Below are positions 1 through 63,405 of a stretch of 63,405 bases of DNA, piece after piece. The DNA comes from Fibrobacterota bacterium (GTDB lineage Bacteria > Fibrobacterota > Fibrobacteria > UBA11236), in NCBI GenBank assembly GCA_028287505.1, contig JAQBPN010000058.1:1-63405 (forward strand), given 5' to 3'. Below the pieces are notes generated by a model. The model was not told the DNA's origin. It made no database searches and saw nothing but the letters and a program-made list of their open reading frames with translations. The position numbers and the translations under genes were made by a program. Each line of letters starts with the position of its first letter. Within the stretch, counting starts at the first letter, position 1.

Positions 1-237
1 TTGACGGCCCGGGGCACCGTCGCCATCTGGGAAATCGAACGCCCCGGAGAAGGCAAGCCGCCGGAATTCGGACGCGACGCCAGCGCCCTGTATTTCCGGT
101 TGACCTCCACGTCCCGATGCTTTTCCATCCGGGATTACCGGGAGTGGCTGGAGGCGGCCGGATTCGCGGACATCCGCATCGTCCGGTCCCTGACCGCGCC
201 TTTGCATGTCCTCATCCATGCGCGCAAGCCGGGGTGA
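1..237 (+). CDS. C-terminal fragment of a methyltransferase-like protein (cut by window edge)
   Basis: Only the last 78 residues are present. The frame is open to base 1, so the real start lies upstream. The visible piece has an amphipathic helix ending YREWLEAAGFADIRIV, followed by a hydrophobic strand (PLHVLIHARK) and a stop. A helix ending in AGF and followed by two closing strands is the usual C-terminus of Rossmann-fold SAM-dependent methyltransferases. The SAM-binding glycine motif would be outside the window, so the assignment rests only on this tail pattern. Substrate cannot be guessed. The next gene converges on it from the minus strand with a 15-base gap. Confidence 0.5.
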   Translation: MTARGTVAIWEIERPGEGKPPEFGRDASALYFRLTSTSRCFSIRDYREWLEAAGFADIRIVRSLTAPLHVLIHARKPG

Positions 238-252
238 ACCCGGCCGGAGGAT

Positions 253-945
253 TCAATGATGTCCGTGGCGTCCATGGCGTCCGCGACCCCGATCCCCTTC
301 GGCACCGCGTTCGCGGGACATGGGCGGACGGCGCTCTTCGCAGGCTTCCGCCGTTTCGTGTCTGATGGATCGGTAGTCCGCGCTGGTGGTGTCCGTTCCC
401 GCCAACAGCGTGGCCATGGAGTCGCACAACGCCTTGGCCGCCGCTGAATCCAGGACGGGACGGAGCCCATGCAGGCCGGGCTCTTCGCAAGCCTCATGCG
501 TTTCATGCTTCAGTATGGCGTAGCCGGAATCCGTGGAGTCGGCTTGGCCCAACGCCGCCGTCAGGGAGTCGCACAGCGCCGCGCGCGCGGCGGAATCCAA
601 CCGCGGTCCATGGAAGCCGCCGCGCCCGCCATGGGGGCCGCCCCGGCCTTCGCGTCCTTCGCGGTCCAGGATCCGGTGCGCCGCCGCGGTATCCACGATG
701 CAGCTGTCCACCAAATCCGCGACCAGGCTCTGGGAATCGTTGCCTTCGTCATGGGCCCTGACGCAGCGGGCCTTCAGATCCACGCATGCGCCCGAGTCCT
801 TGACGGCCAACCGGAGCAATTCGGCGTTGGTATCGCTGACGGAGGAAGTGTCGGATTTCTGACCCATGAAGGTTTGGCACCCCATGAACAGTCCGGCCGT
901 GAGGCCCAATCCCGCAAGTCCCCTGATGATTGGTTTTGTCCGCAT
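253..945 (-). CDS. Lipoprotein with three C-x27-C helical repeats
   Basis: Predicted 230-residue lipoprotein. The signal peptide ends in a lipobox (LFMGC, Cys23). Three segments each begin and end in Cys with exactly 27 residues between them (starting CVDLKAR, CDSLTAA and CDSMATL). They look like helical hairpins closed by a disulfide. The C-terminus is rich in Arg, Gly and His (GRHGRHGHH), possibly metal- or polyanion-binding. Start: ATG at 945 with CCGGAGGATAC just upstream, almost the same ribosome-binding leader as the paralogous lipoprotein ending at 1180. An operator-like 17-bp motif is centred 88 bp upstream. No known family recognised; location is probably the outer or inner membrane, facing the periplasm or surface. 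Confidence 0.75.
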   Translation of the reverse strand: MRTKPIIRGLAGLGLTAGLFMGCQTFMGQKSDTSSVSDTNAELLRLAVKDSGACVDLKARCVRAHDEGNDSQSLVADLVDSCIVDTAAAHRILDREGREGRGGPHGGRGGFHGPRLDSAARAALCDSLTAALGQADSTDSGYAILKHETHEACEEPGLHGLRPVLDSAAAKALCDSMATLLAGTDTTSADYRSIRHETAEACEERRPPMSRERGAEGDRGRGRHGRHGHH

Positions 946-1024
946 GTATCCTCCGGTAATATTGGTGTTGAGGATAGAATACGCGTGTCCGGGGCCGGCG
1001 GAGTAGCCGGCGTAAAAGAAAAAT

Positions 1025-1041
1025 GGGGACGATTTGTCCTC
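1025..1041. promoter_or_regulatory. Operator-like inverted repeat, site A (upstream of repeat lipoprotein 1)
   Basis: GGGGAC-GATTT-GTCCTC, an imperfect palindrome of form GRGGAY-N5-GTCCTC. It is centred 88 bp upstream of the ATG at 945. Two more copies lie at 2511-2527 and 2666-2682. Sites A and B sit at nearly the same distance from their lipoprotein starts, which argues for a protein-binding site. The binding protein is unknown; the neighbouring TIGR02147 regulator is the obvious candidate (inference). Confidence 0.6.
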
Positions 1042-1050
1042 ATCCCATCC

Positions 1051-1062
1051 GGTACATGTACC
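1051..1062. promoter_or_regulatory. Perfect 12-bp palindrome GGTACATGTACC
   Basis: Fully self-complementary and 10 bp from operator-like site A, on the upstream side of the lipoprotein at 253-945. A related core, TACATGTA, recurs at 1162-1169. It may be a second binding site or a chance palindrome. Confidence 0.3.
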
Positions 1063-1084
1063 GCACGGTACGACTCCGGGCCAA

Positions 1085-1118
1085 CAAAAAAGGCGGGAGG
1101 TCCCTCGCCTCCCGCCTT
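1085..1118 (-). terminator. Rho-independent terminator
   Basis: An 11-bp stem (AAGGCGGGAGG / CCTCCCGCCTT) with a 7-base loop. Read on the minus strand it is followed by TTTTTTG. It begins about 60 bases after the stop of the lipoprotein gene ending at 1180 and insulates it from the next minus-strand lipoprotein gene, so the two paralogues are likely separate transcripts. Confidence 0.85.
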
Positions 1119-1179
1119 CCCCGCCTTGGATCCGCTCCGGCGGTCCGGGGCGGACAAAGGTTACATGTACGTTACGATA

Positions 1180-2430
1180 CTAGGGTTTCTCGGGGCAATG
1201 TTCCTTGAGAGATCCCTGGATGCGGACATAGTCCGCCGAAGCCGGATCCATGGACATCAGCTTCTTGCGGAGCTCATCGCAGTTGACCACGGGAGGAGCC
1301 ACCACCGGGGGCTGGGGCTCCATGCAAACGGACTTGTACTTCGCTTCCAACTCGCTGCGGGCGGCGCTGCCGGCAACGCTCGCGCCCAGGCGCAGCTTCA
1401 GGTCCATGCAGATGGAGTCATGGGGCACCGGGGGGAGGACCGAGGTGTCCTTGGGCGGCCTGACGATGGTGTCGACGGGGACCGGGGGCTTTTCCGGGCA
1501 ATGTTCGCGGAAGGATCCCTTGAGACGCTTGTAGTCGGCGGAGGCCGTATCCAGGGTCAGAAGCTTCTTGCGGAGCTCATCGCAATTGACCACGGGCGGC
1601 TTGGGCAGGGTGTCCTTGGGCGGAACCACGACGGTGTCGCGGGGAGGCTTGGGAAGCGAATCGATCGGGATCCACTCTTTGCACATAGCCGCATACAGGT
1701 GTTCCAGATCGGCGCGGCCGGGTTCACCGGGCTTCACCAGTTCCAGCTTGGCCTTGATCATCCTGCACGTGTCTTCATAGGGGTTGGGGCGCGGGGGGTT
1801 CACGATGGTGTCATGGGGAGGCTTGGGAATCGAGTCCTTGCACATGCCCAGGAACATGTGTTCCAGGTCGGTGCGGCCGGCTTCGCCGGGCTTCACCAGT
1901 TCCAGCTTTTCCCGGAGCATGCGGCAGGTATCTTCGCCCGGATCTTTGCCCGGCCCTTCGCCCGGTTCGCGGCAAAGCTTTTCATGGCGGGCGCTGTCCC
2001 CGATTTCAAGCTTGCGGCAATCCTCGGGACAATAACGCTTGTAGGAAACCGTCATCTCTTCGCGACCGCCCTCGATCTGGGAGACGATCCAATGGCAGCG
2101 GGTGTTGGAGTCCGGCACCAGGTTGGGAGGTATCACCGGAATGCCCTTGTCCGTGGCTTTCACTTCCTTGACGCAGGCCGACAGGAACGCGGCCTCGGCG
2201 GCGCTGTCCGCATGACCGCTGGTACGGGCGTTCAGGATGACGCCCCATTGTTCCCGGCACGTGCTGTCGTCCTTGATGGACAACCGCAGGGACGCATCAT
2301 CCGTGGTGGTCACCGGATCGGCTGCGGCATTGTCCTTGGATTGATCCAGGATGTTCTGACATCCCAGGAAAAGGCCTGCCGTGAGGCCAAGGCCGGTGAG
2401 TAAGCGTACGGTCGGTATGGACAGCTTCAT
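1180..2430 (-). CDS. Lipoprotein with tandem C-x27-C helical repeats and Pro-rich linkers
   Basis: Predicted 416-residue lipoprotein with lipobox LFLGC (Cys24) and a signal peptide nearly identical to the paralogue at 253-945. It contains six segments that start and end with Cys separated by exactly 27 residues (CREQWG, CRMLRE, CRMIKA, CDELRK, CMDLKL, CDELRK). Two shorter Cys-bounded segments (C-x21-C and C-x14-C) lie between the first and second. The units are joined by Pro/Lys/Asp-rich linkers such as PKPPRDTVVVPPKDT. Start: ATG at 2430 preceded by CCGGAGGTTAT; the longer in-frame upstream reading has no such site. Internal copies are very similar, pointing to recent tandem duplication. Function unknown; an extended stalk or ligand-binding array is plausible. 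Confidence 0.8.
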   Translation of the reverse strand: MKLSIPTVRLLTGLGLTAGLFLGCQNILDQSKDNAAADPVTTTDDASLRLSIKDDSTCREQWGVILNARTSGHADSAAEAAFLSACVKEVKATDKGIPVIPPNLVPDSNTRCHWIVSQIEGGREEMTVSYKRYCPEDCRKLEIGDSARHEKLCREPGEGPGKDPGEDTCRMLREKLELVKPGEAGRTDLEHMFLGMCKDSIPKPPHDTIVNPPRPNPYEDTCRMIKAKLELVKPGEPGRADLEHLYAAMCKEWIPIDSLPKPPRDTVVVPPKDTLPKPPVVNCDELRKKLLTLDTASADYKRLKGSFREHCPEKPPVPVDTIVRPPKDTSVLPPVPHDSICMDLKLRLGASVAGSAARSELEAKYKSVCMEPQPPVVAPPVVNCDELRKKLMSMDPASADYVRIQGSLKEHCPEKP

Positions 2431-2510
2431 ATAACCTCCGGTTGAAGTGTACCTGGAGATAAGGATACACGCGGGCCGGGGGTGTTGAGGGAGAAAAAAG
2501 ACCCGAAAGC

Positions 2511-2527
2511 GGGGATTATTTGTCCTC
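2511..2527. promoter_or_regulatory. Operator-like inverted repeat, site B (upstream of repeat lipoprotein 2)
   Basis: GGGGAT-TATTT-GTCCTC. It shares a 15-base core identity with site C, extending to 17 bases as GGATTATTTGTCCTCAC. It is centred 89 bp upstream of the ATG at 2430, matching the 88 bp seen for site A. It lies in the 307-bp region between the divergent lipoprotein and regulator genes. Confidence 0.65.
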
Positions 2528-2665
2528 ACCTTGAGGCTTGCCCAGCCGGATCCATTTCCGGTCCCGTTACCCTTAAAACCCTATAAAAACAGGCCGATTT
2601 GCAAGTCTGTCCAAAAATGGTCCAAAAGCAGCGGATTGGGGTGGGGACGGATTGGCGATTTTATA

Positions 2666-2682
2666 GAGGATTATTTGTCCTC
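2666..2682. promoter_or_regulatory. Operator-like inverted repeat, site C (leader of the TIGR02147 regulator)
   Basis: GAGGAT-TATTT-GTCCTC, the most symmetrical of the three copies. It is centred 64 bp upstream of the regulator ATG at 2738. A TATACT hexamer (2726-2731), a possible -10, lies between the site and the start codon. The placement would suit autoregulation of the regulator. Confidence 0.6.
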
Positions 2683-2737
2683 ACTTTTATCCCCGTTTTC
2701 ATCCATCGGACGGATGCCGGGGTAGTATACTTTGGAC

Positions 2738-3625
2738 ATGGACCCCAAGGGCGGAAACGGAGAGCAGAGCCTTTCCGGAGATCCGAAGCGGCCGGAAACG
2801 CCGCCTCAGATCCTGCAATATCTCGACTATCGCGAGTACTTGCGGGACTATTACGCCCAGCGCAAATCCGTGGAAGGCGATTTCTCCCAGCGCACCTTCG
2901 CGAAGGAAGCCGGTCTGCCTCCCTCCTGCTCCAGCCTGCTGCCCGCGATCATCAAGGGCCGCCGCCAGCTCAGCCAGAATCTGCGGATCAAATTCGGCAA
3001 GGCCATGAAACTGGGGGAACGGGAATACCGCTACTTCGATCTGCTGGTGCAGTTCAACCAGGCCAAGGGAATGACCGAGAAGAACCACTTCTTCGCGCAG
3101 CTGACCAAATTCCGCAGCTCGCGCGCGCAAATCGTGGGGGAAACCCAGTACCGTTTCTTTTCCAAATGGTATTACTCCGCGGTCTGGAACTATTTCGGCA
3201 TCGACCAGAAGCAGCGCCATCCCGCCGCCATCGCGGCCAACATCCTTCCGCCCATCACGCCCACCCAGGCGGAAGAAGCCATCAAGCTGTTGCTGGAGCT
3301 GGGCCTGATCAAGAAGACCGCGAGCGGCTATGCGGTGGCGGAACGGCATATCTATACCGAGAAGAACGTGCAGGCGATGGCGGCGCGCCAGCATATCCAG
3401 GAACTGGGCGGCATGGCCATGCAAGTGTTCCAGACGCTCCCCGCGGAGCAGCGCCAATACAACGCCCTGATGTTTTCCATTTCCAAGGACGGGTTCCAAT
3501 CCATCAAGGATCGCATCCGTTCCTTCCAGGAGGAACTGCGGGAGATCATCGACCGCGACAGCAAGGAGGACAGGGTCTATACCCTGACCATGCAGCTGTT
3601 CCCCAACAGCAAGGCGCCCGAATGA
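2738..3625 (+). CDS. TIGR02147-family putative transcriptional regulator
   Basis: 295 residues. The family hallmark YLDYREYLRDYY is at about 28-39. It is followed by a helix-turn-helix-like stretch (QRTFAKEAGLPPSCSSLLPA and the segment to KFGKAMKL, about 51-92), then the conserved EREYRYFDLLVQFNQAK region and a C-terminal domain ending in strands (RVYTLTMQLFPN). TIGR02147 proteins are abundant in Fibrobacteres and thought to be regulators, but ligands and targets are unknown. ATG at 2738 is chosen; an in-frame TTG two codons upstream is possible. There is no clear Shine-Dalgarno, and a TATACT hexamer ends only 6 bases before the ATG, so a leaderless message is possible. It is divergent from the C-x27-C lipoprotein and is followed 65 bases later by a co-directional lipoprotein. 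Confidence 0.9.
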   Translation: MDPKGGNGEQSLSGDPKRPETPPQILQYLDYREYLRDYYAQRKSVEGDFSQRTFAKEAGLPPSCSSLLPAIIKGRRQLSQNLRIKFGKAMKLGEREYRYFDLLVQFNQAKGMTEKNHFFAQLTKFRSSRAQIVGETQYRFFSKWYYSAVWNYFGIDQKQRHPAAIAANILPPITPTQAEEAIKLLLELGLIKKTASGYAVAERHIYTEKNVQAMAARQHIQELGGMAMQVFQTLPAEQRQYNALMFSISKDGFQSIKDRIRSFQEELREIIDRDSKEDRVYTLTMQLFPNSKAPE

Positions 3626-3690
3626 GGGCTGAGCGGGGAAATATTCCTACTATTGCTTCCGGGCCGTTACCATCCATAGCGAAGTGATTC

Positions 3691-5157
3691 ATGTCGCCAT
3701 TCCAACGCATCGCAATCGCAGCCCGGCGCGCCGGGGTCCAATTCCCGCTTTCGGCATCGGGATTCCTTCTGGCTCTGCTGTTCGCCGCATGCGGCGACAC
3801 CCAGGTCGCGGGCACCAGTTCCGGAGTCGATAACCCCGCGCTCACCGTGGGCTTCCGGGACGCCGGAGGAGCCGCCTTGCGCGTGACAGGCGATCTGAAC
3901 GTGTATTCCGTGGATCAGAATCCCGCGGTGGATCCGCAACCGCTGGTCACCATCAAGGTCAGGAATTCATCCTTCACCAATCTCACCGGGGACGATTTCG
4001 CGCGCTTGCAGCAGGGACTGAGCAAACAGGGCGCGGCTTCCCTGCCCAAGACCGCGGCGCGCGGCGCGGCGGTCGGGGCCGGCGATTCCGCATCCACCAT
4101 CTTCAACATCATCCTCACGACCCAGGATCGCACCGGCAATCTGGTGATCGGCATCAAATACGATTCCGCATCCAGGGAGTTCTCGCGCGTGGGCGGCTCC
4201 GTGCTGACGCGCGTGGACGTGCAACCCCGGCCTTTGGTGCGCTTCGAAGCCAAGATCGCCCGCGACAGCGTGCATGGGGACGCCGGACGCATCTTCGTCC
4301 CCGGCACTCCTTACCTGGCCACCGTGGTGGACAGCACCTTCATCATCGAGGATTTGCCGGAGGGGATCTTCCCCATCCGCCTGCTCGCCGCGGACGGCAA
4401 GGTGTATCCCATCGGCGATTCCCTGAACACCCAGAACGACCTGCGCCTTTTCCGCCCGCTCCCCAATCCGGTGGGCGTCATCGACACCACCGGCGGCAAG
4501 GATTCCATTCCCGAGTTTTCGGTCACGGTCGGCGCCAATCATCAAGCCGTCATCGAACTGCCCAGCTTCCTGGAAGCCACCGTTTCCGGAGCGGGGAAAA
4601 CGGATCCCCGCCTTTCCTTTCTGTGGAGGCTGATCAAAGATGCCGGGGATTCCGGCCGGGCCGATACCCTTTTGCACGATACCCTTCCCCCGCCCAAACC
4701 CGGGGAAACCCGCAGGGCGGAAATCGTGAGCCCCACTTCGCTCCGCTCGGAAGTCAGGTTTTCCGCCGAAGGGGTCTATCAATTCGAAATCGCGGCGACC
4801 ATCGGCCTGCGCACCCGTACGGATACGGTCGTCATCTCCGTGAGCAAGCTGCCCCCGCCCCCCACGCCCAGGATCATCCAGCCCCGTCCCGGGGACTCCC
4901 TGGTCGAAGGCCGATCCTATAACATCCAATGGGAAATGCCGGACAAGGGACCCGTCACCATCCAGGTCTCCGTGAACAACGGGGAAACCTGGTCCTCCCT
5001 GGCCGAACATTATTCCGGCAAGGACAGCCTGCCCATATTTCCCTGGATCCCGGCCAAGACCCTGGGCGTGTCGCAACGCTGCCTGATCCAGGTGACGAAC
5101 GATGCGGCTCCCACCTTACGCGCCCGGATGGAAAAGCCCTTCAATCTCCTCCAATGA
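3691..5157 (+). CDS. Lipoprotein with PKD-like and Ig-like domains, partner of the TIGR02147 gene
   Basis: 488 residues with lipobox LLFAAC (Cys34). After it comes a Ser/Gly-rich spacer and a segment TSSGVDNPALTVGFRDAGG leading into VYSVDQNPAVDP. As far as I recall, similar lipoproteins accompany TIGR02147 genes in other Fibrobacterota genomes. Residues about 285-385 resemble a PKD domain (LSFLWRLIKD ... GVYQFEIAATIG). About 390-485 form an Ig-like fold (PRPGDSLVEGRSYNIQWEM ... VSVNNGETWSSLA) of the kind found in surface glycoproteins. Likely a cell-surface or periplasmic binding protein. It lies 65 bases after the regulator on the same strand, so an operon is probable. Ligand unknown. Confidence 0.8.
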   Translation: MSPFQRIAIAARRAGVQFPLSASGFLLALLFAACGDTQVAGTSSGVDNPALTVGFRDAGGAALRVTGDLNVYSVDQNPAVDPQPLVTIKVRNSSFTNLTGDDFARLQQGLSKQGAASLPKTAARGAAVGAGDSASTIFNIILTTQDRTGNLVIGIKYDSASREFSRVGGSVLTRVDVQPRPLVRFEAKIARDSVHGDAGRIFVPGTPYLATVVDSTFIIEDLPEGIFPIRLLAADGKVYPIGDSLNTQNDLRLFRPLPNPVGVIDTTGGKDSIPEFSVTVGANHQAVIELPSFLEATVSGAGKTDPRLSFLWRLIKDAGDSGRADTLLHDTLPPPKPGETRRAEIVSPTSLRSEVRFSAEGVYQFEIAATIGLRTRTDTVVISVSKLPPPPTPRIIQPRPGDSLVEGRSYNIQWEMPDKGPVTIQVSVNNGETWSSLAEHYSGKDSLPIFPWIPAKTLGVSQRCLIQVTNDAAPTLRARMEKPFNLLQ

Positions 5158-5282
5158 TCCTTCCGGTCCCGCGCCGGCAGCTTCAAAATCCTCCCGAATC
5201 CCATTTAAAAAACCCCAACTCCCATCGGGCGGAAGGCCCGCGGGCCTTGACCTGCAACGGGATCCGGCAGGTATCATCAGGT

Positions 5283-5558
5283 ATGGAAGCATCTCCTGAT
5301 CGTGAACCCCAATCGCCCAATTTCGGCGCGTATCAACTCGACGAGCGCCGGACCGACAACTATACCTTTACCAATCTGAAAGGTCTGATCCGCTATTTTT
5401 CCACCTGGCTGGAAGAAGAGGATATCGGCGAGGTCGTCGAGAAATCCAAGCAAGGGTTCACGGTGCGCACGGGCTGCGATAACGATGAAACCAAATTGCA
5501 GCTTTTGAAGAAATGCGAATACGCCCTGGTCCGTATCCTGCGCAAAGGCCCCCGCTAG
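5283..5558 (+). CDS. Small hypothetical protein (91 aa)
   Basis: Ninety-one residues, no signal peptide or membrane segment. Composition is that of a folded soluble protein: an aromatic N-terminal half (YTFTNLKGLIRYFSTWLEEE), then two charged helices ending in LKKCEYALVRILRKG. The ribosome-binding site is weak (AGGT right before ATG), so the start is uncertain; the frame stays open upstream. Not recognised. It lies between the lipoprotein and the converging cytochrome operon and may be monocistronic. Confidence 0.6.
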   Translation: MEASPDREPQSPNFGAYQLDERRTDNYTFTNLKGLIRYFSTWLEEEDIGEVVEKSKQGFTVRTGCDNDETKLQLLKKCEYALVRILRKGPR

Positions 5559-5583
5559 GAATCGCACCGCGGCCTAATCCCTG

Positions 5584-8160
5584 CTAAGGAAGGGATCCCG
5601 CCCCAGGCAACAAGGCGGCCCTGCAGCCTCCCTCCGAACATACGCTCACATAGGCCATGGAACGGAAGACCGAGCCTTCCACGGTCCGGCCGTCCCACTC
5701 CCACGCGTCCCCACCCGCGGAACCCGTCCCCTTGGCCAGGCCTTTCCGCAGTATCCGGCCTTCCGCATCATGAACGTTGATTGCGAACTCCTGGCCCGGC
5801 AACGCCCCCGCGATCCCGATGCGCCATGCGCCGCCGCCCCGCGGCCGGGAAACAACCCTCCAAGCGGACCGCCTTCGGGGAGGAACGATATTTCCGGCCT
5901 TGCCGTCATCATCGAGATCATCCAATTGGTTCAGGAATGCGATCAGATCCCCGCGCTCTCCGACCGTCAAATGTCCGGTGACGCCATGGCGATCCGAAGG
6001 ATCGGAGGAAACCAGCACCTCTTCCAAGGTTGCCGCCGATCCGTCATGGAGATAAGGGGCCGTATCCCAGAGGCCCTTGAGCCCGGGAGTGTCCAACCCT
6101 TTCAGGGGCCCGCCCAATCGCTTCCCCGAGGTCGGCTTGAGGGTTCCCACGTCGTGCACGAGAAAGCCCTCTGCGGTGACCGCGTCCCCGGGATAAAGCG
6201 TATCCGTTCCCGCTTTCGCCCCGCCCGGGGCCGGCATGCGGCTGTCGGAATAGTCCGGCGGGGCATGGCAGCGCGCGCATCCCACGTCCGCCCGGAAGAA
6301 GACCGCTTTTCCGCGCCGCGCGGCCGCGGTAAGGGTACCATCCGGGTTACGCCAGGGGCTGGGCGGGACCGTTTCCAGGGAGGCCACGTAGGCCGCCAGG
6401 GCATCCAGCTCCGCGGACAGGCCCGCTTTGCGATCTCCCAGGGGCAGGCTGCGCGATCCTTGCAGGAATGCCGCCTGCGGCAGGAAACCGTTCCCGCCGA
6501 AGGGACCGCGCATGTCATTCTCGAAATCCTGGACCTCGTCGAAGTTGCCGCTCCAATGGAGAGGCCCTTGGCGCGCGCGGCCGAAGAGAGGAACGGTGCT
6601 ACGCAATCCTTCCCCGCGATCGGTGAAGTCCCAGACCCGCCCATCGCTGCCGCCTTCCGCATGGCAGGTGGCGCAACTGAGATAGCCGTCCTTGCACATG
6701 CGGATATCCGTGGTATTGTTGAAAATCCGTTTTCCCGATAGCACCGCCGCGGACAGGGGTTCCCGGGACGCGGTGGGCACCGTCTTGAGCAGCGGGGCGA
6801 GAGTGCCGCCCCCGAAGACCAGTCCGGCAGCGTCGTATACGGAAACGGTCCTGGAAAGGAAAGCCTGCACGAAAAGCCGGCCGGTGGCGCTGTCCACGGC
6901 CAGTCCCATGGGCGAAGCCCCCACGTCGGGAAGGGTGGTAATCCGGGCATCGTCGAAGGGATCCCAGGCCAGGACTTTTTCACTGCCCCGGAAGGCGATG
7001 AAGGCGGGAAAACCCCAGGGGCCGAAAGCCACGGCCACCGGTCCCTCGCTATCGTCGATGTCCAGGCGCAGGGAAACCTGTTCGCGGCCGGTGGACATGT
7101 CGATGCGGGAAACCATGGAGCGGACCGTGCTCTGGAAATCGAGCGGCCTGCCGTCCCGCGCCGGTCCCCGCCGGAGGTTGTCTTTCTTGGCCGGTATCCA
7201 GGCTTCGCTGCCGTCCGGGGAAATGACGATGGCGGCCAGATGGTTGGGCGACCCGCGCCCGGCGTTTTCCGCGTCAGGAGTGGAGTCTTCCGCCAGGGGG
7301 ATGAGCCGGAGCACGGCCATGCTCGCGGCATCCAGCTCGGTCACCGTTCCCTGGTATCCCCGGGAAAGGAAGTGGGCGACCAGGATCCGTTTCCCCCCGG
7401 GATCGACCGCGAGGCCGCGCGGATGGGGTAACACGGCGGTCACGTCCAGGATTTTTCGGGTGACGGGATCCAGGCGGGCCACCTGGCCGGAGGATTCCAG
7501 GCTCACATAGGCCGCCGATCCGTCCGGGTTGAAGGCGATGCCGGAAGGGGCGGAAGCGAAAGGAAGGCGGAGAGTGGCCAGGACCGATCCCTTTTCCGGA
7601 TCCAATACCGAGACGGTGGCATCCCCCCGGTTCGCCACCCACAAGCTGCCGTCCGGAGCCTGGGCCAGGGATTGCGGATGGTCTCCCACCGGGACTTCCA
7701 GGATCAATTCGAGCCTGTCCGCATCCACGCATGCGACGGTGCCATGATCGGGATTGACGGTCCAGACCTTGCGCCGCGGTCCGTCGATCAGGATGGAGGC
7801 GGAAGCGGTCGGACGGCGCGCCGGCAGCAGCGGGTGGATCAGGACGAAAAAGGTGGCGGTCTTTTGAGCGCTCCCCTGGCGCATGCGGGCCAGCACCGAA
7901 AAGCGGCCGGGTCGATCATAACGGTGGACCGCCGTGGCCAGAGAATCGAAGGCCGTGGGAGGGGTGGCGTCGCCGAAGTCCCAGGAATAAGACGCGCCTT
8001 GGGCGGGCTGGGCCGTGAACGCGACCTCGGCGCCCACGGCCGCGGGATTGGGGAAGGCTTTGGGCTCCCCGTCCGCCCGGCCGGCCGGCGGAAAGGCGAG
8101 CACCGCGGCAAGGACCGCGGCCAGGAACTCCGCCGCCCGGAATCCGCCCCAGGGAAACAT
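5584..8160 (-). CDS. Secreted PKD - beta-propeller - dihaem cytochrome c (MauG/CCP-like)
   Basis: 858 residues. Signal peptide about 1-29. PKD domain about 35-105 (YSWDFGDATPPTAF). YncE/YVTN-type propeller about 120-450 (GSLWVANRGDATVSVLDPEKG). Then a dihaem cytochrome module with CATCH (496-500) and CARCH (628-632), and the segment TAPYLHDGSAATLEEVL (about 700-716), a hallmark of the MauG / cytochrome c peroxidase family. The C-terminus has a FlgD-like Ig pattern (WEWDGR ... GSVF ... YVSV). Role: probably a periplasmic or surface redox enzyme acting on a protein or small molecule; the propeller could hold substrate or partner. The start ATG at 8160 lies 5 bases after the stop of the upstream LVIVD gene, indicating an operon. 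Confidence 0.88.
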   Translation of the reverse strand: MFPWGGFRAAEFLAAVLAAVLAFPPAGRADGEPKAFPNPAAVGAEVAFTAQPAQGASYSWDFGDATPPTAFDSLATAVHRYDRPGRFSVLARMRQGSAQKTATFFVLIHPLLPARRPTASASILIDGPRRKVWTVNPDHGTVACVDADRLELILEVPVGDHPQSLAQAPDGSLWVANRGDATVSVLDPEKGSVLATLRLPFASAPSGIAFNPDGSAAYVSLESSGQVARLDPVTRKILDVTAVLPHPRGLAVDPGGKRILVAHFLSRGYQGTVTELDAASMAVLRLIPLAEDSTPDAENAGRGSPNHLAAIVISPDGSEAWIPAKKDNLRRGPARDGRPLDFQSTVRSMVSRIDMSTGREQVSLRLDIDDSEGPVAVAFGPWGFPAFIAFRGSEKVLAWDPFDDARITTLPDVGASPMGLAVDSATGRLFVQAFLSRTVSVYDAAGLVFGGGTLAPLLKTVPTASREPLSAAVLSGKRIFNNTTDIRMCKDGYLSCATCHAEGGSDGRVWDFTDRGEGLRSTVPLFGRARQGPLHWSGNFDEVQDFENDMRGPFGGNGFLPQAAFLQGSRSLPLGDRKAGLSAELDALAAYVASLETVPPSPWRNPDGTLTAAARRGKAVFFRADVGCARCHAPPDYSDSRMPAPGGAKAGTDTLYPGDAVTAEGFLVHDVGTLKPTSGKRLGGPLKGLDTPGLKGLWDTAPYLHDGSAATLEEVLVSSDPSDRHGVTGHLTVGERGDLIAFLNQLDDLDDDGKAGNIVPPRRRSAWRVVSRPRGGGAWRIGIAGALPGQEFAINVHDAEGRILRKGLAKGTGSAGGDAWEWDGRTVEGSVFRSMAYVSVCSEGGCRAALLPGAGSLP

Positions 8161-8165
8161 GCGTG

Positions 8166-9815
8166 TTACCGTACCACCGGAAGTATATACAGGCCCGGCG
8201 CGAGGCGGATGCGCGCCGGATCGCCGGCGTCCGGGGGAAACAGGGCCCGCCCCAAGGGATTGCGAAGCCGGGATCCCTCCCCGCGGCCGATCCCCAAGCC
8301 TTGCGCCGGCCTCAGCAACCGGTAGTCCCCGCCCGCCCGGGCCCTTCCCCGCCGCGCTTGCAAGGAGGAAGCGGTTTCGGTGGTGAAGCGGATGACGGTG
8401 TCGCGGGGCGAGGGGGTTCCGCCCCAATCCCGCAGACGTCCGGCCGGCAGGAAGATTTCGTAGTCCGCCCGCGGCTCGAAAGGCCGGTCCGGGGTGAAAT
8501 TGACGATGGCTTCCAGGACCGAGAGCTTGCCGGGAAGCGGCGCTCCCCCCGCGGGCCTGACCACCACGCTGTTGGAATCGACGCTGGCGAACTCGATGTT
8601 GTCCGTGAAGGAAAGCCCCACGCGCGAGGTAACGGGGATGTTAACCGCTTCGTCGACCGGCTGGGACCAGTTGACCACCGGGCCCAGGGTATCCGGGCCC
8701 GCCTGGTGGGGCGCCAGGGAGCCCTCGGAAGTCGGGCCGTCGTCGTCGCCCACGAAGACCAGGTTGCCGATGGGCATGGCCCAATCGTTGTCGCCGTTCA
8801 CGTGGAAGCGTCCGACCTGGGTGGGATTGTATCCGCGCACGTCGTACTTGATGTACCAATCCGACATGCCCGCGTGGACGTAACCGTCCTGGTACATTCC
8901 GTATCCGCCATGATCCGCCCAGGCGGTATCCTGGCCGCGCTTGTTCACCTCGAAGCTGGAGGATATCTCGAACGCCAACAGGCGCCCCTGCGCCCCCAGC
9001 CCATAGATGCGGTTTCCGTTCATGAATGCGGTATAGCTGCCCTCGTGGGTGGCGCAGGAATAACGATCGATGATTTGCGGATCCGCCGGATCCGAGATGT
9101 CGAAGGTGGTGATGGCGCAGGATTCGTAGGCGAACTCCATGGTGGTCGCCACCAGGAGATTGCCGACGGCGAACATGGGGCCGGCCAAGCGTCCGTTGAG
9201 GGCGCTGTTGGGGACGTTCTTCACCAGGTGCGGGGCCCTGGGATCCCGGGCGTCCACGACGTAGAGGCCGCCGTCCATGCCCCCGCAGTAGATGTAAGGC
9301 GGCTGCCAGAAGGCGGAGATGATGCCGTTGTAGATGGCCTTGCCGCCCCCATGGGCAAGGTCCGCCGACCCGTAGCGGTGCGGGGCCTGGATGTCGGTGA
9401 AGTCCCAGATCTCCACGCCTTCGTGGGACGGAATGGCCGCCAGGTCCCGCCCGTAGCCGCGCGCGAAGGAGAAATTCTGGATCTCGCGCAGGCGCTTGCT
9501 TTCCTCGTCGTACTTCTGGGCGACGAGCTTGGGCTTGCGCGGGTCCGAGACGTCCCAGAACTGGAAGCCGGCGCTGTCCTCGTCCACGTCGATCCCCAGC
9601 AGCAGGTAACCGCGGTAGAACGCTCCGTTGCCCCAGCTCGTGCCTTCGGGGGAATGGAAGGTGGAGAGGGCCTTGAAAAGCTCGCTGGAATCGTAGCGCT
9701 CGCGGGGGATGCCCGGGCCGTCGCCGAGCGCCCGGGCTCGGACGGCGGGCGGAATGAGCAGCATGGCCAGCACGGACAGGAACCGGATACGGGCGGATCG
9801 AACCGTTTTCATCAT
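8166..9815 (-). CDS. Secreted LVIVD-repeat protein with SbsA-type Ig-like domain
   Basis: 549 residues with an N-terminal signal peptide (MMKTVRSARIRFLSVLAMLL, cleavage after RARA). The body consists of LVIVD-type propeller repeats (FQFWDVSDPRKPKLVAQ; VEIWDFTDIQAPH; LYVVDARDPRAPHLV; ITTFDISDPADPQII). About 400-490 is a Big_5/SbsA Ig-like domain (VDEAVNIPVTSRVGLSFTDN ... PRADYEIFLPAG). The extreme C-terminus (GLYILPVVR) may be a remnant of a sorting tail. Start is one of two adjacent ATGs (9815 or 9812) after GGGGTTG. It is first gene of an operon with the dihaem cytochrome, 5 bases downstream. Likely a surface-exposed partner of that redox protein (inference). Confidence 0.82.
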   Translation of the reverse strand: MMKTVRSARIRFLSVLAMLLIPPAVRARALGDGPGIPRERYDSSELFKALSTFHSPEGTSWGNGAFYRGYLLLGIDVDEDSAGFQFWDVSDPRKPKLVAQKYDEESKRLREIQNFSFARGYGRDLAAIPSHEGVEIWDFTDIQAPHRYGSADLAHGGGKAIYNGIISAFWQPPYIYCGGMDGGLYVVDARDPRAPHLVKNVPNSALNGRLAGPMFAVGNLLVATTMEFAYESCAITTFDISDPADPQIIDRYSCATHEGSYTAFMNGNRIYGLGAQGRLLAFEISSSFEVNKRGQDTAWADHGGYGMYQDGYVHAGMSDWYIKYDVRGYNPTQVGRFHVNGDNDWAMPIGNLVFVGDDDGPTSEGSLAPHQAGPDTLGPVVNWSQPVDEAVNIPVTSRVGLSFTDNIEFASVDSNSVVVRPAGGAPLPGKLSVLEAIVNFTPDRPFEPRADYEIFLPAGRLRDWGGTPSPRDTVIRFTTETASSLQARRGRARAGGDYRLLRPAQGLGIGRGEGSRLRNPLGRALFPPDAGDPARIRLAPGLYILPVVR

Positions 9816-10089
9816 CGCCAACCCCACTTTGGCTTTGCCGGGCGGTCCGGTCGGGACCCTCCCATGTCGTTCCGCAAGGCGGAACAATTGCTTGATTGCG
9901 CAGTGCGGTCGCCGATTCACCGGGCCCGCTGGGGGAATTATAATCCGGAAGTCCAACATGGGGGCGGGGAATCCGACAGGGCCGCGAGCTTCCGTAGCCT
10001 TCCCGAATACACCGCCCCTTCGCCTGTACAAAGGCGGCAAACCCTTCTACAATTGTCGCTTGGACTCGAGACGCAGGCGGGAGAAGGAA

Positions 10090-11511
10090 ATGGCCGGACA
10101 GGGAAAGACCTCCAAAGTCAAGGGAAACGGGAAAGCGAAGCCCGCGGGCAAGCTGTGGCAAGGCCGTTTCCAGGAGGGCATGGCCTCTTCCATGGAAAGC
10201 CTTTCCATCAGTCTTTCCTTCGATCGGAAACTCTTCCGCGAAGACATCGAAGGCAGCATGGCCCATGCCCACGGGCTGAAAGCAGCGGGCGTGCTCACGG
10301 CCGCCGAACTCGGGAAAATGCTCGCGGGCCTGAAAAAGGTGCTGGCGGATCTGGAAGCCGGCATGGATCTCTTCCAACCCGGCGATGAAGACATCCACAT
10401 GGCCGTGGAACGGATCCTGAGCGAGCGCATCGGCGCCTTGGGAAAAAAGCTGCATACCGGCCGCAGCCGCAACGATCAGGTGGCGACGGATCTCAAACTG
10501 TACGTGCGCAGACAGGCCGAATCCCTGGAAGCGGCCGTGACGGCCCTGCAGACCGCCATCTACCGGAAAGCCGTGCAATACCGGACCGCCCTGATGCCGG
10601 GCTATACCCATGTGCAGCAGGCCCAGCCCGTATACATCGGCCATTACCTGCTTTCCTTTTTCTGGGCGCTGGAGCGGGACAAGGCGCGCCTGCGCAATGC
10701 GAGCGCGTCCGCCGGGCAAATGCCTCTCGGCTCCGGCGCGCTGGCCGGCTCCGCCTTTCCATACAAGCGGGAACTGGTGGCCGCGAGGCTCGGCTTTCCG
10801 GAGCTTTCGCCCAACAGCATCGACGCCACCGCCCACCGGGACTGGGCCCTGGAATTCCTGGGGGCCGGCGCCATCCTGGGCGCGCTGCTCAGCAACTATG
10901 CCGAGGATTTCGTGCTCTGGTCCACCCAGGAATTCGCCTACATCGAACTGGGCGAGGCCTACACGTCCGGATCCAGCATGATGCCCCAGAAGAAGAATCC
11001 GGACTCCATGGAATTGATCCGCGGGAAATCCGGACGCCTGCTCGGCAATTTCACCCGCCTGTTCACGGTGATGAAGGGATTGCCGCATGCCTACGATCGC
11101 GATTTGCAGGAAGACAAAGAGCCCGTTTTCGATACCGTGGAGACCCTGCAGGTGTGCCTCACCGTCATGGCGGAAGCGATCGGCTCCCTGAAGTTCCGCA
11201 CGGAGGAGATCGAGCGCAAAATGCATCCGGGTATGTTGGCCACCGATTTGGCGGATTACCTGGTGGACAAGGGAGTACCGTTCCGGGACGCCCACCACAT
11301 CGTAGGGCGCATGATCGGCAAGGCCGAGGAACGGAAGGTATCCTTCCTGGACTTGCCGGAAGCCGATTGGTCCGAAATCCCCGAAGGCAAAGCGTTCAGG
11401 AAGAAGCTGACGTTCGCATATTCCGCGGAGAGGCGGAATATCCAGGGCGGCACGGGCAGCGGGTCGGTGAAGGCCCAGTTGGCCCAGGCAAAGCGCATCC
11501 TGGGCGTTTGA
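10090..11511 (+). CDS. argH: Argininosuccinate lyase
   Basis: 473 residues. It cleaves argininosuccinate to arginine and fumarate, the last step of arginine synthesis, in the cytoplasm. Seen: LWQGRF near the start, TGRSRNDQVATD (about 123-134), GYTHVQQAQP (catalytic His about 174) and the superfamily signature GSSMMPQKKNP (about 294-304). Length fits the family apart from a Lys/Gly-rich N-terminal extension of about 20 residues (GKTSKVKGNGKAKPAGK). Start ATG at 10090 has AGAAGGA upstream. No other arginine gene is nearby. The upstream operon is divergent. Confidence 0.97.
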   Translation: MAGQGKTSKVKGNGKAKPAGKLWQGRFQEGMASSMESLSISLSFDRKLFREDIEGSMAHAHGLKAAGVLTAAELGKMLAGLKKVLADLEAGMDLFQPGDEDIHMAVERILSERIGALGKKLHTGRSRNDQVATDLKLYVRRQAESLEAAVTALQTAIYRKAVQYRTALMPGYTHVQQAQPVYIGHYLLSFFWALERDKARLRNASASAGQMPLGSGALAGSAFPYKRELVAARLGFPELSPNSIDATAHRDWALEFLGAGAILGALLSNYAEDFVLWSTQEFAYIELGEAYTSGSSMMPQKKNPDSMELIRGKSGRLLGNFTRLFTVMKGLPHAYDRDLQEDKEPVFDTVETLQVCLTVMAEAIGSLKFRTEEIERKMHPGMLATDLADYLVDKGVPFRDAHHIVGRMIGKAEERKVSFLDLPEADWSEIPEGKAFRKKLTFAYSAERRNIQGGTGSGSVKAQLAQAKRILGV

Positions 11512-11614
11512 CCCGGTTTTCCCTTTTCTTGCCCCGTTTTTCCGCCGGCCTGCCTCCTTCCATTCTTAATCGGCTTTATGATATATTGGGAACGGGACTC
11601 CGGTTTTACAGGCA

Positions 11615-13057
11615 ATGCACGACGATACTTCCGCTACTCACCCTTCCAAAGCTTTGCCTGTCCGGGAAACGCCCGGATTCGGCGCCGAGCCGCAGCCCAT
11701 CGTCACGGATGCCCCGCAGACCAAACTCGGCGGCATCTATGTAGGCCCGCCCCTCATCCGCGGCGCGCTCCTGAACAGTTTTTGGGACGGGATCATGGCC
11801 AACGGCATGACCGCGTTGAACGATACCTTCGGCATCGCCGCGGCCATCGCCTTGCGCGCGTCTTCGATGGGAATCGCCCTGCTCAGTTCCCTGCCCATGC
11901 TGCTGGGATCGCTCGCCCAGTTTTTCCTTCCCGCCTGGGCCGATCCCAAAAAAGGCCGCAAGCATTACGTGCTGTGGGGCGTGCGCGCGCAGATTCTGTT
12001 CCTGTTCCTGGCGGGATTCGCGGGATGGGTTCCCGGCCGGTTCGCGCCCATGGCCTACATCGCGCTTTTCGTGTCCGCTTCCGTGAGCGCCAACCTCACC
12101 GGCCCATACTGGGTGGCCTGGATGGGCGACCTCATTCCCGGCACGGCGCGCGGCCGTCACTTCGCCTGGCGGAGCGTGTTCTTCTCCTGGAGCTATCTGT
12201 CCTGCTCGCTCACCGCCGGCATGATCTCCCGCCATTATGACGCCCATAACGCTCCCTGGGTGCTTTTCGCATGCGTGTTCGCAGCGGCGGCATCCCTGCG
12301 CGGCGTCTCCTTCGTCTTCATGGCGCGCCAATACGAGCCGGTTTCCTCGCTGGCCCTCGAAGCCTTTTCACCGCTCGGCTTCCGCCCCGGGCGGGATTTT
12401 CTGATCTATTGCGTGGCCACGGGGCTTTACCAGGGGGCGGCTTCCATGTCGGGACCCTTCTTCAGCGTATGGTATCTGCGCGACCTGCATTTCTCGTACC
12501 TGTTCCTTTCCATCTGCCTGTCCACGACGGTTTTCGGATCCATCGCCTTCTCGGGGTTCTGGGGAAGGCTGGCGGACAACCTCGGGACCAGCCGGGTGTT
12601 GTGGATCAGCGGCCTGCTGGTGGCGCTCATTCCGTTTCCCTATGTGTTCTTCCAAAGCAAATGGGTGATCTGGGCCTGCTGCTTCTACAGCGGAGCCACC
12701 TGGGGAGGTTACAACCTCGCCAACTTCAACCATATGCTCAACGCCACCGACTCGCAGCATCGCAGCCACTACATCGCATTCGCTTCGCTGGTGGTGGGCC
12801 TGATCGGATGCGGCTTCTCCCTGATGGGCGGATTCCTGGCCACGCGCCTGCCGGTCTTCTTCGGGTGGCAATTGCAAAGCCTCTTCCTGCTTTCCGGGCT
12901 CCTGCGCCTGGGAATCTTCGCCGCATTCTTCCGCAGCTTCCGGGAATACCGGAACTCGCTCCCGAAAGCCTCCCTGAGCATCTATATGGAGCTCCCGGGC
13001 TTCCGCATGGGCGCCGGTCTCATCCGCACGGTTTTCCGGGGCTTCCGGAGCGTCTGA
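11615..13057 (+). CDS. Major facilitator superfamily transporter
   Basis: 480 residues with about 12 predicted hydrophobic helices and a roughly 40-residue cytoplasmic N-terminal tail. Between the two halves is the segment FMARQYEPVSSLALEAFSPL. It contains WVAWMGDLIPGTARGRHFAWR, the loop after helix 4 commonly seen in a poorly characterised MFS group. The helices VFFSWSYLSCSLTAGM and GWQLQSLFLLSGLLRLGIF are typical. Substrate unknown; an exporter or sugar/peptide permease is equally possible. Start ATG at 11615 with AGG 4 bases upstream. A TATATT hexamer at 11582-11587 may be its -10. It sits between argH and the aminotransferase in the same direction, but gaps over 100 bases suggest separate promoters. 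Confidence 0.85.
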   Translation: MHDDTSATHPSKALPVRETPGFGAEPQPIVTDAPQTKLGGIYVGPPLIRGALLNSFWDGIMANGMTALNDTFGIAAAIALRASSMGIALLSSLPMLLGSLAQFFLPAWADPKKGRKHYVLWGVRAQILFLFLAGFAGWVPGRFAPMAYIALFVSASVSANLTGPYWVAWMGDLIPGTARGRHFAWRSVFFSWSYLSCSLTAGMISRHYDAHNAPWVLFACVFAAAASLRGVSFVFMARQYEPVSSLALEAFSPLGFRPGRDFLIYCVATGLYQGAASMSGPFFSVWYLRDLHFSYLFLSICLSTTVFGSIAFSGFWGRLADNLGTSRVLWISGLLVALIPFPYVFFQSKWVIWACCFYSGATWGGYNLANFNHMLNATDSQHRSHYIAFASLVVGLIGCGFSLMGGFLATRLPVFFGWQLQSLFLLSGLLRLGIFAAFFRSFREYRNSLPKASLSIYMELPGFRMGAGLIRTVFRGFRSV

Positions 13058-13178
13058 ACGGAAAAGGAGCCCCAGCCTTGCCCTCCAAGCCGCTGGGACG
13101 GGAGATGCCGCCGGGCCGGTTTCCTAAATCCCCCGCATTAAAGTAAATTTCCCCCTGGTCCAATCACGAGGAAGCGCA

Positions 13179-14486
13179 ATGGAACTCGATCCGCAAGCAA
13201 TCAAATTGAACGATGCCATCAAGGGCGCCAACCCCGCGCTGCTGGACATGCTCTCCGCCAAAGGCAAAGCCATCTTCTTCCCCAAGCTCGGCATCCTGGC
13301 CCAGTCCGCGGAAGCGAACGGCAAGGAGATCAACGCCACCATCGGCATCGCCCTGGAAGACGACGGCTCCCCCGTGGCCCTGGCCAGCATTTCCAAGAAC
13401 CTGAACCTTCCCGCCGCGGACGCCTATCCCTACGCGCCCAGCCCCGGCCGCGCGGACATCCGCAAATTGTGGAAGGAAATGGTGCTGCGCAAGAACCCGG
13501 GCCTGGCGGGCAAGACCCTCAGCCAGCCGGTGGTGACGGCCGCCTTGACCCACGGTCTGAGCATGGCCGGTTATTTGTTTTGCGACGAAGGCGACACCAT
13601 CATCCTTCCCGATCTGTTCTGGGAGAATTACGGCCTCATCTTCACCCACGCCTTCGGCGCGGGCCTGGACACCTTCCCCACCTACACGGAAGCCGGCGGC
13701 TTCAACGTGGAAGGCCTGCGCGCCAAGTTGCGCGCCCCGGCCGTACGCGGCAAGAAAATCGTGCTGTTGAACTTCCCCAACAACCCTTCCGGCTACACGC
13801 CGCTTCCGGGCGAAGTGAAGGAAATCGTCGCGGCCATCTCCGAGTCCGCCCACCGGGGCGACAAGGTGGTGGTGCTCATCGACGATGCCTATTTCGGCCT
13901 GGTGTTCGAGGACGGCGTCTACGCCCAATCCATCTTCTGCGAACTCTGCGACCTGCACCCCAACATACTGGCGGTCAAGATCGACGGCGCCACCAAGGAG
14001 GACTATGTGTGGGGATTCCGGGTGGGCTTCCTCACCTACGGCATCAAGGGCGGCACTCCCGCGCTTTACGAGGCGCTGGAAGCGAAGACGGGCGGCGCCA
14101 TCCGGGGCAACATCTCCAATACCTCGAATCCGGCCCAGTCGCTGCTTGTCCGATCCTGGTCCGCGGGAGAGTACGCGGCGGAAAAGAAGCAGAAGTTCGA
14201 ACTGCTCAAGCGCCGCTATGACGAAGTAAAGCGCATCCTGGCCGCGCATCCGGAGTACCGTGAGCAGTTCACCCCGCTCCCCTTCAACTCCGGCTATTTC
14301 ATGTGCATCCGCACCCTGAAGGCGGATTCGGAAAAGCTGCGCCAGAAGTTGCTGACGGATTACTCCACCGGCACCATCAACTTCGGCGGTGTGCTGCGCC
14401 TGGCCTTTTCAGCCACGCCCACGGCCAAGCTGGCCAAGCTTTTCGACAATATTTTCAAAGCTTCGAAAGAACTTTCAGGGACTTGA
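13179..14486 (+). CDS. PLP-dependent aminotransferase (class I/II, fold type I)
   Basis: 435 residues. Landmarks: YPYAPSPGRADIRKLW near 85-100, LNFPNNPSGYTPL (about 203-215, carboxylate/PLP contacts), VVLIDDAYFGLVF (Asp-Ala-Tyr contacting the PLP ring) and KIDGATKEDYVWGFRVGF, where the Lys of ATKE should be the Schiff-base Lys and the following Arg binds the substrate carboxylate. Length matches family I aminotransferases. The pattern IDGATKED...WGFRVGF points to a poorly studied subgroup. Start ATG at 13179 with GAGGAA upstream. Donor and acceptor unknown. Downstream lies the large inverted repeat at 14524-14675. Confidence 0.92.
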   Translation: MELDPQAIKLNDAIKGANPALLDMLSAKGKAIFFPKLGILAQSAEANGKEINATIGIALEDDGSPVALASISKNLNLPAADAYPYAPSPGRADIRKLWKEMVLRKNPGLAGKTLSQPVVTAALTHGLSMAGYLFCDEGDTIILPDLFWENYGLIFTHAFGAGLDTFPTYTEAGGFNVEGLRAKLRAPAVRGKKIVLLNFPNNPSGYTPLPGEVKEIVAAISESAHRGDKVVVLIDDAYFGLVFEDGVYAQSIFCELCDLHPNILAVKIDGATKEDYVWGFRVGFLTYGIKGGTPALYEALEAKTGGAIRGNISNTSNPAQSLLVRSWSAGEYAAEKKQKFELLKRRYDEVKRILAAHPEYREQFTPLPFNSGYFMCIRTLKADSEKLRQKLLTDYSTGTINFGGVLRLAFSATPTAKLAKLFDNIFKASKELSGT

Positions 14487-14523
14487 CCGCTCGAAGTCAA
14501 ACCTAAAAAACCCTTCAAGATCA

Positions 14524-14675
14524 TGACTTCGTCGCGCATTGGCGAGGGAACAGGCAGGGTATCGTAACGCAGAAACGACCCCGCCCGCCAAGCCGCCCGA
14601 GGAACGATACCGGGGTACCGTGACGAGGGCAATAACGCGGGCGGGCTGTGCCCTCGTCAATGCGCGGCGAAGTCA
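14524..14675 (+). ncRNA. Long inverted repeat with nested pseudoknot-like pairing (candidate structured RNA)
   Basis: The outer arms 14524-14553 and 14646-14675 pair over 30 positions with one A/G mismatch. Two other non-Watson-Crick positions are G-U wobbles if the plus strand is transcribed, but A/C mismatches on the minus strand, so the RNA fold is favoured on plus. Inside, GGTATCGT (14558-14565) pairs with ACGATACC (14604-14611), and CCCGCCCGC (14580-14588) pairs with GCGGGCGGG (14637-14645). The two inner helices interleave as in an H-type pseudoknot, and the second abuts the outer stem. It lies between the aminotransferase (+) and the SnoaL-like gene (-), whose stop codon overlaps the right arm. 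Alternatives: a palindromic mobile element or a convergent terminator. Strand and transcription are inferred. Confidence 0.5.
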
Positions 14676-15119
14676 GGCGTGGGCTTCTGCGCCCACACTT
14701 ATCTGCTTCAACAAACCCTCGATGCCTCCTCCCTCGACGGGAGTTATCTCGATGCGGGAAAGCTTCTCCCCGGTAACGGTCGCCTTCATGGGTTCCTCGA
14801 CCGGTTTCAGCTTGACTCCCGAAGCGGGATAGACGGACATTCCGAAATCGGAGAGATCCAAGGTCGCCGTGTGCGTGCCGGTGATATGCATCAACCCGGT
14901 AACGGTGTCTCCGCTTTCCTTGACGTCCGTCATATCGAAGGTCCAATCCGGAATCGCTCTCACCAGAGCCCGGCAGAATCCGACAAAATCCTTTTTCATC
15001 AGCGGCTCGGGTGTAGGGCCGATCAATCGAAAATCCTCGCTAAGCAGGTCTTCCAGTCTTTCGAAATCCGCCTTTTCCATTGAGGCAAAGGCATCATTCA
15101 CTATTTGCAGCGATTTCAT
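14673..15119 (-). CDS. SnoaL-like / NTF2-fold protein
   Basis: 148 residues, cytoplasmic. It starts with a helix-rich part (MKSLQIVNDAFASMEKADFERLEDLL), followed by the NTF2-like cone pattern DFRLIGPTPEPLMKKDFVGF, ALVRAIPDWTFDM and GDTVTGLMHITGTHTATLDL. This matches SnoaL-like polyketide cyclase/ester-cyclase relatives, many of which lack a known substrate. Start ATG at 15119 has AAGGAGG upstream, a strong site. Two 11-base direct repeats (CGATCGGAGAA) lie just upstream in its promoter region. No biosynthetic neighbours indicate a substrate. Confidence 0.8.
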   Translation of the reverse strand: MKSLQIVNDAFASMEKADFERLEDLLSEDFRLIGPTPEPLMKKDFVGFCRALVRAIPDWTFDMTDVKESGDTVTGLMHITGTHTATLDLSDFGMSVYPASGVKLKPVEEPMKATVTGEKLSRIEITPVEGGGIEGLLKQISVGAEAHA

Positions 15120-15139
15120 GGGATTTTCCTCCTTTCATG

Positions 15140-15164
15140 CGATCGGAGAAATACGATCGGAGAA
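15140..15164. repeat. Tandem direct repeat CGATCGGAGAA (two copies)
   Basis: Exact 11-base copies at 15140-15150 and 15154-15164, a 14-base period, 20 bases upstream of the SnoaL-like start codon on the minus strand. The placement could suit a regulator binding to direct repeats, or it may be simple duplication. Confidence 0.35.
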
Positions 15165-15220
15165 GGCCTACCAATAAAATCCGATATTCATGGGGCCATC
15201 GCCACCATGGACGAAAGCCG

Positions 15221-15240
15221 CCCCGACGCGTTCATCGGGG
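15221..15240 (-). terminator. Weak hairpin after the membrane-protein gene
   Basis: Stem CCCCGA / TCGGGG with an 8-base loop, 14 bases past the stop of the minus-strand gene ending at 15254. On the minus strand it is followed by CGGCTTTCG rather than a clean T-run, so termination would be inefficient at best. Confidence 0.3.
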
Positions 15241-15253
15241 AGCGATTAAGCTT

Positions 15254-16300
15254 TCAGGGAGCCGAGGGGCGGGGAGAAACCAGCGCCAGGTCTTTGGGGA
15301 TTCCGAAGCGGCCGCCCAGGGCCGCCGAGATGCCGCCCAGCAGGAGCGCCACGAAGGTCCATAGCGACGCCTTGGACATGCCGGCCGCCGCGGTCTGGCC
15401 CCATTCCCTGGCCTTTTGTTCCGCCTTCATCCTGGTCTGATCCAGCCGCTGCGCCGACTGCTGCATGGCGCCTTCCCATCGGTTCACGATCTGTTCGGCT
15501 TCCGCCCGGCTCTTTCCCGTGCGCGAAGTGATGACATTGACCGCGGCGTCCCTATCGGCCTGGCTGGCCACGCCTTTTCCCTGGGTCATGATATGCTGCA
15601 TCGTCCGGTTCAGCTCGTCGGAAGCCTGTTGCGGGTTCTCCATCGCGGCCGCCGTTCCCCCTTGTGCGGCTTGGCCGGCCTGTTTCGCCTGGTTCCGCAG
15701 CGCTTCCGGCTGCATCCCCGGCTTGCCGGATTGGCGCAGCATTTCCTCGCCTTCCCGTTTGATCGTTTCCATGGTGACGCCTTGTTGGCGCAGTTCGTCC
15801 TGGATCGCCTCGGCCGCTTGCGGAGCGACCGCGGCGGCGCCCCTGCCCATCATGGAAAGACCCTGTCCGACCATGCTGCCTACGCCCCCCACCAGCCTTC
15901 CGATGGCCGAGCCCAGCAGATAGAAGGAAAACAGGGTGACCAGGCCCCAGGCCAGCACGCCGTGCAGCGCGCCGTCGAATCCCTTGGGAATGCCGGCCAT
16001 GCGCGCGGCCACCCAACCGCCGCAAAACAAGGCGATCAGGCTGCTCACCACCCACCAGACCGCCGCGCCCACGCCCAGGCCCAAAAACGGATTCGCCTCC
16101 TCCGCCGGATTCACCGCCCCCAGGCCGATAGCCATCCCCAGCAGGGCCAGGACCAGGCTTACCATGATCGAAACGATGAAGCCCGCGAACACGGCCCCCC
16201 AGGAAATCCTCCGCAGCGCCGCCGGCAGGGTGGGCAGGGCGCCCGGGGTAAAATCGCGCCGTTCCAATCCGCCCGGATATCCCATCGCTCCGTCCGCCAT
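15254..16300 (-). CDS. Polytopic membrane protein with central Gln/Ala-rich helical region
   Basis: 348 residues. A hydrophobic helix (ISWGAVFAGFIVSIMVSLVL) and further helices at about 75-100, 115-140 and 140-160 are followed by a long soluble helical region rich in Gln, Ala and Glu (about 165-300) and a last membrane helix (LWTFVALLLGGISAALGG). The N-terminal RRISWGAVFAG pattern is seen in uncharacterised bacterial membrane proteins. Start: ATG at 16300 is preferred because GGAGGGT is 8 bases upstream; the ATG at 16306 is too close to it. No function recognised; the amphipathic region could bind membrane or self-assemble. Confidence 0.75.
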   Translation of the reverse strand: MADGAMGYPGGLERRDFTPGALPTLPAALRRISWGAVFAGFIVSIMVSLVLALLGMAIGLGAVNPAEEANPFLGLGVGAAVWWVVSSLIALFCGGWVAARMAGIPKGFDGALHGVLAWGLVTLFSFYLLGSAIGRLVGGVGSMVGQGLSMMGRGAAAVAPQAAEAIQDELRQQGVTMETIKREGEEMLRQSGKPGMQPEALRNQAKQAGQAAQGGTAAAMENPQQASDELNRTMQHIMTQGKGVASQADRDAAVNVITSRTGKSRAEAEQIVNRWEGAMQQSAQRLDQTRMKAEQKAREWGQTAAAGMSKASLWTFVALLLGGISAALGGRFGIPKDLALVSPRPSAP

Positions 16301-16466
16301 ACGCATACCCTCCGAATGTATTTGTGATCATCGTGACCGCACTAAACTATATTCGGCGGCGGAGCGGGTCAAGAACTTCAGGCGTGGCATCCCGGACGGA
16401 ATGTCATGCGGGTGTCAAATCGGCAGCCGGAAATCCGGCCGGGATCAAGACGGGATCAGGTCGGGA

Positions 16467-19043
16467 TCAGGTCGGAACGATCTCCGGAAGCTCCCCGTCC
16501 GGATGCGCTTCCGCCAGGGGAAACACGAAGGTTTCCTGGGCGCGCACGCTCCTGAACAGATACGCCATCCAGCCCGCGCCGATGATTACCGACCAGGCCA
16601 GGGAGGCCGGCGAATCCGGAGAGGATCCATTTTCGGATGTCCCGGGGATCAACAGCAAGCCTGCGACATCCAGGATCTGCAAGACCACGGCCACCGAGTA
16701 CACGGCCAGGAAAGCTTTGGGAAAGGACGCCTGCCTGCGGAAGAAAAGCGGCCACATGGCGAACCCCAGGATGATGCTGACGATGATACCGGCCGTATCC
16801 GCCAGCAGCACGGGGGCCCACAGGGGATGGTACTGGCTGCTTCCCTTGATGGTAAGCGCGTTCCATTTGCCTTGATCCAGGAAGGCGAGCATCTGATAGC
16901 CGGCATACAGGTATTGGAAAGGCCGGATCAGCAGGCCCAGGCCCAGCAAGAGCAGCGCTCCTCCCAACGGCTGCGGTTCGAAAAGCAGGGAAGGCCGGGA
17001 CGGGATGCGCAGCCGGAGCAGGCGCCGCGCCGCCCAGCCTCCCGCGGCCATGCAGCCGATGGAGAAGAAGATCATCAGGTAATTCGGGTCGTCGAGGAAT
17101 CCCGGCTCGGGATAGATGGTGGCTCCCAGATTGTCGTTGATGATATTGATGTCGTCCAGGTAGCTCTTGAACCGCGAGACCGGAACGTGATCGGACAAGG
17201 CGGTATAACTGTACTCCATCCTGGTGAAACCTCCCCGCGAACTTTCATTCCAGGAAAAGTCGAAATCATCATGCTCAATCCTGCGGTTCTCGGTCGTAAG
17301 GCTGATGGGCTCGGGAGTCCGCAACGTGATTTCCTCGCGGACTTTCTTGGGATAGGCCAGCGCATAATCCGCGGTGCGTATTTTCCGGTTCGGCCGGGGC
17401 ACCAGGGCCGACACGTCCACGGGATACAGGCTGCACGCCGTCCGGCCCGTCCCCTCGGCCGGTTGGCAAAGGCTGTCCACCGCGTAGAATTCGGTGAGGG
17501 TGACGCGCTCCCCGGCGGAATCGTCCTGGAACTCCATGGGGCGATCGACGCGGATGCCGGGATAGTTGCCCGCATAGTAATCCCGGTAATTGTTCTGCAT
17601 TTCCTCCCGGTTGCGGTCGCGGAAATCGGCGCGGACGGCTTCCGCCTCCGCCCCGGTATAGACGCTGGTCACCACCAGGCTGGCGGTGCTGTCCCAGCGC
17701 GCCACCTTGAAGCTTTGGGTGATGTCCACATTGCCCTCGGATTCCGGACCCAGCTCGATGTCTTCGAAATCGAAATTTCCCCGGTCCACCACCAGGGCTT
17801 TTCCGAAGGCGATGTTCTGGATCTTGAAGGGATCCCCCTTCCGCCCCTGCAGGGTGGCGTCGAACCAGTAGGTCCTTCCTTCGAACGGCACTTTCGCGAT
17901 CACGTGGTTGAACGCCTTGGGGGAAGGCTGGTACTCGGCCACCTTGTCCCGCATGTCCGTGTTCACAAGCGCCGGGTAGGCTTCCATGCCCATATGCCTG
18001 AGCAGGGCGCACAGCAGAAACACCTTGTCCTTGCAATCCCCGAACCGGCGCGCGTAGACGACGGAGGGATCGGCGGGCTTGTGGGAGGATTCGCCGATTT
18101 CCAAACCCAGGTAGCGCACGCTGTCCTGAACCAGCCGCAGGGCCGCGCGCACCCTTTCCCTGGGCTCCAGGGTGTTGTGGATGTCGATCCATGCGGCCAG
18201 GGCCGGGGAAATGGGCGAAGCGAAGGGATACATCTCCACCGCCCAGTCCACCACGTCCTTCCACGTTTCGTATTCGCTCCACTGCACGCGCGGATAGACT
18301 TCCAGCCAGGAAGGCGCGTCGCTTTCATAAAGCAGCGGGGCCAGGCGGGTGCTGTCCCATACCCGCGCCCAATTTTTCCCGGAGGACTCCACGCGGCCCG
18401 AGGCGGCGCCGTTGATGCCGGCTATGAAAATCCGGGCCTCCGGCGGATGGACCAGCCGGAGATGCACCCGTTCCACGGGAAAGCCGAAGCGCAGATATCC
18501 GGATCCGGACGCCCTTCCCTTGAAGATGGGATTGTCGCCGCGAAGGGTGAAATCGTACGCCACGATATCGCCGACGCGGATGTCTTCCAGCGTGAAGAGC
18601 ATGGTCTTGCGGCCGTCCAGCATCCCCAGCATTTCCCAATCCTGTTCCCTGCGGAGAATGGCGGGCTGGATGTCCGGCAATATCTCGCGGGCCGCGCCTT
18701 TCCTCCAGACGGTGATATGGTGGAAATCCACGGTTTCGTAGGAGGGGGCGAAATCGACCGAGATGCGGCTGACGCTTTCCAGGCCCGCCTCGGAAACGAC
18801 TTTGCGGACGTAATGGAAGTAGTGGGAGTGGCCGGCGATATCCTCCTGGTTGTCCATCAGCAGCCAGTAGATGCCATACCCCCCTTGGCCCGCCTGGGGA
18901 ACCGCGTCAGGGGAGAACTCCGCCGGAACCGCGAAGGCGGGCCTGGGCTTGGGCACGTAGGCTTCCGGCAAAACCGGAAACCACAGCGCGGCCCAAAGCA
19001 GGCCCGGCAAGGGGAAAGGGAAACGGAAGGAACGCGCGGACAT
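16467..19043 (-). CDS. DUF3857 - transglutaminase-like - DUF2569 membrane protein
   Basis: 858 residues. Signal peptide about 1-28. Periplasmic DUF3857 region about 60-240 (FAPSYETVDFHHITVWRKG). Transglutaminase-like core about 290-400, with candidate catalytic triad Cys337 (RRFGDCKDKVFLL), His380 (KAFNHVIAKV) and Asp395 (YWFDATLQG). Beta-rich domain about 400-640. The C-terminal part has about five membrane helices resembling DUF2569 (PLGGALLLLGLGLLIRPFQ). The intact triad suggests an active peptidase- or amidase-type enzyme at the cell envelope, although substrates of this family are largely unknown. Start ATG at 19043 with weak TCCGGA. It is separated by 55 bases from the LarA-like gene upstream, so may be cotranscribed. 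Confidence 0.88.
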   Translation of the reverse strand: MSARSFRFPFPLPGLLWAALWFPVLPEAYVPKPRPAFAVPAEFSPDAVPQAGQGGYGIYWLLMDNQEDIAGHSHYFHYVRKVVSEAGLESVSRISVDFAPSYETVDFHHITVWRKGAAREILPDIQPAILRREQDWEMLGMLDGRKTMLFTLEDIRVGDIVAYDFTLRGDNPIFKGRASGSGYLRFGFPVERVHLRLVHPPEARIFIAGINGAASGRVESSGKNWARVWDSTRLAPLLYESDAPSWLEVYPRVQWSEYETWKDVVDWAVEMYPFASPISPALAAWIDIHNTLEPRERVRAALRLVQDSVRYLGLEIGESSHKPADPSVVYARRFGDCKDKVFLLCALLRHMGMEAYPALVNTDMRDKVAEYQPSPKAFNHVIAKVPFEGRTYWFDATLQGRKGDPFKIQNIAFGKALVVDRGNFDFEDIELGPESEGNVDITQSFKVARWDSTASLVVTSVYTGAEAEAVRADFRDRNREEMQNNYRDYYAGNYPGIRVDRPMEFQDDSAGERVTLTEFYAVDSLCQPAEGTGRTACSLYPVDVSALVPRPNRKIRTADYALAYPKKVREEITLRTPEPISLTTENRRIEHDDFDFSWNESSRGGFTRMEYSYTALSDHVPVSRFKSYLDDINIINDNLGATIYPEPGFLDDPNYLMIFFSIGCMAAGGWAARRLLRLRIPSRPSLLFEPQPLGGALLLLGLGLLIRPFQYLYAGYQMLAFLDQGKWNALTIKGSSQYHPLWAPVLLADTAGIIVSIILGFAMWPLFFRRQASFPKAFLAVYSVAVVLQILDVAGLLLIPGTSENGSSPDSPASLAWSVIIGAGWMAYLFRSVRAQETFVFPLAEAHPDGELPEIVPT

Positions 19044-19098
19044 TCCGGATAAAAGTGCTAAAAGATCGGAAGGGTGGCAAAACCCGGCGCGGGGCCTT

Positions 19099-20388
19099 TC
19101 AGAGGGTTCCGAATGCCCCGGGTCCGGAATCCTCCAGGTAACCGGGAAGTTTCCTGGCCGCTTCGATCAGGTTTTCCGAGACCAGGAACTCCTGGAGATC
19201 CAAGGTGCTCCGGATGCCCACCACGCGGGCCCCGGCTTTCTTTTCCGGCCGTTCGCGGTATACGTGATCGATGGCCGCCGCCAGGGCTTCGGTTTCGTCG
19301 GCCAGGACCAGGGGCACGCGGCCCCGTTCCAGGAATCCGCTGGCCAGCACGTTCTTGGCGGTGAGCCGGAAATCCACCTTGTCGGCCAGGCGGCGGGTGG
19401 CGAAATCGGCGAGCCCCATCCCCAGCGCGTTTCCATGGGTGGCCTCGGTCAGGTCGCAGACCACGATGGCTTTGACGCGCGGCGACTCCGGTTCCGGCTT
19501 TCCCGGTATGCGCAGGCGCCCGATGACGTTGGTATCCATGCCCGTGCCGCTGATGTCCTTGCCCATGCATTCCACCACCAGCACGTCCAGATCCGCGAAG
19601 GGCAGGCCCGGGGCCAGGCTGCGGGCCAGCTTCAGCAATTCCCCCTCGCCCGCTTCCAGCTCCGCCGCCGACAATCCCTTGAGGGCGACGGGGCGATGGG
19701 TGCCGTCCTCGACCACGCCGAAGCCCGCCAGGAACGGGACCTTGGCCAGCAGCAGGCGCGCCACTTCCGGCATATCGTCCCGCAGGCCGTCCGGTCCGCG
19801 GCTGTGCAGGAGCGTAGCCGCTTTTTCCTTGCCCATGCCGATGGCGAGCATCTTGTGCAGGCCGCTTTCCAAAGGACCATGGAAACTGGTGTGCATCTTG
19901 ACGCGGTTGATCAGGATCACGCCGTCCGCGCCCGCGGCGATGGCGTCGAAATGGGCGGCCACGCCGGTGGCGGTCCGGCCCAGCTCCACCGTGTCCATGG
20001 TGGCTTCCAAGGGGCAGCCCATGGCCGCTTCCGTGATGCCCAGCGAGGCCAGCACTTCCAATTGGCCTTCCGGAGTGGCGCCGCCGTGGCTGCCCATGGC
20101 GGGGACGATGAAAGGCGAAGCGCCGGCCGCCTTCACCCGGTCCACCACGCGCCGGACCATGGGTTGCAAATCCGTGATGCCGCGGCTGCCCACCCCGATG
20201 GCGATTCGGCCGCTTCGGCCGACCTGGCCGCCGCGCTTGCCTGCGGCCGCGGAAGCATTTCCGGCGAGGATGGCGTCCAAGCCCAGGCGATCCCACTCCG
20301 CATCGATGGCGGTTGCGACGGCGATGGGCGGCATGCCTTGCAGGCTGCGCTTCACCCGATGGAACAGGGGCAATCCGTTGGTATCCAT
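19099..20388 (-). CDS. LarA-like (DUF2088 / lactate racemase-domain) protein
   Basis: 429 residues, cytoplasmic. Landmarks of the LarA/DUF2088 fold: IAIGVGSRGITDLQ, the loop VPAMGSHGGATPEGQ, and NRVKMHTSFHGPLESGLHKM followed by IGMGKEKAATLLH. Lactate racemase needs the nickel-pincer cofactor made by LarB, LarC and LarE, none of which are in the window, and many relatives act on other 2-hydroxy acids. The specific reaction is therefore unknown. Start ATG at 20388 lies beside the divergent promoter of the barrel gene at 20451; no strong ribosome-binding site was seen. Confidence 0.82.
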   Translation of the reverse strand: MDTNGLPLFHRVKRSLQGMPPIAVATAIDAEWDRLGLDAILAGNASAAAGKRGGQVGRSGRIAIGVGSRGITDLQPMVRRVVDRVKAAGASPFIVPAMGSHGGATPEGQLEVLASLGITEAAMGCPLEATMDTVELGRTATGVAAHFDAIAAGADGVILINRVKMHTSFHGPLESGLHKMLAIGMGKEKAATLLHSRGPDGLRDDMPEVARLLLAKVPFLAGFGVVEDGTHRPVALKGLSAAELEAGEGELLKLARSLAPGLPFADLDVLVVECMGKDISGTGMDTNVIGRLRIPGKPEPESPRVKAIVVCDLTEATHGNALGMGLADFATRRLADKVDFRLTAKNVLASGFLERGRVPLVLADETEALAAAIDHVYRERPEKKAGARVVGIRSTLDLQEFLVSENLIEAARKLPGYLEDSGPGAFGTL

Positions 20389-20450
20389 GGCGGCCTTTGG
20401 TTATCCCAAATATATCTATTGCTAACTTTCCCCCGGTAAAGGAAGCCCAC

Positions 20451-21056
20451 ATGTCCAACACCGTCTTTCGCCTGTTCGCCCTGCTCTTCGTTACCGCCGC
20501 TTTCGCCCAAACCGCCCGGGCCGCGGATCCCGCTTATCTGGATCCGTCCCGCTTCGCCGCGAACCTGAAATACACGGGCCTCTCCTACCATCCCGGCGGC
20601 GGGGAAAACGAGGAACATTACAAGCGGTCCCTGGACGACAAGGATTTCTGGGTGGTGCTGGTGGGACTGCAAGCCGACGGAGATTACAAGTTGAACCGGT
20701 TTCTCTACCTGCGCGCCTCCACTTCCTTATACAGGGATTGCTCGGATCTTTGGGCGGGCTTCTATCATTTCGGTTTCCGCGCCAACTGGGACGCCACCGA
20801 CAGGCTCTCCTTGCGCGTGGGCATCGGACCCACCTACCTGTGGCGCCAGAACTGGTACGGAAAGGTCAAGGGGTATAAGAAGGACAGCTTCTTCGGCGAT
20901 GCCAAGGGCGGGGACTTCCAGACGGCATTCATCTGGTATGGCGGAGACGTGGACGTGGAATGGAAAGCCTGGGACAAGGTGTCCCTGGTCTACGGCGTCA
21001 TACCCGGCTACCCGGAAGTGATCCAGAACAGCATCGGCGCCCGCTACAATTTCTGA
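20451..21056 (+). CDS. Predicted outer-membrane beta-barrel protein
   Basis: 201 residues with a clear signal peptide (MSNTVFRLFALLFVTAAFAQ, cleavage after ARA). The mature part has alternating hydrophobic and polar strands, many aromatic residues and the closing strand SIGARYNF, ending in Phe as typical for Bam-dependent barrels. Start ATG at 20451 with AAGGAAG upstream. It is divergent from the LarA-like gene and converges with the MORN-like gene with only 3 bases between the stops. An 8-strand barrel size is plausible; function unknown. Confidence 0.78.
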   Translation: MSNTVFRLFALLFVTAAFAQTARAADPAYLDPSRFAANLKYTGLSYHPGGGENEEHYKRSLDDKDFWVVLVGLQADGDYKLNRFLYLRASTSLYRDCSDLWAGFYHFGFRANWDATDRLSLRVGIGPTYLWRQNWYGKVKGYKKDSFFGDAKGGDFQTAFIWYGGDVDVEWKAWDKVSLVYGVIPGYPEVIQNSIGARYNF

Positions 21057-21059
21057 ACT

Positions 21060-21629
21060 TCACTCCTGGTCGAGGAAGTCCTTGACGATATCCCATTGGC
21101 GGGTCTTTTCCACCTTCTCCCCGGCGGGGATGTCCGCGGGAAGCACGGGGGCGTCCAACAGGCCGCAATCCCCGGATTGGCAGTTGCCGTCCTTGAACTG
21201 GGCCTCTTTCGGCGTGGCGGCATCGGCCCTGTCCCAGACCTGCACCGCTCCGTTCAGCTTATCGTCCTTGTAGGACGTGACCATCCAAGGTTCGCCGTCC
21301 TTGTAGGAGAGCCGCCAGGTGTTGGTCTTCTTGCCCGCGTCATAGCTCTTCTGCCATTTCACCGCGCCGTTTTCATACCAGGCCTGGGCGGAACCGTCCC
21401 GCTTGCCGTCCTTCCAGATCACGCTCTCGCTGGTGGAACCGCTCCAGAAGAATTTCTTGTGCACTCCCTGGGCCACGCTGTCCCCGTTGGGCCTGCGGTA
21501 GAACGTCCAATCCTCCTTCACGCTTTTTCCGTTGGGATAGGTGACGGAGCGACGTTCCAGTTTCACGTCATCGCTGCATCCAATCAGATACGCCGCGATG
21601 GGGAAGGCAATGATGCGAAGAACCCTCAT
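21060..21629 (-). CDS. MORN/YwqK-like repeat lipoprotein
   Basis: 189 residues, lipobox YLIGC (Cys18). It has repeats of the type W-x-x-G-x-x-[DN]-G-x-[AV]-x-x-[WY], for example VIWKDGKRDGSAQAWYENGAVKWQKSYDAGKK and the following SYKDGEPW and SYKDDKLNGAVQVW. These match the YwqK/MORN-variant family, short beta-hairpin repeats seen in secreted and surface proteins. Start ATG at 21629 with AAAGGAG upstream. It lies 56 bases after the alpha/beta-hydrolase lipoprotein gene on the same strand, so a three-gene operon with the two genes upstream is likely. Role unknown. Confidence 0.78.
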   Translation of the reverse strand: MRVLRIIAFPIAAYLIGCSDDVKLERRSVTYPNGKSVKEDWTFYRRPNGDSVAQGVHKKFFWSGSTSESVIWKDGKRDGSAQAWYENGAVKWQKSYDAGKKTNTWRLSYKDGEPWMVTSYKDDKLNGAVQVWDRADAATPKEAQFKDGNCQSGDCGLLDAPVLPADIPAGEKVEKTRQWDIVKDFLDQE

Positions 21630-21685
21630 TTGGACTCCTTTAGGTGGGGAATGGATAAGTAGACTCGCTGCATCCTCGACCCCTG

Positions 21686-22678
21686 TCAGGGTTTGGCCAG
21701 GCTTTTGTCGATCATTTCTTTGAAAACCCGGAGTTGGAGCGCGCTGTCCGCCGCCGAAGGCTCTGGATCACGGCCCTTGAGACGCGTCACCACATGCAGA
21801 CGCGAGTCCAGCATTTCCGCTTCGATATGGCTCCCATCGGATTTCCGCATGCCCTTGTAGATGAGCAGGGCGCCGACGGGATCCGCGCTCTGGTCGTGCA
21901 AGGATTTGTACACCTTGGCGTTGGTGTTCTTGGGCAATTCGAATCCCGATTCCAACTGGTTCTTGACCCGGTTAACCAAGGTATACAGTTCCTTCAAATC
22001 CTCCTGGGGCCGGTTCACGTACCAATGACGGTTCTCCTCATCCGAGCCCGGATTGGGGCTGTTGCCCAGGATGGGGCCGACCAGATCGACCAGGGACAGC
22101 AGCTTTTCGGAAGGCACCACGATGGGATCGATCAGGAAGAACCATTTCGGGGCCGGCCCGGTGGCGAGCTGTCCGTCGGCGATGTATTGCATCAGCAAGG
22201 CGCAACCGGTGGAGGCGCAGGCGAAGCTGATGTTCTGGTAGCCTTGTTTCACCAGGGTGTCGTATTCGGTCAGGATGGGTTTCCCCCAATCCTTCCAGCT
22301 GCTGGATTGGAATGCATCCAGGTTGGTGCCGTGGCCGCCCAATAGAACCAGGGAAATCAGGGAGCGGCCGTGGCCGTTGACGGTGTCTTCCGCGAAGCCT
22401 TTGAACTCTTCCCATTCGTACGTGCTGGCTGTAAACCCGTGGACGGCGATGATGACATGCTTGGCGGCCTTGTCCGAATCGCTCGGGGTGGGAAAACGAT
22501 GTGAAACTAGGCATGTGGAGTCGAGAGGATTGCTGCAGGGATCCGGATTCAGGCCGCTGTCCAGCCAGAATCCCTTCTGGCACTCCAGGTCGCAATCGGC
22601 TTTGTTGATTTGGCAGGCGCCCAGGGTCAGAAGGGCAAGTCCCGCTCCCGCCCAAGCGATTTTCCCGAACCGCTTCAT
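21686..22678 (-). CDS. Alpha/beta-hydrolase-fold lipoprotein
   Basis: 330 residues, lipobox TLGAC (Cys22). Alpha/beta-hydrolase features: HVIIAVHGFTAS (oxyanion loop HGF at 80-82), LVLLGGHGTN, a nucleophile elbow SFACASTGCALL (Ser156) in which the first Gly of G-x-S-x-G is Cys, WFFLIDPIVVPS (possible acid Asp) and RLHVVTRL (possible His). Likely a membrane-anchored esterase or lipase-like enzyme. Start: the ATG at 22678 overlaps the upstream stop as ATGA, and GGGTGAT precedes it; an upstream ATG at 22690 is less likely. It is the second gene of an operon led by the barrel protein. Confidence 0.82.
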   Translation of the reverse strand: MKRFGKIAWAGAGLALLTLGACQINKADCDLECQKGFWLDSGLNPDPCSNPLDSTCLVSHRFPTPSDSDKAAKHVIIAVHGFTASTYEWEEFKGFAEDTVNGHGRSLISLVLLGGHGTNLDAFQSSSWKDWGKPILTEYDTLVKQGYQNISFACASTGCALLMQYIADGQLATGPAPKWFFLIDPIVVPSEKLLSLVDLVGPILGNSPNPGSDEENRHWYVNRPQEDLKELYTLVNRVKNQLESGFELPKNTNAKVYKSLHDQSADPVGALLIYKGMRKSDGSHIEAEMLDSRLHVVTRLKGRDPEPSAADSALQLRVFKEMIDKSLAKP

Positions 22679-23205
22679 AGCATCACCCATATTCCCAGGC
22701 CGAACACGCCGGGATAGACCATGGAAGATTCCGGCGTGATGAAATTGTACCCGAAATGGTAATAAAGGCCGTATTCACCCTGGCCGAGGTTGAGGGCGAA
22801 CCCCGCCTGGGCCGCGGCAATCCAGCTATCGTTGTCCAGGTCCTTGAAAATCTCGCTTTCCACATCGAAGCGGGTGTACCCCAGATCCACCTGTACGATG
22901 GGATCGAAAAACCTATTCCGCCGGAAATGCCAGGCCGGAGAGAAGAGGAAGTAATCCTGTTTGAGGATATTTTCGCGGAAAACCTGCTCCAGGCGGCTGG
23001 TGAGGTAGGCGACTTTCAACTGGAGACGATGGGACCCCAGATTGTAGTTGGAGTAACCGATTTCCGGACCTTCGAACCAATCGTTACCGGGTTCGAAATC
23101 GTAAAAGCCCTGGGTGCGCAGCCCGACGCTCCAAAGTCCTTCGCCGGCTCCGGCCAAAGAGGACAATCCCGCGATGAGGAGCCAGATAGAGCTCCACTTT
23201 CCCAA
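22675..23205 (-). CDS. Predicted outer-membrane beta-barrel protein (TTG start)
   Basis: 176 residues, signal peptide MGKWSSIWLLIAGLSSLAGA. Alternating strands with many aromatics (WSVGLRTQGFYDFEPG, LYYHFGYNFIT) and the closing strand VFGLGIWVML indicate a small barrel. Start codon is TTG at 23205 after AAAAGGG. Its stop overlaps the ATG of the alpha/beta-hydrolase gene (ATGA), so the two are translationally coupled. That suggests the barrel and the lipoprotein enzyme act together, perhaps as enzyme plus outer-membrane channel or anchor (inference). Confidence 0.72.
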   Translation of the reverse strand: MGKWSSIWLLIAGLSSLAGAGEGLWSVGLRTQGFYDFEPGNDWFEGPEIGYSNYNLGSHRLQLKVAYLTSRLEQVFRENILKQDYFLFSPAWHFRRNRFFDPIVQVDLGYTRFDVESEIFKDLDNDSWIAAAQAGFALNLGQGEYGLYYHFGYNFITPESSMVYPGVFGLGIWVML

Positions 23206-23280
23206 TAACCCTTTTCCCAGGCTGCCCTCGCTTTATTACTTTTGCGTCGGAACCGACCTTTGGAAAGCTAGCAATCGAAT

Positions 23281-23601
23281 ATGACCTTTAAAATGGAAGA
23301 GCGGCTGTGGATCACGGCCCAGTACCTGGCCCGGGAATCCGGCATGGAGTATTCGGTCCCCTGCGCCACCGTGGTGCGGGACCTGGTCCGGGCCGGCACC
23401 CACAATATGGTACGGGAAAAGCGCACTTCCGAACATGACTTCGAGGAAGCCGATGCGAACCTTTCGCGCCTGGTGACCAAGATGGTGGCGGAAGCGAAGA
23501 TCTTCCCCAATCTGCGCGCCTCCCTGCCCGGTCCCGTTCTGATCCGGGAAGCCGCATTCGTCAAGGCCAAGGAGATTTGTCCTCTCTGGCCCTTCTGCTG
23601 A
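23281..23601 (+). CDS. Small hypothetical protein (106 aa)
   Basis: Soluble, helix-rich and charged (EERLWITAQYLARESGMEYS; TSEHDFEEADANLSRLVTKM), with no signal peptide. ATG at 23281 has no clear ribosome-binding site; ATG at 23293 is an alternative. The 3' end carries GATTTGTCCTC (23574-23585 region), a one-sided match to the operator-like motif near 1-2.7 kb. A short inverted repeat GTCGG-AA-CCGAC (23246-23257) lies upstream. Not recognised; could be a small regulator. Confidence 0.5.
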   Translation: MTFKMEERLWITAQYLARESGMEYSVPCATVVRDLVRAGTHNMVREKRTSEHDFEEADANLSRLVTKMVAEAKIFPNLRASLPGPVLIREAAFVKAKEICPLWPFC

Positions 23602-23942
23602 TCCAGACCGCGCCGCCTCCTTCCGCTTAAACCGACTTATCCGCTTTTCCTCCCTTGCTCACACTTTGGAGCGGGGATTTTCCACGTCCCGGCGTATCCG
23701 GTTACCCCTGTTTCCGACAGTGACGTCTAAAGCGGACAAAACGCGGCGGCCCACCCAATCCGGACATTCATCCGGAAGCGGGCCGACGGGGAAGAGGGCG
23801 AGAGATGGAACCTTTTTTTTTCCGGAAACGCGTGACCGCGGTCACGGACGGCGGCGTTCGAAAAAGTGATTTTGATCTCTCGACGATGGTGATGGAAGCC
23901 ACGGCACCCAAGCGGGCCGACGGCGCGGAAGGGGAAACGAAC
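23602..23942 (+). other. 341-base region upstream of the sugar-transferase fusion
   Basis: No gene is supported here if the fusion gene starts at 23943. The segment holds a run of nine T (about 23812-23821), a perfect 16-bp palindrome (23831-23846) and an in-frame ATG at 23805 preceded by GAGGG. Use of that ATG would add 46 residues unlike any domain. Most likely this is promoter and 5' leader. Confidence 0.5.
23831..23846. promoter_or_regulatory. Perfect 16-bp palindrome CGTGACCGCGGTCACG
   Basis: Fully self-complementary, about 105 bases upstream of the preferred start at 23943. Size and symmetry suit a dimeric regulator. If the upstream ATG at 23805 were the true start it would be inside the coding sequence. 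Confidence 0.45.
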
Positions 23943-25769
23943 ATGAAACCAAGTACGGCAGTATCCGCTCTGAAGAGAACCCTGGACATTGCGGTGGGAC
24001 TTGCAGGCACCACGGCTTTCCTGCTGGCCTATCCCATCCTCGCCCTTCTCATCAAACTCGAATCGGAGGGCCCGGCCCTATATTCCCAGTCCCGCGTGGG
24101 CCTGGACAAGCGCGGCGGCGGACGCCGCGAGGATTCCCGCCGCGCCACCGACGTGGGCGGCAAGCCGTTCACCATTTGCAAGTTCCGCACCATGAGCGCG
24201 GACGCCGAGAAGAACGGCCCCCAGCTCTGCGTCAAAGGGCATGACCCGCGCGTCACCCGGTTGGGCCGGTTCCTGCGCTCGACCCATCTCGACGAACTGC
24301 CCCAATTCTGGAACGTCCTCAAAGGGGAGATGAGCTTCATCGGTCCCAGGCCAGAACGCCCCCATTTTACCGTGCGTTATTTCCGGGAAATCCCCGACTA
24401 CCGCGAGCGCACCCGCCACGTCAAACCCGGGATCACCGGATTGTCGCAGATTGTCCTCGGTTACGACGACTCCCTGGAAAGCGTGGTCAAGAAAACGCAT
24501 TTCGATCTCGCCTATCGCGCCTCCATGTTCAGCCTGACGTCCTGGATCCGCATGGAATTCTGGGTGCTCTTCAACACCGTGCGCTACCTGGTGAAACGCG
24601 GACCGCTCACGGAGTCCGCCCGCCTTCCCGCCCTCGCCGAACTCGTCTCCGAAAACCCGGGCCGCGCCCGCATCGCCATGGTCCGCCATCGCGGCACCCT
24701 GAAACCGGCCATGGTCCTGGCCAAATCCACGGGACCGGCCCATGAGCAGGTGACCCGGAGCGAAGCGCCTATAAGCCCATCCCGCGCAGAGCGTGGAGTT
24801 GCCTCGCAACTCCGGAGCGAGGCGCCTATCTCGAACTTCTTCACCATAGACGTGGAATGCTGGTTCCACGCCCACAACCTGCACATGCCGCGCTCGGCCT
24901 GGGACGGTTCCAAAACCCGGGTGGTCGAAAATGTCCATCGCATCCTGAACCTGCTCGCGGCCCATGATTCCAAAGCCACCTTTTTCGTGCTGGGCTGGGT
25001 CGCCGACAGGTTCCCGGAAGTGGTCCGCATGATCGATATCGCCGGCCATGAAATAGGCACCCACGGCTACCATCACGAGAAGGTGACGGACATGACCCCG
25101 TACCAGTTCGAGAAGGACCTGGACATGTCCTTGAACGCCCTGACCCGATATACCAGCCAGAAAATCATCGGGCACCGGGCCTCCAACTTCAGCATCGTCG
25201 ACTCCACCCTGTGGGCGTTGGAAACCATGTCCCGCTACGGCATCGAATATGATTCGAGCATCTTTCCGGTGAAGCGCAAGCGCTACGGCATTCCGTCCTA
25301 TCCCAACCGGATGCCCCACGTCATCGACCTGGGCAACGGAGCCTCCATCAAGGAAGTCCCCCTGTCCGTGGCGGATATCGGCGGCAAGACCCTGCCCATT
25401 TCCGGCGGCGGCTACCTGCGCCTGTATCCCCATGCGGTGACGGACCTGTACATCCGGCATCAGAACAGGCAGGGGCGTCCCGCCATGCTGTATTTCCATC
25501 CCTGGGAACTGGACGTGGAACAGAAGCGCATCGCCACCGGCCGGCTGGAATCCTTCCAGCACTATGTGAATCTGGATACCACCGAATGGAAGCTGGACAA
25601 GCTTTTGCAACGCCACAGCTTCACGTCCGTCAAGGAGAACCTGGCGAGCGGGAGCATCAAGGCCATGCTTGCCTCCCATACCGTCAGCGCGCGCTTCGCC
25701 CGCCCCGCGGCCATCCACCCGGTCCGGCCCATGCCCGTGCATTCCACCGGGGGATTGCTGGCCGCCTGA
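23943..25769 (+). CDS. Fusion of sugar-phosphate transferase (WcaJ/ExoY type) and polysaccharide deacetylase
   Basis: 608 residues from the preferred start. N-terminal half: membrane-anchored phosphoglycosyl transferase with one hydrophobic segment (LDIAVGLAGTTAFLLAYPIL), ICKFRTM, STHLDELPQFWNVLKGEMS (catalytic Asp-Glu) and SFIGPRPERP. It should start a polysaccharide repeat on a lipid carrier. C-terminal half: NodB-type deacetylase close to the exosortase-linked group (FFTIDVECWFHAHN, ATFFVLGWVADRFPEVV, GHEIGTHGYHHEKV). Both catalytic motifs look intact. The linker carries an in-frame duplicated, palindromic segment (24756-24829). Start: ATG at 23943 with AAGGGGA puts the membrane helix near residue 10, as usual for the family; ATG at 23805 is the alternative. 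Probably makes and trims an exopolysaccharide. Confidence 0.88.
   Translation: MKPSTAVSALKRTLDIAVGLAGTTAFLLAYPILALLIKLESEGPALYSQSRVGLDKRGGGRREDSRRATDVGGKPFTICKFRTMSADAEKNGPQLCVKGHDPRVTRLGRFLRSTHLDELPQFWNVLKGEMSFIGPRPERPHFTVRYFREIPDYRERTRHVKPGITGLSQIVLGYDDSLESVVKKTHFDLAYRASMFSLTSWIRMEFWVLFNTVRYLVKRGPLTESARLPALAELVSENPGRARIAMVRHRGTLKPAMVLAKSTGPAHEQVTRSEAPISPSRAERGVASQLRSEAPISNFFTIDVECWFHAHNLHMPRSAWDGSKTRVVENVHRILNLLAAHDSKATFFVLGWVADRFPEVVRMIDIAGHEIGTHGYHHEKVTDMTPYQFEKDLDMSLNALTRYTSQKIIGHRASNFSIVDSTLWALETMSRYGIEYDSSIFPVKRKRYGIPSYPNRMPHVIDLGNGASIKEVPLSVADIGGKTLPISGGGYLRLYPHAVTDLYIRHQNRQGRPAMLYFHPWELDVEQKRIATGRLESFQHYVNLDTTEWKLDKLLQRHSFTSVKENLASGSIKAMLASHTVSARFARPAAIHPVRPMPVHSTGGLLAA
24756..24829 (+). 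repeat. In-frame direct repeat enclosing a palindrome, in an interdomain linker
   Basis: Seventeen-base copies CGGAGCGAAGCGCCTAT (24756-24772) and CGGAGCGAGGCGCCTAT (24813-24829) differ at one base and are 57 bases (19 codons) apart. Between them lies a perfect inverted repeat GGAGTTGC-CTC-GCAACTCC (24795-24813). The protein therefore repeats RSEAPIS. This looks like a small palindromic element inserted into coding sequence without breaking the frame. Confidence 0.6.
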
Positions 25770-25775
25770 TCGCCG

Positions 25776-25788
25776 GATAATCATTATC
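25776..25788. promoter_or_regulatory. Fur-box-like palindrome GATAAT-C-ATTATC
   Basis: Perfect 13-bp palindrome identical to the right two-thirds of the classical Fur box (GATAATGATAATCATTATC). It sits just after the deacetylase fusion stop and 32 bases before the permease ATG at 25820. It suggests metal-dependent control of the permease; the third hexamer is absent, so another regulator or chance is possible. Confidence 0.45.
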
Positions 25789-25819
25789 TTTCCCATGGCC
25801 GGCCTCCCGGCCCTGAACC

Positions 25820-26965
25820 ATGGGAATCCCAATCGAATTCATCGTCTTCGGCCTGGTCCTGCTGGGCGTCGCCGTTTTCCACAATCACCCCCTGACCATT
25901 TCCCTGGGCGGCCTTGCCGCCGTCCTCGCCATCAAACTGTTTTCCCCGGATTTCCACCTGGGCCCGCACTTGCGCGGAGAAGCGGCCCTGTTGGCCAACC
26001 TGTTCGGGTTGCTGCTTGGGTTCGCGGCCCTGGCGCGCCACTTCGAGGCCTCCCGGCTTCCCCTGCTCGCGCCTTTGATCCTCCCGGACGATTGGAAGGG
26101 GCCGCTGGTGCTCTTGATCCTGGTCTGGCTGCTCTCGGCCTTCCTGGACAATATCGCCGCGGCGCTGGTGGGCGGAGCGGTGGCCGCGACGGTTTTCCGC
26201 GGGCGCGTGCATATCGGATACTTGGCCGCCATCGTGGCGGCGAGCAACGGGGGCGGAGCCGGCAGCGTGCTCGGGGACACCACCACCACCATGATGTGGA
26301 TCGCCGGAGTGCCCGCGGCCGAGGTATTGCATGGCTTCATCGGTTCGGGCGCGGCCTTGATCTGTTTCGGAATCCCCGCGTCCCTGCAACAGCACCGCCA
26401 TCAACCCATTCTGGCGAACCCTGTCGGAAAGGTGATCGTGGACTGGCGCCGCGTCGGGGCGGTGGCGACGGTATTGATCGGGGCCATGGTCGCGAATCTG
26501 GCCCTGGATTTCCCCGCGGCGGGAGTGTGGGTGGCTCTGCTGCTATGGGCTCCGTTCGTGGGGATGCCCTGGAAAGTCATGCCCCAGGCCGCGCGCGGCG
26601 CGTTGTTCCTGGCATCCCTGGTCCTCATCGCCTCGCTGATGCCGGTGGAAAAGCTTCCCGCCGCGTCCTGGCCGGCCACTTTGGCGTTGGGATTCGTCTC
26701 GGCCTTTTTCGACAATATCCCCCTTACCAAGCTGGCCTTGGATCAAGGGGGATACGATTGGGGTCTGCTGGCCTATGCGGTCGGCTTCGGCGGATCGATA
26801 TTATGGTTCGGCTCCTCGGCGGGCGTGGCCCTGTCCGGCGCTTTTCCTTCCCTGCGTTCCGTGGGCGCGTGGCTCCGCAATGGCTGGTACATCGCGCCGG
26901 CCTACGTGGCCGGTTTCTTCATCATGCTCGCGATAGCGGGCTGGCATCCCCACCCCCTGCATTGA
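25820..26965 (+). CDS. Ion-transporter-superfamily permease (NhaD/CitM/ArsB-like)
   Basis: 381 residues, about 10-11 membrane helices. Two inverted-repeat halves each carry the Asp-Asn motif of this superfamily: AFLDNIAAALVGGAVAAT and AFFDNIPLTKLAL. Other conserved features are AAIVAASNGGGAGSVLGDTTTTMMW and GFGGSILWFGSSAGVA, like the NhaD sodium/proton antiporters and citrate or arsenite carriers. It should move an ion or organic anion across the inner membrane; which one cannot be told. Start ATG at 25820 lacks a clear ribosome-binding site. A Fur-box-like palindrome lies upstream. Confidence 0.85.
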   Translation: MGIPIEFIVFGLVLLGVAVFHNHPLTISLGGLAAVLAIKLFSPDFHLGPHLRGEAALLANLFGLLLGFAALARHFEASRLPLLAPLILPDDWKGPLVLLILVWLLSAFLDNIAAALVGGAVAATVFRGRVHIGYLAAIVAASNGGGAGSVLGDTTTTMMWIAGVPAAEVLHGFIGSGAALICFGIPASLQQHRHQPILANPVGKVIVDWRRVGAVATVLIGAMVANLALDFPAAGVWVALLLWAPFVGMPWKVMPQAARGALFLASLVLIASLMPVEKLPAASWPATLALGFVSAFFDNIPLTKLALDQGGYDWGLLAYAVGFGGSILWFGSSAGVALSGAFPSLRSVGAWLRNGWYIAPAYVAGFFIMLAIAGWHPHPLH

Positions 26966-26995
26966 CGAGTTGGCTCGTCGTCGCCCGCCTATCGC

Positions 26996-27268
26996 CTATC
27001 CGCCCGCTTTCAGGGTTTCCCCGGCGTACACTTCCGCCGGCCATGCATTGTCCAGCGGGAAGCCCGCGGCGGAATAGGCGGACTTCACCGCTTCCGCGTC
27101 CGGGGCTTCGAACTCGCAGATGATGCGCTTCCGGTCCTTGGAATAATACGACCTCAGCCAATGGCCTCCGGCCTTTTCCAGGTTGGTGTCGATTTCCTTG
27201 GCGCCGCGATTTTCCTCTTCCTCGCTCAGCCCTTTGTCGAACGTGCTTTCTGCGATGATATGTTCCAT
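26996..27268 (-). CDS. DUF4242 family protein
   Basis: Ninety residues, cytoplasmic, a ferredoxin-like alpha/beta pattern: MEHIIAESTFDKGLSEEE, then HWLRSYYSKDRKRIICEFEAPDAEAVKSAY and AGFPLDNAWPAEVY. This matches DUF4242, small proteins sometimes annotated as nickel-binding. Strong AGGAGG upstream of ATG at 27268. It lies 138 bases downstream of the hemerythrin gene on the same strand; an inverted repeat (27288-27297 with 27337-27346) between them could be a processing or regulatory hairpin. Confidence 0.85.
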   Translation of the reverse strand: MEHIIAESTFDKGLSEEEENRGAKEIDTNLEKAGGHWLRSYYSKDRKRIICEFEAPDAEAVKSAYSAAGFPLDNAWPAEVYAGETLKAGG

Positions 27269-27287
27269 GTTTTCCCTCCTGGTTGGA

Positions 27288-27346
27288 GGCCCATGCCGGC
27301 GGAAATATCCGTTAAATGTCCGTTGGAATGCCCGCGGGCATGGGCC
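27288..27346 (-). repeat. Inverted repeat GGCCCATGCC ... GGCATGGGCC
   Basis: Ten-base perfect arms 39 bases apart between the hemerythrin and DUF4242 genes, ending 19 bases before the DUF4242 start. The loop includes CCCGCGGG. It could form a leader hairpin in the mRNA. No T-run, so it is not a standard terminator. Confidence 0.35.
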
Positions 27347-27406
27347 CCGGTCTCGGGTCGTATAAACTGAAATAAAATCTTCCCGGGACCGGGGGAAAGG
27401 GAGCGG

Positions 27407-27862
27407 TCAGCCCCGCTCTTCCAACTCGGAATGTTCTTCCTTGTAGGCTTCTATCTCGGCGGCGATGGACTCGGCATCCTCCGGGCTGAGGACCTTTTTC
27501 GCCTTTTTGAACAGCTCGGCTTCCTCTTCTTCCACGTGATGCTCCACGTTTTCCTGCAGCACCTTGAGTTTGGCGGCCCATTCCTCCGTGCCCTTGTCTT
27601 CGTTGTCGAGCTCGGCCAACAGGGTTTTCACCACCTTATGCTCCTCGATGGCCTCCAGGGTGAGATCGCGGGTTTCCTTCGGGGATTCCAGGCGGGGATA
27701 GAAGAACATCTCTTCCGCTTCCGCGTGGAGGGTCAGCTCCGTCTTCAGGTTTGCGAAAAGATGCTCCCTGGTTTTCACCGCCCGTTCGGTGGTGTCCTCC
27801 AGTTCCTTGAAGATGGATTTCACTTTCAGATGGTCTTCGTGAAGCAGTCTGTAAACTTCCAT
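27407..27862 (-). CDS. Hemerythrin HHE-domain protein
   Basis: 151 residues, four-helix bundle. Candidate iron ligands are seen in LLHEDHLKVK, LTLHAEAEEMFFYP, AIEEHKVVKTLL and NVEHHVEEEEAELF, the usual His/Glu spacing of bacterial HHE cation-binding domains. Such proteins bind di-iron and sense or carry oxygen or nitric oxide, or protect from oxidative damage. Start ATG at 27862 with AGGAGGAGTG upstream. It neighbours DUF4242, probably in the same stress-related group (inference). Confidence 0.92.
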   Translation of the reverse strand: MEVYRLLHEDHLKVKSIFKELEDTTERAVKTREHLFANLKTELTLHAEAEEMFFYPRLESPKETRDLTLEAIEEHKVVKTLLAELDNEDKGTEEWAAKLKVLQENVEHHVEEEEAELFKKAKKVLSPEDAESIAAEIEAYKEEHSELEERG

Positions 27863-27989
27863 ATTTCACTCCTCCTGTTCTAGGAATTAACGTATTCCCG
27901 GAAGGGGTGGGAAATTTTTTCCAGGCCCGCGAGGGCCCGGAATCATTGGATTCCAGGGCATTTCGGCGGATTTCGAGGCGGGGCCCGCG

Positions 27990-28298
27990 CTAAGCGGAAC
28001 GGCTATCGGGGGCCATCACCCGGTAGCGGATGGGAATCAGCAGATTGCCGCAATGGGAGCATACCTTGTCGCTCCGGCCGACGGATTTTCCGCATTGCGG
28101 GCAGGCGGGACCTGTCGGGCGGAATTCCCGCTGCGGACGGGAACGGGCCGGAAGGAACATCACAATCCCCCAGCCGATGGGACCGAAAATCAATCCGAGC
28201 AGTAAACCCCAACGGGCCATGCCTTTTAGATAGCCCAGATACCAGCCTACCGCCCCCGTCGCCAGGAGCCACCAAATCGATTCGTGCAGAATGAACAT
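27990..28298 (-). CDS. Small membrane protein with C-terminal zinc ribbon
   Basis: 102 residues. Two membrane helices (IWWLLATGAVGWYLGYL and WGLLLGLIFGPIGWGIVMFL) are followed by a zinc ribbon with two Cys pairs (CPQCGKS and CSHCGN), 13 residues apart. Topology suggests the zinc ribbon faces the cytoplasm. No clear ribosome-binding site; it starts 27 bases after the FAH-family gene stop, so it may be translated from the same message. Function unknown. Confidence 0.7.
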   Translation of the reverse strand: MFILHESIWWLLATGAVGWYLGYLKGMARWGLLLGLIFGPIGWGIVMFLPARSRPQREFRPTGPACPQCGKSVGRSDKVCSHCGNLLIPIRYRVMAPDSRSA

Positions 28299-28325
28299 GC
28301 GAAGTCCGGATGCGGGTGACGGCCG

Positions 28326-29141
28326 TCAGGCCTGGGAAACCGGATTTTCCAGGGACCCGATACCCTCGATGTCGATGCGCACGCGGTCGCCGGCCTTCAG
28401 CCACACCGGGGGGGTGCGCGCGAAGCCCACGCCCGAGGGCGTGCCCGTGAGGATGACCGCGCCGGGACGCAAGGTCATGGTCGAACTCAAGGATTCGATC
28501 AGGGCCGGCACGTCGAAAATCATGTCCGCGGTGCCCTGGTCCTGCATCAAAGAGCCGTTTACATAGGTGCGGATCCAGAGCGCGCCCGGATCCGGAACCT
28601 CGTCGGCGGTGACGATCCAGGGTCCCAGGGGGCAGAATCCGTCGAAGCTTTTGCCGCGGGCGAATTGCCCGCCGCCCAGGTCCTTCTCCCGTTGCCAATC
28701 CCGCGCGGTCACGTCATTGGCGCAGGTGTAGCCGAACACGTATTCCAAAGCCCGGCTCCGGGGCACGTCTTTCGCGGTCCGTCCTATGATGACGGCAAGT
28801 TCGCCTTCGAAGTCCACCTGGGAGCTGAGCCTGGGGACGGGAATGGAGTCCCCGGGGTGGTTCAGGCAGCTTCCCGCCTTGATGAACAGCAAGGGAACGG
28901 GCGGGCTTTCGGATTTGCCTTCCTTGGCGTGCTCCCTGTAGTTGAGGCCGATGCCCAGGATATCCACGGGCAGGATGGGGGCCAACAGGCGGTCCACGGC
29001 GAAACGCTCCTCGCTGAAAGCGGGTTCCAACGGGAAAAAGGGATCGTCGGGATGGGAGTTCAACATGGGCGAGGCGGTTCCGTCCGCGTTCAAGCGGCCC
29101 CGCAGGGTTCTGCCGCCGAAGCGGAAGCGGATTAGTTTCAT
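28326..29141 (-). CDS. Fumarylacetoacetate hydrolase (FAH) family protein
   Basis: 271 residues, cytoplasmic. FAH fold markers: GIGLNYREHAKEG, VDFEGELAVIIGRTAKDV (metal-binding acidic residues), YTCANDVTARDWQ, GKSFDGFCPLGPWIV and ILTGTPSGVGF. The family hydrolyses or decarboxylates beta-diketo acids in aromatic catabolism, or acts as acylpyruvase. The exact substrate cannot be deduced. No Shine-Dalgarno precedes ATG at 29141, while TACTAAT lies a few bases upstream, so a leaderless transcript is possible. Confidence 0.92.
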   Translation of the reverse strand: MKLIRFRFGGRTLRGRLNADGTASPMLNSHPDDPFFPLEPAFSEERFAVDRLLAPILPVDILGIGLNYREHAKEGKSESPPVPLLFIKAGSCLNHPGDSIPVPRLSSQVDFEGELAVIIGRTAKDVPRSRALEYVFGYTCANDVTARDWQREKDLGGGQFARGKSFDGFCPLGPWIVTADEVPDPGALWIRTYVNGSLMQDQGTADMIFDVPALIESLSSTMTLRPGAVILTGTPSGVGFARTPPVWLKAGDRVRIDIEGIGSLENPVSQA

Positions 29142-29301
29142 GACACTAAATTAGTAGTAAACGCGCCCGGAGGCACTTCCGGTTTCCGGAAGGGCTTGCA
29201 CGCGGATCGCCGGTTTCCCCGCCCTTTTTATTACCTTGAATGGGCCTTCGCATCCCCGAAACGGGGCTGTCCGCATTCCCACTGGGGGGGAAAGGGTTTC
29301 C

Positions 29302-30846
29302 ATGTCCAATGCAAGCTTCAGCCGCCTGGGCGGACTGCTTCTAATCCTGTCCGCCGCCGCCGGCCGCACCGCTATGGCCGCTTCCATAGACGATGTGGAG
29401 CCATCCACCAACGTGAACGGCACTTTGGGCCTGGGGCAGATCATTTCCGCCGAGGCCATGGGCCAGGGCCGCCTTTCCCTCACCGCGCGCGGCAACCTCT
29501 ACCAGCAAGCCAAGGAATTCCCGGGCGGTCCCAAAAAGAATGCCCAGATCACCACCGGCACGGCGGGTGTCGGATTCGGCGTGAACCCGTACATCGACGC
29601 CTTCGCCGGCCTGGCTTTCTACAACCTGAGCGGTTCCGATCCGGACAACGGCGCCGGCCTGGGAACCGTCACCGGCGGCTTCCAGGGAAGCATCCCTTTT
29701 TCGGAAAAGATCCCCGGGCGCGTGGGATTCCAGTTGGCCGTGTTGGCGGGCACCTCCGCCAAGCAGATCAACACCAACCACGCGGACGGCTACAACTATT
29801 TCGAGACCCGCAACGGGACCGATTTCTCCCTGACTTTCACCCAATCCATCGTCTTCAAAAGCCTGCTTTCCTTCCGCCTGCACTTCAACGAAGGCGTGGT
29901 GACCTCGTTGCAACAGGACAAAACGGCCCTGCTCCTGCAAGGCGCCGCCATCGAGTTCGCTCCCGCGCCCTCCTTCATCCTGGGAACGGAGTTCCACTCC
30001 CGCACGGTGTTGAAGGACAATCGCGACAGCGATCCCATGTGGTTCGTCCCGTCCCTGGAGTTCCGCAGCGCCAAGAACCACCTGAACGTCCAATTCGGCT
30101 CGGAGCTGTCCCTGACCCAGGAACGGCCGGACCTCCCGGACCGCGCGCTGGAACCCTGGCGCGTTTTCGGCGCCCTCACCTGGTCCTACAATCCGAATCC
30201 CGGCCGCAGCCGGGACGCGGAGAAAGCCCGCCTGGATTCGCTGTCCCGCCTGGCCCTGGAAGAACAGGCCCGCCGCTCCCAATGGATGGCCGACAGCCTG
30301 GCCCGCAAAGCCAGGGAAGACTCCCTGATGCGCGCCGGAATGGACGACGCCGCCCGCCGCCGCGCGGACTCGCTGGCCGCCCGCGCCCGCCAGGATTCCA
30401 TCGCCCTGGCCGAAGCCCGCAAGAACCTGGCTGACGAGAAGAGCCGCCGCACCGATTGGGAAAAGGAATTCCTGCGCACCGGCGTGCTCAACCTGGAGGC
30501 TTTGTATTTCGAGACCGGGCGCGCCGAAATCTCCATCAATTCCAAACCCTATCTGAATCTGGTCGGCAGGATGCTGAGCAAGTATCCCAAACTGCAGATG
30601 GAAATCGCCGGCCATACCGACAACGTGGGCGGGGCCGGGGCCAACCAGAAGCTGAGCCAGGATCGATCGGACGCGGTGCGCCTCTACCTGGTCGCGGCGT
30701 ACTCGGAACTGCAGGGACACCTGACCGCTCACGGATACGGCAGCTCGGTTCCCAAGACCAGCAACAAGACCGCCGAAGGCCGCCAGATCAACCGGCGCGT
30801 GGAAATCGCCGTGCTGAACAAGGATGCGCTGAAGGAATACGAGTAG
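29302..30846 (+). CDS. OmpA-family protein with beta-barrel, long coiled coil and peptidoglycan-binding domain
   Basis: 514 residues. Signal peptide about 1-27 (cleavage after AMAA). Predicted beta-barrel about 35-305. A charged coiled coil about 310-395 is rich in Arg/Asp/Ser (RADSLAARARQDSIALAEARK). OmpA C-terminal domain about 400-510 has LYFETGRAEISINSKPYL, MEIAGHTDNVGGAGANQKLS and the binding Arg in INRRVEIAVL. It should tie the outer membrane to peptidoglycan. Start ATG at 29302 with AAAGGG upstream. It is followed directly by a vapC-like remnant in another frame. Single gene with its own promoter. Confidence 0.92.
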   Translation: MSNASFSRLGGLLLILSAAAGRTAMAASIDDVEPSTNVNGTLGLGQIISAEAMGQGRLSLTARGNLYQQAKEFPGGPKKNAQITTGTAGVGFGVNPYIDAFAGLAFYNLSGSDPDNGAGLGTVTGGFQGSIPFSEKIPGRVGFQLAVLAGTSAKQINTNHADGYNYFETRNGTDFSLTFTQSIVFKSLLSFRLHFNEGVVTSLQQDKTALLLQGAAIEFAPAPSFILGTEFHSRTVLKDNRDSDPMWFVPSLEFRSAKNHLNVQFGSELSLTQERPDLPDRALEPWRVFGALTWSYNPNPGRSRDAEKARLDSLSRLALEEQARRSQWMADSLARKAREDSLMRAGMDDAARRRADSLAARARQDSIALAEARKNLADEKSRRTDWEKEFLRTGVLNLEALYFETGRAEISINSKPYLNLVGRMLSKYPKLQMEIAGHTDNVGGAGANQKLSQDRSDAVRLYLVAAYSELQGHLTAHGYGSSVPKTSNKTAEGRQINRRVEIAVLNKDALKEYE

Positions 30847-30848
30847 GC

Positions 30849-31127
30849 TTCGACGCAGCCAATGTTTGTTGGAAATACCACAAACATGGCAACCTGAGTC
30901 TGGATAATTGCGAGAAGGCCTTGGAACAGGCAATCGCGTTGCCGGACGAGTTCGTCCCCGCGTCGGGCCTCTACAGGGAAGCCTTTGCATTGGCCGCTGC
31001 CGGACAACGGCCGGCATACGACATGTTTTTCCTTGCGCTCGCAAGAAGAAACAATGCGACGCTGGTTTCCTTGGATAAGAGTCTGCTCGCCTTCGCCGCA
31101 AAACACGATGTGAAAATCCTGGGCTAA
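30849..31127 (+). pseudogene. vapC: 3' remnant of a VapC-type PIN-domain toxin gene
   Basis: Starting two bases after the ompA-like stop, a frame without start codon encodes FDAANVCWKYHKHGN, then ALEQAIALPDEF, EAFALAAAGQRPAYDMFFLALARRN and TLVSLDKSLLAFAAKHDVKIL. This is the C-terminal two-thirds of a PIN ribonuclease, where AYDxxxxALA and the T/S-LD-K segments hold acidic active-site residues. The N-terminal Asp segment and any vapB antitoxin are missing. It looks like a truncated toxin-antitoxin relic marking a rearrangement point. Expression would need an upstream start. Confidence 0.75.
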
Positions 31128-31183
31128 TCCGGGAACCGGTTCCCGGCAAAAGCAATCATCAAGACGCGTGTTGTTGAATACCG

Positions 31184-32209
31184 CTAGGGAACCGGAGGCA
31201 ACCCGATGGGGTAGAAACAGGCCGCCTCGGATGCGTCCGCCCGGAACAGGGCCGGAGTCTCTTTACGGCATCGATCCTGCGCGCGCGGACAGCGGCTCGC
31301 GAATGCGCACCCCGCCGGCAGATTCACGGGAGAAGGGATTTCCCCGCCCAGGAGTTTGGGCCGCCGGGCCCGATCCAGGGTGGGAATGGATTCCAGCAAC
31401 GCCGCCGTATACGGGTGGCGCGGATGGGCGAACAGATCCGGCGCAGCCGCGGCTTCCACGATTTTCCCCAGATACATGACCAGCACGCGATCGCTGATGG
31501 CCTTGACCAGGGACAGATCGTGGGAAATGAAAAGCAGGGAAAGCCCCAGCTCCGATTTCAGATCCATGAGCAATCGGATGATCTGCGCCTGCACGGAAAC
31601 GTCCAGGGCCGCCACCACCTCATCGCAGACGATCAGCTTGGGGTTGAGGCCGATGGCGCGGGCGATGCCGATGCGCTGCCTTTGGCCGCCCGAGAATGCG
31701 TGGGGGAAGCGATGCATGTAGTCCGGCGAAAGGCCGACCTTCTTCAGCAGCTCCGCCACCTTGTCCGGGATGTCCCGGGAGGCGCAGATTCCGTGGGCCC
31801 GCAACGGTTCCGCCAGCATTTCGAACACGGTATGCCGCGGATTCAGGGAGGTATAGGGATCCTGGAAGATGATCTGGAAATCCTTGCGGAAGCCGTTCCA
31901 GGAGGAAGGCTTTCCGATGTCGATGGGCTTTCCGGCCAGGGTAAGCCGGCCCTCCGTGGGCGGGGTGAGTCCCAGGATGGAATAGCCCAGGGTGCTCTTG
32001 CCGCAGCCGGATTCGCCCACCACGGAAAGCACTTCTCCCGCATGCATGGAAAAGGTCACGTCATTGACGGCCTTCACGTAGCCGGTGGTCTTGCGCAGCA
32101 CTCCCCCCACTACCGGAAACCAGGTTTTGAGGCCCTGCACTTCCAGCAAAGGAGCCCCTTGACGGGAAGGCGCGGCGGCGGCGCGGGATGCGGCCTGGAC
32201 GGTCGTCAT
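31184..32209 (-). CDS. Peptide-type ABC transporter ATPase (OppF/DppF-like)
   Basis: 341 residues. Walker A GESGCGKST, Q-loop FQDPYTSLNP, signature FSGGQRQRIGIARA, Walker B-like LIVCDEVVAALD (canonical position has VVAALDVS rather than PTSALDVS) and H-loop LFISHDLSLV. C-terminal oligopeptide-type region with Cys residues (CAFASRCPRAQDRC ... ACFYP). It powers import of peptides or similar solutes. Start ATG at 32209 overlaps the upstream ATPase stop (ATGA). The pair probably serves one or both permease sets at 38-45 kb, since no ATPase genes are next to those. Confidence 0.93.
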   Translation of the reverse strand: MTTVQAASRAAAAPSRQGAPLLEVQGLKTWFPVVGGVLRKTTGYVKAVNDVTFSMHAGEVLSVVGESGCGKSTLGYSILGLTPPTEGRLTLAGKPIDIGKPSSWNGFRKDFQIIFQDPYTSLNPRHTVFEMLAEPLRAHGICASRDIPDKVAELLKKVGLSPDYMHRFPHAFSGGQRQRIGIARAIGLNPKLIVCDEVVAALDVSVQAQIIRLLMDLKSELGLSLLFISHDLSLVKAISDRVLVMYLGKIVEAAAAPDLFAHPRHPYTAALLESIPTLDRARRPKLLGGEIPSPVNLPAGCAFASRCPRAQDRCRKETPALFRADASEAACFYPIGLPPVP

Positions 32210-33216
32210 GCGGTCGCTCCGGCGGCGGCGGGCGCTCCCGCGGGGGCGTGGAGAAAACAGGCCACCGTATGGCCTTCGCCGGCGGGGAAAAGATCCGGCT
32301 TTTGGCCGCAAGGCTCGAAAGCATGAGGACACCGATCCCGGAAACGGCAGCCGGAAAGATAATCGGCCGGACGCGGCACCTGGCCCGGGATGGGATGCAT
32401 GAGACCGGACCCGGCGTCCAGACGCGGCAATGCCGCCAACAGCCCTTGGGAATAGGGGTGCAGGGTATTGCGGAGAAAGTCGTCCACGGGGCCTTCCTCC
32501 ACCAGGCGGCCCGCGTACATCACCCCGACGCGGTCCGCGTATTGCGCCACGAGATTGAGATTGTGGGTGACCATGAGGACCGCGGCCTGGAATTCCCGGC
32601 GCAGGTCCTCGATCAATTCCATGATCTGCGCCTGCACGGTCACGTCCAACGCGGTGGTGGGCTCATCGGCGATGAGCAGGGAGGGATTCAAACACAGGGC
32701 CATGGCGATCATCACGCGCTGGAGCATGCCGCCGGAGAGCTGGTGGGGATAGGCGGACAGGACCCGGTCCGGATCCGCGATGCCTACGCGATCCAGCAGG
32801 GAACGGATGCGCTGCTGCGGATCGCCCTCATAGGCGTGGTATTGGAAAGGTTCCAGCAATTGCCGGCGGATGGGCCACAGGGGATTCAGCGCCGCGCCCG
32901 GCTCCTGGAAAATCATGCCGATTTCCCCGCCCCGGAGACTGCGCAATTCCTCCTGCGTCATCTTGAGGATGTCCCGGCCCCGGAACAGGATGCGCCCGGA
33001 GAGAACGCGGCCGCCGGGAACGGGCAGGAGTTTGAGCAGGGAAAGGCAGGTGACGGATTTACCGCATCCGGATTCACCGACCAGACCGTAGGCCTCGCCG
33101 GGATGGATCTTGAAACTGACTTTATCGGTGATGGCGATGACACCTTGATCGCCCGCGAACCCGATGGACAGATCCTCCACCTCAAGCAGCGGCTGGGAAG
33201 TGCCATGCATTCCCAT
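32206..33216 (-). CDS. Peptide-type ABC transporter ATPase (OppD/DppD-like)
   Basis: 336 residues from ATG at 33216; alternative starts at 33225 and 33210. Walker A GESGCGKSVT, FQEPGAALNPLW, signature LSGGMLQRVMIAMA, Walker B LLIADEPTTALDVT, H-loop MVTHNLNLVA, and the OppD-like C-terminal Cys-rich tail (CRFRDRCPHAFEPC). First gene of a two-gene operon with the OppF-like ATPase, translationally coupled by ATGA. CTAAGG is the only plausible ribosome-binding sequence. A TTCTATAGAA palindrome (33252-33261) lies in the promoter region. Confidence 0.93.
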   Translation of the reverse strand: MGMHGTSQPLLEVEDLSIGFAGDQGVIAITDKVSFKIHPGEAYGLVGESGCGKSVTCLSLLKLLPVPGGRVLSGRILFRGRDILKMTQEELRSLRGGEIGMIFQEPGAALNPLWPIRRQLLEPFQYHAYEGDPQQRIRSLLDRVGIADPDRVLSAYPHQLSGGMLQRVMIAMALCLNPSLLIADEPTTALDVTVQAQIMELIEDLRREFQAAVLMVTHNLNLVAQYADRVGVMYAGRLVEEGPVDDFLRNTLHPYSQGLLAALPRLDAGSGLMHPIPGQVPRPADYLSGCRFRDRCPHAFEPCGQKPDLFPAGEGHTVACFLHAPAGAPAAAGATA

Positions 33217-33302
33217 AATGTACATAACCTTAGGTCTATACTTTCTACATCTTCTATAGAAAACGGAGTATCATTTTTGCCGAATTCCTGGTGCCGGTCC
33301 CA

Positions 33303-33308
33303 TATAAT
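33303..33308 (+). promoter_or_regulatory. Possible -10 hexamer TATAAT
   Basis: Consensus TATAAT in the 293-base region between the divergent OppD-like ATPase and the first vWA gene, about 200 bases before the vWA start. The -35 is poor (TTGCCG with a 20-base spacer), so strand and use are uncertain. The rest of this region holds the ATPase promoter and a CCCC-AAAA-GGGG hairpin near 33391-33402. Confidence 0.3.
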
Positions 33309-33509
33309 AAGGGTGCGCCAAGGTTTCATGGGGGTTTTTGATGGACGGACGATGCTGAACCGGGTCAGTGGGTATTTGCCGAAATCATCCCCAAAAGGGG
33401 AAACGCAAGGCCCGTCGGGGAGATTCATTCCCCCAAATTTCATGTTCGACTGTATATTCCAAAAGCGTACATTGGGTGGGCAACCGGGTGTGTGTCCAGT
33501 GGGGGTAAA

Positions 33510-35582
33510 ATGACTCGTCTTAAATCATGGCTTCTGGCCGTTTCCGCATTTTCGGGAATCTCCCACGGAGCCCAGATATGCAATCTGGTTTTCGACAAAT
33601 GCCCCAGCAACTTCACTTCCGGAACCATAACGGTTCCCCAAAGCGTCATCTGGCTGGATCCGGTCGTTCCCGTCTGTTCTGAAAACGTGCAAGTGGTCAC
33701 GGGCACGGACTCTCCTCCGCCCTCCATCGTCTTCATCATCGACAATTCCGGCAGCATGAGCTCGGGAACCAGCGGGAGCAACAACAGCTGGAACGATCCG
33801 ACGGAAGCCCGCTTCAACGTGGTCAAGACCCTGTTGGACACCATCGCCGCGGCTTCGCCCAAGGCCGAAGTGGGCCTGGTGATTTTCTCGCGGCGCCTGC
33901 AATTCGATCACCGCGACAATCCGTTCTTCAAGACCGCCTTCCCCGGCGATACCAGCCAGCACGACTCCTACGTGCCCCTGACCGCCTTGGACCAGGATTT
34001 CGGCGGAGGCATAAAGGGGGTGGATACGCTGAAAGCGCTGTTGGGCTTTACGGGCCACGGCAATCTGAACTATGCGACCAAACTCCCGGCCAGCCGTCCC
34101 AATACCGGGGTCACTCCCGACAATATCCGGGACGGAACGGACATCACCCTGGGATTCGACGCCGCCAAGGAAGCGATGAAGACGGCAAAGGCCCCCAAAG
34201 GCGACCAGTATTTCATCTTCCTTTCGGACGGCGAGCCTTCCGGCGTGGACACTCCCCGCCAAGGCACGGAAAATGATTTCCAGAAAGGCACCAACGTCCC
34301 CACCACCTTCACGGTGTTCTTCAAGGCCAATGCGACGAATCCCACGGCTCCCGCCAGCATCGTCACCATGACGACCGCGATCAAGGGGAACGGATACTCC
34401 GCGAGCAATCCCAAGAGCGCCTACTTCGCCATCAGCCTGCCGGGCAGCCAGTTGCTGACCCTGTTGCAGAGCAGCGTGCTCAATCCCATCTTCTCCAATA
34501 CCCCCGGCAAACCCGTGAGCGCGGTGATGGCGGTGGGCGGCACCAATTACAACAGCACCGCCGTGGACGCCAAGAACTTCACTTTTCCCAAGCGCGTGCC
34601 CCTGTCCGCGGACCAGACCGTGGTCAATCTGACCTACACCTATTCCTACACGGATTCGGGCGTGGCCAAAACGAAAATCGTCCCCTATACCTTGACCGTG
34701 AAACGGTCCGGCACCGGGCCTTTGGGCGACGGGCTCTCCTCCTCCTGTCAGGACCAGGGCAACATCACCCTGTTCAACAACGGCACCCAGGTCAACCTGG
34801 TCACCGCCGATCACAACGACCTGGACGTCCATCTGACGCTGTCCAACGGCGAGACCTGCAACGGCTGTTCGGTGGAGGTGAAACCCAGCAAAAGCCCGGA
34901 CAAGGAGAACGTCACTTTGAGCCCCAACGGCGGCATCCAGGTGGGTCACTTCGAGCGGGAAACCAGCACCCTGGTCAAAGCGGACGGCAAGCTGCAGCAT
35001 CTTCCCACCGACAGTATCATCGTCACCTATGTCAACCCGGACAACCCTCTGGACGTGATCCGTAAGGCTTTCCCCTATTCGGATGTCTCCACGATACTGA
35101 AAGTGATCAGCCACAACGATTATTCCCGCGGCGGAGATGTGGTCGATCCCAAACCGGGCGAACATTTCGTGCTCGTCGCCCCGGTCGCCGTCAATCCGAC
35201 TCCGGAGAGCGGCAAGAACTGGAGCATCACTCCCGCCCTGACCACGGTGGCCGATTCCGTGCGCTACGTGGGCAGCACCATCGAGGCGTCGCGCGCGTTC
35301 AAAGTGGAAGTCCGGGTGTATACCAACCTGGGCGCATACGTGAACAAGATCCAGTTCTCGCTGACGCAGAGCGAGTTCAACAAGCTTTCCAAGGGCGTAA
35401 AGAGCAACACGCGCCAGATAGGCGTGATGTGGGACAATATCGCCGAAGACGGCACCAAGGCCGGCACGGGCGCGTACATCCTGAAGACCACGGTCACCTT
35501 GCTGAAAATCCCCGGAATCGCCGAGGATGAAGCGGTCAGCACGGACTACCGCATCGTGGGCGTGCTCCACACTCCCAGATAA
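33510..35582 (+). CDS. Large secreted von Willebrand factor A protein, paralogue 1
   Basis: 690 residues. Signal peptide 1-20 (cleavage near SHG). A Cys-containing lead-in (CNLVFDKCPSNF) precedes a vWA domain about 70-350 with the MIDAS DNSGSMS (Asp78, Ser80, Ser82), Thr in RDGTDITLGF and FIFLSDGEP. Middle beta-rich segments include a CNGC motif. The C-terminus has a FlgD-like Ig pattern (VYTNLGAYVNKIQFSLTQ ... GTGAYILKTTVTLLKIPG), common on secreted Fibrobacterota proteins. Likely metal-dependent adhesion or matrix protein at the cell surface. Start ATG at 33510 with GGGGG upstream. Followed by a strong terminator and then by its paralogue. Confidence 0.88.
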   Translation: MTRLKSWLLAVSAFSGISHGAQICNLVFDKCPSNFTSGTITVPQSVIWLDPVVPVCSENVQVVTGTDSPPPSIVFIIDNSGSMSSGTSGSNNSWNDPTEARFNVVKTLLDTIAAASPKAEVGLVIFSRRLQFDHRDNPFFKTAFPGDTSQHDSYVPLTALDQDFGGGIKGVDTLKALLGFTGHGNLNYATKLPASRPNTGVTPDNIRDGTDITLGFDAAKEAMKTAKAPKGDQYFIFLSDGEPSGVDTPRQGTENDFQKGTNVPTTFTVFFKANATNPTAPASIVTMTTAIKGNGYSASNPKSAYFAISLPGSQLLTLLQSSVLNPIFSNTPGKPVSAVMAVGGTNYNSTAVDAKNFTFPKRVPLSADQTVVNLTYTYSYTDSGVAKTKIVPYTLTVKRSGTGPLGDGLSSSCQDQGNITLFNNGTQVNLVTADHNDLDVHLTLSNGETCNGCSVEVKPSKSPDKENVTLSPNGGIQVGHFERETSTLVKADGKLQHLPTDSIIVTYVNPDNPLDVIRKAFPYSDVSTILKVISHNDYSRGGDVVDPKPGEHFVLVAPVAVNPTPESGKNWSITPALTTVADSVRYVGSTIEASRAFKVEVRVYTNLGAYVNKIQFSLTQSEFNKLSKGVKSNTRQIGVMWDNIAEDGTKAGTGAYILKTTVTLLKIPGIAEDEAVSTDYRIVGVLHTPR

Positions 35583-35613
35583 TCCTTCCAGGCCTAATCA
35601 TTAGTATTGTTTT

Positions 35614-35646
35614 CCGGGCGCCCAGCGGGGCGCCCGGACTGTTTTT
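35614..35646 (+). terminator. Strong rho-independent terminator
   Basis: A 10-bp GC-rich stem CCGGGCGCCC / GGGCGCCCGG with AGCG loop, followed by ACTGTTTTT. It starts 32 bases after the vWA paralogue 1 stop, so the two vWA genes are separate transcripts. Confidence 0.88.
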
Positions 35647-35708
35647 GGAAACGCCCGAGACCGCGCCCCGCCGGCCGATTTTCCGCGGGAAAACGGGGTG
35701 TTTCCCAA

Positions 35709-35730
35709 CCGGTAAACAATCCGGTAAACA
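35709..35730 (+). promoter_or_regulatory. Tandem CCGGTAAACA repeats upstream of vWA paralogue 2
   Basis: Two exact 10-base copies (35709-35718 and 35721-35730) with a 12-base period, about 146 bases upstream of the GTG start. Spacing close to one helical turn suits cooperative protein binding. A TATATT hexamer at 35843-35848 may be the -10. Confidence 0.4.
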
Positions 35731-35875
35731 TGCGAATCCGCCACCCCCCGCGGGATTATCCGCATTTTTGGGAAAATGGGGTTGCCCATGAAAGCCTCCT
35801 GCACAGCCTCTTAATTCACCTGCGATTTTCGCCGCCTCCCGGTATATTCAAAACGTTGCGTGAGGGGAAGCAAAA

Positions 35876-37939
35876 GTGATACTACGGACGGGGCTATTCG
35901 CAGCCATCGTGGGTTCCGCACTCGGCCTGGGCACGGCCGGACGGGTCTGCGAACTTGCGCTTTCCGAATGCCCGGGGAAATTCGCCGCAGGGACCGTGAA
36001 GGTTCCCAACGAGATGATTTGGCTGGACGCCAAGATCCCGTTCTGCAAGGAATTCGTACAGATGACCAACGGCAACGCCAAGCCGCCCTCCGTCGTCTTC
36101 ATCATCGACAACTCCGGCAGCATGGACGAGAACGATCCGGACGTGTCGCGCTTCAACGTGGTCTCCACCCTCCTCGAGAACATCTACGCATTCGCGCCCA
36201 ACGCGGAAGTGGGCCTGGTCATCTTCACGCGCCGGCTTTCCTTCGACCATCGCGAGAACGCGTATTTCAAGACCGCCTTTCCCACCGATACGGCCCAGCA
36301 CGATTCTTTCGTCCCCTTGACCGCCCTCAATAAGGTCTTCCCGGACGGGCGCATCGGTCTGGATACGCTCAAGGCCCTGCTCAAGCATGACGACAAGGGC
36401 AACCTGACCTACGTGACCAAGCTGCCCGCGTCCCGCAACAACTCGGGCATGGGCCGGTCCAATACCCGCGACGGCACGGACATTTCCCTGGGGTTCCAGG
36501 CCGCCAAGGTGGCCATGAAGGATTCCAAGTCGGACAAGGCCAGCCAATACTTCATCTTCCTTTCCGACGGCACGCCCTCCACGCCCGACAACGGCCGCGA
36601 AGGTTCCATCAACGAGTTCATCCAGGGAACCGCGGTTCCCACCACCTTCACGGTTTTCTTCGATACCCAGAACAGCACGCCGGTGGCGCCCAGCACCATC
36701 GTGCAGATGACCGGTAACATCAAGGTCAACGCCTACTCCGCCGTCAACGCCAAGAGCGCTTATTGGGCCATCAACACGCCGGGCTCCCAATTGCAGTCCC
36801 TGTTGCAGACCCAGGTGATCGGCAACGTGCTCTCCATGCCCACCAAGCCCGTGGAAGCCAGCATGGCCATAGGCGACACCACCTTCCGCACCACGGTAAT
36901 GGACACGGCCAATTTCATCTTCGCCAAACATCTGTCCTTGAAAGCGGACACCACCCGCGTCCAGCTCACCTATACCTATTCCTACCTGGATACCACCGGC
37001 GGCAAGCAGGAGACCAAGCAGAAGATCGTCCCTTACGCTCTGACCATCCTCCGCTCCTCCATTCCATCCCTGCCCGCCGGCATGGGGCAAACCTGCAAGG
37101 AACAGGCCGACATCTCCCTCTACCACGACGGGCAGCCCGTTTCCGTGGTCACCGCCGATGACGCCACCCTGGAAGCCCGTCTCACCATGCCGGACGGCTC
37201 CCTCTGCAAAGGCTGCACCCTGGAAGTGCTGCCCTCCACCTCCCGGGTCAAGGATCACGAAGATCCCGTCATGGTGGTCCAGGGCGGATACCTGTCCGGG
37301 ACCTTCCAACGCGAAGTGAGCATCACCCCGGCCGTGGGCGACGGCCGCCTCCAGCACCTTCCCGGGGACAGCATCGTGGTGGTCTACGTCAGCCCCGAGA
37401 ACCCGTTGGACCGGGTGCGCAAGGCCTTCCCTTACACGGACGTCCTGACCGTGCTGGAAGTCGGCCGCCAGAACGAATTGGCCCATACCAAATACGGCCC
37501 CATCCCGAACTTCGAACCGCAATGGCTGCTGGTGGCGCCGCCCACGGTGCAGGCCTCCCCCGGCGACCCGTTCGACAATTGGCGCATGCTGCCCGGCCCC
37601 ATGGCGCCCCAGGACTCCCTGCGATACGTGGGGCTCAGCGTGGAAGCCTCCCGGGCCTTTGCGGTGGACGTGCACGTCTTCACCAACCTGGGCCAGTTCG
37701 TGAACAAGCTGACTTTTTCCGTGTCCCAGGCCGAGTTCCAGAAACTGGAAAAGAGCTCCAAAGGAAGCACGCGTCTCCTCAAGGTGCTTTGGGACCCCCG
37801 GTCCCGCAACGGCAGCCCGGTAGGCACGGGCGCCTATATATTCAAGACCACGGTGACTCTGCTGAAAATCCCCGGCATCGCCGAAGACAACGCCATCCGC
37901 ACCGATTACCGGCGGGTGGGCGTGCTACGCTCTCTTTGA
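35876..37939 (+). CDS. Large secreted von Willebrand factor A protein, paralogue 2
   Basis: 687 residues, GTG start at 35876 with GAGGGGAAG upstream. Signal peptide (LFAAIVGSALGLGTAG). Architecture is the same as paralogue 1: Cys lead-in (CELALSECPGKF), vWA domain with FIIDNSGSMDEN, RDGTDISLGFQAAKVAM and YFIFLSDGTPS, central region with CKGC, and FlgD-like C-terminus (VFTNLGQFVNKLTFSVSQ ... GTGAYIFKTTVTLLKIPG). The two proteins align end to end at high identity by eye, so they arose by gene duplication. Own promoter likely. Probably surface adhesin or matrix component that binds a metal-coordinated ligand. Confidence 0.88.
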   Translation: MILRTGLFAAIVGSALGLGTAGRVCELALSECPGKFAAGTVKVPNEMIWLDAKIPFCKEFVQMTNGNAKPPSVVFIIDNSGSMDENDPDVSRFNVVSTLLENIYAFAPNAEVGLVIFTRRLSFDHRENAYFKTAFPTDTAQHDSFVPLTALNKVFPDGRIGLDTLKALLKHDDKGNLTYVTKLPASRNNSGMGRSNTRDGTDISLGFQAAKVAMKDSKSDKASQYFIFLSDGTPSTPDNGREGSINEFIQGTAVPTTFTVFFDTQNSTPVAPSTIVQMTGNIKVNAYSAVNAKSAYWAINTPGSQLQSLLQTQVIGNVLSMPTKPVEASMAIGDTTFRTTVMDTANFIFAKHLSLKADTTRVQLTYTYSYLDTTGGKQETKQKIVPYALTILRSSIPSLPAGMGQTCKEQADISLYHDGQPVSVVTADDATLEARLTMPDGSLCKGCTLEVLPSTSRVKDHEDPVMVVQGGYLSGTFQREVSITPAVGDGRLQHLPGDSIVVVYVSPENPLDRVRKAFPYTDVLTVLEVGRQNELAHTKYGPIPNFEPQWLLVAPPTVQASPGDPFDNWRMLPGPMAPQDSLRYVGLSVEASRAFAVDVHVFTNLGQFVNKLTFSVSQAEFQKLEKSSKGSTRLLKVLWDPRSRNGSPVGTGAYIFKTTVTLLKIPGIAEDNAIRTDYRRVGVLRSL

Positions 37940-37943
37940 GCGC

Positions 37944-37960
37944 CCTCTCGTTTCGAGAGG
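37944..37960 (+). terminator. Hairpin between vWA paralogue 2 and the yejE-like gene
   Basis: Perfect stem CCTCTCG-TTT-CGAGAGG starting 5 bases after the vWA stop, followed by CCCCTTTCC. It sits between convergent genes and may act in both directions, but there is no long T-run. Confidence 0.45.
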
Positions 37961-37988
37961 CCCCTTTCCAGAAGCCCCCGGAATCCGA

Positions 37989-39020
37989 CTACTCGATGTG
38001 ATGGCCCGATTTGGGATCGAAGGCTTCCCGCACGCCCTCACCGATGAAGGTCGCGAGCATGAGCGTGACAAAGAGGGCGAAGGTTGAGGAGATCGCGAGC
38101 CAGGGCTTGTCGATATTCTCCAGCCCTTGCTTCAGGATTTCTCCCCAGGAGGGCGTGGGAGGCATCAGTCCGAAGCCCAGGAAGTCCAGGGCGGTCAGGG
38201 CCGAGATTCCCAGAACGACGGTAAAGGGCATCAAGGTTATGACAGGCGTCAGAGCGTTCGGCAGAATGTGGTGGAAAAAAATGCGCACCGGGCCGAAGCC
38301 CAGGGCCTTGGCTGCTTTCACGTAGGTCATGCTCTTGAGCTTCAGGAATTCGCCCCGCATATAGTAGGATAGCGCCACCCATTCGAAGAGCGCCATGATG
38401 AAGAGCAGGATGCCGAAGGTGCGCCCATATATGGAACCCAATAGAATGACCACGTACAGGAACGGCAGGGCGCTCCATATCTCGATGAACCGCTGCACGG
38501 TAATATCCACCTTGCCGCCCAAGTAACCTTGCAACCCGCCGATGACTATTCCCATCCCGGCATCCGCAAGGGCCAATAGAAGGGCGAAAGCCATGCAGAT
38601 CCGGAACCCGTAAATCAAGCGGGCCAGTACGTCCCGGGCGGAGTTGTCCGTCCCCAGCCAATGCCGGAGGGAGGGCGCATGGGGCGGATTGCCTTCCTCC
38701 TCCAGGTTGGTACGCAACGGTCCGTTCGCGATGATGGGAAAGAGCATGAAGCCTCCTTCCGATTTGAATTTGGGATCATTGCGCAGGGTAAGGTAGTCAG
38801 GTTCTGTGCCGTACTCGCCGCCGAACTCGGTGGCCGGATAGAACTTGACCACGGGAAAATAGGTACGCCCGTGGTACCGCAGAAGGAGCGGCTCGTCGTT
38901 GGCTATGAACTCCGAGCCCAGGGACAGAATGAAGGCGCTGCCCAATATCAGCAGGGAATACCAGGAACGCCGGGTCTTACGGAAGCGCTTGAATCGATCC
39001 CGGGTAAGGTTGGAAATCAT
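37989..39020 (-). CDS. yejE: Peptide ABC transporter permease, YejE-like
   Basis: 343 residues. The N-terminal segment SLGSEFIANDEPLLLRYHGR and FGGEYGTEPDYL are typical of YejE (microcin C / peptide uptake). A BPD_transp_1 core follows, with the EAA loop near MTYVKAAKALGFGPVRIFFHHILPNAL contacting the ATPase and DFLGFGLMPPTPSWGEIL. About six membrane helices. Third gene of a minus-strand operon (yejA-, yejB-, yejE-like), 13 bases after yejB. No ATPase follows; instead two vWA genes run toward it. Confidence 0.93.
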   Translation of the reverse strand: MISNLTRDRFKRFRKTRRSWYSLLILGSAFILSLGSEFIANDEPLLLRYHGRTYFPVVKFYPATEFGGEYGTEPDYLTLRNDPKFKSEGGFMLFPIIANGPLRTNLEEEGNPPHAPSLRHWLGTDNSARDVLARLIYGFRICMAFALLLALADAGMGIVIGGLQGYLGGKVDITVQRFIEIWSALPFLYVVILLGSIYGRTFGILLFIMALFEWVALSYYMRGEFLKLKSMTYVKAAKALGFGPVRIFFHHILPNALTPVITLMPFTVVLGISALTALDFLGFGLMPPTPSWGEILKQGLENIDKPWLAISSTFALFVTLMLATFIGEGVREAFDPKSGHHIE

Positions 39021-39033
39021 CCGGCCGCCCGCA

Positions 39034-40041
39034 TCAATCGAACCGGATCCGCGGATCCACGAAAACGTAAAGGACGTCCGAGAACAGGCGGCCCAGCATG
39101 GCCATCAGGCTAGACAGCATGATTATTCCCATGACCACGTTGTAGTCCCTGTTGACCATGGAGGTATAGACCAGGAGCCCCATGCCGTCGATGTCGAAAA
39201 CGCGCTCGATGAGGATGGACCCGGCGAACATGACCGTGAAGATCTCTCCAGCCCTTGTCGCCAACGGGATAAGGGCGTTGCGAAAGGCATGTTTCCAGAT
39301 GGCTCGCTTGAAAGTGGAGCCTTTGACCACCGCGGTGCGCATATAATCCTTGCCCATTTCGTCCATCAGGCTGTTCTTGAGCATCATGGTGAGGATGGCG
39401 AACTCGGAGATCATATAGCAGAAAAGCGGCAGCACCATGTGGTGGAGAAAATCCAGGACTTTGCCGGCCAGGGAAAGCGTTTCGAATTCATCGGAAACGA
39501 TCCCGCTGATGGGGAACAGGTTGAAGAACCGGCCTCCGCCCAGGAAGATGATGAGCAGAATGCCCAAAGCGTAGCCGGGAATCACGAAGCCTGTAAAGAT
39601 CGCTCCCGAGGTGAGGGTATCGAACCAAGATCCATTGCGCAGCGCCTTCGCGACTCCCAAGGGCAGGCTTACCAGATAGGAAAGGATGAAAGATGTGATC
39701 CCGAAAAACAGCGAAATCGGGAACTTGCTCTTGATGACGTTCCAGACGGGTTCCTGATAGGTATAGGACTTCCCCAAATCCAAGCTCGCCACCTTGCCCA
39801 ACCAGATGGCATATCGCACGGGGGCAGGTTTATCGAATCCGAAATAAGCCTTTATGTTGGCCACTTCCTGGGGTGAGATATTCGCCCCTGGCCGTTTCTC
39901 CGCCGCCGCTTGCTGTACCCGGGAAATAAGCTCCTCCACAGGGCCTCCAGGTACGAATTGAATGAGCGCGAATACCACAAGGCTGATGCCGAAAAGGGTC
40001 GGAAACATCAGCAGAAGTCTGCGGATAACATAGGCTTTCAC
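39034..40041 (-). CDS. yejB: Peptide ABC transporter permease, YejB-like
   Basis: 335 residues. MKAYVIRRLLLMFPTLFGISLVVF and FVPGGPVEELI are the usual start of OppB/YejB permeases. The EAA loop is in DYMRTAVVKGSTFKRAIWKHAFRNAL and the end is DVLYVFVDPRIRFD. About six membrane helices. Compared with standard OppB it carries the extra region EKRPGANISPQEVANIKAYF seen in YejB. It follows the binding-protein gene by 49 bases and precedes the yejE-like gene by 13 bases. Confidence 0.94.
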   Translation of the reverse strand: MKAYVIRRLLLMFPTLFGISLVVFALIQFVPGGPVEELISRVQQAAAEKRPGANISPQEVANIKAYFGFDKPAPVRYAIWLGKVASLDLGKSYTYQEPVWNVIKSKFPISLFFGITSFILSYLVSLPLGVAKALRNGSWFDTLTSGAIFTGFVIPGYALGILLIIFLGGGRFFNLFPISGIVSDEFETLSLAGKVLDFLHHMVLPLFCYMISEFAILTMMLKNSLMDEMGKDYMRTAVVKGSTFKRAIWKHAFRNALIPLATRAGEIFTVMFAGSILIERVFDIDGMGLLVYTSMVNRDYNVVMGIIMLSSLMAMLGRLFSDVLYVFVDPRIRFD

Positions 40042-40090
40042 GGATCAATTCCCCATGCACCGGGAGCCCGGATCCCTCGTCCCAATCCGG

Positions 40091-41872
40091 TCATTCCGAG
40101 TAATGCACTTCCCCGGGCGGAATGGGAAGCGACTTGCCCGATTTCATGGCATCCGCCAAAGCCTTTTCCTTGGCCGGATCCACGAACCAATATGCGGTGA
40201 TGCAGTCCTCGTCCTCGTACTTGGAGTAAACGGATTTGGGCGTGCCGAACTTGTTCCAATAAAGCACCCACTTTGAATCCTGATCCCACATCAGCACGTA
40301 AGGCATTATGTCCACCAAGCGATCGTCGATCTTCTTCATGATTTCGTTCCGCTTGTTCAGATCCATTTCGGTTTTCTGCAGTTCGATAAGGCTGTCCACG
40401 ATCTTGTCCTTAACGCCGGCCACGTTGTTAGAGGACGGCTGGTCCGCGGTGCGGCCATGCCACATGCTTTCCGGGTCCCGCAGGCGCGAGGCGCCCCAGG
40501 CCGCCCAGCCAATGTCGAATTCATAGTTATCCATCCGCTTGAGCCAGGTGGACCAGGACATCTGGTCGATTTTGGCGCTAATGCCGACAGCCTTCAGGTC
40601 TTCCAGATATACATTGATGGGCCTGAGATCCACGGCATTGTGTAGGGAAATGGTAATCTCCAGCTTCTTGCCGTCCTTGGCCAGGATGCCGTCCGGTCCG
40701 GGTTTGTAGCCCGCCTCGGCCAGAAGTTTGCGGGCCTTGGCGGGGTCGTAGGGGATCATCTCGCGATCGGGATTCTTGTGGCCGGGATAAAGGTCCGAGA
40801 AATAGGAGTTTATCAGCAGGTTCAGATTGAAGAGAAGCTTCTCGTTCATTTGTTGGCGGTTGGCCAGGTAGGCCAGGGCCTGGCGCAGGCGGATATCCTG
40901 CATCATGGGCCGCCGCAGGTTGAATACGAAACCGCGGAAGCTGACGGGGTACTCGTTGAAGATCTTCTGCTTCACCACCCATCCCTTCTTGACCTGGTCG
41001 AAATCGGTATTGTTGGCCCAAATGGCGGCCCGGCTCACGGGGTACACGTCGATGTCGCCCTTCTTGAAAGCCTCCAGTACCTTGAGGGGATCCTCCATGA
41101 ACTTCCAACGGATATATCCGAAATTGTATTTGTGCTGATTGATCTTCTTGGACCAGCCCCAGTAATCGGCCCGGCGCTTCACCATCAGGGAGCGTTCCTT
41201 TTTGACCTCGTCCAACTGGTAGGGGCCGCTGACCACGGGAAACTCCCAGTTCATTTCGTTGAAGTCCTTGCCTTCCATGACATGCTTGGGAAGCGGGGTG
41301 AGACCGGCGGCTTCCCAGAAATTCATCCAGTGCTTCTGTTTGGCGGTGATGGATACGGTGAGACTGTCCACGATGACGGGCCTTGAGAAGCGGTCCAGGC
41401 CCACGCGAAACAGGGAGGTGAGGTTCTTGGGATTCATGATCACGTCGTAATAGAATTGGACGTCTTCGGCGGTGATGGGCTTGCCGTCGCTCCATTTGGC
41501 CAGAGGGTTGATCTTAAATGTGTAGGTCATCCCGTCCGGAGAAGTGGACCAGGACTCGGCGACTATTCCCACGGCGCGGTTCTCGGTGGGGTGCAGGCCG
41601 GCCAAGCCGTCGTACAAAAGACCATACAGCTCCTTGGTGAAGAAGTTGTAGTCCAACATGGCATTGAGGGTCTTGGGGGCGGGCCCACCCCACATGTTCA
41701 GGGTGCCGCCCGGCACGGCATCCGGATTCGCCCCTGGATCAAGGTCGCCTCCAGCCTCCAACGCGATAGGAGCCTGGACGGCAGGCGCCGCTCCGGCCCG
41801 GGATTGGCCCGCGTCCTTCTTGTTGCAACCCGCGAACAGCGCCAGCAGAACCAACAGGGAAATCTTCTTCAT
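40091..41872 (-). CDS. yejA: Family-5 extracellular solute-binding lipoprotein, YejA-like
   Basis: 593 residues, lipobox LFAGC (Cys16). SBP_bac_5 fold: GGTLNMWGGPAPKTLNAMLD, YGLLYDGLAGLHP, AVGIVAESWSTSPDGMTYTF, PITAEDVQFYYDVI, VSGPYQLDEVKK and the closing DSKWVLYWNKFG. Similar to YejA-type peptide-binding proteins of microcin C uptake systems. Start ATG at 41872 with AGGTGG upstream; an earlier in-frame ATG lacks a signal peptide context. First gene of the yejA-yejB-yejE-like operon, divergent from a second binding-protein operon at 41997. Confidence 0.92.
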   Translation of the reverse strand: MKKISLLVLLALFAGCNKKDAGQSRAGAAPAVQAPIALEAGGDLDPGANPDAVPGGTLNMWGGPAPKTLNAMLDYNFFTKELYGLLYDGLAGLHPTENRAVGIVAESWSTSPDGMTYTFKINPLAKWSDGKPITAEDVQFYYDVIMNPKNLTSLFRVGLDRFSRPVIVDSLTVSITAKQKHWMNFWEAAGLTPLPKHVMEGKDFNEMNWEFPVVSGPYQLDEVKKERSLMVKRRADYWGWSKKINQHKYNFGYIRWKFMEDPLKVLEAFKKGDIDVYPVSRAAIWANNTDFDQVKKGWVVKQKIFNEYPVSFRGFVFNLRRPMMQDIRLRQALAYLANRQQMNEKLLFNLNLLINSYFSDLYPGHKNPDREMIPYDPAKARKLLAEAGYKPGPDGILAKDGKKLEITISLHNAVDLRPINVYLEDLKAVGISAKIDQMSWSTWLKRMDNYEFDIGWAAWGASRLRDPESMWHGRTADQPSSNNVAGVKDKIVDSLIELQKTEMDLNKRNEIMKKIDDRLVDIMPYVLMWDQDSKWVLYWNKFGTPKSVYSKYEDEDCITAYWFVDPAKEKALADAMKSGKSLPIPPGEVHYSE

Positions 41873-41996
41873 CAAGGTCCACCTCTCCGGGAAAGCCGAC
41901 AAATCGCGTATAAAATTAGAATAATACCCGCCTCAAGGGCACTGCACCGCGTTCCGCCCATCCCGATTTGCTAGCTTCTATCCTCGGTCAACGGCC

Positions 41997-43799
41997 ATGC
42001 CCTACCGCCTCCCCCATCGTTTCCGTCCGCTTGCGGTCCTATTGGCCACCGCATTTCTCGCCTGCACGCCCTCCCGGAAAAACCTGGGCAGCACCTATCG
42101 CGGGGTGCTGATTTCCAACATCAAGAACTTCGATCCCGCCCTGGTGCAGGACCAGTATTCCAGCATGTGCCAGTTCCAGGTCTATGAAACCCTGCTGGAA
42201 TACAAGTACCTGGCCCGCCCTTATGACGTCCAGCCCTGCCTGGCTTCCGCCGCGCCGGCCATTTCCGACAGCGGAAAGGTCTTCGTGATCCGGATTAAAA
42301 AGGGCGTGGAGTTCGCGGACGACGCCTGTTTTCCGGGCGGCAAGGGCCGGGAAGTGAAGGCGGCGGATTTCGTCTACAGCATCAAGCGCATGTGCGACGT
42401 ACGGACCCAGACCACCGGATGGTGGATTTTCGACGGCAAGGTGGTGGGCCTGGATGCGTTCCGGAAAGCCACGGAATCGCTTCCCCCCCTCCCCGAACAA
42501 TACCACCCCGCCCTGTACGACGGGGAAGTGGAAGGCTTGCGCGCCTTGGACGATACCACCGTGCGCCTCGAATTGACCAAGCCTTATCCTTACTTCAAGT
42601 ACATCCTGGCCATGCCCTATGCCGCCGTGGTGCCCCATGAAGCGGTGGAATACTACCGGGAGGACTTCATGAACCATCCGGTGGGCACGGGGCCGTTCCT
42701 GCTCAAGGAATGGCGGCGCGGGCTGCGGCTGGTATTCGAGCGCAATCCCAAGTACCACCATGGTTTTTACCCGACCGAAGGCATGCCGGAGGATTCCGCG
42801 GAAGGCTTGTTGGCCGACGCGGGCAAGCCCCTTCCCTTCCTCGACCGCGTGGAGCTCGACATTTTCGAGGAACTCCAACCCATGTGGCTGAACTTCCTGC
42901 GCGGCAACCTGGACAACTCCATCATCCCCAAGGACAATTATGCGGAGGCGGTGACGCCGGACAAATCCGTGCGCGGGGACCTGGCCGCCAAAGGCATCAA
43001 GCTGTTCCGGCAGAAGGATCTGGACCTGGTCTACATGTGCTTCAATTTCGAGGATCCCGTGCTGGGGAAGCATAAGCGCCTGCGGCAGGCCATGTCCCTG
43101 GCCTTCGACGCGGACCAGGCGGTGGAATTGTTCTACAACGGCCGCGGCGTGCGGGCCCATAGCCCCATTCCCCCCGGCCTGTTCGGGTATGACCCGGCAT
43201 ACAAGAATCCCCACGCCCGCTACGATCCGGAAGCCGCCAAGGCGCTATTGGTCCAAGAGGGCTTTCCCGGCGGCAAGGGCCTGCCTGAGTTCGAATATCT
43301 GACGGTCGCGGCCTCCAACTACCGGCAGATGGGGGAGCATTTCGCCCAATGCATGGCCCGCATCGGCGTGAAGATCAAAGTCTCCACTTGCACCTGGCCG
43401 GAATACCTGAGCCGTCTCAAGCAGAAAAAGGTCCAGATCATCGCCGGCGCCTGGGGGGCCGACTATCCCGATCCGGAGAACTTCCTGCAGCTCCTGTACG
43501 GCCCCAACGAATCCCCGGGCGAGAACAACGCCAACTACAAGAATGCCGAGTACGATTCCCTCTACCGGGAAATGGCAATCATGCAGGACGGCCCGGAACG
43601 CAAGGCCAAGATCCGCCGCATGCAGGACATCCTGGCCGAGGATTGCCCCATGATCCCCGAAATCCACCGCCTCCGCGAACTGCTGATCTACGATTGGGTC
43701 GGCGACCACCGCGGCCATGCCGTGCTGGACGCGCCCATCAAATATTACCGCATCGATGCCGCCTTGCGGCGCTCCCGGCTGGAAGGGCGCGGCAAGTGA
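41997..43799 (+). CDS. Family-5 extracellular solute-binding lipoprotein (second system)
   Basis: 600 residues, lipobox FLAC (Cys23). SBP_bac_5 features: RGVLISNIKNFDPALVQDQ, VFVIRIKKGVEFADDACFPG, VKAADFVYSIKRM, HPVGTGPFLLKEW, RLRQAMSLAFDADQAVELF and GAWGADYPDPENFLQLLY. Likely binds peptides or peptide-like solutes in the periplasm. No clear ribosome-binding site before ATG at 41997. Its stop overlaps the GTG start of the following permease. Only 124 bases separate it from the divergent YejA-like gene, so the two operons may share control. Confidence 0.9.
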   Translation: MPYRLPHRFRPLAVLLATAFLACTPSRKNLGSTYRGVLISNIKNFDPALVQDQYSSMCQFQVYETLLEYKYLARPYDVQPCLASAAPAISDSGKVFVIRIKKGVEFADDACFPGGKGREVKAADFVYSIKRMCDVRTQTTGWWIFDGKVVGLDAFRKATESLPPLPEQYHPALYDGEVEGLRALDDTTVRLELTKPYPYFKYILAMPYAAVVPHEAVEYYREDFMNHPVGTGPFLLKEWRRGLRLVFERNPKYHHGFYPTEGMPEDSAEGLLADAGKPLPFLDRVELDIFEELQPMWLNFLRGNLDNSIIPKDNYAEAVTPDKSVRGDLAAKGIKLFRQKDLDLVYMCFNFEDPVLGKHKRLRQAMSLAFDADQAVELFYNGRGVRAHSPIPPGLFGYDPAYKNPHARYDPEAAKALLVQEGFPGGKGLPEFEYLTVAASNYRQMGEHFAQCMARIGVKIKVSTCTWPEYLSRLKQKKVQIIAGAWGADYPDPENFLQLLYGPNESPGENNANYKNAEYDSLYREMAIMQDGPERKAKIRRMQDILAEDCPMIPEIHRLRELLIYDWVGDHRGHAVLDAPIKYYRIDAALRRSRLEGRGK

Positions 43800-44728
43800 T
43801 CAACTTCATCCTCCGCCGCCTCCTCTACACCATCCCCATCATGCTGGGCATCTCCCTGATCGTATTCGTGCTGTTCCACGTGGCGGGCGGAAACCCCGTT
43901 TACCGCATGCTGGGCAAGAATGCCTCCCCGGCGGAAATCCTCCGGCTCACCCATCAATTGGGATTGGACCGGCCCCTGTGGGTTCAGTACCTGCATTACC
44001 TGGCCGATCTCCTCCGCTTCGACTTCGGCCGTTCCTGGGAGACCAGGCAGCGGATCTCGGAAATGATCGCCACCGGCCTGTTCCCGTCCCTGTGCCTGGC
44101 CGTGCCCTCGTTCATCCTGACCACCCTGCTGGCCGTGGCCGTGGCCATGGTCTCGGCGCTGTTCAAGGGGAAGGCCGTCGACAAGCTGCTGGTGGTGGGC
44201 TCCGTGCTGGGCATGAGCATCAGCATCCTGGCGCTCATCATCGGCGCGCAATACCTGCTGGCCTACCGCATGAACCTCTTCCCCATTTCCGGATTCGAGA
44301 TCGGCTGGCGGGGCCTGCCCTACCTGGCGCTGCCGGTGCTCCTCTGGATCGCCAACCAGGTGGGCGGGGACGTGCGCTATTACCGCTCGGTGCTGCTGGA
44401 GGAGATCGGCCGCGAATACGTGGTCACGGCGCGCGCCAAGGGGCTTTCCCGGGGCCGGGCCATGCGCACCCATGTGCTGCGGAACGCCATGATCCCCATC
44501 GTCACCCGCCTGGTGATGGAAGTCCCCTTGTTGTTCACGGGCAGTCTGTTGCTGGAGAATTTCTTCGGGATACCGGGGTTGGGCAACATGAGCATCAACG
44601 CCCTGAACGCCTCGGATTTCCCCGTCATCGAGGCCGTCACCCTGTTCGGATCGATCCTGTACATCTTGGCGAACCTGGTGGGGGACGTGCTCTACGCCGT
44701 GTTCGACCCAAGGGTGAAACTCTCGTGA
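43796..44728 (+). CDS. Peptide ABC transporter permease (OppB/DppB-like)
   Basis: 310 residues, GTG start at 43796 overlapping the binding-protein stop (GTGA). MINFILRRLLYTIPIMLGISLIVFVLF, LGLDRPLWVQYLHYL, EAA loop EYVVTARAKGLSRGRAMRTHVLRNAM, and VLYAVFDPRVKLS at the end, all typical of DppB/OppB. Six membrane helices. Middle gene of a tightly coupled three-gene operon; the next start overlaps its stop by one base. Confidence 0.94.
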   Translation: MINFILRRLLYTIPIMLGISLIVFVLFHVAGGNPVYRMLGKNASPAEILRLTHQLGLDRPLWVQYLHYLADLLRFDFGRSWETRQRISEMIATGLFPSLCLAVPSFILTTLLAVAVAMVSALFKGKAVDKLLVVGSVLGMSISILALIIGAQYLLAYRMNLFPISGFEIGWRGLPYLALPVLLWIANQVGGDVRYYRSVLLEEIGREYVVTARAKGLSRGRAMRTHVLRNAMIPIVTRLVMEVPLLFTGSLLLENFFGIPGLGNMSINALNASDFPVIEAVTLFGSILYILANLVGDVLYAVFDPRVKLS

Positions 44729-45606
44729 TGCAAGCCACGAATCCGATACCGGCCGCGCTTGCGGTGGACCGTCCCATGCGCTCGCGCGCCCTGCGGAAGC
44801 TGCTGCGGGACAAACTGGCCTTCGCGGCGCTGGCCGTCATCGTCATCTACGCCATAGTGGGCCTGCTCGCCTTGTTCCATCTGGCCGCCACCCATTACCA
44901 GGACTCCGTGGGACCGGCTTATACCGCGCCCGGGGCGAAATACCTCCTGGGCACGGATGTACTGGGCCGCAGCGTGTTGGAACGGGTGGTGCACGGAACG
45001 CGCATCGCCCTGGTGGTGGGCTTCGTATCCACCGGCATCGCCATTCCCATCGGCATCCTGTTCGGGTTGCTGGCGGGCTTTTTCCGCAAACGCGTGGACG
45101 ATTTCATCGTGTGGTTCTACACCACCGTGGACTCCATCCCCTACATCCTGTTGGTGCTGGCCCTGGCGTTGATCCTGGGCAAAGGCCTCGTCTCGGTGTG
45201 CATCGCCATCGGCATCACTTCCTGGGTGGGGGCCTGCCGCGTGGTGCGCGGAGAGGTGATCAAACAGAAGGAACTGGACTACGTGCAGGCGGCCAGGGCC
45301 ATGGGGGCCGGCAACGCGCGCATCCTGATCCTGCACATCCTGCCCAACGTCATGCATCTGGTGCTCATCCAGGCGTCCCTGATCTTCGTGGAGGCCGTCA
45401 AGAGCGAGGTCATCCTGAGCTATCTGGGAGTGGGCGTGCAGGGCGAACCCAGCTGGGGAGTGATGATCGACGATGCCCGCATCGAGCTCATCGGCCGCGG
45501 GGCCTGGTGGCAGTTCGCGTCGGCCACGGGGGCCATGTTCCTGCTGCTGCTGGCCTTCAACGTGTTCAACGACGCGTTGCGGGACGCGCTCGATCCCAAG
45601 TCATAG
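44728..45606 (+). CDS. Peptide ABC transporter permease (OppC/DppC-like)
   Basis: 292 residues. Short cytoplasmic N-terminus, then KYLLGTDVLGRSVLERVVHGTRIALVVG, EAA loop LDYVQAARAMGAGNARILILHILPNV, SYLGVGVQGEPSWGVMI and the end LRDALDPKS. Six membrane helices, as for OppC/DppC. Last gene of the operon; the ATG shares a base with the upstream stop (TGATG). Its 3' end overlaps the converging gluconokinase gene by six bases. No ATPase follows, so it probably uses the ATPase pair at 31-33 kb or a distant one. Confidence 0.94.
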   Translation: MQATNPIPAALAVDRPMRSRALRKLLRDKLAFAALAVIVIYAIVGLLALFHLAATHYQDSVGPAYTAPGAKYLLGTDVLGRSVLERVVHGTRIALVVGFVSTGIAIPIGILFGLLAGFFRKRVDDFIVWFYTTVDSIPYILLVLALALILGKGLVSVCIAIGITSWVGACRVVRGEVIKQKELDYVQAARAMGAGNARILILHILPNVMHLVLIQASLIFVEAVKSEVILSYLGVGVQGEPSWGVMIDDARIELIGRGAWWQFASATGAMFLLLLAFNVFNDALRDALDPKS

Positions 45607-46113
45607 CTTCAGATCTTCGCGGATCCTGGCGACGATGGCTTCCGGGGGCGCATCCACGTTCACGATCAGGGCGTCCGCCGGTTCTTCCAGGATTTCGAAT
45701 TGGCTTCCCAGCATCGAGGCTTTGAAAAAATGCCCTTGGCGATTCTTGAGCCGCGCTTCCAGGACGGCGTAGTCGGCTTTCAGGTAGACGAACCGGATTC
45801 CGTCCAACCCGCTCAGCAGCAGATCGCGATAATCCTGTTTCAGGGCCGAACAAGCCAGCACCGCCTTGCCTTTTTTTGCGTTGAGACCCACCAGGAGATT
45901 GTGCAAGGCCAGCAGCCACGGCCTCCGATCGCGGTCGTTGAGGGGAACGCCCTGCGCCATCTTGTCAAGATTGCCCTTGGGCTGGAAATCGTCCCCATCG
46001 TAGAAGGGCCAGCCCAGTTGCTCCGCGAGCAGCTTTCCGACCAGGGTCTTGCCGCTCCCGGAAACGCCCATCAATACGACGGCGCGCACGGAAGACGAGG
46101 ATTCTGTTGCCAT
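45601..46113 (-). CDS. gntK: Gluconokinase
   Basis: 170 residues, standard length. Phosphorylates gluconate to 6-phosphogluconate with ATP in the cytoplasm. Walker A GVSGSGKT, then WPFYDGDDFQPKGNLDKMAQGVPLNDRDRRPWL, which holds the family's substrate motif, ACSALKQDYRDLL and FKASMLGSQFEILEEP. Start ATG at 46113, with no strong Shine-Dalgarno. The leader and start region (46110-46157) are duplicated at 46211-46258. Its 3' end overlaps the ABC permease gene. No gluconate transporter or dehydrogenase is near. Confidence 0.94.
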   Translation of the reverse strand: MATESSSSVRAVVLMGVSGSGKTLVGKLLAEQLGWPFYDGDDFQPKGNLDKMAQGVPLNDRDRRPWLLALHNLLVGLNAKKGKAVLACSALKQDYRDLLLSGLDGIRFVYLKADYAVLEARLKNRQGHFFKASMLGSQFEILEEPADALIVNVDAPPEAIVARIREDLKL

Positions 46114-46134
46114 GGTTTCGCGTATCCCGTCAGA

Positions 46135-46153
46135 GGCAAAAATAACATTTGCC
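46135..46153. promoter_or_regulatory. Inverted repeat GGCAAA-N7-TTTGCC, gntK-proximal site
   Basis: Perfect 6+6 inverted repeat 22 bases upstream of the gntK ATG, inside the duplicated leader. Its position fits a repressor site overlapping the transcription start. It could also be an mRNA hairpin. Confidence 0.5.
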
Positions 46154-46235
46154 GGGGAAGGAGCGAAGCGGAAAAGGCGGGGATGCGCGGAAAATGCGCG
46201 GATTCGGATTCCATGGCCTTGGATACCTCGCTAGA

Positions 46236-46254
46236 GGTAAAAAAGGCATTTGCC
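46236..46254. promoter_or_regulatory. Inverted repeat GGTAAA-N7-TTTGCC, gntK-distal site
   Basis: Second copy of the same inverted repeat with one arm base changed, 101 bases further upstream. Both arms and the 7-base spacing are kept although the surrounding bases differ, which suggests selection for a binding site. Confidence 0.5.
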
Positions 46255-46287
46255 GGGGCCGGACTTTGCAAGGCGCCGATCGCCCGG

Positions 46288-46686
46288 CTAGTCGCGAATG
46301 TCGGCGGACCGGATCAGGATCCAGTGGTTGGGGCCCGGGGGCGGAGGGAAGACCTCGTTCGCAGACTCACGCAGCAGACATTGTCCAACGTTGGTAACGG
46401 GCGAGAGCAAGGCGTCCTTGACCATGCCCCGCCGGCTAAGCATGAATAAGATATCGAAGCGGCTGGTGTCCGGCGCCTTGACGGTATCCCGGCAGATCTT
46501 CAGCGCCCCGGCATGGGTCTTCGCGAACGACGCGAGGGCGGTTTTCGCGAACTCCGAACCGTCTTTGCCCTTGAGGTTCGCTTCCACGGCGGCGCGCGCT
46601 TTCGCGCCGTCCCCGGTGGCATCGCTTTGCGGATAGCCCAAGGAGGCCAATAAGGCGACAATCAGGAAAAGGCTTCTATGCTCCAT
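46288..46686 (-). CDS. Small secreted hypothetical protein
   Basis: 132 residues with signal peptide MEHRSLFLIVALLASLGYPQ. The mature part has a helical stretch (KARAAVEANLKGKDGSEFAK), CRDTVKAPDTSRFDILFMLS and two Cys residues that could pair. Ends FPPPPGPNHWILIRSADIRD. Start ATG at 46686 with AGGGAG upstream; a longer reading without signal peptide context was rejected. Not recognised. It lies 32 bases after the DUF486 gene on the same strand. Confidence 0.68.
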   Translation of the reverse strand: MEHRSLFLIVALLASLGYPQSDATGDGAKARAAVEANLKGKDGSEFAKTALASFAKTHAGALKICRDTVKAPDTSRFDILFMLSRRGMVKDALLSPVTNVGQCLLRESANEVFPPPPGPNHWILIRSADIRD

Positions 46687-46718
46687 ACTTGCTCCCTGTG
46701 AGTGTTGCGGGCCTTCCA

Positions 46719-47057
46719 TCATCGGAAAACAAAATAGGCGGCGGCGACGATCAGCAAAGAGGCGATCAGATAATCGAGCTTGATGGGCAGGCCCAGGACG
46801 AAATATCCGAAGGGAATGAAAAAAAGCAGGGACATGCCGACCTGCAGGATCTGCAACTGCGGGACGCTATACCCCGTATGGCCGATACGGTTGGCGGGAA
46901 TGTGCACGCAATATTCGAAGAATGCGATGGACCAGCTGAACAGGACGGCGATGAACCAAGGCCGGTTGCCGAGGAACTTAAGATGCAGGTACCATGCCGT
47001 GAGCATGAATGAGTTCGAAATGCAAAGCAAAAGGATGGTCTTGGCGAGGACGGGCAA
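46719..47057 (-). CDS. DUF486 (DMT-like) membrane protein, TTG start
   Basis: 112 residues, four membrane helices. Conserved DUF486 pattern: LLLCISNSFMLTAWYLHLKF, SWSIAFFEYCVHIPANRIGH, QLQILQVGMSLLFFIPFGYFVLG and AAAYFVFR. The family is related to small drug/metabolite-type transporters but its cargo is unknown. Start is TTG at 47057 with AAAGGA seven bases upstream; no ATG is available. It is followed by the small secreted protein gene. Confidence 0.88.
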   Translation of the reverse strand: MPVLAKTILLLCISNSFMLTAWYLHLKFLGNRPWFIAVLFSWSIAFFEYCVHIPANRIGHTGYSVPQLQILQVGMSLLFFIPFGYFVLGLPIKLDYLIASLLIVAAAYFVFR

Positions 47058-47189
47058 ATCGGATTCCTTTTTCCCATTGGGGAAGGACTGGTCAGGGTTC
47101 AGGACAAGGTAATCAGGGTCAAGGTAAAGATAACAAAAGCCGGCATAACGGCGACTAACGCCCGCATCAACCGCCGTTTCCGGATCCGG

Positions 47190-48458
47190 CTAATGGACCA
47201 GGAACCGTTTCGAGCGTACCACTCCCGATACGGTAACGCGCAAAATATAGACGCCGCTTCCGGAACCCTTGAGGTCCGCGCTGAGGTCGTAGTCCGCCGG
47301 GGAGCGGGTCCCCCGGACCTCCTTCACCTTGTGCCCGGTCAGGTCGAACAAAGAGATGAGGTGGGACCCGGGCCTGCTGATGAATACGCCGACCCCATCG
47401 GCCGGATGGAAAGTGATCCCGGAAACATCCAATCCGGAACCCAGGCCGGGGATTCCCCCGGCGATTCCGTCGACGGGCATCGGCACCTCGGTGGAATCAT
47501 ATCCGGCGATGTAGTACAGGAACTGCTTGAAGAACCGGTCCCAGACCGGCTGGGTCATCGCGTTCATGGTGACCTTGTCATGTCCCTCCATGAAATATCC
47601 TATCGCGCCCTTTTTGTCCGGAAAGGTCCAGGTGGCGGGATAACCTCCGGGAACGTTGTAGTTGTAGCCGCCGGTGCCGTTGCCGCAATTGGTTCCCGAG
47701 CCGTTCTTGGTGCATTTGGCCCCGTTCATGCGGAGAAAGATATCCGCTTTGGGGTAGACGCTGGTGATGAGCTTCGCGAACGTATGCCACTCGCCTTCGG
47801 GGAAGATCACCGTGTCCTTGCCGGAGAAACCGATACCTTCCATCACAGGGTGGGTTTTCATGGCCGCCGGAATGAAAACGGGAGCGCTTACGTTCGAGCG
47901 CGAAGATTCGCCGTTGTAAGTGACCGGGTGGAGCACGTCATAGAACCACGGCCAGTTCTGGGAGGGTCCGGAATCCCCCGATGAATGCATCAGGAAAACC
48001 CCGCCTCCCTGGGTCTCCACGAAGTCCTGGACCGCGGCTTTGGCCGCGGCCGAGAACTGGCCGGAGGAAGCCCAGCCGGAAATGTAGTTGGCGAAGAAAA
48101 CCTGGTAGCCCCTCAACTTCGCGGCCGTGACTTCGCTTCCATGATTGGACGGCGAGGTGACGTCCACCGTCCAGCCTTCCGCGGCGCCGATGCGCTTCAG
48201 GGTCGCTTCCATGTTCGGGAAGCCTTCGGCGTGGTTGAATCCATACGTGAAACTGCCGACGAGAATCGACTTGAGTTTGGATTTGAGGAGGTAGCCTTTG
48301 CCGTTGAGCGCGATCACGCGCTCTTTGGCCAAAGGGACCGTCTCCGCTTGGGCCATCCCCGCCATGCCCAGGATTATCCCCAACCCCAGGATTCCGGCGA
48401 CATGCCGATACACCCGCTTTGCCGGACCGCCATTTTTTACCGAGCCGCTTTGCCGCAT
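47190..48458 (-). CDS. Secreted ThuA-like protein with sorting-type C-terminus, paralogue 1
   Basis: 422 residues. Signal peptide about 1-40 (HVAGILGLGIILGMAGMAQA). ThuA-like (glutamine-amidotransferase-like) domain about 60-330: ILVGSFTYGFNHAEGFPN, AAKLRGYQVFFANYIS, GGGVFLMHSSGDSGP, FPEGEWHTFAKLI and GAIGYFMEGHDKVTM. C-terminal about 350-420 is a beta domain with HLISLFDLTGHKVKEVRG and GSGVYILRVTVSGVVRSKRFLVH, like a type-A sorting (Por/T9SS-like) tail. Start ATG at 48458 with GGGAGTG; the frame is open further upstream but without signal. ThuA relatives act in sugar or polyol metabolism, with unclear chemistry. Close paralogue at 50070-51299. Confidence 0.88.
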   Translation of the reverse strand: MRQSGSVKNGGPAKRVYRHVAGILGLGIILGMAGMAQAETVPLAKERVIALNGKGYLLKSKLKSILVGSFTYGFNHAEGFPNMEATLKRIGAAEGWTVDVTSPSNHGSEVTAAKLRGYQVFFANYISGWASSGQFSAAAKAAVQDFVETQGGGVFLMHSSGDSGPSQNWPWFYDVLHPVTYNGESSRSNVSAPVFIPAAMKTHPVMEGIGFSGKDTVIFPEGEWHTFAKLITSVYPKADIFLRMNGAKCTKNGSGTNCGNGTGGYNYNVPGGYPATWTFPDKKGAIGYFMEGHDKVTMNAMTQPVWDRFFKQFLYYIAGYDSTEVPMPVDGIAGGIPGLGSGLDVSGITFHPADGVGVFISRPGSHLISLFDLTGHKVKEVRGTRSPADYDLSADLKGSGSGVYILRVTVSGVVRSKRFLVH

Positions 48459-49003
48459 AATCACTCCCGAGGTTCGTCGTTTTTCGGAAACCGGATGCAA
48501 TAAGGCGCGCCCCGTGAGGGCTTCGCCTTGGATCACCATTCCGGTGACCCAAGGTTCTGGACAAAGGATCCGTTGCGCGTCTGGAGAAAGGTACTGCGCG
48601 TATTCGGAGGCCGAAAGCCCATTCCGGCGCCGGAAACATCTTTCCGATTTCCTCAGGTAAACGGCTCCGCCGGGTTGCCGCGGCATGAAGGGCGAACCCG
48701 GCCCGGATTGGACCGGGCTGAAAACGAAAAAGAGCCGGATTGCTCCGGCTCTTTTCTCCTCATCCACCGAATGGAATTGTTCATTTAAGAAATAGAGAAA
48801 CAATTATTACAATGAAATTCAGAATGATCCGGATAACGGTGTCATCGCTCACCTCATGACCCAATATATTCACCCTGTCCCGCATCGTACCCGATCATTG
48901 CACTTTTCAATCAGTGATACGCCGATATTTTTTCAGCGACGCTGGAAGGTGGCATGTTCCAGATCAGGATGAGGGGCGCCAAACCTGAACAATGAGGCAT
49001 AGA
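48459..49003. other. 545-base region between divergent ThuA-like paralogue 1 and fibre-like gene
   Basis: No gene is supported. It holds a 12-bp stem terminator-like hairpin (48728-48755), paired GC segments at about 48674-48720 (CCGGGTT with AACCCGG; CCCGG with CCGGG) and an AT-richer part near 48770-48960 that probably contains the fibre-like gene promoter. A 15-codon frame at 48811 is too short to call. Confidence 0.5.
48728..48755. terminator. Bidirectional terminator-like hairpin between divergent genes
   Basis: Stem AAAAGAGCCGGA / TCCGGCTCTTTT with a TTGC loop, so T-runs follow in either direction. It lies 270 bases upstream of the ThuA-like start and 250 upstream of the fibre-like start, an odd place for a terminator. 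It may be an attenuator or the end of a small RNA. A sister hairpin is at 50020-50043. Confidence 0.65.
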
Positions 49004-49993
49004 ATGTTTATTCGTAACCGAAAGATCTCCGGTCCGGCTAACCTTGACAAGGGCCACATTTCCTTTCGATCGGCACTTCTCATGACTGTCTGCTTTGCGG
49101 GAATGTCATGGGGCGGAACCTGGTCCTCCGGAACGGGCTTCACGTGGCTGAATCCCACTTCGGACAAACTTGGCGTGGGTTTGAACACGACTCCGGCTGA
49201 GAAAGCCCAAATCGTCGGTGGGAACATCCTCATCGACAACACCAGGAACTACAAAGGCAAGACGGGAGTAGGCACTAATAGCATCGATTTGATCGGCGCC
49301 AGCGGAACCACTGCAAGCATATACGACAACAAGATCTCCGTGCTGAGCAGCGGCTGGGTGGGTATAGGCTACACCAATCCGGCCGCCAATCTGGACGTGA
49401 ACGGGGATATCTCCGCATCCGGAGAGATAGTCTGTGGTTCGAACGTATATGCCGGGGCGTACCTTGAATGCAATCTCGATGCCATAATCGCAGGGGGTGC
49501 GAGTGTTAGTGGGGATCTCAATGTTTATGGGACCAAGAACTTCGTTCAAATCCATCCCACCGATCCAACCAAACAGATAGTCTACGTGGCCGCCGAGGCG
49601 GGAGAAGCCTTGACCATGGTTCGGGGCAATGCCAGAACCACGAATGGCAGTGCGATCGTCAGGCTTCCTGAACACTTTTCCCTTGTGACCAGCGATGAAG
49701 CGCCATTGACCGTCCAGCTTACTGTCGAAAAGGTTCCCGCATTGATCTACCTCGTTTCCAAGTCGAAAAATGAAATCGAAGTCAAAATCAAGCCTTCGGA
49801 CTATAACGAATATAGGGACGTCGATTTCAGTTACTTCGTGCAGGGTGTCAGGGACGGCTTCGAGGATCACCAGGCAATCCAAGATGTGGATCCTTCCAAG
49901 AAACCCGCCCTTTCGGAAAAGCATCGCCTCCTGAACGCGCGGAAGGATCAAGTAACGGCGGCTTTCCGCCCCCATCATCGTCGCGTGCATTGA
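49004..49993 (+). CDS. Secreted fibre-like protein of lower GC content
   Basis: 329 residues. Signal-like segment (FRSALLMTVCFAGMSWG). The body has repeats of the tail-fibre type: TSDKLGVGLNTTPAEKAQI and GWVGIGYTNPAANLDVNGDI, then GEIVCGSNVYAGAYLEC and beta-rich runs. The G-I-G-x-x-x-P...LDVNG pattern is common in trimeric fibre proteins that usually end with an S74 peptidase, which is absent here. A hand count of one line (49741-49800) gives 23/60 GC against 37/60 in a ThuA line (50641-50700), suggesting transfer. Start ATG at 49004 with GAGG six bases before; ATG at 48992 is possible. It sits between two ThuA paralogues on the opposite strand. Confidence 0.72.
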   Translation: MFIRNRKISGPANLDKGHISFRSALLMTVCFAGMSWGGTWSSGTGFTWLNPTSDKLGVGLNTTPAEKAQIVGGNILIDNTRNYKGKTGVGTNSIDLIGASGTTASIYDNKISVLSSGWVGIGYTNPAANLDVNGDISASGEIVCGSNVYAGAYLECNLDAIIAGGASVSGDLNVYGTKNFVQIHPTDPTKQIVYVAAEAGEALTMVRGNARTTNGSAIVRLPEHFSLVTSDEAPLTVQLTVEKVPALIYLVSKSKNEIEVKIKPSDYNEYRDVDFSYFVQGVRDGFEDHQAIQDVDPSKKPALSEKHRLLNARKDQVTAAFRPHHRRVH

Positions 49994-50019
49994 AAAACCG
50001 AATGGTGCGATAAAACGCA

Positions 50020-50043
50020 AAGAGCCGGATTTCTCCGGCTCTT
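50020..50043. terminator. Bidirectional terminator
   Basis: Stem AAGAGCCGGA / TCCGGCTCTT with TTTC loop, flanked by short A and T runs. It sits between the convergent fibre-like gene (+) and ThuA-like paralogue 2 (-), and shares stem sequence with the hairpin at 48728-48755. Confidence 0.75.
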
Positions 50044-50069
50044 CTTTACCTCGCGATTTCCGAATTGGA

Positions 50070-51299
50070 CTAATGGATCAGGAACCGTCCGGTTCGACTC
50101 GCTCCGCCCACCGTCACCCGCATCGCATAGACGCCGCTTTTGGCGCCCTGGAGGGCCGGGCTGAGATCGAAGTCCGCGGGGGACTCGGAACCCCTGATTT
50201 CCTTCAACTTGTGCCCGGCCATGTCGAACAGGCTGATGACATGATAGCCGGGCTTGCTGATGAATACCCCGGCCTTGTCGGGAGAATGGAAGGTGATGCC
50301 CGAGGCATCGACACCCATTTCCGTTCCGTCCTTTTGGGACAGACCGGTGGGCACTTCGGTCGAGTCATAGCCGGCCATGTAATACATGAACTGTTTGAAG
50401 AACTTGTCCCAGACCGCCTGGGTCATGGCCTGCATGGTGATCTGATCATGACCTTCCATGAAGTAGCCAATGGTCCCCTTCTTGTCGGGAAAGGTCCACG
50501 AGGCGGGATAGCCGCCGGGTACGCTGTAGTTGTAACCGCTGCCGCAATTGGTTCCCGTACCGCCCTTGGTGCACTTGGCGCCGTTCATCTTGAGAAAGAC
50601 GTCCGCTTTGGGAACCACGTCGGTAATGATATGCTGGAAGGTGTGCCACTCGCCCTGGGGGAAGATGACCGTGTCCTTGCCCGCGAAATTGATGCCTTCC
50701 ATGACGGGATGGGCTTTTTCCGCGGCGGGGATGAACACCGGTGCGCTCACCGTGGTGCGGGAGGATTCGCCGTTGTACAACACCGGATGCACCACGTCAT
50801 AGAACCAGGGCCAGTTCTGGGACGGTCCCGAGTCTCCGGAAGAATGCATCAGAAACACGCCGTTGCCCTTGGTCTCCACGAAGTCCTGGACGGCCGTTTT
50901 GCCGGCCGCCGGAAACTGCCCGGACTGGGCCCAATAGGAGATGTAATTGGCGAAGAAGACCTGATAGCCCGCCAGCTTGGCCGCGGTGACCTCGCTCCCC
51001 TTGTTGGTCGGGTTGGTGATGTCCACGGTCCAGCCTTCGGCCGCCCCGATCCGTTTCAACGTGGCTTCCAGGTTGGGATACCCGTCCGTATGGTTGAAGC
51101 CGTAAGTGAAACTGCCGACCAGGATGGCTTTGAGTCTGGATTTGAGCAAGTAGGACTTCGCGCCCACTGTGACCGTCCGCTGTTTGGCCAGAGGCAGGGT
51201 CTGCGCTTCGGCCTTTCCCATGGCGCCCAGGCCCAGTGCGAAGGCCACCGTCAGAATCGAACGCCCGAGTGTCGTTCCCATAGTTTTCTTCCCCTTCAT
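50070..51299 (-). CDS. Secreted ThuA-like protein with sorting-type C-terminus, paralogue 2
   Basis: 409 residues. Signal peptide (TTLGRSILTVAFALGLGAMG, cleavage near AEA). The ThuA-like domain closely follows paralogue 1: ILVGSFTYGFNHTDGYPN, GNGVFLMHSSGDSGPS, FPQGEWHTFQHII and GTIGYFMEGHDQITM. The C-terminus (HVISLFDMAGHKLKEIRG ... SGVYAMRVTVGGASRTGRFLIH) is the same sorting-like tail. Start ATG at 51299 with AAAGGAG upstream. Two outer-membrane barrel genes precede it on the same strand (144 bases away), suggesting a shared cell-envelope task. Confidence 0.88.
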   Translation of the reverse strand: MKGKKTMGTTLGRSILTVAFALGLGAMGKAEAQTLPLAKQRTVTVGAKSYLLKSRLKAILVGSFTYGFNHTDGYPNLEATLKRIGAAEGWTVDITNPTNKGSEVTAAKLAGYQVFFANYISYWAQSGQFPAAGKTAVQDFVETKGNGVFLMHSSGDSGPSQNWPWFYDVVHPVLYNGESSRTTVSAPVFIPAAEKAHPVMEGINFAGKDTVIFPQGEWHTFQHIITDVVPKADVFLKMNGAKCTKGGTGTNCGSGYNYSVPGGYPASWTFPDKKGTIGYFMEGHDQITMQAMTQAVWDKFFKQFMYYMAGYDSTEVPTGLSQKDGTEMGVDASGITFHSPDKAGVFISKPGYHVISLFDMAGHKLKEIRGSESPADFDLSPALQGAKSGVYAMRVTVGGASRTGRFLIH

Positions 51300-51443
51300 A
51301 ACCGCTCCTTTTAATCCCAACGACGTCTTGCGACGGACCGCCCTTTCCTTGGAAAGTAGGGCGGAACCCTTATCCTTGCACATGGATTTGTCGATGATCC
51401 ATGCTTTCCGTGTTTTTATGATTCCGGCCGTTCTCACGCGTTC

Positions 51444-52955
51444 TCACATGCTCCATTGGAATTGGAGCAAATAGTACCAGTCCGATTTGTGGTGGGTTAC
51501 GGGGGTGAAAGAGGGCCCTGCATTGACGTCCTGGACCCGGAAATGATCGTTGGCGGCCTGCAGGAACAGGTCCAGGCCCGAGTACAGGTTCCGCTGCAGG
51601 TAAACGGACCATTTCATGTCATCCTCGCTGTACAGCCCCGCTTGCCTGTTTATTTCATAGAGGGCCGGGTTGCCGCTGGGCAAGGCCGGCTGGGGCACGG
51701 AGTTGGTGTATTGCTGGTTGCTGTTTTCCGGATAAGGATTTTTGAAGTATTCGAATTGGATGGAGGCCAGGCTCAAAATCCCAAAGGTGGGGACGTGCAT
51801 GCCCACCATGAGGGGAATGCGCTGCTGGATTTTCTCGTAATAGTAGGGCTGGTTTTCCACGCCCAGGATGGCCGCTTCCGCGAACAGCTTGAAGGGACCG
51901 GTGCTGCCTGCATCCATATCGAGCAAGGCGCCCACATCCAGGGAAGCCCGGGCCATCACCTTGATGCCCTTGAAGGTCAGTGCCTTGGAGGACTTGGGCC
52001 TCAAGGTGTCCCCCCGGGCCATGACATAGATGGTATTCCCCGCCTCGTCCACGCTTACCGTTGCCAGCGGCGTGCCGGCCGAGTCCGTGTAATTCCCGAT
52101 GTGGCCTTCCATGTCCTTGAGAGTGCCTCCGGCGAAACCCAGTTGGTGGTGGCCGGAAGCACCGGTATCGTTCAGGGAAGGAATGACCGGGAAGTTGTCG
52201 ACTTCGATGTAGGAATTGCTTGAGCGGGTCGGCGTGGTCACGCTGGGTTTGACGGCCAGCCAGCGGTGCAGGGAGAAGCCGGCCCCGAATTCGAAGGCCT
52301 TGCCCACCTTGGCGGTGGCGACGTAGGATGGGGAGAAATCGAAAATGGGAACTTCGTTGAACTCGCTGAAAAGCAGGAAGTCCTGGCGGAGGTTGCCGCC
52401 CAGCAGATCCCAGCTGACCTTGGTCCCCATCGATTTGTACTTGCTGTCGTTCATCCACACCCATCCGCCCGTTCCCCCGGTGTGGATGGTGGTGGGATAG
52501 GCCTCGCTCCGCAGCAGGTATTCGCCCAGGTTCTTGGCGTCCGGATTGTAGTCGTAGCCGAAGAATCCGAATTTCCACGTGAGGCTGGGGGTGAAATCGA
52601 AGCCGGCCGAGGCCTCGGATATGCCCGGGCCGAAGTTGATGCGCGTACTGGCCGGATTGGAGGTTTCCGGGATCGGCTTCCAGAACAGGCCGCCCACGCC
52701 GATGTTCACGTGCAAGCGCTCGTCCATGGTCCCGGAATACGTGAGGGCGATGCCGTCCCGGTTCAGGAAGGCGTTGTTCAGCTCCAAGGGAGGATTGGTG
52801 CCGTCATCGTTGATCACCGAACCCTGCACCACCTGCCCCACGTCCACGAAACCGACGACGGAGACCTTGCGCTCTATCTTGCCGGGCTTCTTTTCTTCCG
52901 CGAAGGGGCGGCCCGCGGCCAGCAGGGCCAGGGCCAAACATGCAAACGCTTTCAT
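51444..52955 (-). CDS. Outer-membrane beta-barrel (porin-like), paralogue A
   Basis: 503 residues. Signal peptide MKAFACLALALLAAGRPFA. The mature protein is a series of beta-strands (WKFGFFGYDYNPDAKNLGEY, FKLFAEAAILGVENQPYYYE, RIPLMVGMHVPTFGILSLAS) and ends in an aromatic closing strand WYYLLQFQWSM. Start ATG at 52955; upstream frame lacks a signal. The strand pattern and blocks such as PLMVG-[MI]-HVPTFG are shared with paralogue B at 53006-54673. A role as a large channel or substrate binder is likely; no named family recognised. Confidence 0.8.
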   Translation of the reverse strand: MKAFACLALALLAAGRPFAEEKKPGKIERKVSVVGFVDVGQVVQGSVINDDGTNPPLELNNAFLNRDGIALTYSGTMDERLHVNIGVGGLFWKPIPETSNPASTRINFGPGISEASAGFDFTPSLTWKFGFFGYDYNPDAKNLGEYLLRSEAYPTTIHTGGTGGWVWMNDSKYKSMGTKVSWDLLGGNLRQDFLLFSEFNEVPIFDFSPSYVATAKVGKAFEFGAGFSLHRWLAVKPSVTTPTRSSNSYIEVDNFPVIPSLNDTGASGHHQLGFAGGTLKDMEGHIGNYTDSAGTPLATVSVDEAGNTIYVMARGDTLRPKSSKALTFKGIKVMARASLDVGALLDMDAGSTGPFKLFAEAAILGVENQPYYYEKIQQRIPLMVGMHVPTFGILSLASIQFEYFKNPYPENSNQQYTNSVPQPALPSGNPALYEINRQAGLYSEDDMKWSVYLQRNLYSGLDLFLQAANDHFRVQDVNAGPSFTPVTHHKSDWYYLLQFQWSM

Positions 52956-53005
52956 GGGGTTGGTTTCCCTTTTCTTTGTGTTCAATGCGCGCTCCCGGGT
53001 CATGT

Positions 53006-54673
53006 TCAAAACCCCCAATCCAGGTGGGTGATGAAATACCATTGGTTTTTCCGGACGGTCTGGGGCAAGGAAGACGGTTGGATGCCGCCGATGTCCAGGT
53101 TCTGCAGTCTCAGATGATCGTTGGCCACCTGCACCTTCAGCTTGAGGCCGGGCACGAGGGTCCTGACGGCGTGGATGCTCCATTTGAGATCGTCCCCGTG
53201 CACCGACGGGAGGGCGAAACGCGGCTTCTTGAAATCATCCGCGGGCAAATCGGGAATGGCCATGCTGGGTCCGGGCAGGGGCTCGCGGTTGTAAATACTC
53301 AACTCCTGCTGGCTGTCCTGGTACGGATTGTCCAGGTATTCCGTTTCCACGGCAAGCAGGTCCAACACTCCGAAGGTTGGGACATGGATGCCCACCATCA
53401 GGGGCATGCGTTGCAGGACATTCTCGTAGTAGACGGGCTGGTTCTGCACGCCCAATACGGCCAGTTCGGCATAGAGCTTGAAGGGTCCGGTGCTTTCCTT
53501 GATATCGAGCATATCCGCGAAATCGAGCCCGACCCGGGCCATCAGATTGATGGCGGAACGGGTGATGTCCTGCTGCTTGGAGATTTGCGCCGCGGCGGTA
53601 CCGGAAGGCGCCCCGTCGGCGCCGGTAACCGCCAGGTTTCCATCCGCGTCGTAATACTGGGTGCAGGAGGTGGAACTGCCATCCCAGCAATTGGTCCCAT
53701 CGGAATATTTGGTGTTCATCAGGAATTTCTTGATACCCTTCCGCATTCCCGCCGGACTTCCGTCCTGGATCATGTCCACCCCGCTGACCGCGGCCCCGGC
53801 CTTTCCCGCCAGGAGGGCGCTCTGATCCAAGGAGGCTCCTCCCCGCCAGACCGCGAAGGTGTCCGCCACCACCTTGTTACCGGCCCCGTCCTGGTAGCTG
53901 TAATGGACGATTCCCTGGTTCTGCACTTCCGGGAAATTGGCGATTTCCACGTACTGGGTAGCGGGCAAGGAGGCCTTCTCATCCTTGTCCGAGCCGAAGT
54001 ACGCGCGGTTGTTGCTGAACCACCGGCGCAGCGCGCCGCCGCCGCCGATCTCCAAGCCTTTCGCGGGCTTCCAGGAAAACACGTAGGTCGGCGTGAGGTC
54101 GAAGAGGGGCGGGTTCTGATTTTCGAAATAGATGCCCAGCTCATGATGGAAGGCGCCGCCGAAATGATCGCCTTGCAGGCGCAATCCCAGCACGCGCGTG
54201 TAGGCGCTGTCCACCCAGGACCACCCGCCGGTGGTGATGTAGGTGGGATAAGATTCGGTGCGGAGCAGGTATTCCCCCAGGTTCATGGCGGGGGAATCGT
54301 ATTTGAAAGGAAAGTAGCCGCCTTCCACGCTGATGCCGCGGCCGAACTGGAATTTGGTGGACGCCTCGGTGATGCCCGGGCCGAAGCGGACCAGGTTCTG
54401 CCAGAAATCCCCCTCCGGGAAGGATTGCCAAAAGATTCCCCCCACCCCGACGCGGACCGAAAGCTTGCCGTTGACCGTATCGCTCACGGTAAGGGTGGCG
54501 CCCAGTCGGCTCAGGTAGTGGTCTTCCACATTGACGCCGCCATCGTTCCCCTTCACCAACTGGCCGATATCCGTATAGCCTTCGCCCCGGATCTTGTCGA
54601 TGGGAATATCCGCCCGGGAAGGCAGAGCCGCCAAGCCGAGCGCGAACGCTATCCATATCCGATATCGATTCAT
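53006..54673 (-). CDS. Outer-membrane beta-barrel (porin-like), paralogue B
   Basis: 555 residues. Signal peptide MNRYRIWIAFALGLAALPSRA. Strand-rich mature part shares blocks with paralogue A: GEYLLRTESYPTYITTGG, FKLYAELAVLGVQNQPVYYE and MPLMVGIHVPTFGVLDLL. It ends with the barrel-closing strand QWYFITHLDWGF. An insertion with two Cys (GTNCWDGSSTSCTQYY) may form an external loop closed by a disulfide. Start ATG at 54673 with GAAGGG upstream. First of the tandem barrel genes, 50 bases before paralogue A, so they are probably cotranscribed. Divergent from the TPR-membrane gene. Confidence 0.8.
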   Translation of the reverse strand: MNRYRIWIAFALGLAALPSRADIPIDKIRGEGYTDIGQLVKGNDGGVNVEDHYLSRLGATLTVSDTVNGKLSVRVGVGGIFWQSFPEGDFWQNLVRFGPGITEASTKFQFGRGISVEGGYFPFKYDSPAMNLGEYLLRTESYPTYITTGGWSWVDSAYTRVLGLRLQGDHFGGAFHHELGIYFENQNPPLFDLTPTYVFSWKPAKGLEIGGGGALRRWFSNNRAYFGSDKDEKASLPATQYVEIANFPEVQNQGIVHYSYQDGAGNKVVADTFAVWRGGASLDQSALLAGKAGAAVSGVDMIQDGSPAGMRKGIKKFLMNTKYSDGTNCWDGSSTSCTQYYDADGNLAVTGADGAPSGTAAAQISKQQDITRSAINLMARVGLDFADMLDIKESTGPFKLYAELAVLGVQNQPVYYENVLQRMPLMVGIHVPTFGVLDLLAVETEYLDNPYQDSQQELSIYNREPLPGPSMAIPDLPADDFKKPRFALPSVHGDDLKWSIHAVRTLVPGLKLKVQVANDHLRLQNLDIGGIQPSSLPQTVRKNQWYFITHLDWGF

Positions 54674-54825
54674 CCTTAAACCCTTCGAGTGGATGGCCGC
54701 CCGCGCCGCAACCCGGCGCGGAGGGGAATACCGATTAAATCCGCAACCTTCGTCCTTGAAATTGGATACTTTATTCGCAGCGAATGCGAACGTACATCTC
54801 CAATGCAACCTGACGAGTCCTGAAA

Positions 54826-56637
54826 ATGCAAAATGCACCCACCGCTTCCGTATTCCCCGGACTCTGGATCCTCGGACCGAAGCGGGACCTGCTTCTCTTC
54901 ATACTCACGCCGCTTTTGATTGTGCCGATAGCGCTGGCCGTGAAGGGACTGGTTCCCCTGGAAACCCTGTCCCTTTACGTGCTGGGGCTGGGGGGCTTCG
55001 GCCATCACCTGCCGGGATTCGTGCGCGCCTATTCCGATCCGGAACTGTTCCGCCGCTACAGATTGCGTTTCACCCTGGTACCCGCCCTGCTCATAGCGGT
55101 GTGCGGGCTCTACTCCATCCTGGATCTGAATGCGCTTGTCTGCGCCACCGTGGCGTGGGGCACCTGGCACGGGGCCATGCAGATCAACGGCTTCCTGCGC
55201 ATCTACGATTCCAAGGTCAAATCCTTCCGCCCGGCCACGGCGCGCCTGGACGCCTTGATGTGCCTGGCCTGGTTCGGCGCGGCCATCCTGCACTCGCCGG
55301 CCAAGCAGTTTTCCCTGGTCAGCCAGTTCTACGCTTCCGGAGGGTTCCTGGTTCCCCCCGCGGCCTTCGGCGCGTTCAGATGGGCTTGGGATGCGGGCGC
55401 CCTGATCATCACCCTGCTTTTCCTGGCGAACGCGGTGCGCCAATGGCGCGCAGGTTCTCCGCCCAGCCCGGTCAAACTCGCGACCATGGCGTCCAGCTTC
55501 GCCTTCTGGTGGTATTGCACGGTCACGTTGAACAATCTGGTGCTGGGCATAGTCATGTGGGAGATTTTCCACGATGTGCAATACAATGCTCTGGTGTGGC
55601 TGTTCGAACGGAAGCGCGTGGACCGGGATCTTCACGTCGGCGTCGCGGAAAAAATCCTGTTCGGACGCGGCGCCGCGCGCTTCGCTCTCTACGCGCTCTT
55701 GATCCTGGCGTACGGTTACATCGGGGTGGTTTCGTCCTTCGGCAGCATCAACCTGCCGGAGAAATCCTTCCTGGACAACGGCGCCGCACAGTGGCTGCTG
55801 CGCATCACCATCGCGTCCGCAATCCTGCATTTCTATTTCGACGGCTTCATCTGGAAGGTCCGGGAACGCGCCATCCGCCAGGGCCTGGGCCTGAATGAAG
55901 GAGGGAGCGCGGCTCCGGAGGCCAAAGCTCCGGCCATATCCAGGCACGCCTGGCAATGGGCCTTGTTTATCGTCCCCGTCGCATGGCTGGGCTTTTCCCA
56001 ACTCCGGGGACAGGGCGCCGATTTCAAGGATCAGGTGGTGAACCTGGCGGAGGCCATCCCCGGCAGTTGGACCGCGAACTTCCTGAGCGGCACCTACTAC
56101 AAGGGGCAAGGCCGCTTCGCAGAGGCGGAACGGTACTACCGCCGAACCGTCCAGGCCAATCCGGATTTCGCCATGGGACACATGTTCCTGGGGGACATTC
56201 TGTACAAACGGGGGAACCTCACCGAAGCCCTGGAACAATACCGGCTCTCCGTGGCCGTCGACTCCACCAATCCGGAAGCGAGAATGAACCTGGGATTCCT
56301 CTACCTGGGCAATGGGCAGCCCGCCCTCGCCGTCGACGAGCTCAAGTCCGCCTTGGAGACCGATCCGGAAAATCCCGAGCTGACCTTCGGCATCGCATCG
56401 GCCTACCTGCAGCAGCGCATGCTTCCGGAAGCGGAAGCCAGCCTGAGGAAAACCCTGCTTTTGTCTCCGAATCATTCAGGTGCTCTCAACTATCTCGGTG
56501 TGATCCATGAGGCCGGCGGCGATACCACCGGCGCGGTCGAATATTACCGGAAATCCCTTGCGGCGGATTCCACCAACTCCGCCGCCCGCGGAAACCTGGC
56601 CGCCGCGCTTGCGAAACGGCCCCGGACCCTTCCCTGA
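54826..56637 (+). CDS. Polytopic His-rich membrane domain fused to TPR repeats
   Basis: 603 residues. About 10 membrane helices occupy 20-390, with conserved-looking polar residues inside or at helix ends: GFGHHLPGF (His60, His61), GTWHGAMQINGFLR (His115), WEIFHDVQYNALVW (His249) and LHFYFDGFIWKVR (His335, Asp339). Such His/Asp clusters in a membrane protein suggest a metal-dependent membrane enzyme, similar in style to Brp/Blh or desaturase-like folds, but the family was not identified. Residues about 405-595 form five or six TPRs (YYKGQGRFAEAERYYRRTVQ; NPEARMNLGFLYLGNGQPA), probably periplasmic or cytoplasmic protein contacts. Start ATG at 54826, weak GAG upstream. Confidence 0.78.
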   Translation: MQNAPTASVFPGLWILGPKRDLLLFILTPLLIVPIALAVKGLVPLETLSLYVLGLGGFGHHLPGFVRAYSDPELFRRYRLRFTLVPALLIAVCGLYSILDLNALVCATVAWGTWHGAMQINGFLRIYDSKVKSFRPATARLDALMCLAWFGAAILHSPAKQFSLVSQFYASGGFLVPPAAFGAFRWAWDAGALIITLLFLANAVRQWRAGSPPSPVKLATMASSFAFWWYCTVTLNNLVLGIVMWEIFHDVQYNALVWLFERKRVDRDLHVGVAEKILFGRGAARFALYALLILAYGYIGVVSSFGSINLPEKSFLDNGAAQWLLRITIASAILHFYFDGFIWKVRERAIRQGLGLNEGGSAAPEAKAPAISRHAWQWALFIVPVAWLGFSQLRGQGADFKDQVVNLAEAIPGSWTANFLSGTYYKGQGRFAEAERYYRRTVQANPDFAMGHMFLGDILYKRGNLTEALEQYRLSVAVDSTNPEARMNLGFLYLGNGQPALAVDELKSALETDPENPELTFGIASAYLQQRMLPEAEASLRKTLLLSPNHSGALNYLGVIHEAGGDTTGAVEYYRKSLAADSTNSAARGNLAAALAKRPRTLP

Positions 56638-56742
56638 AGATATCGGGAAGCCCGGCCGGAAACCCATGACCGGGCCGCCGCGCCGCGAGTATCCGTTTAC
56701 CCCGAGGAAACAATCCATCCCGCTCCCCATTGCCGCTTTCAT

Positions 56743-56766
56743 CCCCGGAACCGGAAGTTTCCGGGG
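56743..56766. terminator. Possible hairpin terminator between convergent genes
   Basis: Stem CCCCGGAA / TTCCGGGG with an 8-base loop. It sits in the 268-base gap between the TPR-membrane gene (+) and the CBM lipoprotein gene (-). No long T-run follows on either strand, so efficiency is doubtful. Nothing else notable is seen in this gap. Confidence 0.35.
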
Positions 56767-56905
56767 AAACGGACCGGCGGGTTTGGTGTATTTGATGACG
56801 GGAAATCTACCCTTGTGATCTTGATTCCGTCCCCATGGCATACAGGCTTAATGATGCCTTAACATCCATCCATATTTCTAGTGATTTCGCATTGAAAATA
56901 GAGGA

Positions 56906-58783
56906 TTACTTCAGATCGATTCCGATTAGATCGATCTTACCGACCGTGGAGGTAATGCGCAGCACCGTGGTTCCCGCCCCCAAGGGGATCGAGTCCAATG
57001 CCGCTGCGGACCAGGCGGAGGCCGCGGGCAGATCCGATTCGACGAGAGGCGGCAGGCCCGGGAGGCCGATGGCCATGTGCCCGCCCGCGGCGGAACGGTA
57101 ATGCAAGGCCACGGCGAACTTTCCCGCGCCGGACGCGGAGACACGGTATTCGGTCCAGGCTCCGGCGGGATAAGAGACGCCCATGGAGCCGACGGCCGAA
57201 TCGAGAACGAAGCCCCCCGCGCCGGATTTTCCGGTATAAGCTTCCGCCTCGATGGCGGCGGGCAAGGCTTTGGGCGCGTACAGCCCGGGATCGGCCAGGG
57301 TGGCGTAAAATTCATCGTTGAAGCCCTGCCAATCGTTGGCGGAGGCCGGAATGTCCAGGAAATCGAAGGTGATGTCGGAGGCGGCCTGCACTTCCAGCTT
57401 GGCGGACACCGTCACCGTCTGGGCGTTCTTCCACAGGCCGCGGTGGAACAGATAGGCCACCGGCGCCAGATCTCCCAGCGTGATCTTCGTCGTGCCGGCC
57501 TTGAGAAAATTCCGGACGCGCTCGCCCATGCGGCTCAAGGGGATTTCCTGGATGCGGGCGGTATCCTGGACCCCGCCCCAAGTGTAGGTGCGGCCCCACT
57601 GCACGAAACGGCATTTCTTGGCCACCAGGTAATTGGCGATGCTGTCCGTGGCCTGGAGATTGTAGCTGAAGACGCCCGCCACCACCATGCGCGGCGCGAT
57701 GGAGGGATCGGTCAGGTAGGCCTGCGCCACCGTGGTGAGGGGTCCGCCGGCCACCACCAGCAGGGGCTTTTCCGGCGTGGCTTTGCGGGCTTCCGCCACG
57801 ATCAGGTCGCTGCCCGCGCTGGGCGTGGGCTGGAGGTCCTCGATCAGTCCGTTGGCGGGCAGCTTCAGGCGCGCGGCCGCGCCCGCCGTCATATCCGGAA
57901 TCCGGCTCAGGCCGGCCAGGTTGGCCACCCGCATCTCCTCGCGTCCGGCCGCCATCTGCGCGGCGACGGTGTTCTGGGCGGAATGGAAATCATCGGTCAC
58001 GATATTGCCCCGCAGGTCCAGCAATCCCAGGCTGGCCTTTGCCCAGACGTATTCGTTCTCCACTCCGTTGTCCCACCGCTCATTGTCGAAGATGACGGGA
58101 TTGGTCGAATCCAATCCTTCGATCTTCAACCCCCCCGCATCCACGCTGAAGAAAAGCTTGGCCTCCTTCGCCAACTGCATGGGCAGGATCATGGTGGCTT
58201 GCCCCGATTGGACGTGGATGCCGCGGAGCACCGCATCCTGGCGGAAGGGCTGCAGACTGCTGCAGCGGATATCATAGACGCCTTCGGGAAGATTGTAGAG
58301 GATGAAATTCCCGGCCCGGTCGGGAGGGACAAACCGCTCCATGCCGAATACCTGCACGTACCGGGTCAACTGGACCTCGCTGTCGGGAGCGAAGGAGCCC
58401 TGGATGCTGCCTCGCGGCTTCACCGTGTCCGCCTGGAGATCCATGCCCGTGCTGTCCAGACCCAGGCTGAAATCATGGATGGATCCGCCCGACTCCGCCC
58501 CGGCGATCTCGATCCGGTAGTCTCCGGCGGGAAGCGGGCCCAGGTTGAACCGGCCTTGGGTGTTCGTCGTGGTCTGCCTTCGGCGCGGGCTCACCTCATC
58601 GGTGGAAACCGGATCCTGGAGGTAATCGGCGGGGCGCAACGTGACGGTCGCCGCGGCCGGGGTGCCATCCAGGTTGACGACGCGGCCGGCCACCACATCG
58701 GATTCCGTTTCCGTGCCGCCTCCGCCCTGGCAGCCGAACAGGACCAGAATGGCCAGGACCGCCGATAAGACGGCCGCCATCAC
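56906..58783 (-). CDS. Lipoprotein with carboxypeptidase-regulatory-like, nucleoside-hydrolase-like and CBM6-like domains
   Basis: 625 residues from GTG at 58783, or 624 from ATG at 58780; lipobox VLFGC (Cys18). N-terminal CarboxypepD_reg-like domain about 30-115 (VVAGRVVNLDGTPAAATVTL ... FNLGPLPAGDYRIEI), as in many TIGR02147-linked lipoproteins. About 215-430 resembles inosine-uridine nucleoside hydrolases or DUF1593 (NPVIFDNERWDNGVENEYVW, KPLLVVAGGPLTTVAQAYL, RMVVAGVFSY), although the classical DxDxxxDD metal motif is altered. C-terminal about 500-625 looks like CBM6 (AIEAEAY ... GAWTEYRVSASGAGKFAVAL). Start overlaps the TIGR02147 stop, so the two are translationally coupled. Possible surface glycan or nucleoside-sugar handling. 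Confidence 0.8.
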   Translation of the reverse strand: MMAAVLSAVLAILVLFGCQGGGGTETESDVVAGRVVNLDGTPAAATVTLRPADYLQDPVSTDEVSPRRRQTTTNTQGRFNLGPLPAGDYRIEIAGAESGGSIHDFSLGLDSTGMDLQADTVKPRGSIQGSFAPDSEVQLTRYVQVFGMERFVPPDRAGNFILYNLPEGVYDIRCSSLQPFRQDAVLRGIHVQSGQATMILPMQLAKEAKLFFSVDAGGLKIEGLDSTNPVIFDNERWDNGVENEYVWAKASLGLLDLRGNIVTDDFHSAQNTVAAQMAAGREEMRVANLAGLSRIPDMTAGAAARLKLPANGLIEDLQPTPSAGSDLIVAEARKATPEKPLLVVAGGPLTTVAQAYLTDPSIAPRMVVAGVFSYNLQATDSIANYLVAKKCRFVQWGRTYTWGGVQDTARIQEIPLSRMGERVRNFLKAGTTKITLGDLAPVAYLFHRGLWKNAQTVTVSAKLEVQAASDITFDFLDIPASANDWQGFNDEFYATLADPGLYAPKALPAAIEAEAYTGKSGAGGFVLDSAVGSMGVSYPAGAWTEYRVSASGAGKFAVALHYRSAAGGHMAIGLPGLPPLVESDLPAASAWSAAALDSIPLGAGTTVLRITSTVGKIDLIGIDLK

Positions 58784-59661
58784 GCTCTTTTTCCTCGCGG
58801 CGCCAAAGTGCGCAAGCCGGGGCGCAGCCCCGGAACCGCGGGTGCCGGAAGGGCCGTCACCGGGAACACGTGGAAGTTCATCTGATAGACGCGATCGACG
58901 ATTTCGGTTTTCTCGGCCATTTCCAGGAGACGCCGCCGGAACGCCCGCAATTCCTCAAGCATGGCATCATAGATAGGCGCGGAAATGCTCAACGTCAACG
59001 TTGAAAAATTCCGGGTGCCCTTGGGCAGGTGGTCGATGGCATAAATGGCCAGTTCCATGGCCTGGATCTGGTACGCGCTGATCAGGGCCCTGCTGATCTC
59101 ATCCCCGGCGGTTATGGTCGCGTCGGTGCGCTGGTAGACGCCGTCCATGCCTTTGCGGATGAGCCCCAGACGCTTCAACAATTCGATCGATTTGCGGGCT
59201 TCCTGGGCCGTGATGGGCGGGTTGACCATGGCGGCCAGCGCGCGAAAGTCCCCGCGGAAGGGCCGCAGGGCTATCAGTTCGCGAACAACGGTGTGGTGCC
59301 ACTTCTCGAAATATTCCCATTGGTGCGCTTCCACCTTTTTAACGCGCGACCCGCGCAAGGCCAGCAGCCGGTCCAGGTATTCCTTCTTTTCCGAAGTACC
59401 CGTGGCCTTGGTAAAGAGCACCAGGGCCTCGAAATATTCCTTTTCCTTGCGGCGCAGACTGAACAACTCCCCGAACTTGAGGACCAGCTTAAGGGAGATA
59501 TCCTTTTTTCCGGAAAGGACATTGGCGAAGAACCCCGGCGAAGCGAAGCCGACCTTCCCGGCGATATAGCGGTAGGAAAACTTGGAGTTTTCCTCGCGGC
59601 GCTCGGCATACGCGTCGCGGAGATATTGCCGATAGTCGATGTAGTCGAAGATGTTTACCAC
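58780..59661 (-). CDS. TIGR02147-family putative transcriptional regulator (second copy)
   Basis: 293 residues, GTG start at 59661 with AAAAGGG six bases upstream, giving the usual family opening MVNIFDYIDYRQYLRDAY. HTH-like region about 27-70 (SYRYIAGKVGFASPGFFANV, then ISLKLVLKFGELFSL), RRKEKEYFEALVLFTKA, and the C-terminal domain ending RVYQMNFHVFPVT. A TTG at 59682 in frame would add seven residues. A near-perfect 23-bp palindrome is centred 98 bp upstream. Its stop overlaps the lipoprotein start downstream; the same gene order is seen for the first TIGR02147 gene at 2738. Confidence 0.92.
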   Translation of the reverse strand: MVNIFDYIDYRQYLRDAYAERREENSKFSYRYIAGKVGFASPGFFANVLSGKKDISLKLVLKFGELFSLRRKEKEYFEALVLFTKATGTSEKKEYLDRLLALRGSRVKKVEAHQWEYFEKWHHTVVRELIALRPFRGDFRALAAMVNPPITAQEARKSIELLKRLGLIRKGMDGVYQRTDATITAGDEISRALISAYQIQAMELAIYAIDHLPKGTRNFSTLTLSISAPIYDAMLEELRAFRRRLLEMAEKTEIVDRVYQMNFHVFPVTALPAPAVPGLRPGLRTLAPRGKRA

Positions 59662-59747
59662 GGAGGCCCTTTTCCACTTCAAACCTACTGCGTGGAAACC
59701 CGTGGAACAATCGGATTTTAGGGGCTAGAGCCGGAATTGGCGCGGAA

Positions 59748-59770
59748 ATCGTTTACCCTGGGAAAACGAT
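59748..59770. promoter_or_regulatory. Near-perfect 23-bp palindrome upstream of the second TIGR02147 gene
   Basis: Arms ATCGTTT and AAACGAT enclose CCC-T-GGG with one mismatched pair, so 10 of 11 pairs match. It lies between the esterase gene stop and the regulator start, centred 98 bp from the GTG. There is no T-run, which argues against a terminator and for an operator. Confidence 0.6.
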
Positions 59771-59776
59771 AAGGAT

Positions 59777-60955
59777 TCAATCGCCGGCGGAATCGGGTGG
59801 ATGGCTTCCCTTGAAGTAAAGGCCCGGCCGGAAGTCCGGCGCCGGGATTTCCCCGGAACCATTCCGGCCCGGTTCGAGCCGTTTTCCTTTCAGATCGTAA
59901 AACGTCCCTTGAGGCGAAAACGCATGAAGGTCGCGCGGGGAAAAGGCGACGGCGTACCGGTCGGCTGGCCGGGCGCGGATCGGGGTGGGCGCCGTGGTCA
60001 TGAACGCATAGGCCGATTTCGCCAGGAAGTCGATGCTCTGGTCCACCCCGGCCGCGTCCGTGTTATGGGGACAATGGCAGTTCCCGGGAATCGCCAAAAT
60101 GCGGTGCGGAACGCCGAGATGCGTGAGCCGGGGGGTCAACCGGGTCATGTCGTAATTGGAGACGAAGCCGGGGCCGTCCCAATTGCCCGAATGGAGGGAA
60201 TCCTTGGCTTCGATCGCGTCCGCCGTGCAGCCTACCATGGCGGCCGGAATGTCGCCGGGGATGACCCAGTTGCTGTCCAGCACCCCTCCGGACAGCGACA
60301 GCACTCCCGCGGGCCGGGATGAGTAACCGGGGTTGCCGCTATTGCCTTCGATGCCCCCGCCCGTCACGGTGGGGCTGAAATAAGAAGCAATCTCCGAGGC
60401 CTTGTCCAAATAGCCCGTTTGCAGCGCGGCATAGGCCCCGGAGGAACAGCCTCCCACGAAAATCAGGGAAGTATCGATGCCGTATAGGGCGGCATTCTTC
60501 TTGTAGTATCGGATCGCGGCCCGGGTATCCTGGGTGGACATGAAAAGGGGTCCGCAGAAGTTCTGGACGTTGACGGCGCCCGCATTGCCCTTGCGGTAGT
60601 CGGAGGTGGCGCAGACGAAGCCGCGCTTGGCGAAGTTCTGGCAATCCCCGTTTTCATCCTGCCTTTTCCCGCCCTGGAATCCGCCGCCCCACAGCATGAT
60701 CACCATGGGGCGCTTGGTGCACGTATCGCCGTTGGGCTGGAAAACATCCGTGAACAGGTTTTCCACGGCGTTGTTATGCAAGGGATTCGTCGCCGATCCG
60801 AATTGCAGGTTGGACGTCTGCTTCACGGAAGAGAAAATGTTCACGTTGCTATAGCGGTTCGGCTTGTCTTTGCAGGACAAAGCCGCCGCGGTCTTGGGCA
60901 CAAGGGCGGATACGCCGCATACCAGGATTACCGATAAGGTCTTCACATTTCCCAT
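59777..60955 (-). CDS. Secreted alpha/beta-hydrolase esterase with sorting-like tail
   Basis: 392 residues. Signal peptide about 1-26 (LSVILVCGVSALVPKTAAA). Esterase fold: VIMLWGGGFQGGK (oxyanion hole at 90-93), NFAKRGFVCATSDYR, FVGGCSSGAYAALQ (nucleophile Ser171 in G-C-S-S-G) and CHCPHNTD (possible His). Several Cys residues may form disulfides. The last residues (TFYDLKGKRLEPGRNGSGE ... GLYFKG) resemble a sorting tail. Similar enzymes deacylate plant or microbial polysaccharides. Start ATG at 60955 with AAAGGAAG upstream. It lies 17 bases after the GH29-like gene stop, so both are likely in one operon. Confidence 0.87.
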   Translation of the reverse strand: MGNVKTLSVILVCGVSALVPKTAAALSCKDKPNRYSNVNIFSSVKQTSNLQFGSATNPLHNNAVENLFTDVFQPNGDTCTKRPMVIMLWGGGFQGGKRQDENGDCQNFAKRGFVCATSDYRKGNAGAVNVQNFCGPLFMSTQDTRAAIRYYKKNAALYGIDTSLIFVGGCSSGAYAALQTGYLDKASEIASYFSPTVTGGGIEGNSGNPGYSSRPAGVLSLSGGVLDSNWVIPGDIPAAMVGCTADAIEAKDSLHSGNWDGPGFVSNYDMTRLTPRLTHLGVPHRILAIPGNCHCPHNTDAAGVDQSIDFLAKSAYAFMTTAPTPIRARPADRYAVAFSPRDLHAFSPQGTFYDLKGKRLEPGRNGSGEIPAPDFRPGLYFKGSHPPDSAGD

Positions 60956-60972
60956 GGCACTTCCTTTATGCG

Positions 60973-62571
60973 TTAATGTCGAACATCGGCCCACCCGACA
61001 ACCGCCTTACGTCCCTGCCTGGACAATCGCCCGCCTTTGGCATTGATCAGGAAATAGGTTCCGGGGGCTTCCGTAGCCGGGGCGACATTGCCGGTGTAAT
61101 TGCGGACCGCCACCGGCCCATACGCGGTTTTCATGCCGGTCAATATATTCATGGTGGCCTGGGCGATGGTCCCATCTTCCCACATCTCGATATTCAATGA
61201 CAATGGCCGTCCCCGCACGCCGGCCCTGTTCACCCAGCCCTGGACCTGGCTTAGGCTCACCTGGGTATTGATGGGCTGATTCGCTCTACCGACGCACCAG
61301 GTATCTTCGACCAGGAACATCCCCTGTCCGATAAGGCCTTTCTGGGGGCCATCGGTGAACACGCCGTTGGCGCCCACAGGTGGATCGCCCAATGCCGCAT
61401 CGCCGTGATTGCCTTCTGCGAACCACACATCCTGGAAATCCGTGTACCTGGCCGCAATCCAGGCATTCCAGGAAACCATGCGGTCCGGGTTCCCGGTTCT
61501 GGCCGCGGCCCCGAGCCGTTCAAAAGGAGCGGGATAATAATTGCAGGCATCGTCGAAAAACCATCCGTCAAGCTTGGTTCCATAGCGGGCGCCCATTTCG
61601 CCGACGACGGCGATCCAATTATTGAAGAAGGTGGAGTGATCGCCCGCTCCGGTGGAATGAAAGAGGGTCGGGTATTTCTGCTTCGCTTCCCAGGCCGGCT
61701 CCTGGCCCATCCCGGCATGGTAATAGAGGCAAAGTTTTATCCCTTTACTATGGAGGGCTGTTGCGATTTCTCCCAGCACATCCCGGGTGGTAGTATAGCC
61801 GGGGGCGCCGATGATGCTGTCCACCGCATGGATGGGGGCGATGAGCCGATACTGGAGCAATGTGATCGACCAGATCACGTAACGGGCGCCCGACGCTTCT
61901 ATCAGGGAAACGAACTTGCCCACATCGAACCCGTTCGCGAAATCCTGCAAGGATTTGCGCGGCCCGGTTTGCGGATAGCCCCAAGGTCCGTATTGGAGCA
62001 TGATGCCGTATTTCGCGCCCGTGAACCAGGCCGGGTACCTTTTGAAATCCGCTATCCTTTTGTCATAGGCTGGCTTGTCGGATTCCCGGATCAATTCCAG
62101 CGATTTGATGTCGATGTTGCCCCCGGCGGCATTGCGGACCAATTTCAGGATGCTCGTGCCCGCGGGGATATTGATCACGCCGGCATCCAGCTTGTCCCAA
62201 CCGATGTTGCGCGTGGTGAAATCGAGCGTCGCCGTCTGCCCTTCCACGGAAAGCTTCAATGGCACGGCGGCGCCGGAATTCAGCAAGGCCCAGACATGAT
62301 ACGCGGCTCCCGTCGCCAGGCTGACGTTCCATTTGAAATAGTCGTTGGTATTGTCGTTGAAGTTCGTCATCCACATGTACTTTACGGGACCATAGTCCCC
62401 TACGCTCATGCCCGAGTTGTGCGCCGCCGCCCCGGCCGTCAGGAAAACGAGATTATCGGTCGCGGCCGTCTGGTCGAATACGATGGGATTGGGGCCTGCT
62501 TGCGGGATGTCCGTATCGGCGAACACCACCGCGGAAAACAAAGCCGTCAATATGCCGATTCTCAAAATCAT
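60973..62571 (-). CDS. Secreted GH29-like (alpha-L-fucosidase-fold) protein with N-terminal CBM-like domain
   Basis: 532 residues. Signal peptide 1-18. About 22-165 is a jelly-roll CBM6/35-like domain. About 170-470 follows the GH29 barrel: AKYGIMLQYGPWGYP, DVGKFVSLIEASGARYVIW, EIATALHSKGIKLCLYYHAG, and TKLDGWFFDDACNYYP, where Asp near 340 is the likely nucleophile equivalent. The HHDGF segment usual after the third strand is replaced by SITLLQYR, so the substrate or activity may differ. The end (GTYFLINAKGGRLSRQGRK) resembles a short sorting tail. Start ATG at 62571 with GGGGAGGG upstream. Operon with the esterase and probably the upstream truncated gene. Confidence 0.82.
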   Translation of the reverse strand: MILRIGILTALFSAVVFADTDIPQAGPNPIVFDQTAATDNLVFLTAGAAAHNSGMSVGDYGPVKYMWMTNFNDNTNDYFKWNVSLATGAAYHVWALLNSGAAVPLKLSVEGQTATLDFTTRNIGWDKLDAGVINIPAGTSILKLVRNAAGGNIDIKSLELIRESDKPAYDKRIADFKRYPAWFTGAKYGIMLQYGPWGYPQTGPRKSLQDFANGFDVGKFVSLIEASGARYVIWSITLLQYRLIAPIHAVDSIIGAPGYTTTRDVLGEIATALHSKGIKLCLYYHAGMGQEPAWEAKQKYPTLFHSTGAGDHSTFFNNWIAVVGEMGARYGTKLDGWFFDDACNYYPAPFERLGAAARTGNPDRMVSWNAWIAARYTDFQDVWFAEGNHGDAALGDPPVGANGVFTDGPQKGLIGQGMFLVEDTWCVGRANQPINTQVSLSQVQGWVNRAGVRGRPLSLNIEMWEDGTIAQATMNILTGMKTAYGPVAVRNYTGNVAPATEAPGTYFLINAKGGRLSRQGRKAVVGWADVRH

Positions 62572-62595
62572 GCCGGAACCCTCCCCTTTTTCAAC

Positions 62596-63405
62596 TCATC
62601 GCCCCGGTGCGGAACTGCCCGGATTCAAGGCCTTGACCTCAATCCCGATTGTCTGTCCGCGGTGCTTTTTGGACAGGCGCGCCCCTTTCGCGTCGAACAA
62701 GAGGACGTTTCCGGGGGCTTCAGGATTGAGGGCGGGATTATTTCCGCTGTGATCGCGAATCCCGACCGCGCTTGTCGAAAGCGCATAGACGTGGCCGGCC
62801 GTGGTGGGGAAAGTGCATTTGTTCCCGGCCACCGTGGTCGGCACCGGCGATCCGCCGGGCGTTTCGCTCACGTAGAGCGTCTGGCCCGGCCAGGGGTTCA
62901 TGATCGCGCAGGGACCGGAACGCCGCGACTTCACCTGGGCATAGGTCACCGCGCCGCCCTTGCGCTCCGCCGTCACCAGGAAGCCGCCGCGCGCTTGCAA
63001 TTCCTTGAACCCCACGTCCAGTCCGGTGGGCGTGCACGGGAAGAGAAAGATCGTCCCGCTGCGGGAGTTGCACAGCCGCTCCGGCTCCAGCCAGACGGCG
63101 GCGATTTTTTTCGGATTCGTATTGAGCACCGGCCTGGTGACAGGCTGCGGGCCGAAAAATCCGTTCGTATTGGGGAAACCGTTCCAGACGGTGTAATAGT
63201 AAAGCCAGGAATTGTAGGCGAAAAGGGTGATCCAGGCGAAGTCACGGGCATAAAGCGTGTCGGCTCCGCGGCCCAACAGCATCTCAACCTGCCGGCAGGT
63301 CGGGTCATTCCAATCGCTGGTGAAGTTGTTCGAGCGGATGCAGCGATCCTTTTCCTGCGGGGTGGACTCCAGGTTGAATTCGTCGGAGACGTTGACGACA
63401 TAGTG
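62596..63405 (-). CDS. C-terminal part of a large secreted protein (cut by window edge)
   Basis: The last 269 residues are visible; the frame is open to the right edge, so the N-terminus lies outside. Seen: SDEFNLESTPQEKDRC, RGADTLYARDFAWITLFAYN, SWLYYYTVWNGFPNTNGFF, then a beta-rich region (GGFLVTAERKGGAVTYAQVK, CAIMNPWPGQTLYVSE) like the C-terminal sandwich of large glycoside hydrolases, and a final tail GNVLLFDAKGARLSKKHRGQ matching the tail of the GH29-like neighbour. Likely a secreted glycan-acting enzyme, family undecided. It ends 25 bases before the GH29-like start. Confidence 0.65.
   Translation of the reverse strand, partial: HYVVNVSDEFNLESTPQEKDRCIRSNNFTSDWNDPTCRQVEMLLGRGADTLYARDFAWITLFAYNSWLYYYTVWNGFPNTNGFFGPQPVTRPVLNTNPKKIAAVWLEPERLCNSRSGTIFLFPCTPTGLDVGFKELQARGGFLVTAERKGGAVTYAQVKSRRSGPCAIMNPWPGQTLYVSETPGGSPVPTTVAGNKCTFPTTAGHVYALSTSAVGIRDHSGNNPALNPEAPGNVLLFDAKGARLSKKHRGQTIGIEVKALNPGSSAPGR

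Follow-up and report, generated by a model that had tools for sequence, protein, structure and literature searches.

The window analysed here comprises 63,405 nucleotides of a Fibrobacterota contig (JAQBPN010000058.1 of assembly GCA_028287505.1; contig C5 of a 6.07-Mb genome in 130 contigs). Near its start, two genes on the reverse strand encode lipoprotein 1 (253–945, 230 aa, lipobox FMGC) and lipoprotein 2 (1180–2430, 416 aa, lipobox FLGC), which are homologous to one another and both contain Cys-containing repeats. The forward strand carries the gene of a TIGR02147/DUF4423 regulator (2738–3625), which combines an N-terminal XRE-like helix-turn-helix (HTH; approximately residues 31–108) with a C-terminal winged-helix-like DUF4423 domain. 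A third lipoprotein gene (lipoprotein 3, 3691–5157, forward strand) begins 65 bp 3' of the regulator gene and is probably co-transcribed with it; the same order is found in the orthologues and at a paralogue of 71% identity. Lipoproteins 1 and 2 match no family in Pfam or NCBIfam and were detected only beside orthologues of this regulator. Inspection of the conserved neighbourhood for other regulators revealed none. In the related genome G005, the homologue of lipoprotein 2 has an in-frame TGA within the matched stretch of its distal portion (C47:17507–17659), which suggests that it is truncated there.

The regulator is a full-length member of TIGR02147 (Fsuc_second), whose profile matches residues 24–292 with 240.3 bits (cut-off 50); the Pfam DUF4423 profile scores 109 bits (cut-off 30). 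It is one of 56 TIGR02147 matches in its genome. The AlphaFold model (mean pLDDT 88) consists of N-terminal helices (31–108) and a C-terminal winged-helix-like domain. Foldseek relates the former to C.AhdI (probability 0.98, TMt 0.65) and HigA (probability 0.87) with E-values of only about 0.5–0.7, and because these are weak, the likeness to an XRE-type HTH counts as support rather than proof. The structures nearest to the C-terminal domain are 4g6q and MarR proteins, again with weak E-values. At the sequence level, no HTH profile matches the regulator itself; of 57 relatives, 10 give an HTH_3 hit, the best with E 1.8e-4, and a sequence search of the PDB gave no useful match. The literature search yielded no paper naming TIGR02147 and no operator or target of this family, and DUF4423 is mentioned in a single row of a Bdellovibrio proteome table (PMC12546842). 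The family appears to be functionally uncharacterised, and the candidate operator described below, which is read from sequence, would be a new addition to it.

The locus contains three 17-bp inverted repeats of the form GRGGAY-N5-GTCCTC, located at 1025–1041, 2511–2527 and 2666–2682. A pattern scan confirmed these exact matches, which the original prediction had stated, and found no further one in the window. With up to one mismatch, the window holds eight matches against 1.89 expected, and none of the shuffles attained eight. In the rest of the genome, which was scanned by pattern matching only, the exact pattern occurs at four dispersed places. A wider regulon was sought among the other genomic matches to this loose pattern, but they are scattered, without a neighbouring target set. 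A better description of the site, read towards the lipoprotein genes, is GAGGACAAATNATCCCC, a dyad of 6-5-6 layout whose spacer contains AAAT/ATTT; the refined motif is GRGGAT-N2-TTTGTCCTC (GRGGATNNTTTGTCCTC). The dyad of lipoprotein 1 (1025–1041, reverse strand) reads GAGGAC-AAATC-GTCCCC and that of lipoprotein 2 (2511–2527, reverse strand) GAGGAC-AAATA-ATCCCC. Their centres precede the ATGs at 945 and 2430 by 88 and 89 bp, respectively, exactly as predicted. The third dyad, GAGGAT-TATTT-GTCCTC (2666–2682, forward strand), has its centre 64 bp before the ATG of the regulator gene at 2738 and is followed by ACTTTT.

Four further genomes of the genus encode orthologues of the regulator (85–91% identity), as do two genomes of a sister genus (62–64%); no other genome among the 168 of the phylum has one at such similarity or above. 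Exact copies of the refined motif GRGGATNNTTTGTCCTC number 13 across these 168 Fibrobacterota genomes, and 12 lie at the regulator locus, in six of the seven carriers. A single exact match is found away from it, which refutes a random genomic occurrence. The expectation that the motif would be kept upstream of orthologues was borne out at the four genus orthologues and at the 64% one: the site in the regulator's own promoter is present in all five genus genomes and in G009, which belongs to another genus. The seventh carrier, G008 (62%), has only the degenerate GGGGTGTTTTTGTCCCC upstream of the regulator, while two better motif copies lie on another contig with no lipoprotein or regulator gene seen adjoining. 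On contig C68 of G008 (L133:7589–7622), two motif-like palindromes abut directly (GAGGATAAATTGTCCTCGAGGACAAATAGTCCTC). Two genomes without a close relative (G007 and G010) contain no motif match even when one mismatch is permitted.

In a five-genome alignment of the region between lipoprotein 2 and the regulator, both divergent sites fall in the most conserved 17-bp windows, where 14 and 15 of the 17 columns do not vary, as against 13% of the columns outside the sites. The next most conserved element is a GGGGTAGTATACTTTGG block 5' of the regulator ATG. Sites at lipoprotein 1 with at most one mismatch to the refined motif are found in G000, G003 and G004, and a weaker one, AGGGATAGAATGTCCCC, in G002. 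Genome G005, which has no lipoprotein 1, has two sites instead of three, so that the number of sites tracks gene content. A 65% identical paralogue in G002 is likewise accompanied by two motif sites (at most one mismatch).

All three dyads have the same relation to a predicted -10 element. Their centres lie 52 bp upstream of TATTCT (976–981, reverse strand) for lipoprotein 1, TATCCT (2462–2467, reverse strand) for lipoprotein 2 and TATACT (2726–2731, forward strand) for the regulator. The distance to the best TATNCT-like -10 downstream is 51–53 bp in 20 of 20 promoters, although the orthologous promoters among them are non-independent observations and the -10 boxes and start sites are predicted. 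This set consists of the promoters of lipoprotein and regulator genes at the orthologous loci, those of G009 and of the G002 paralogue, and two lipoprotein promoters of the 71% paralogue (clade B); in 2000 shuffled sets, no 3-bp bin held more than 5 of the 20. The best match to a TTGACA -35 box in these promoters reaches at most 3 of 6 positions, with the reservation that this consensus may not be the phylum's own. A T-rich tract flanks most sites towards the promoter in either dyad orientation, ACTTT at the regulator and GCTTT at the lipoproteins. The two clade-B regulator promoters have the site centre 61–62 bp from the -10, one helical turn further. Transcription is predicted to begin about 24–25 nt 5' of the ATG for lipoproteins 1 and 2, and at the ATG itself for the regulator.

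The original prediction had assigned the third copy to the leader of the regulator gene, and this assignment probably does not hold. In each of the nine regulator promoters compared, 6 nt separate the end of the predicted -10 (here the conserved TATACT) from the ATG, so that the regulator mRNA is probably leaderless. The third site would then be promoter DNA, upstream of the regulator promoter marked by TATACT, and not leader.

The 71% identical paralogue, encoded on contig C85 of G000 with an orthologue in G003, represents a natural variant. Its gene order is that of the regulator locus, and the divergent genes are separated by a region with a single dyad, GGGCAC-N5-GTGCCC, common to both genomes and placed 84 bp from the start of the lipoprotein gene and 73–74 bp from that of the regulator gene. 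A scan of 11 genomes located the exact form GGGCAC-N5-GTGCCCACTT at these two clade-B loci and nowhere else. Compared with GGGGAC-N5-GTCCCC, it differs by one symmetric base swap per half-site. Near the presumed recognition helix, regulators with GTCC-type sites have P (GLP, ALP, DLP) and R (GRR, ARR), whereas those with GTGCCC sites have A (GIA) and Q (GQR). These P/A and R/Q differences match the dyad change, a correlation that involves few residues in few closely related proteins and may reflect altered specificity. A classical recognition-helix code was sought in this comparison of the two groups and was not found; the differences fall beside, and not at, the contact positions to be expected from 434 repressor.

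The equal promoter spacing, the conservation together with the regulator and the near absence elsewhere make it very probable that the sites belong to the regulator, and the three 17-bp repeats are very probably functional cis-elements of its locus. By far the most likely ligand is the TIGR02147/DUF4423 protein itself, and that it binds the dyads is a highly probable reading of the comparative data. Given binding, the position of the sites favours activation with positive autoregulation over repression, and such an effect is probable. The combined explanation, in which the dyad is the operator of the protein encoded at 2738–3625 and serves to activate the three promoters, is held to be very likely. 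A dimer would dock on the 17-bp dyad via the XRE-like HTH, with one subunit per half-site (GAGGAC/GGGGAT). From about -64, the protein would activate three promoters lacking a -35 box, namely the two that serve lipoproteins 1 and 2 and the one of its own operon, which would include lipoprotein 3. It would do so through a class-I-type contact with RNA polymerase, perhaps aided by the promoter-side T-rich CTTTT tract. Dimerisation, half-site assignment and polymerase contact are proposed by analogy.

A site at about -64 without a -35 box fits the arrangement of CRP-type promoters under class I activation, where activator sites lie near -61.5 on a grid of helical turns. Further points of likeness are that there is one dyad, placed at about -62 to -64, and that a variant at about -74 is displaced by a helical turn. 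As a putative activator, the regulator differs from CRP in its unrelated fold, in a local regulon of three promoters and in its probable positive autoregulation. With XRE/Cro-CI proteins such as C.AhdI and HigA, it may have in common the N-terminal helical fold, suggested by the model and by the weak HTH_3 signal in relatives, and a short GC-armed dyad. Unlike these, it adds a second, winged-helix-like DUF4423 domain, and its site, centred at -64, does not overlap the core promoter.

The same dyads could be bound by the same protein with the opposite effect, namely repression with negative autoregulation, either through a DNA loop or because a promoter further upstream that escaped detection is blocked. 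Divergent autoregulated HTH genes often encode repressors, and two sites 89–250 bp apart could form a loop. A loop is hard to reconcile with a site separation that varies (89, 152–157 and 250 bp) and gives no constant phasing, or with the single shared site of clade B. The sites also lie outside the core promoter, at about -64, and -35 boxes are absent, as would be expected of activator-dependent promoters. Repression is thus considered unlikely. Another, global regulator might instead own the dyad, the TIGR02147 gene being merely one of its targets. Palindromes of this size are generic, and binding by the TIGR02147 protein is a prediction. The site of a global regulator would be expected to recur, yet there is only the one exact off-locus match in 168 genomes, and the dyad changes with the adjoining TIGR02147 paralogue, which makes this explanation quite improbable.

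The repeat could also act as RNA, in the form of an attenuator hairpin, a terminator or a riboswitch-like leader, or it could be a dispersed DNA repeat. A 6-bp hairpin is possible, and T-rich sequence follows one site. Transcripts of these promoters, however, would not include sites placed 51–53 bp before the predicted -10, the spacer is conserved as well as the arms, and a dispersed repeat would not be restricted to the promoters of one locus. Such an origin is very improbable, and activation by the TIGR02147/DUF4423 protein is retained as the preferred reading.

Whether each TIGR02147 paralogue has a dyad of its own was approached in two ways. In the interval -100 to -30, dyads whose arms reach 6 or more are present in 32% of TIGR02147 regulator promoters versus 12% of shuffles; compared with other promoters of the same genome, the counts are 15 of 53 versus 19 of 92 (p = 0.2). 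Footprinting of 38 paralogue groups gave seven in which every member keeps the dyad (arm of 5 or more); column permutations gave 0.14 and mirror-repeat controls two. The latter control is the fairer one because column permutation ignores the clustering of conserved columns. Examples are GCTCTC-N5-GAGAGC (three genomes), GCTTAC-N5-GTAAGC, CGTTTAC-N4-GTAAACG and AATTCAC-N4-GTGAATT. Since the dyad content of a single genome is not significantly above that of other promoters, a family-wide rule of one dyad per paralogue is suggestive only.

The window contains a second TIGR02147 gene (58855–59658, reverse strand), upstream of which lies a dyad-like sequence of its own, CGTTTTCCCAGGGTAAACG (59750–59768, reverse strand), mostly conserved in G004 (locus L181). 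About 49 of the 56 TIGR02147 genes have a lipoprotein gene directly after them, and the two mostly overlap by 4 bases; a strict lipobox test recognised 38 of these lipoproteins and inspection by eye a further 11. Many of them have a common carboxypeptidase-regulatory-like stretch of the GGTETxN...DGxPAxGAxV type. A TIGR02147 gene and a lipoprotein gene thus look like a two-gene unit found genome-wide.

For one member of the TIGR02147/DUF4423 family, these results provide a concrete candidate site, a regulon, a promoter geometry and a natural specificity variant, GGGCAC-N5-GTGCCC, together with a testable role for such regulators in the local, self-activating control of lipoproteins. The genomes of 5–7 Mb examined in the genus each contain about 25–90 TIGR02147/DUF4423 candidates, and the method is applicable to the remaining paralogues by footprinting each one's own promoter. 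It is conceivable, at somewhat less than even chances, that the family consists of expanded, specificity-diversified activators, each followed by a lipoprotein gene of its own and each using its own dyad of shared geometry (arms of about 6–8 bp, spacer of 2–5 bp) some 50–60 bp upstream of its own -10. If true, the operator code of the Fibrobacterota regulator–lipoprotein array would be readable from sequence.
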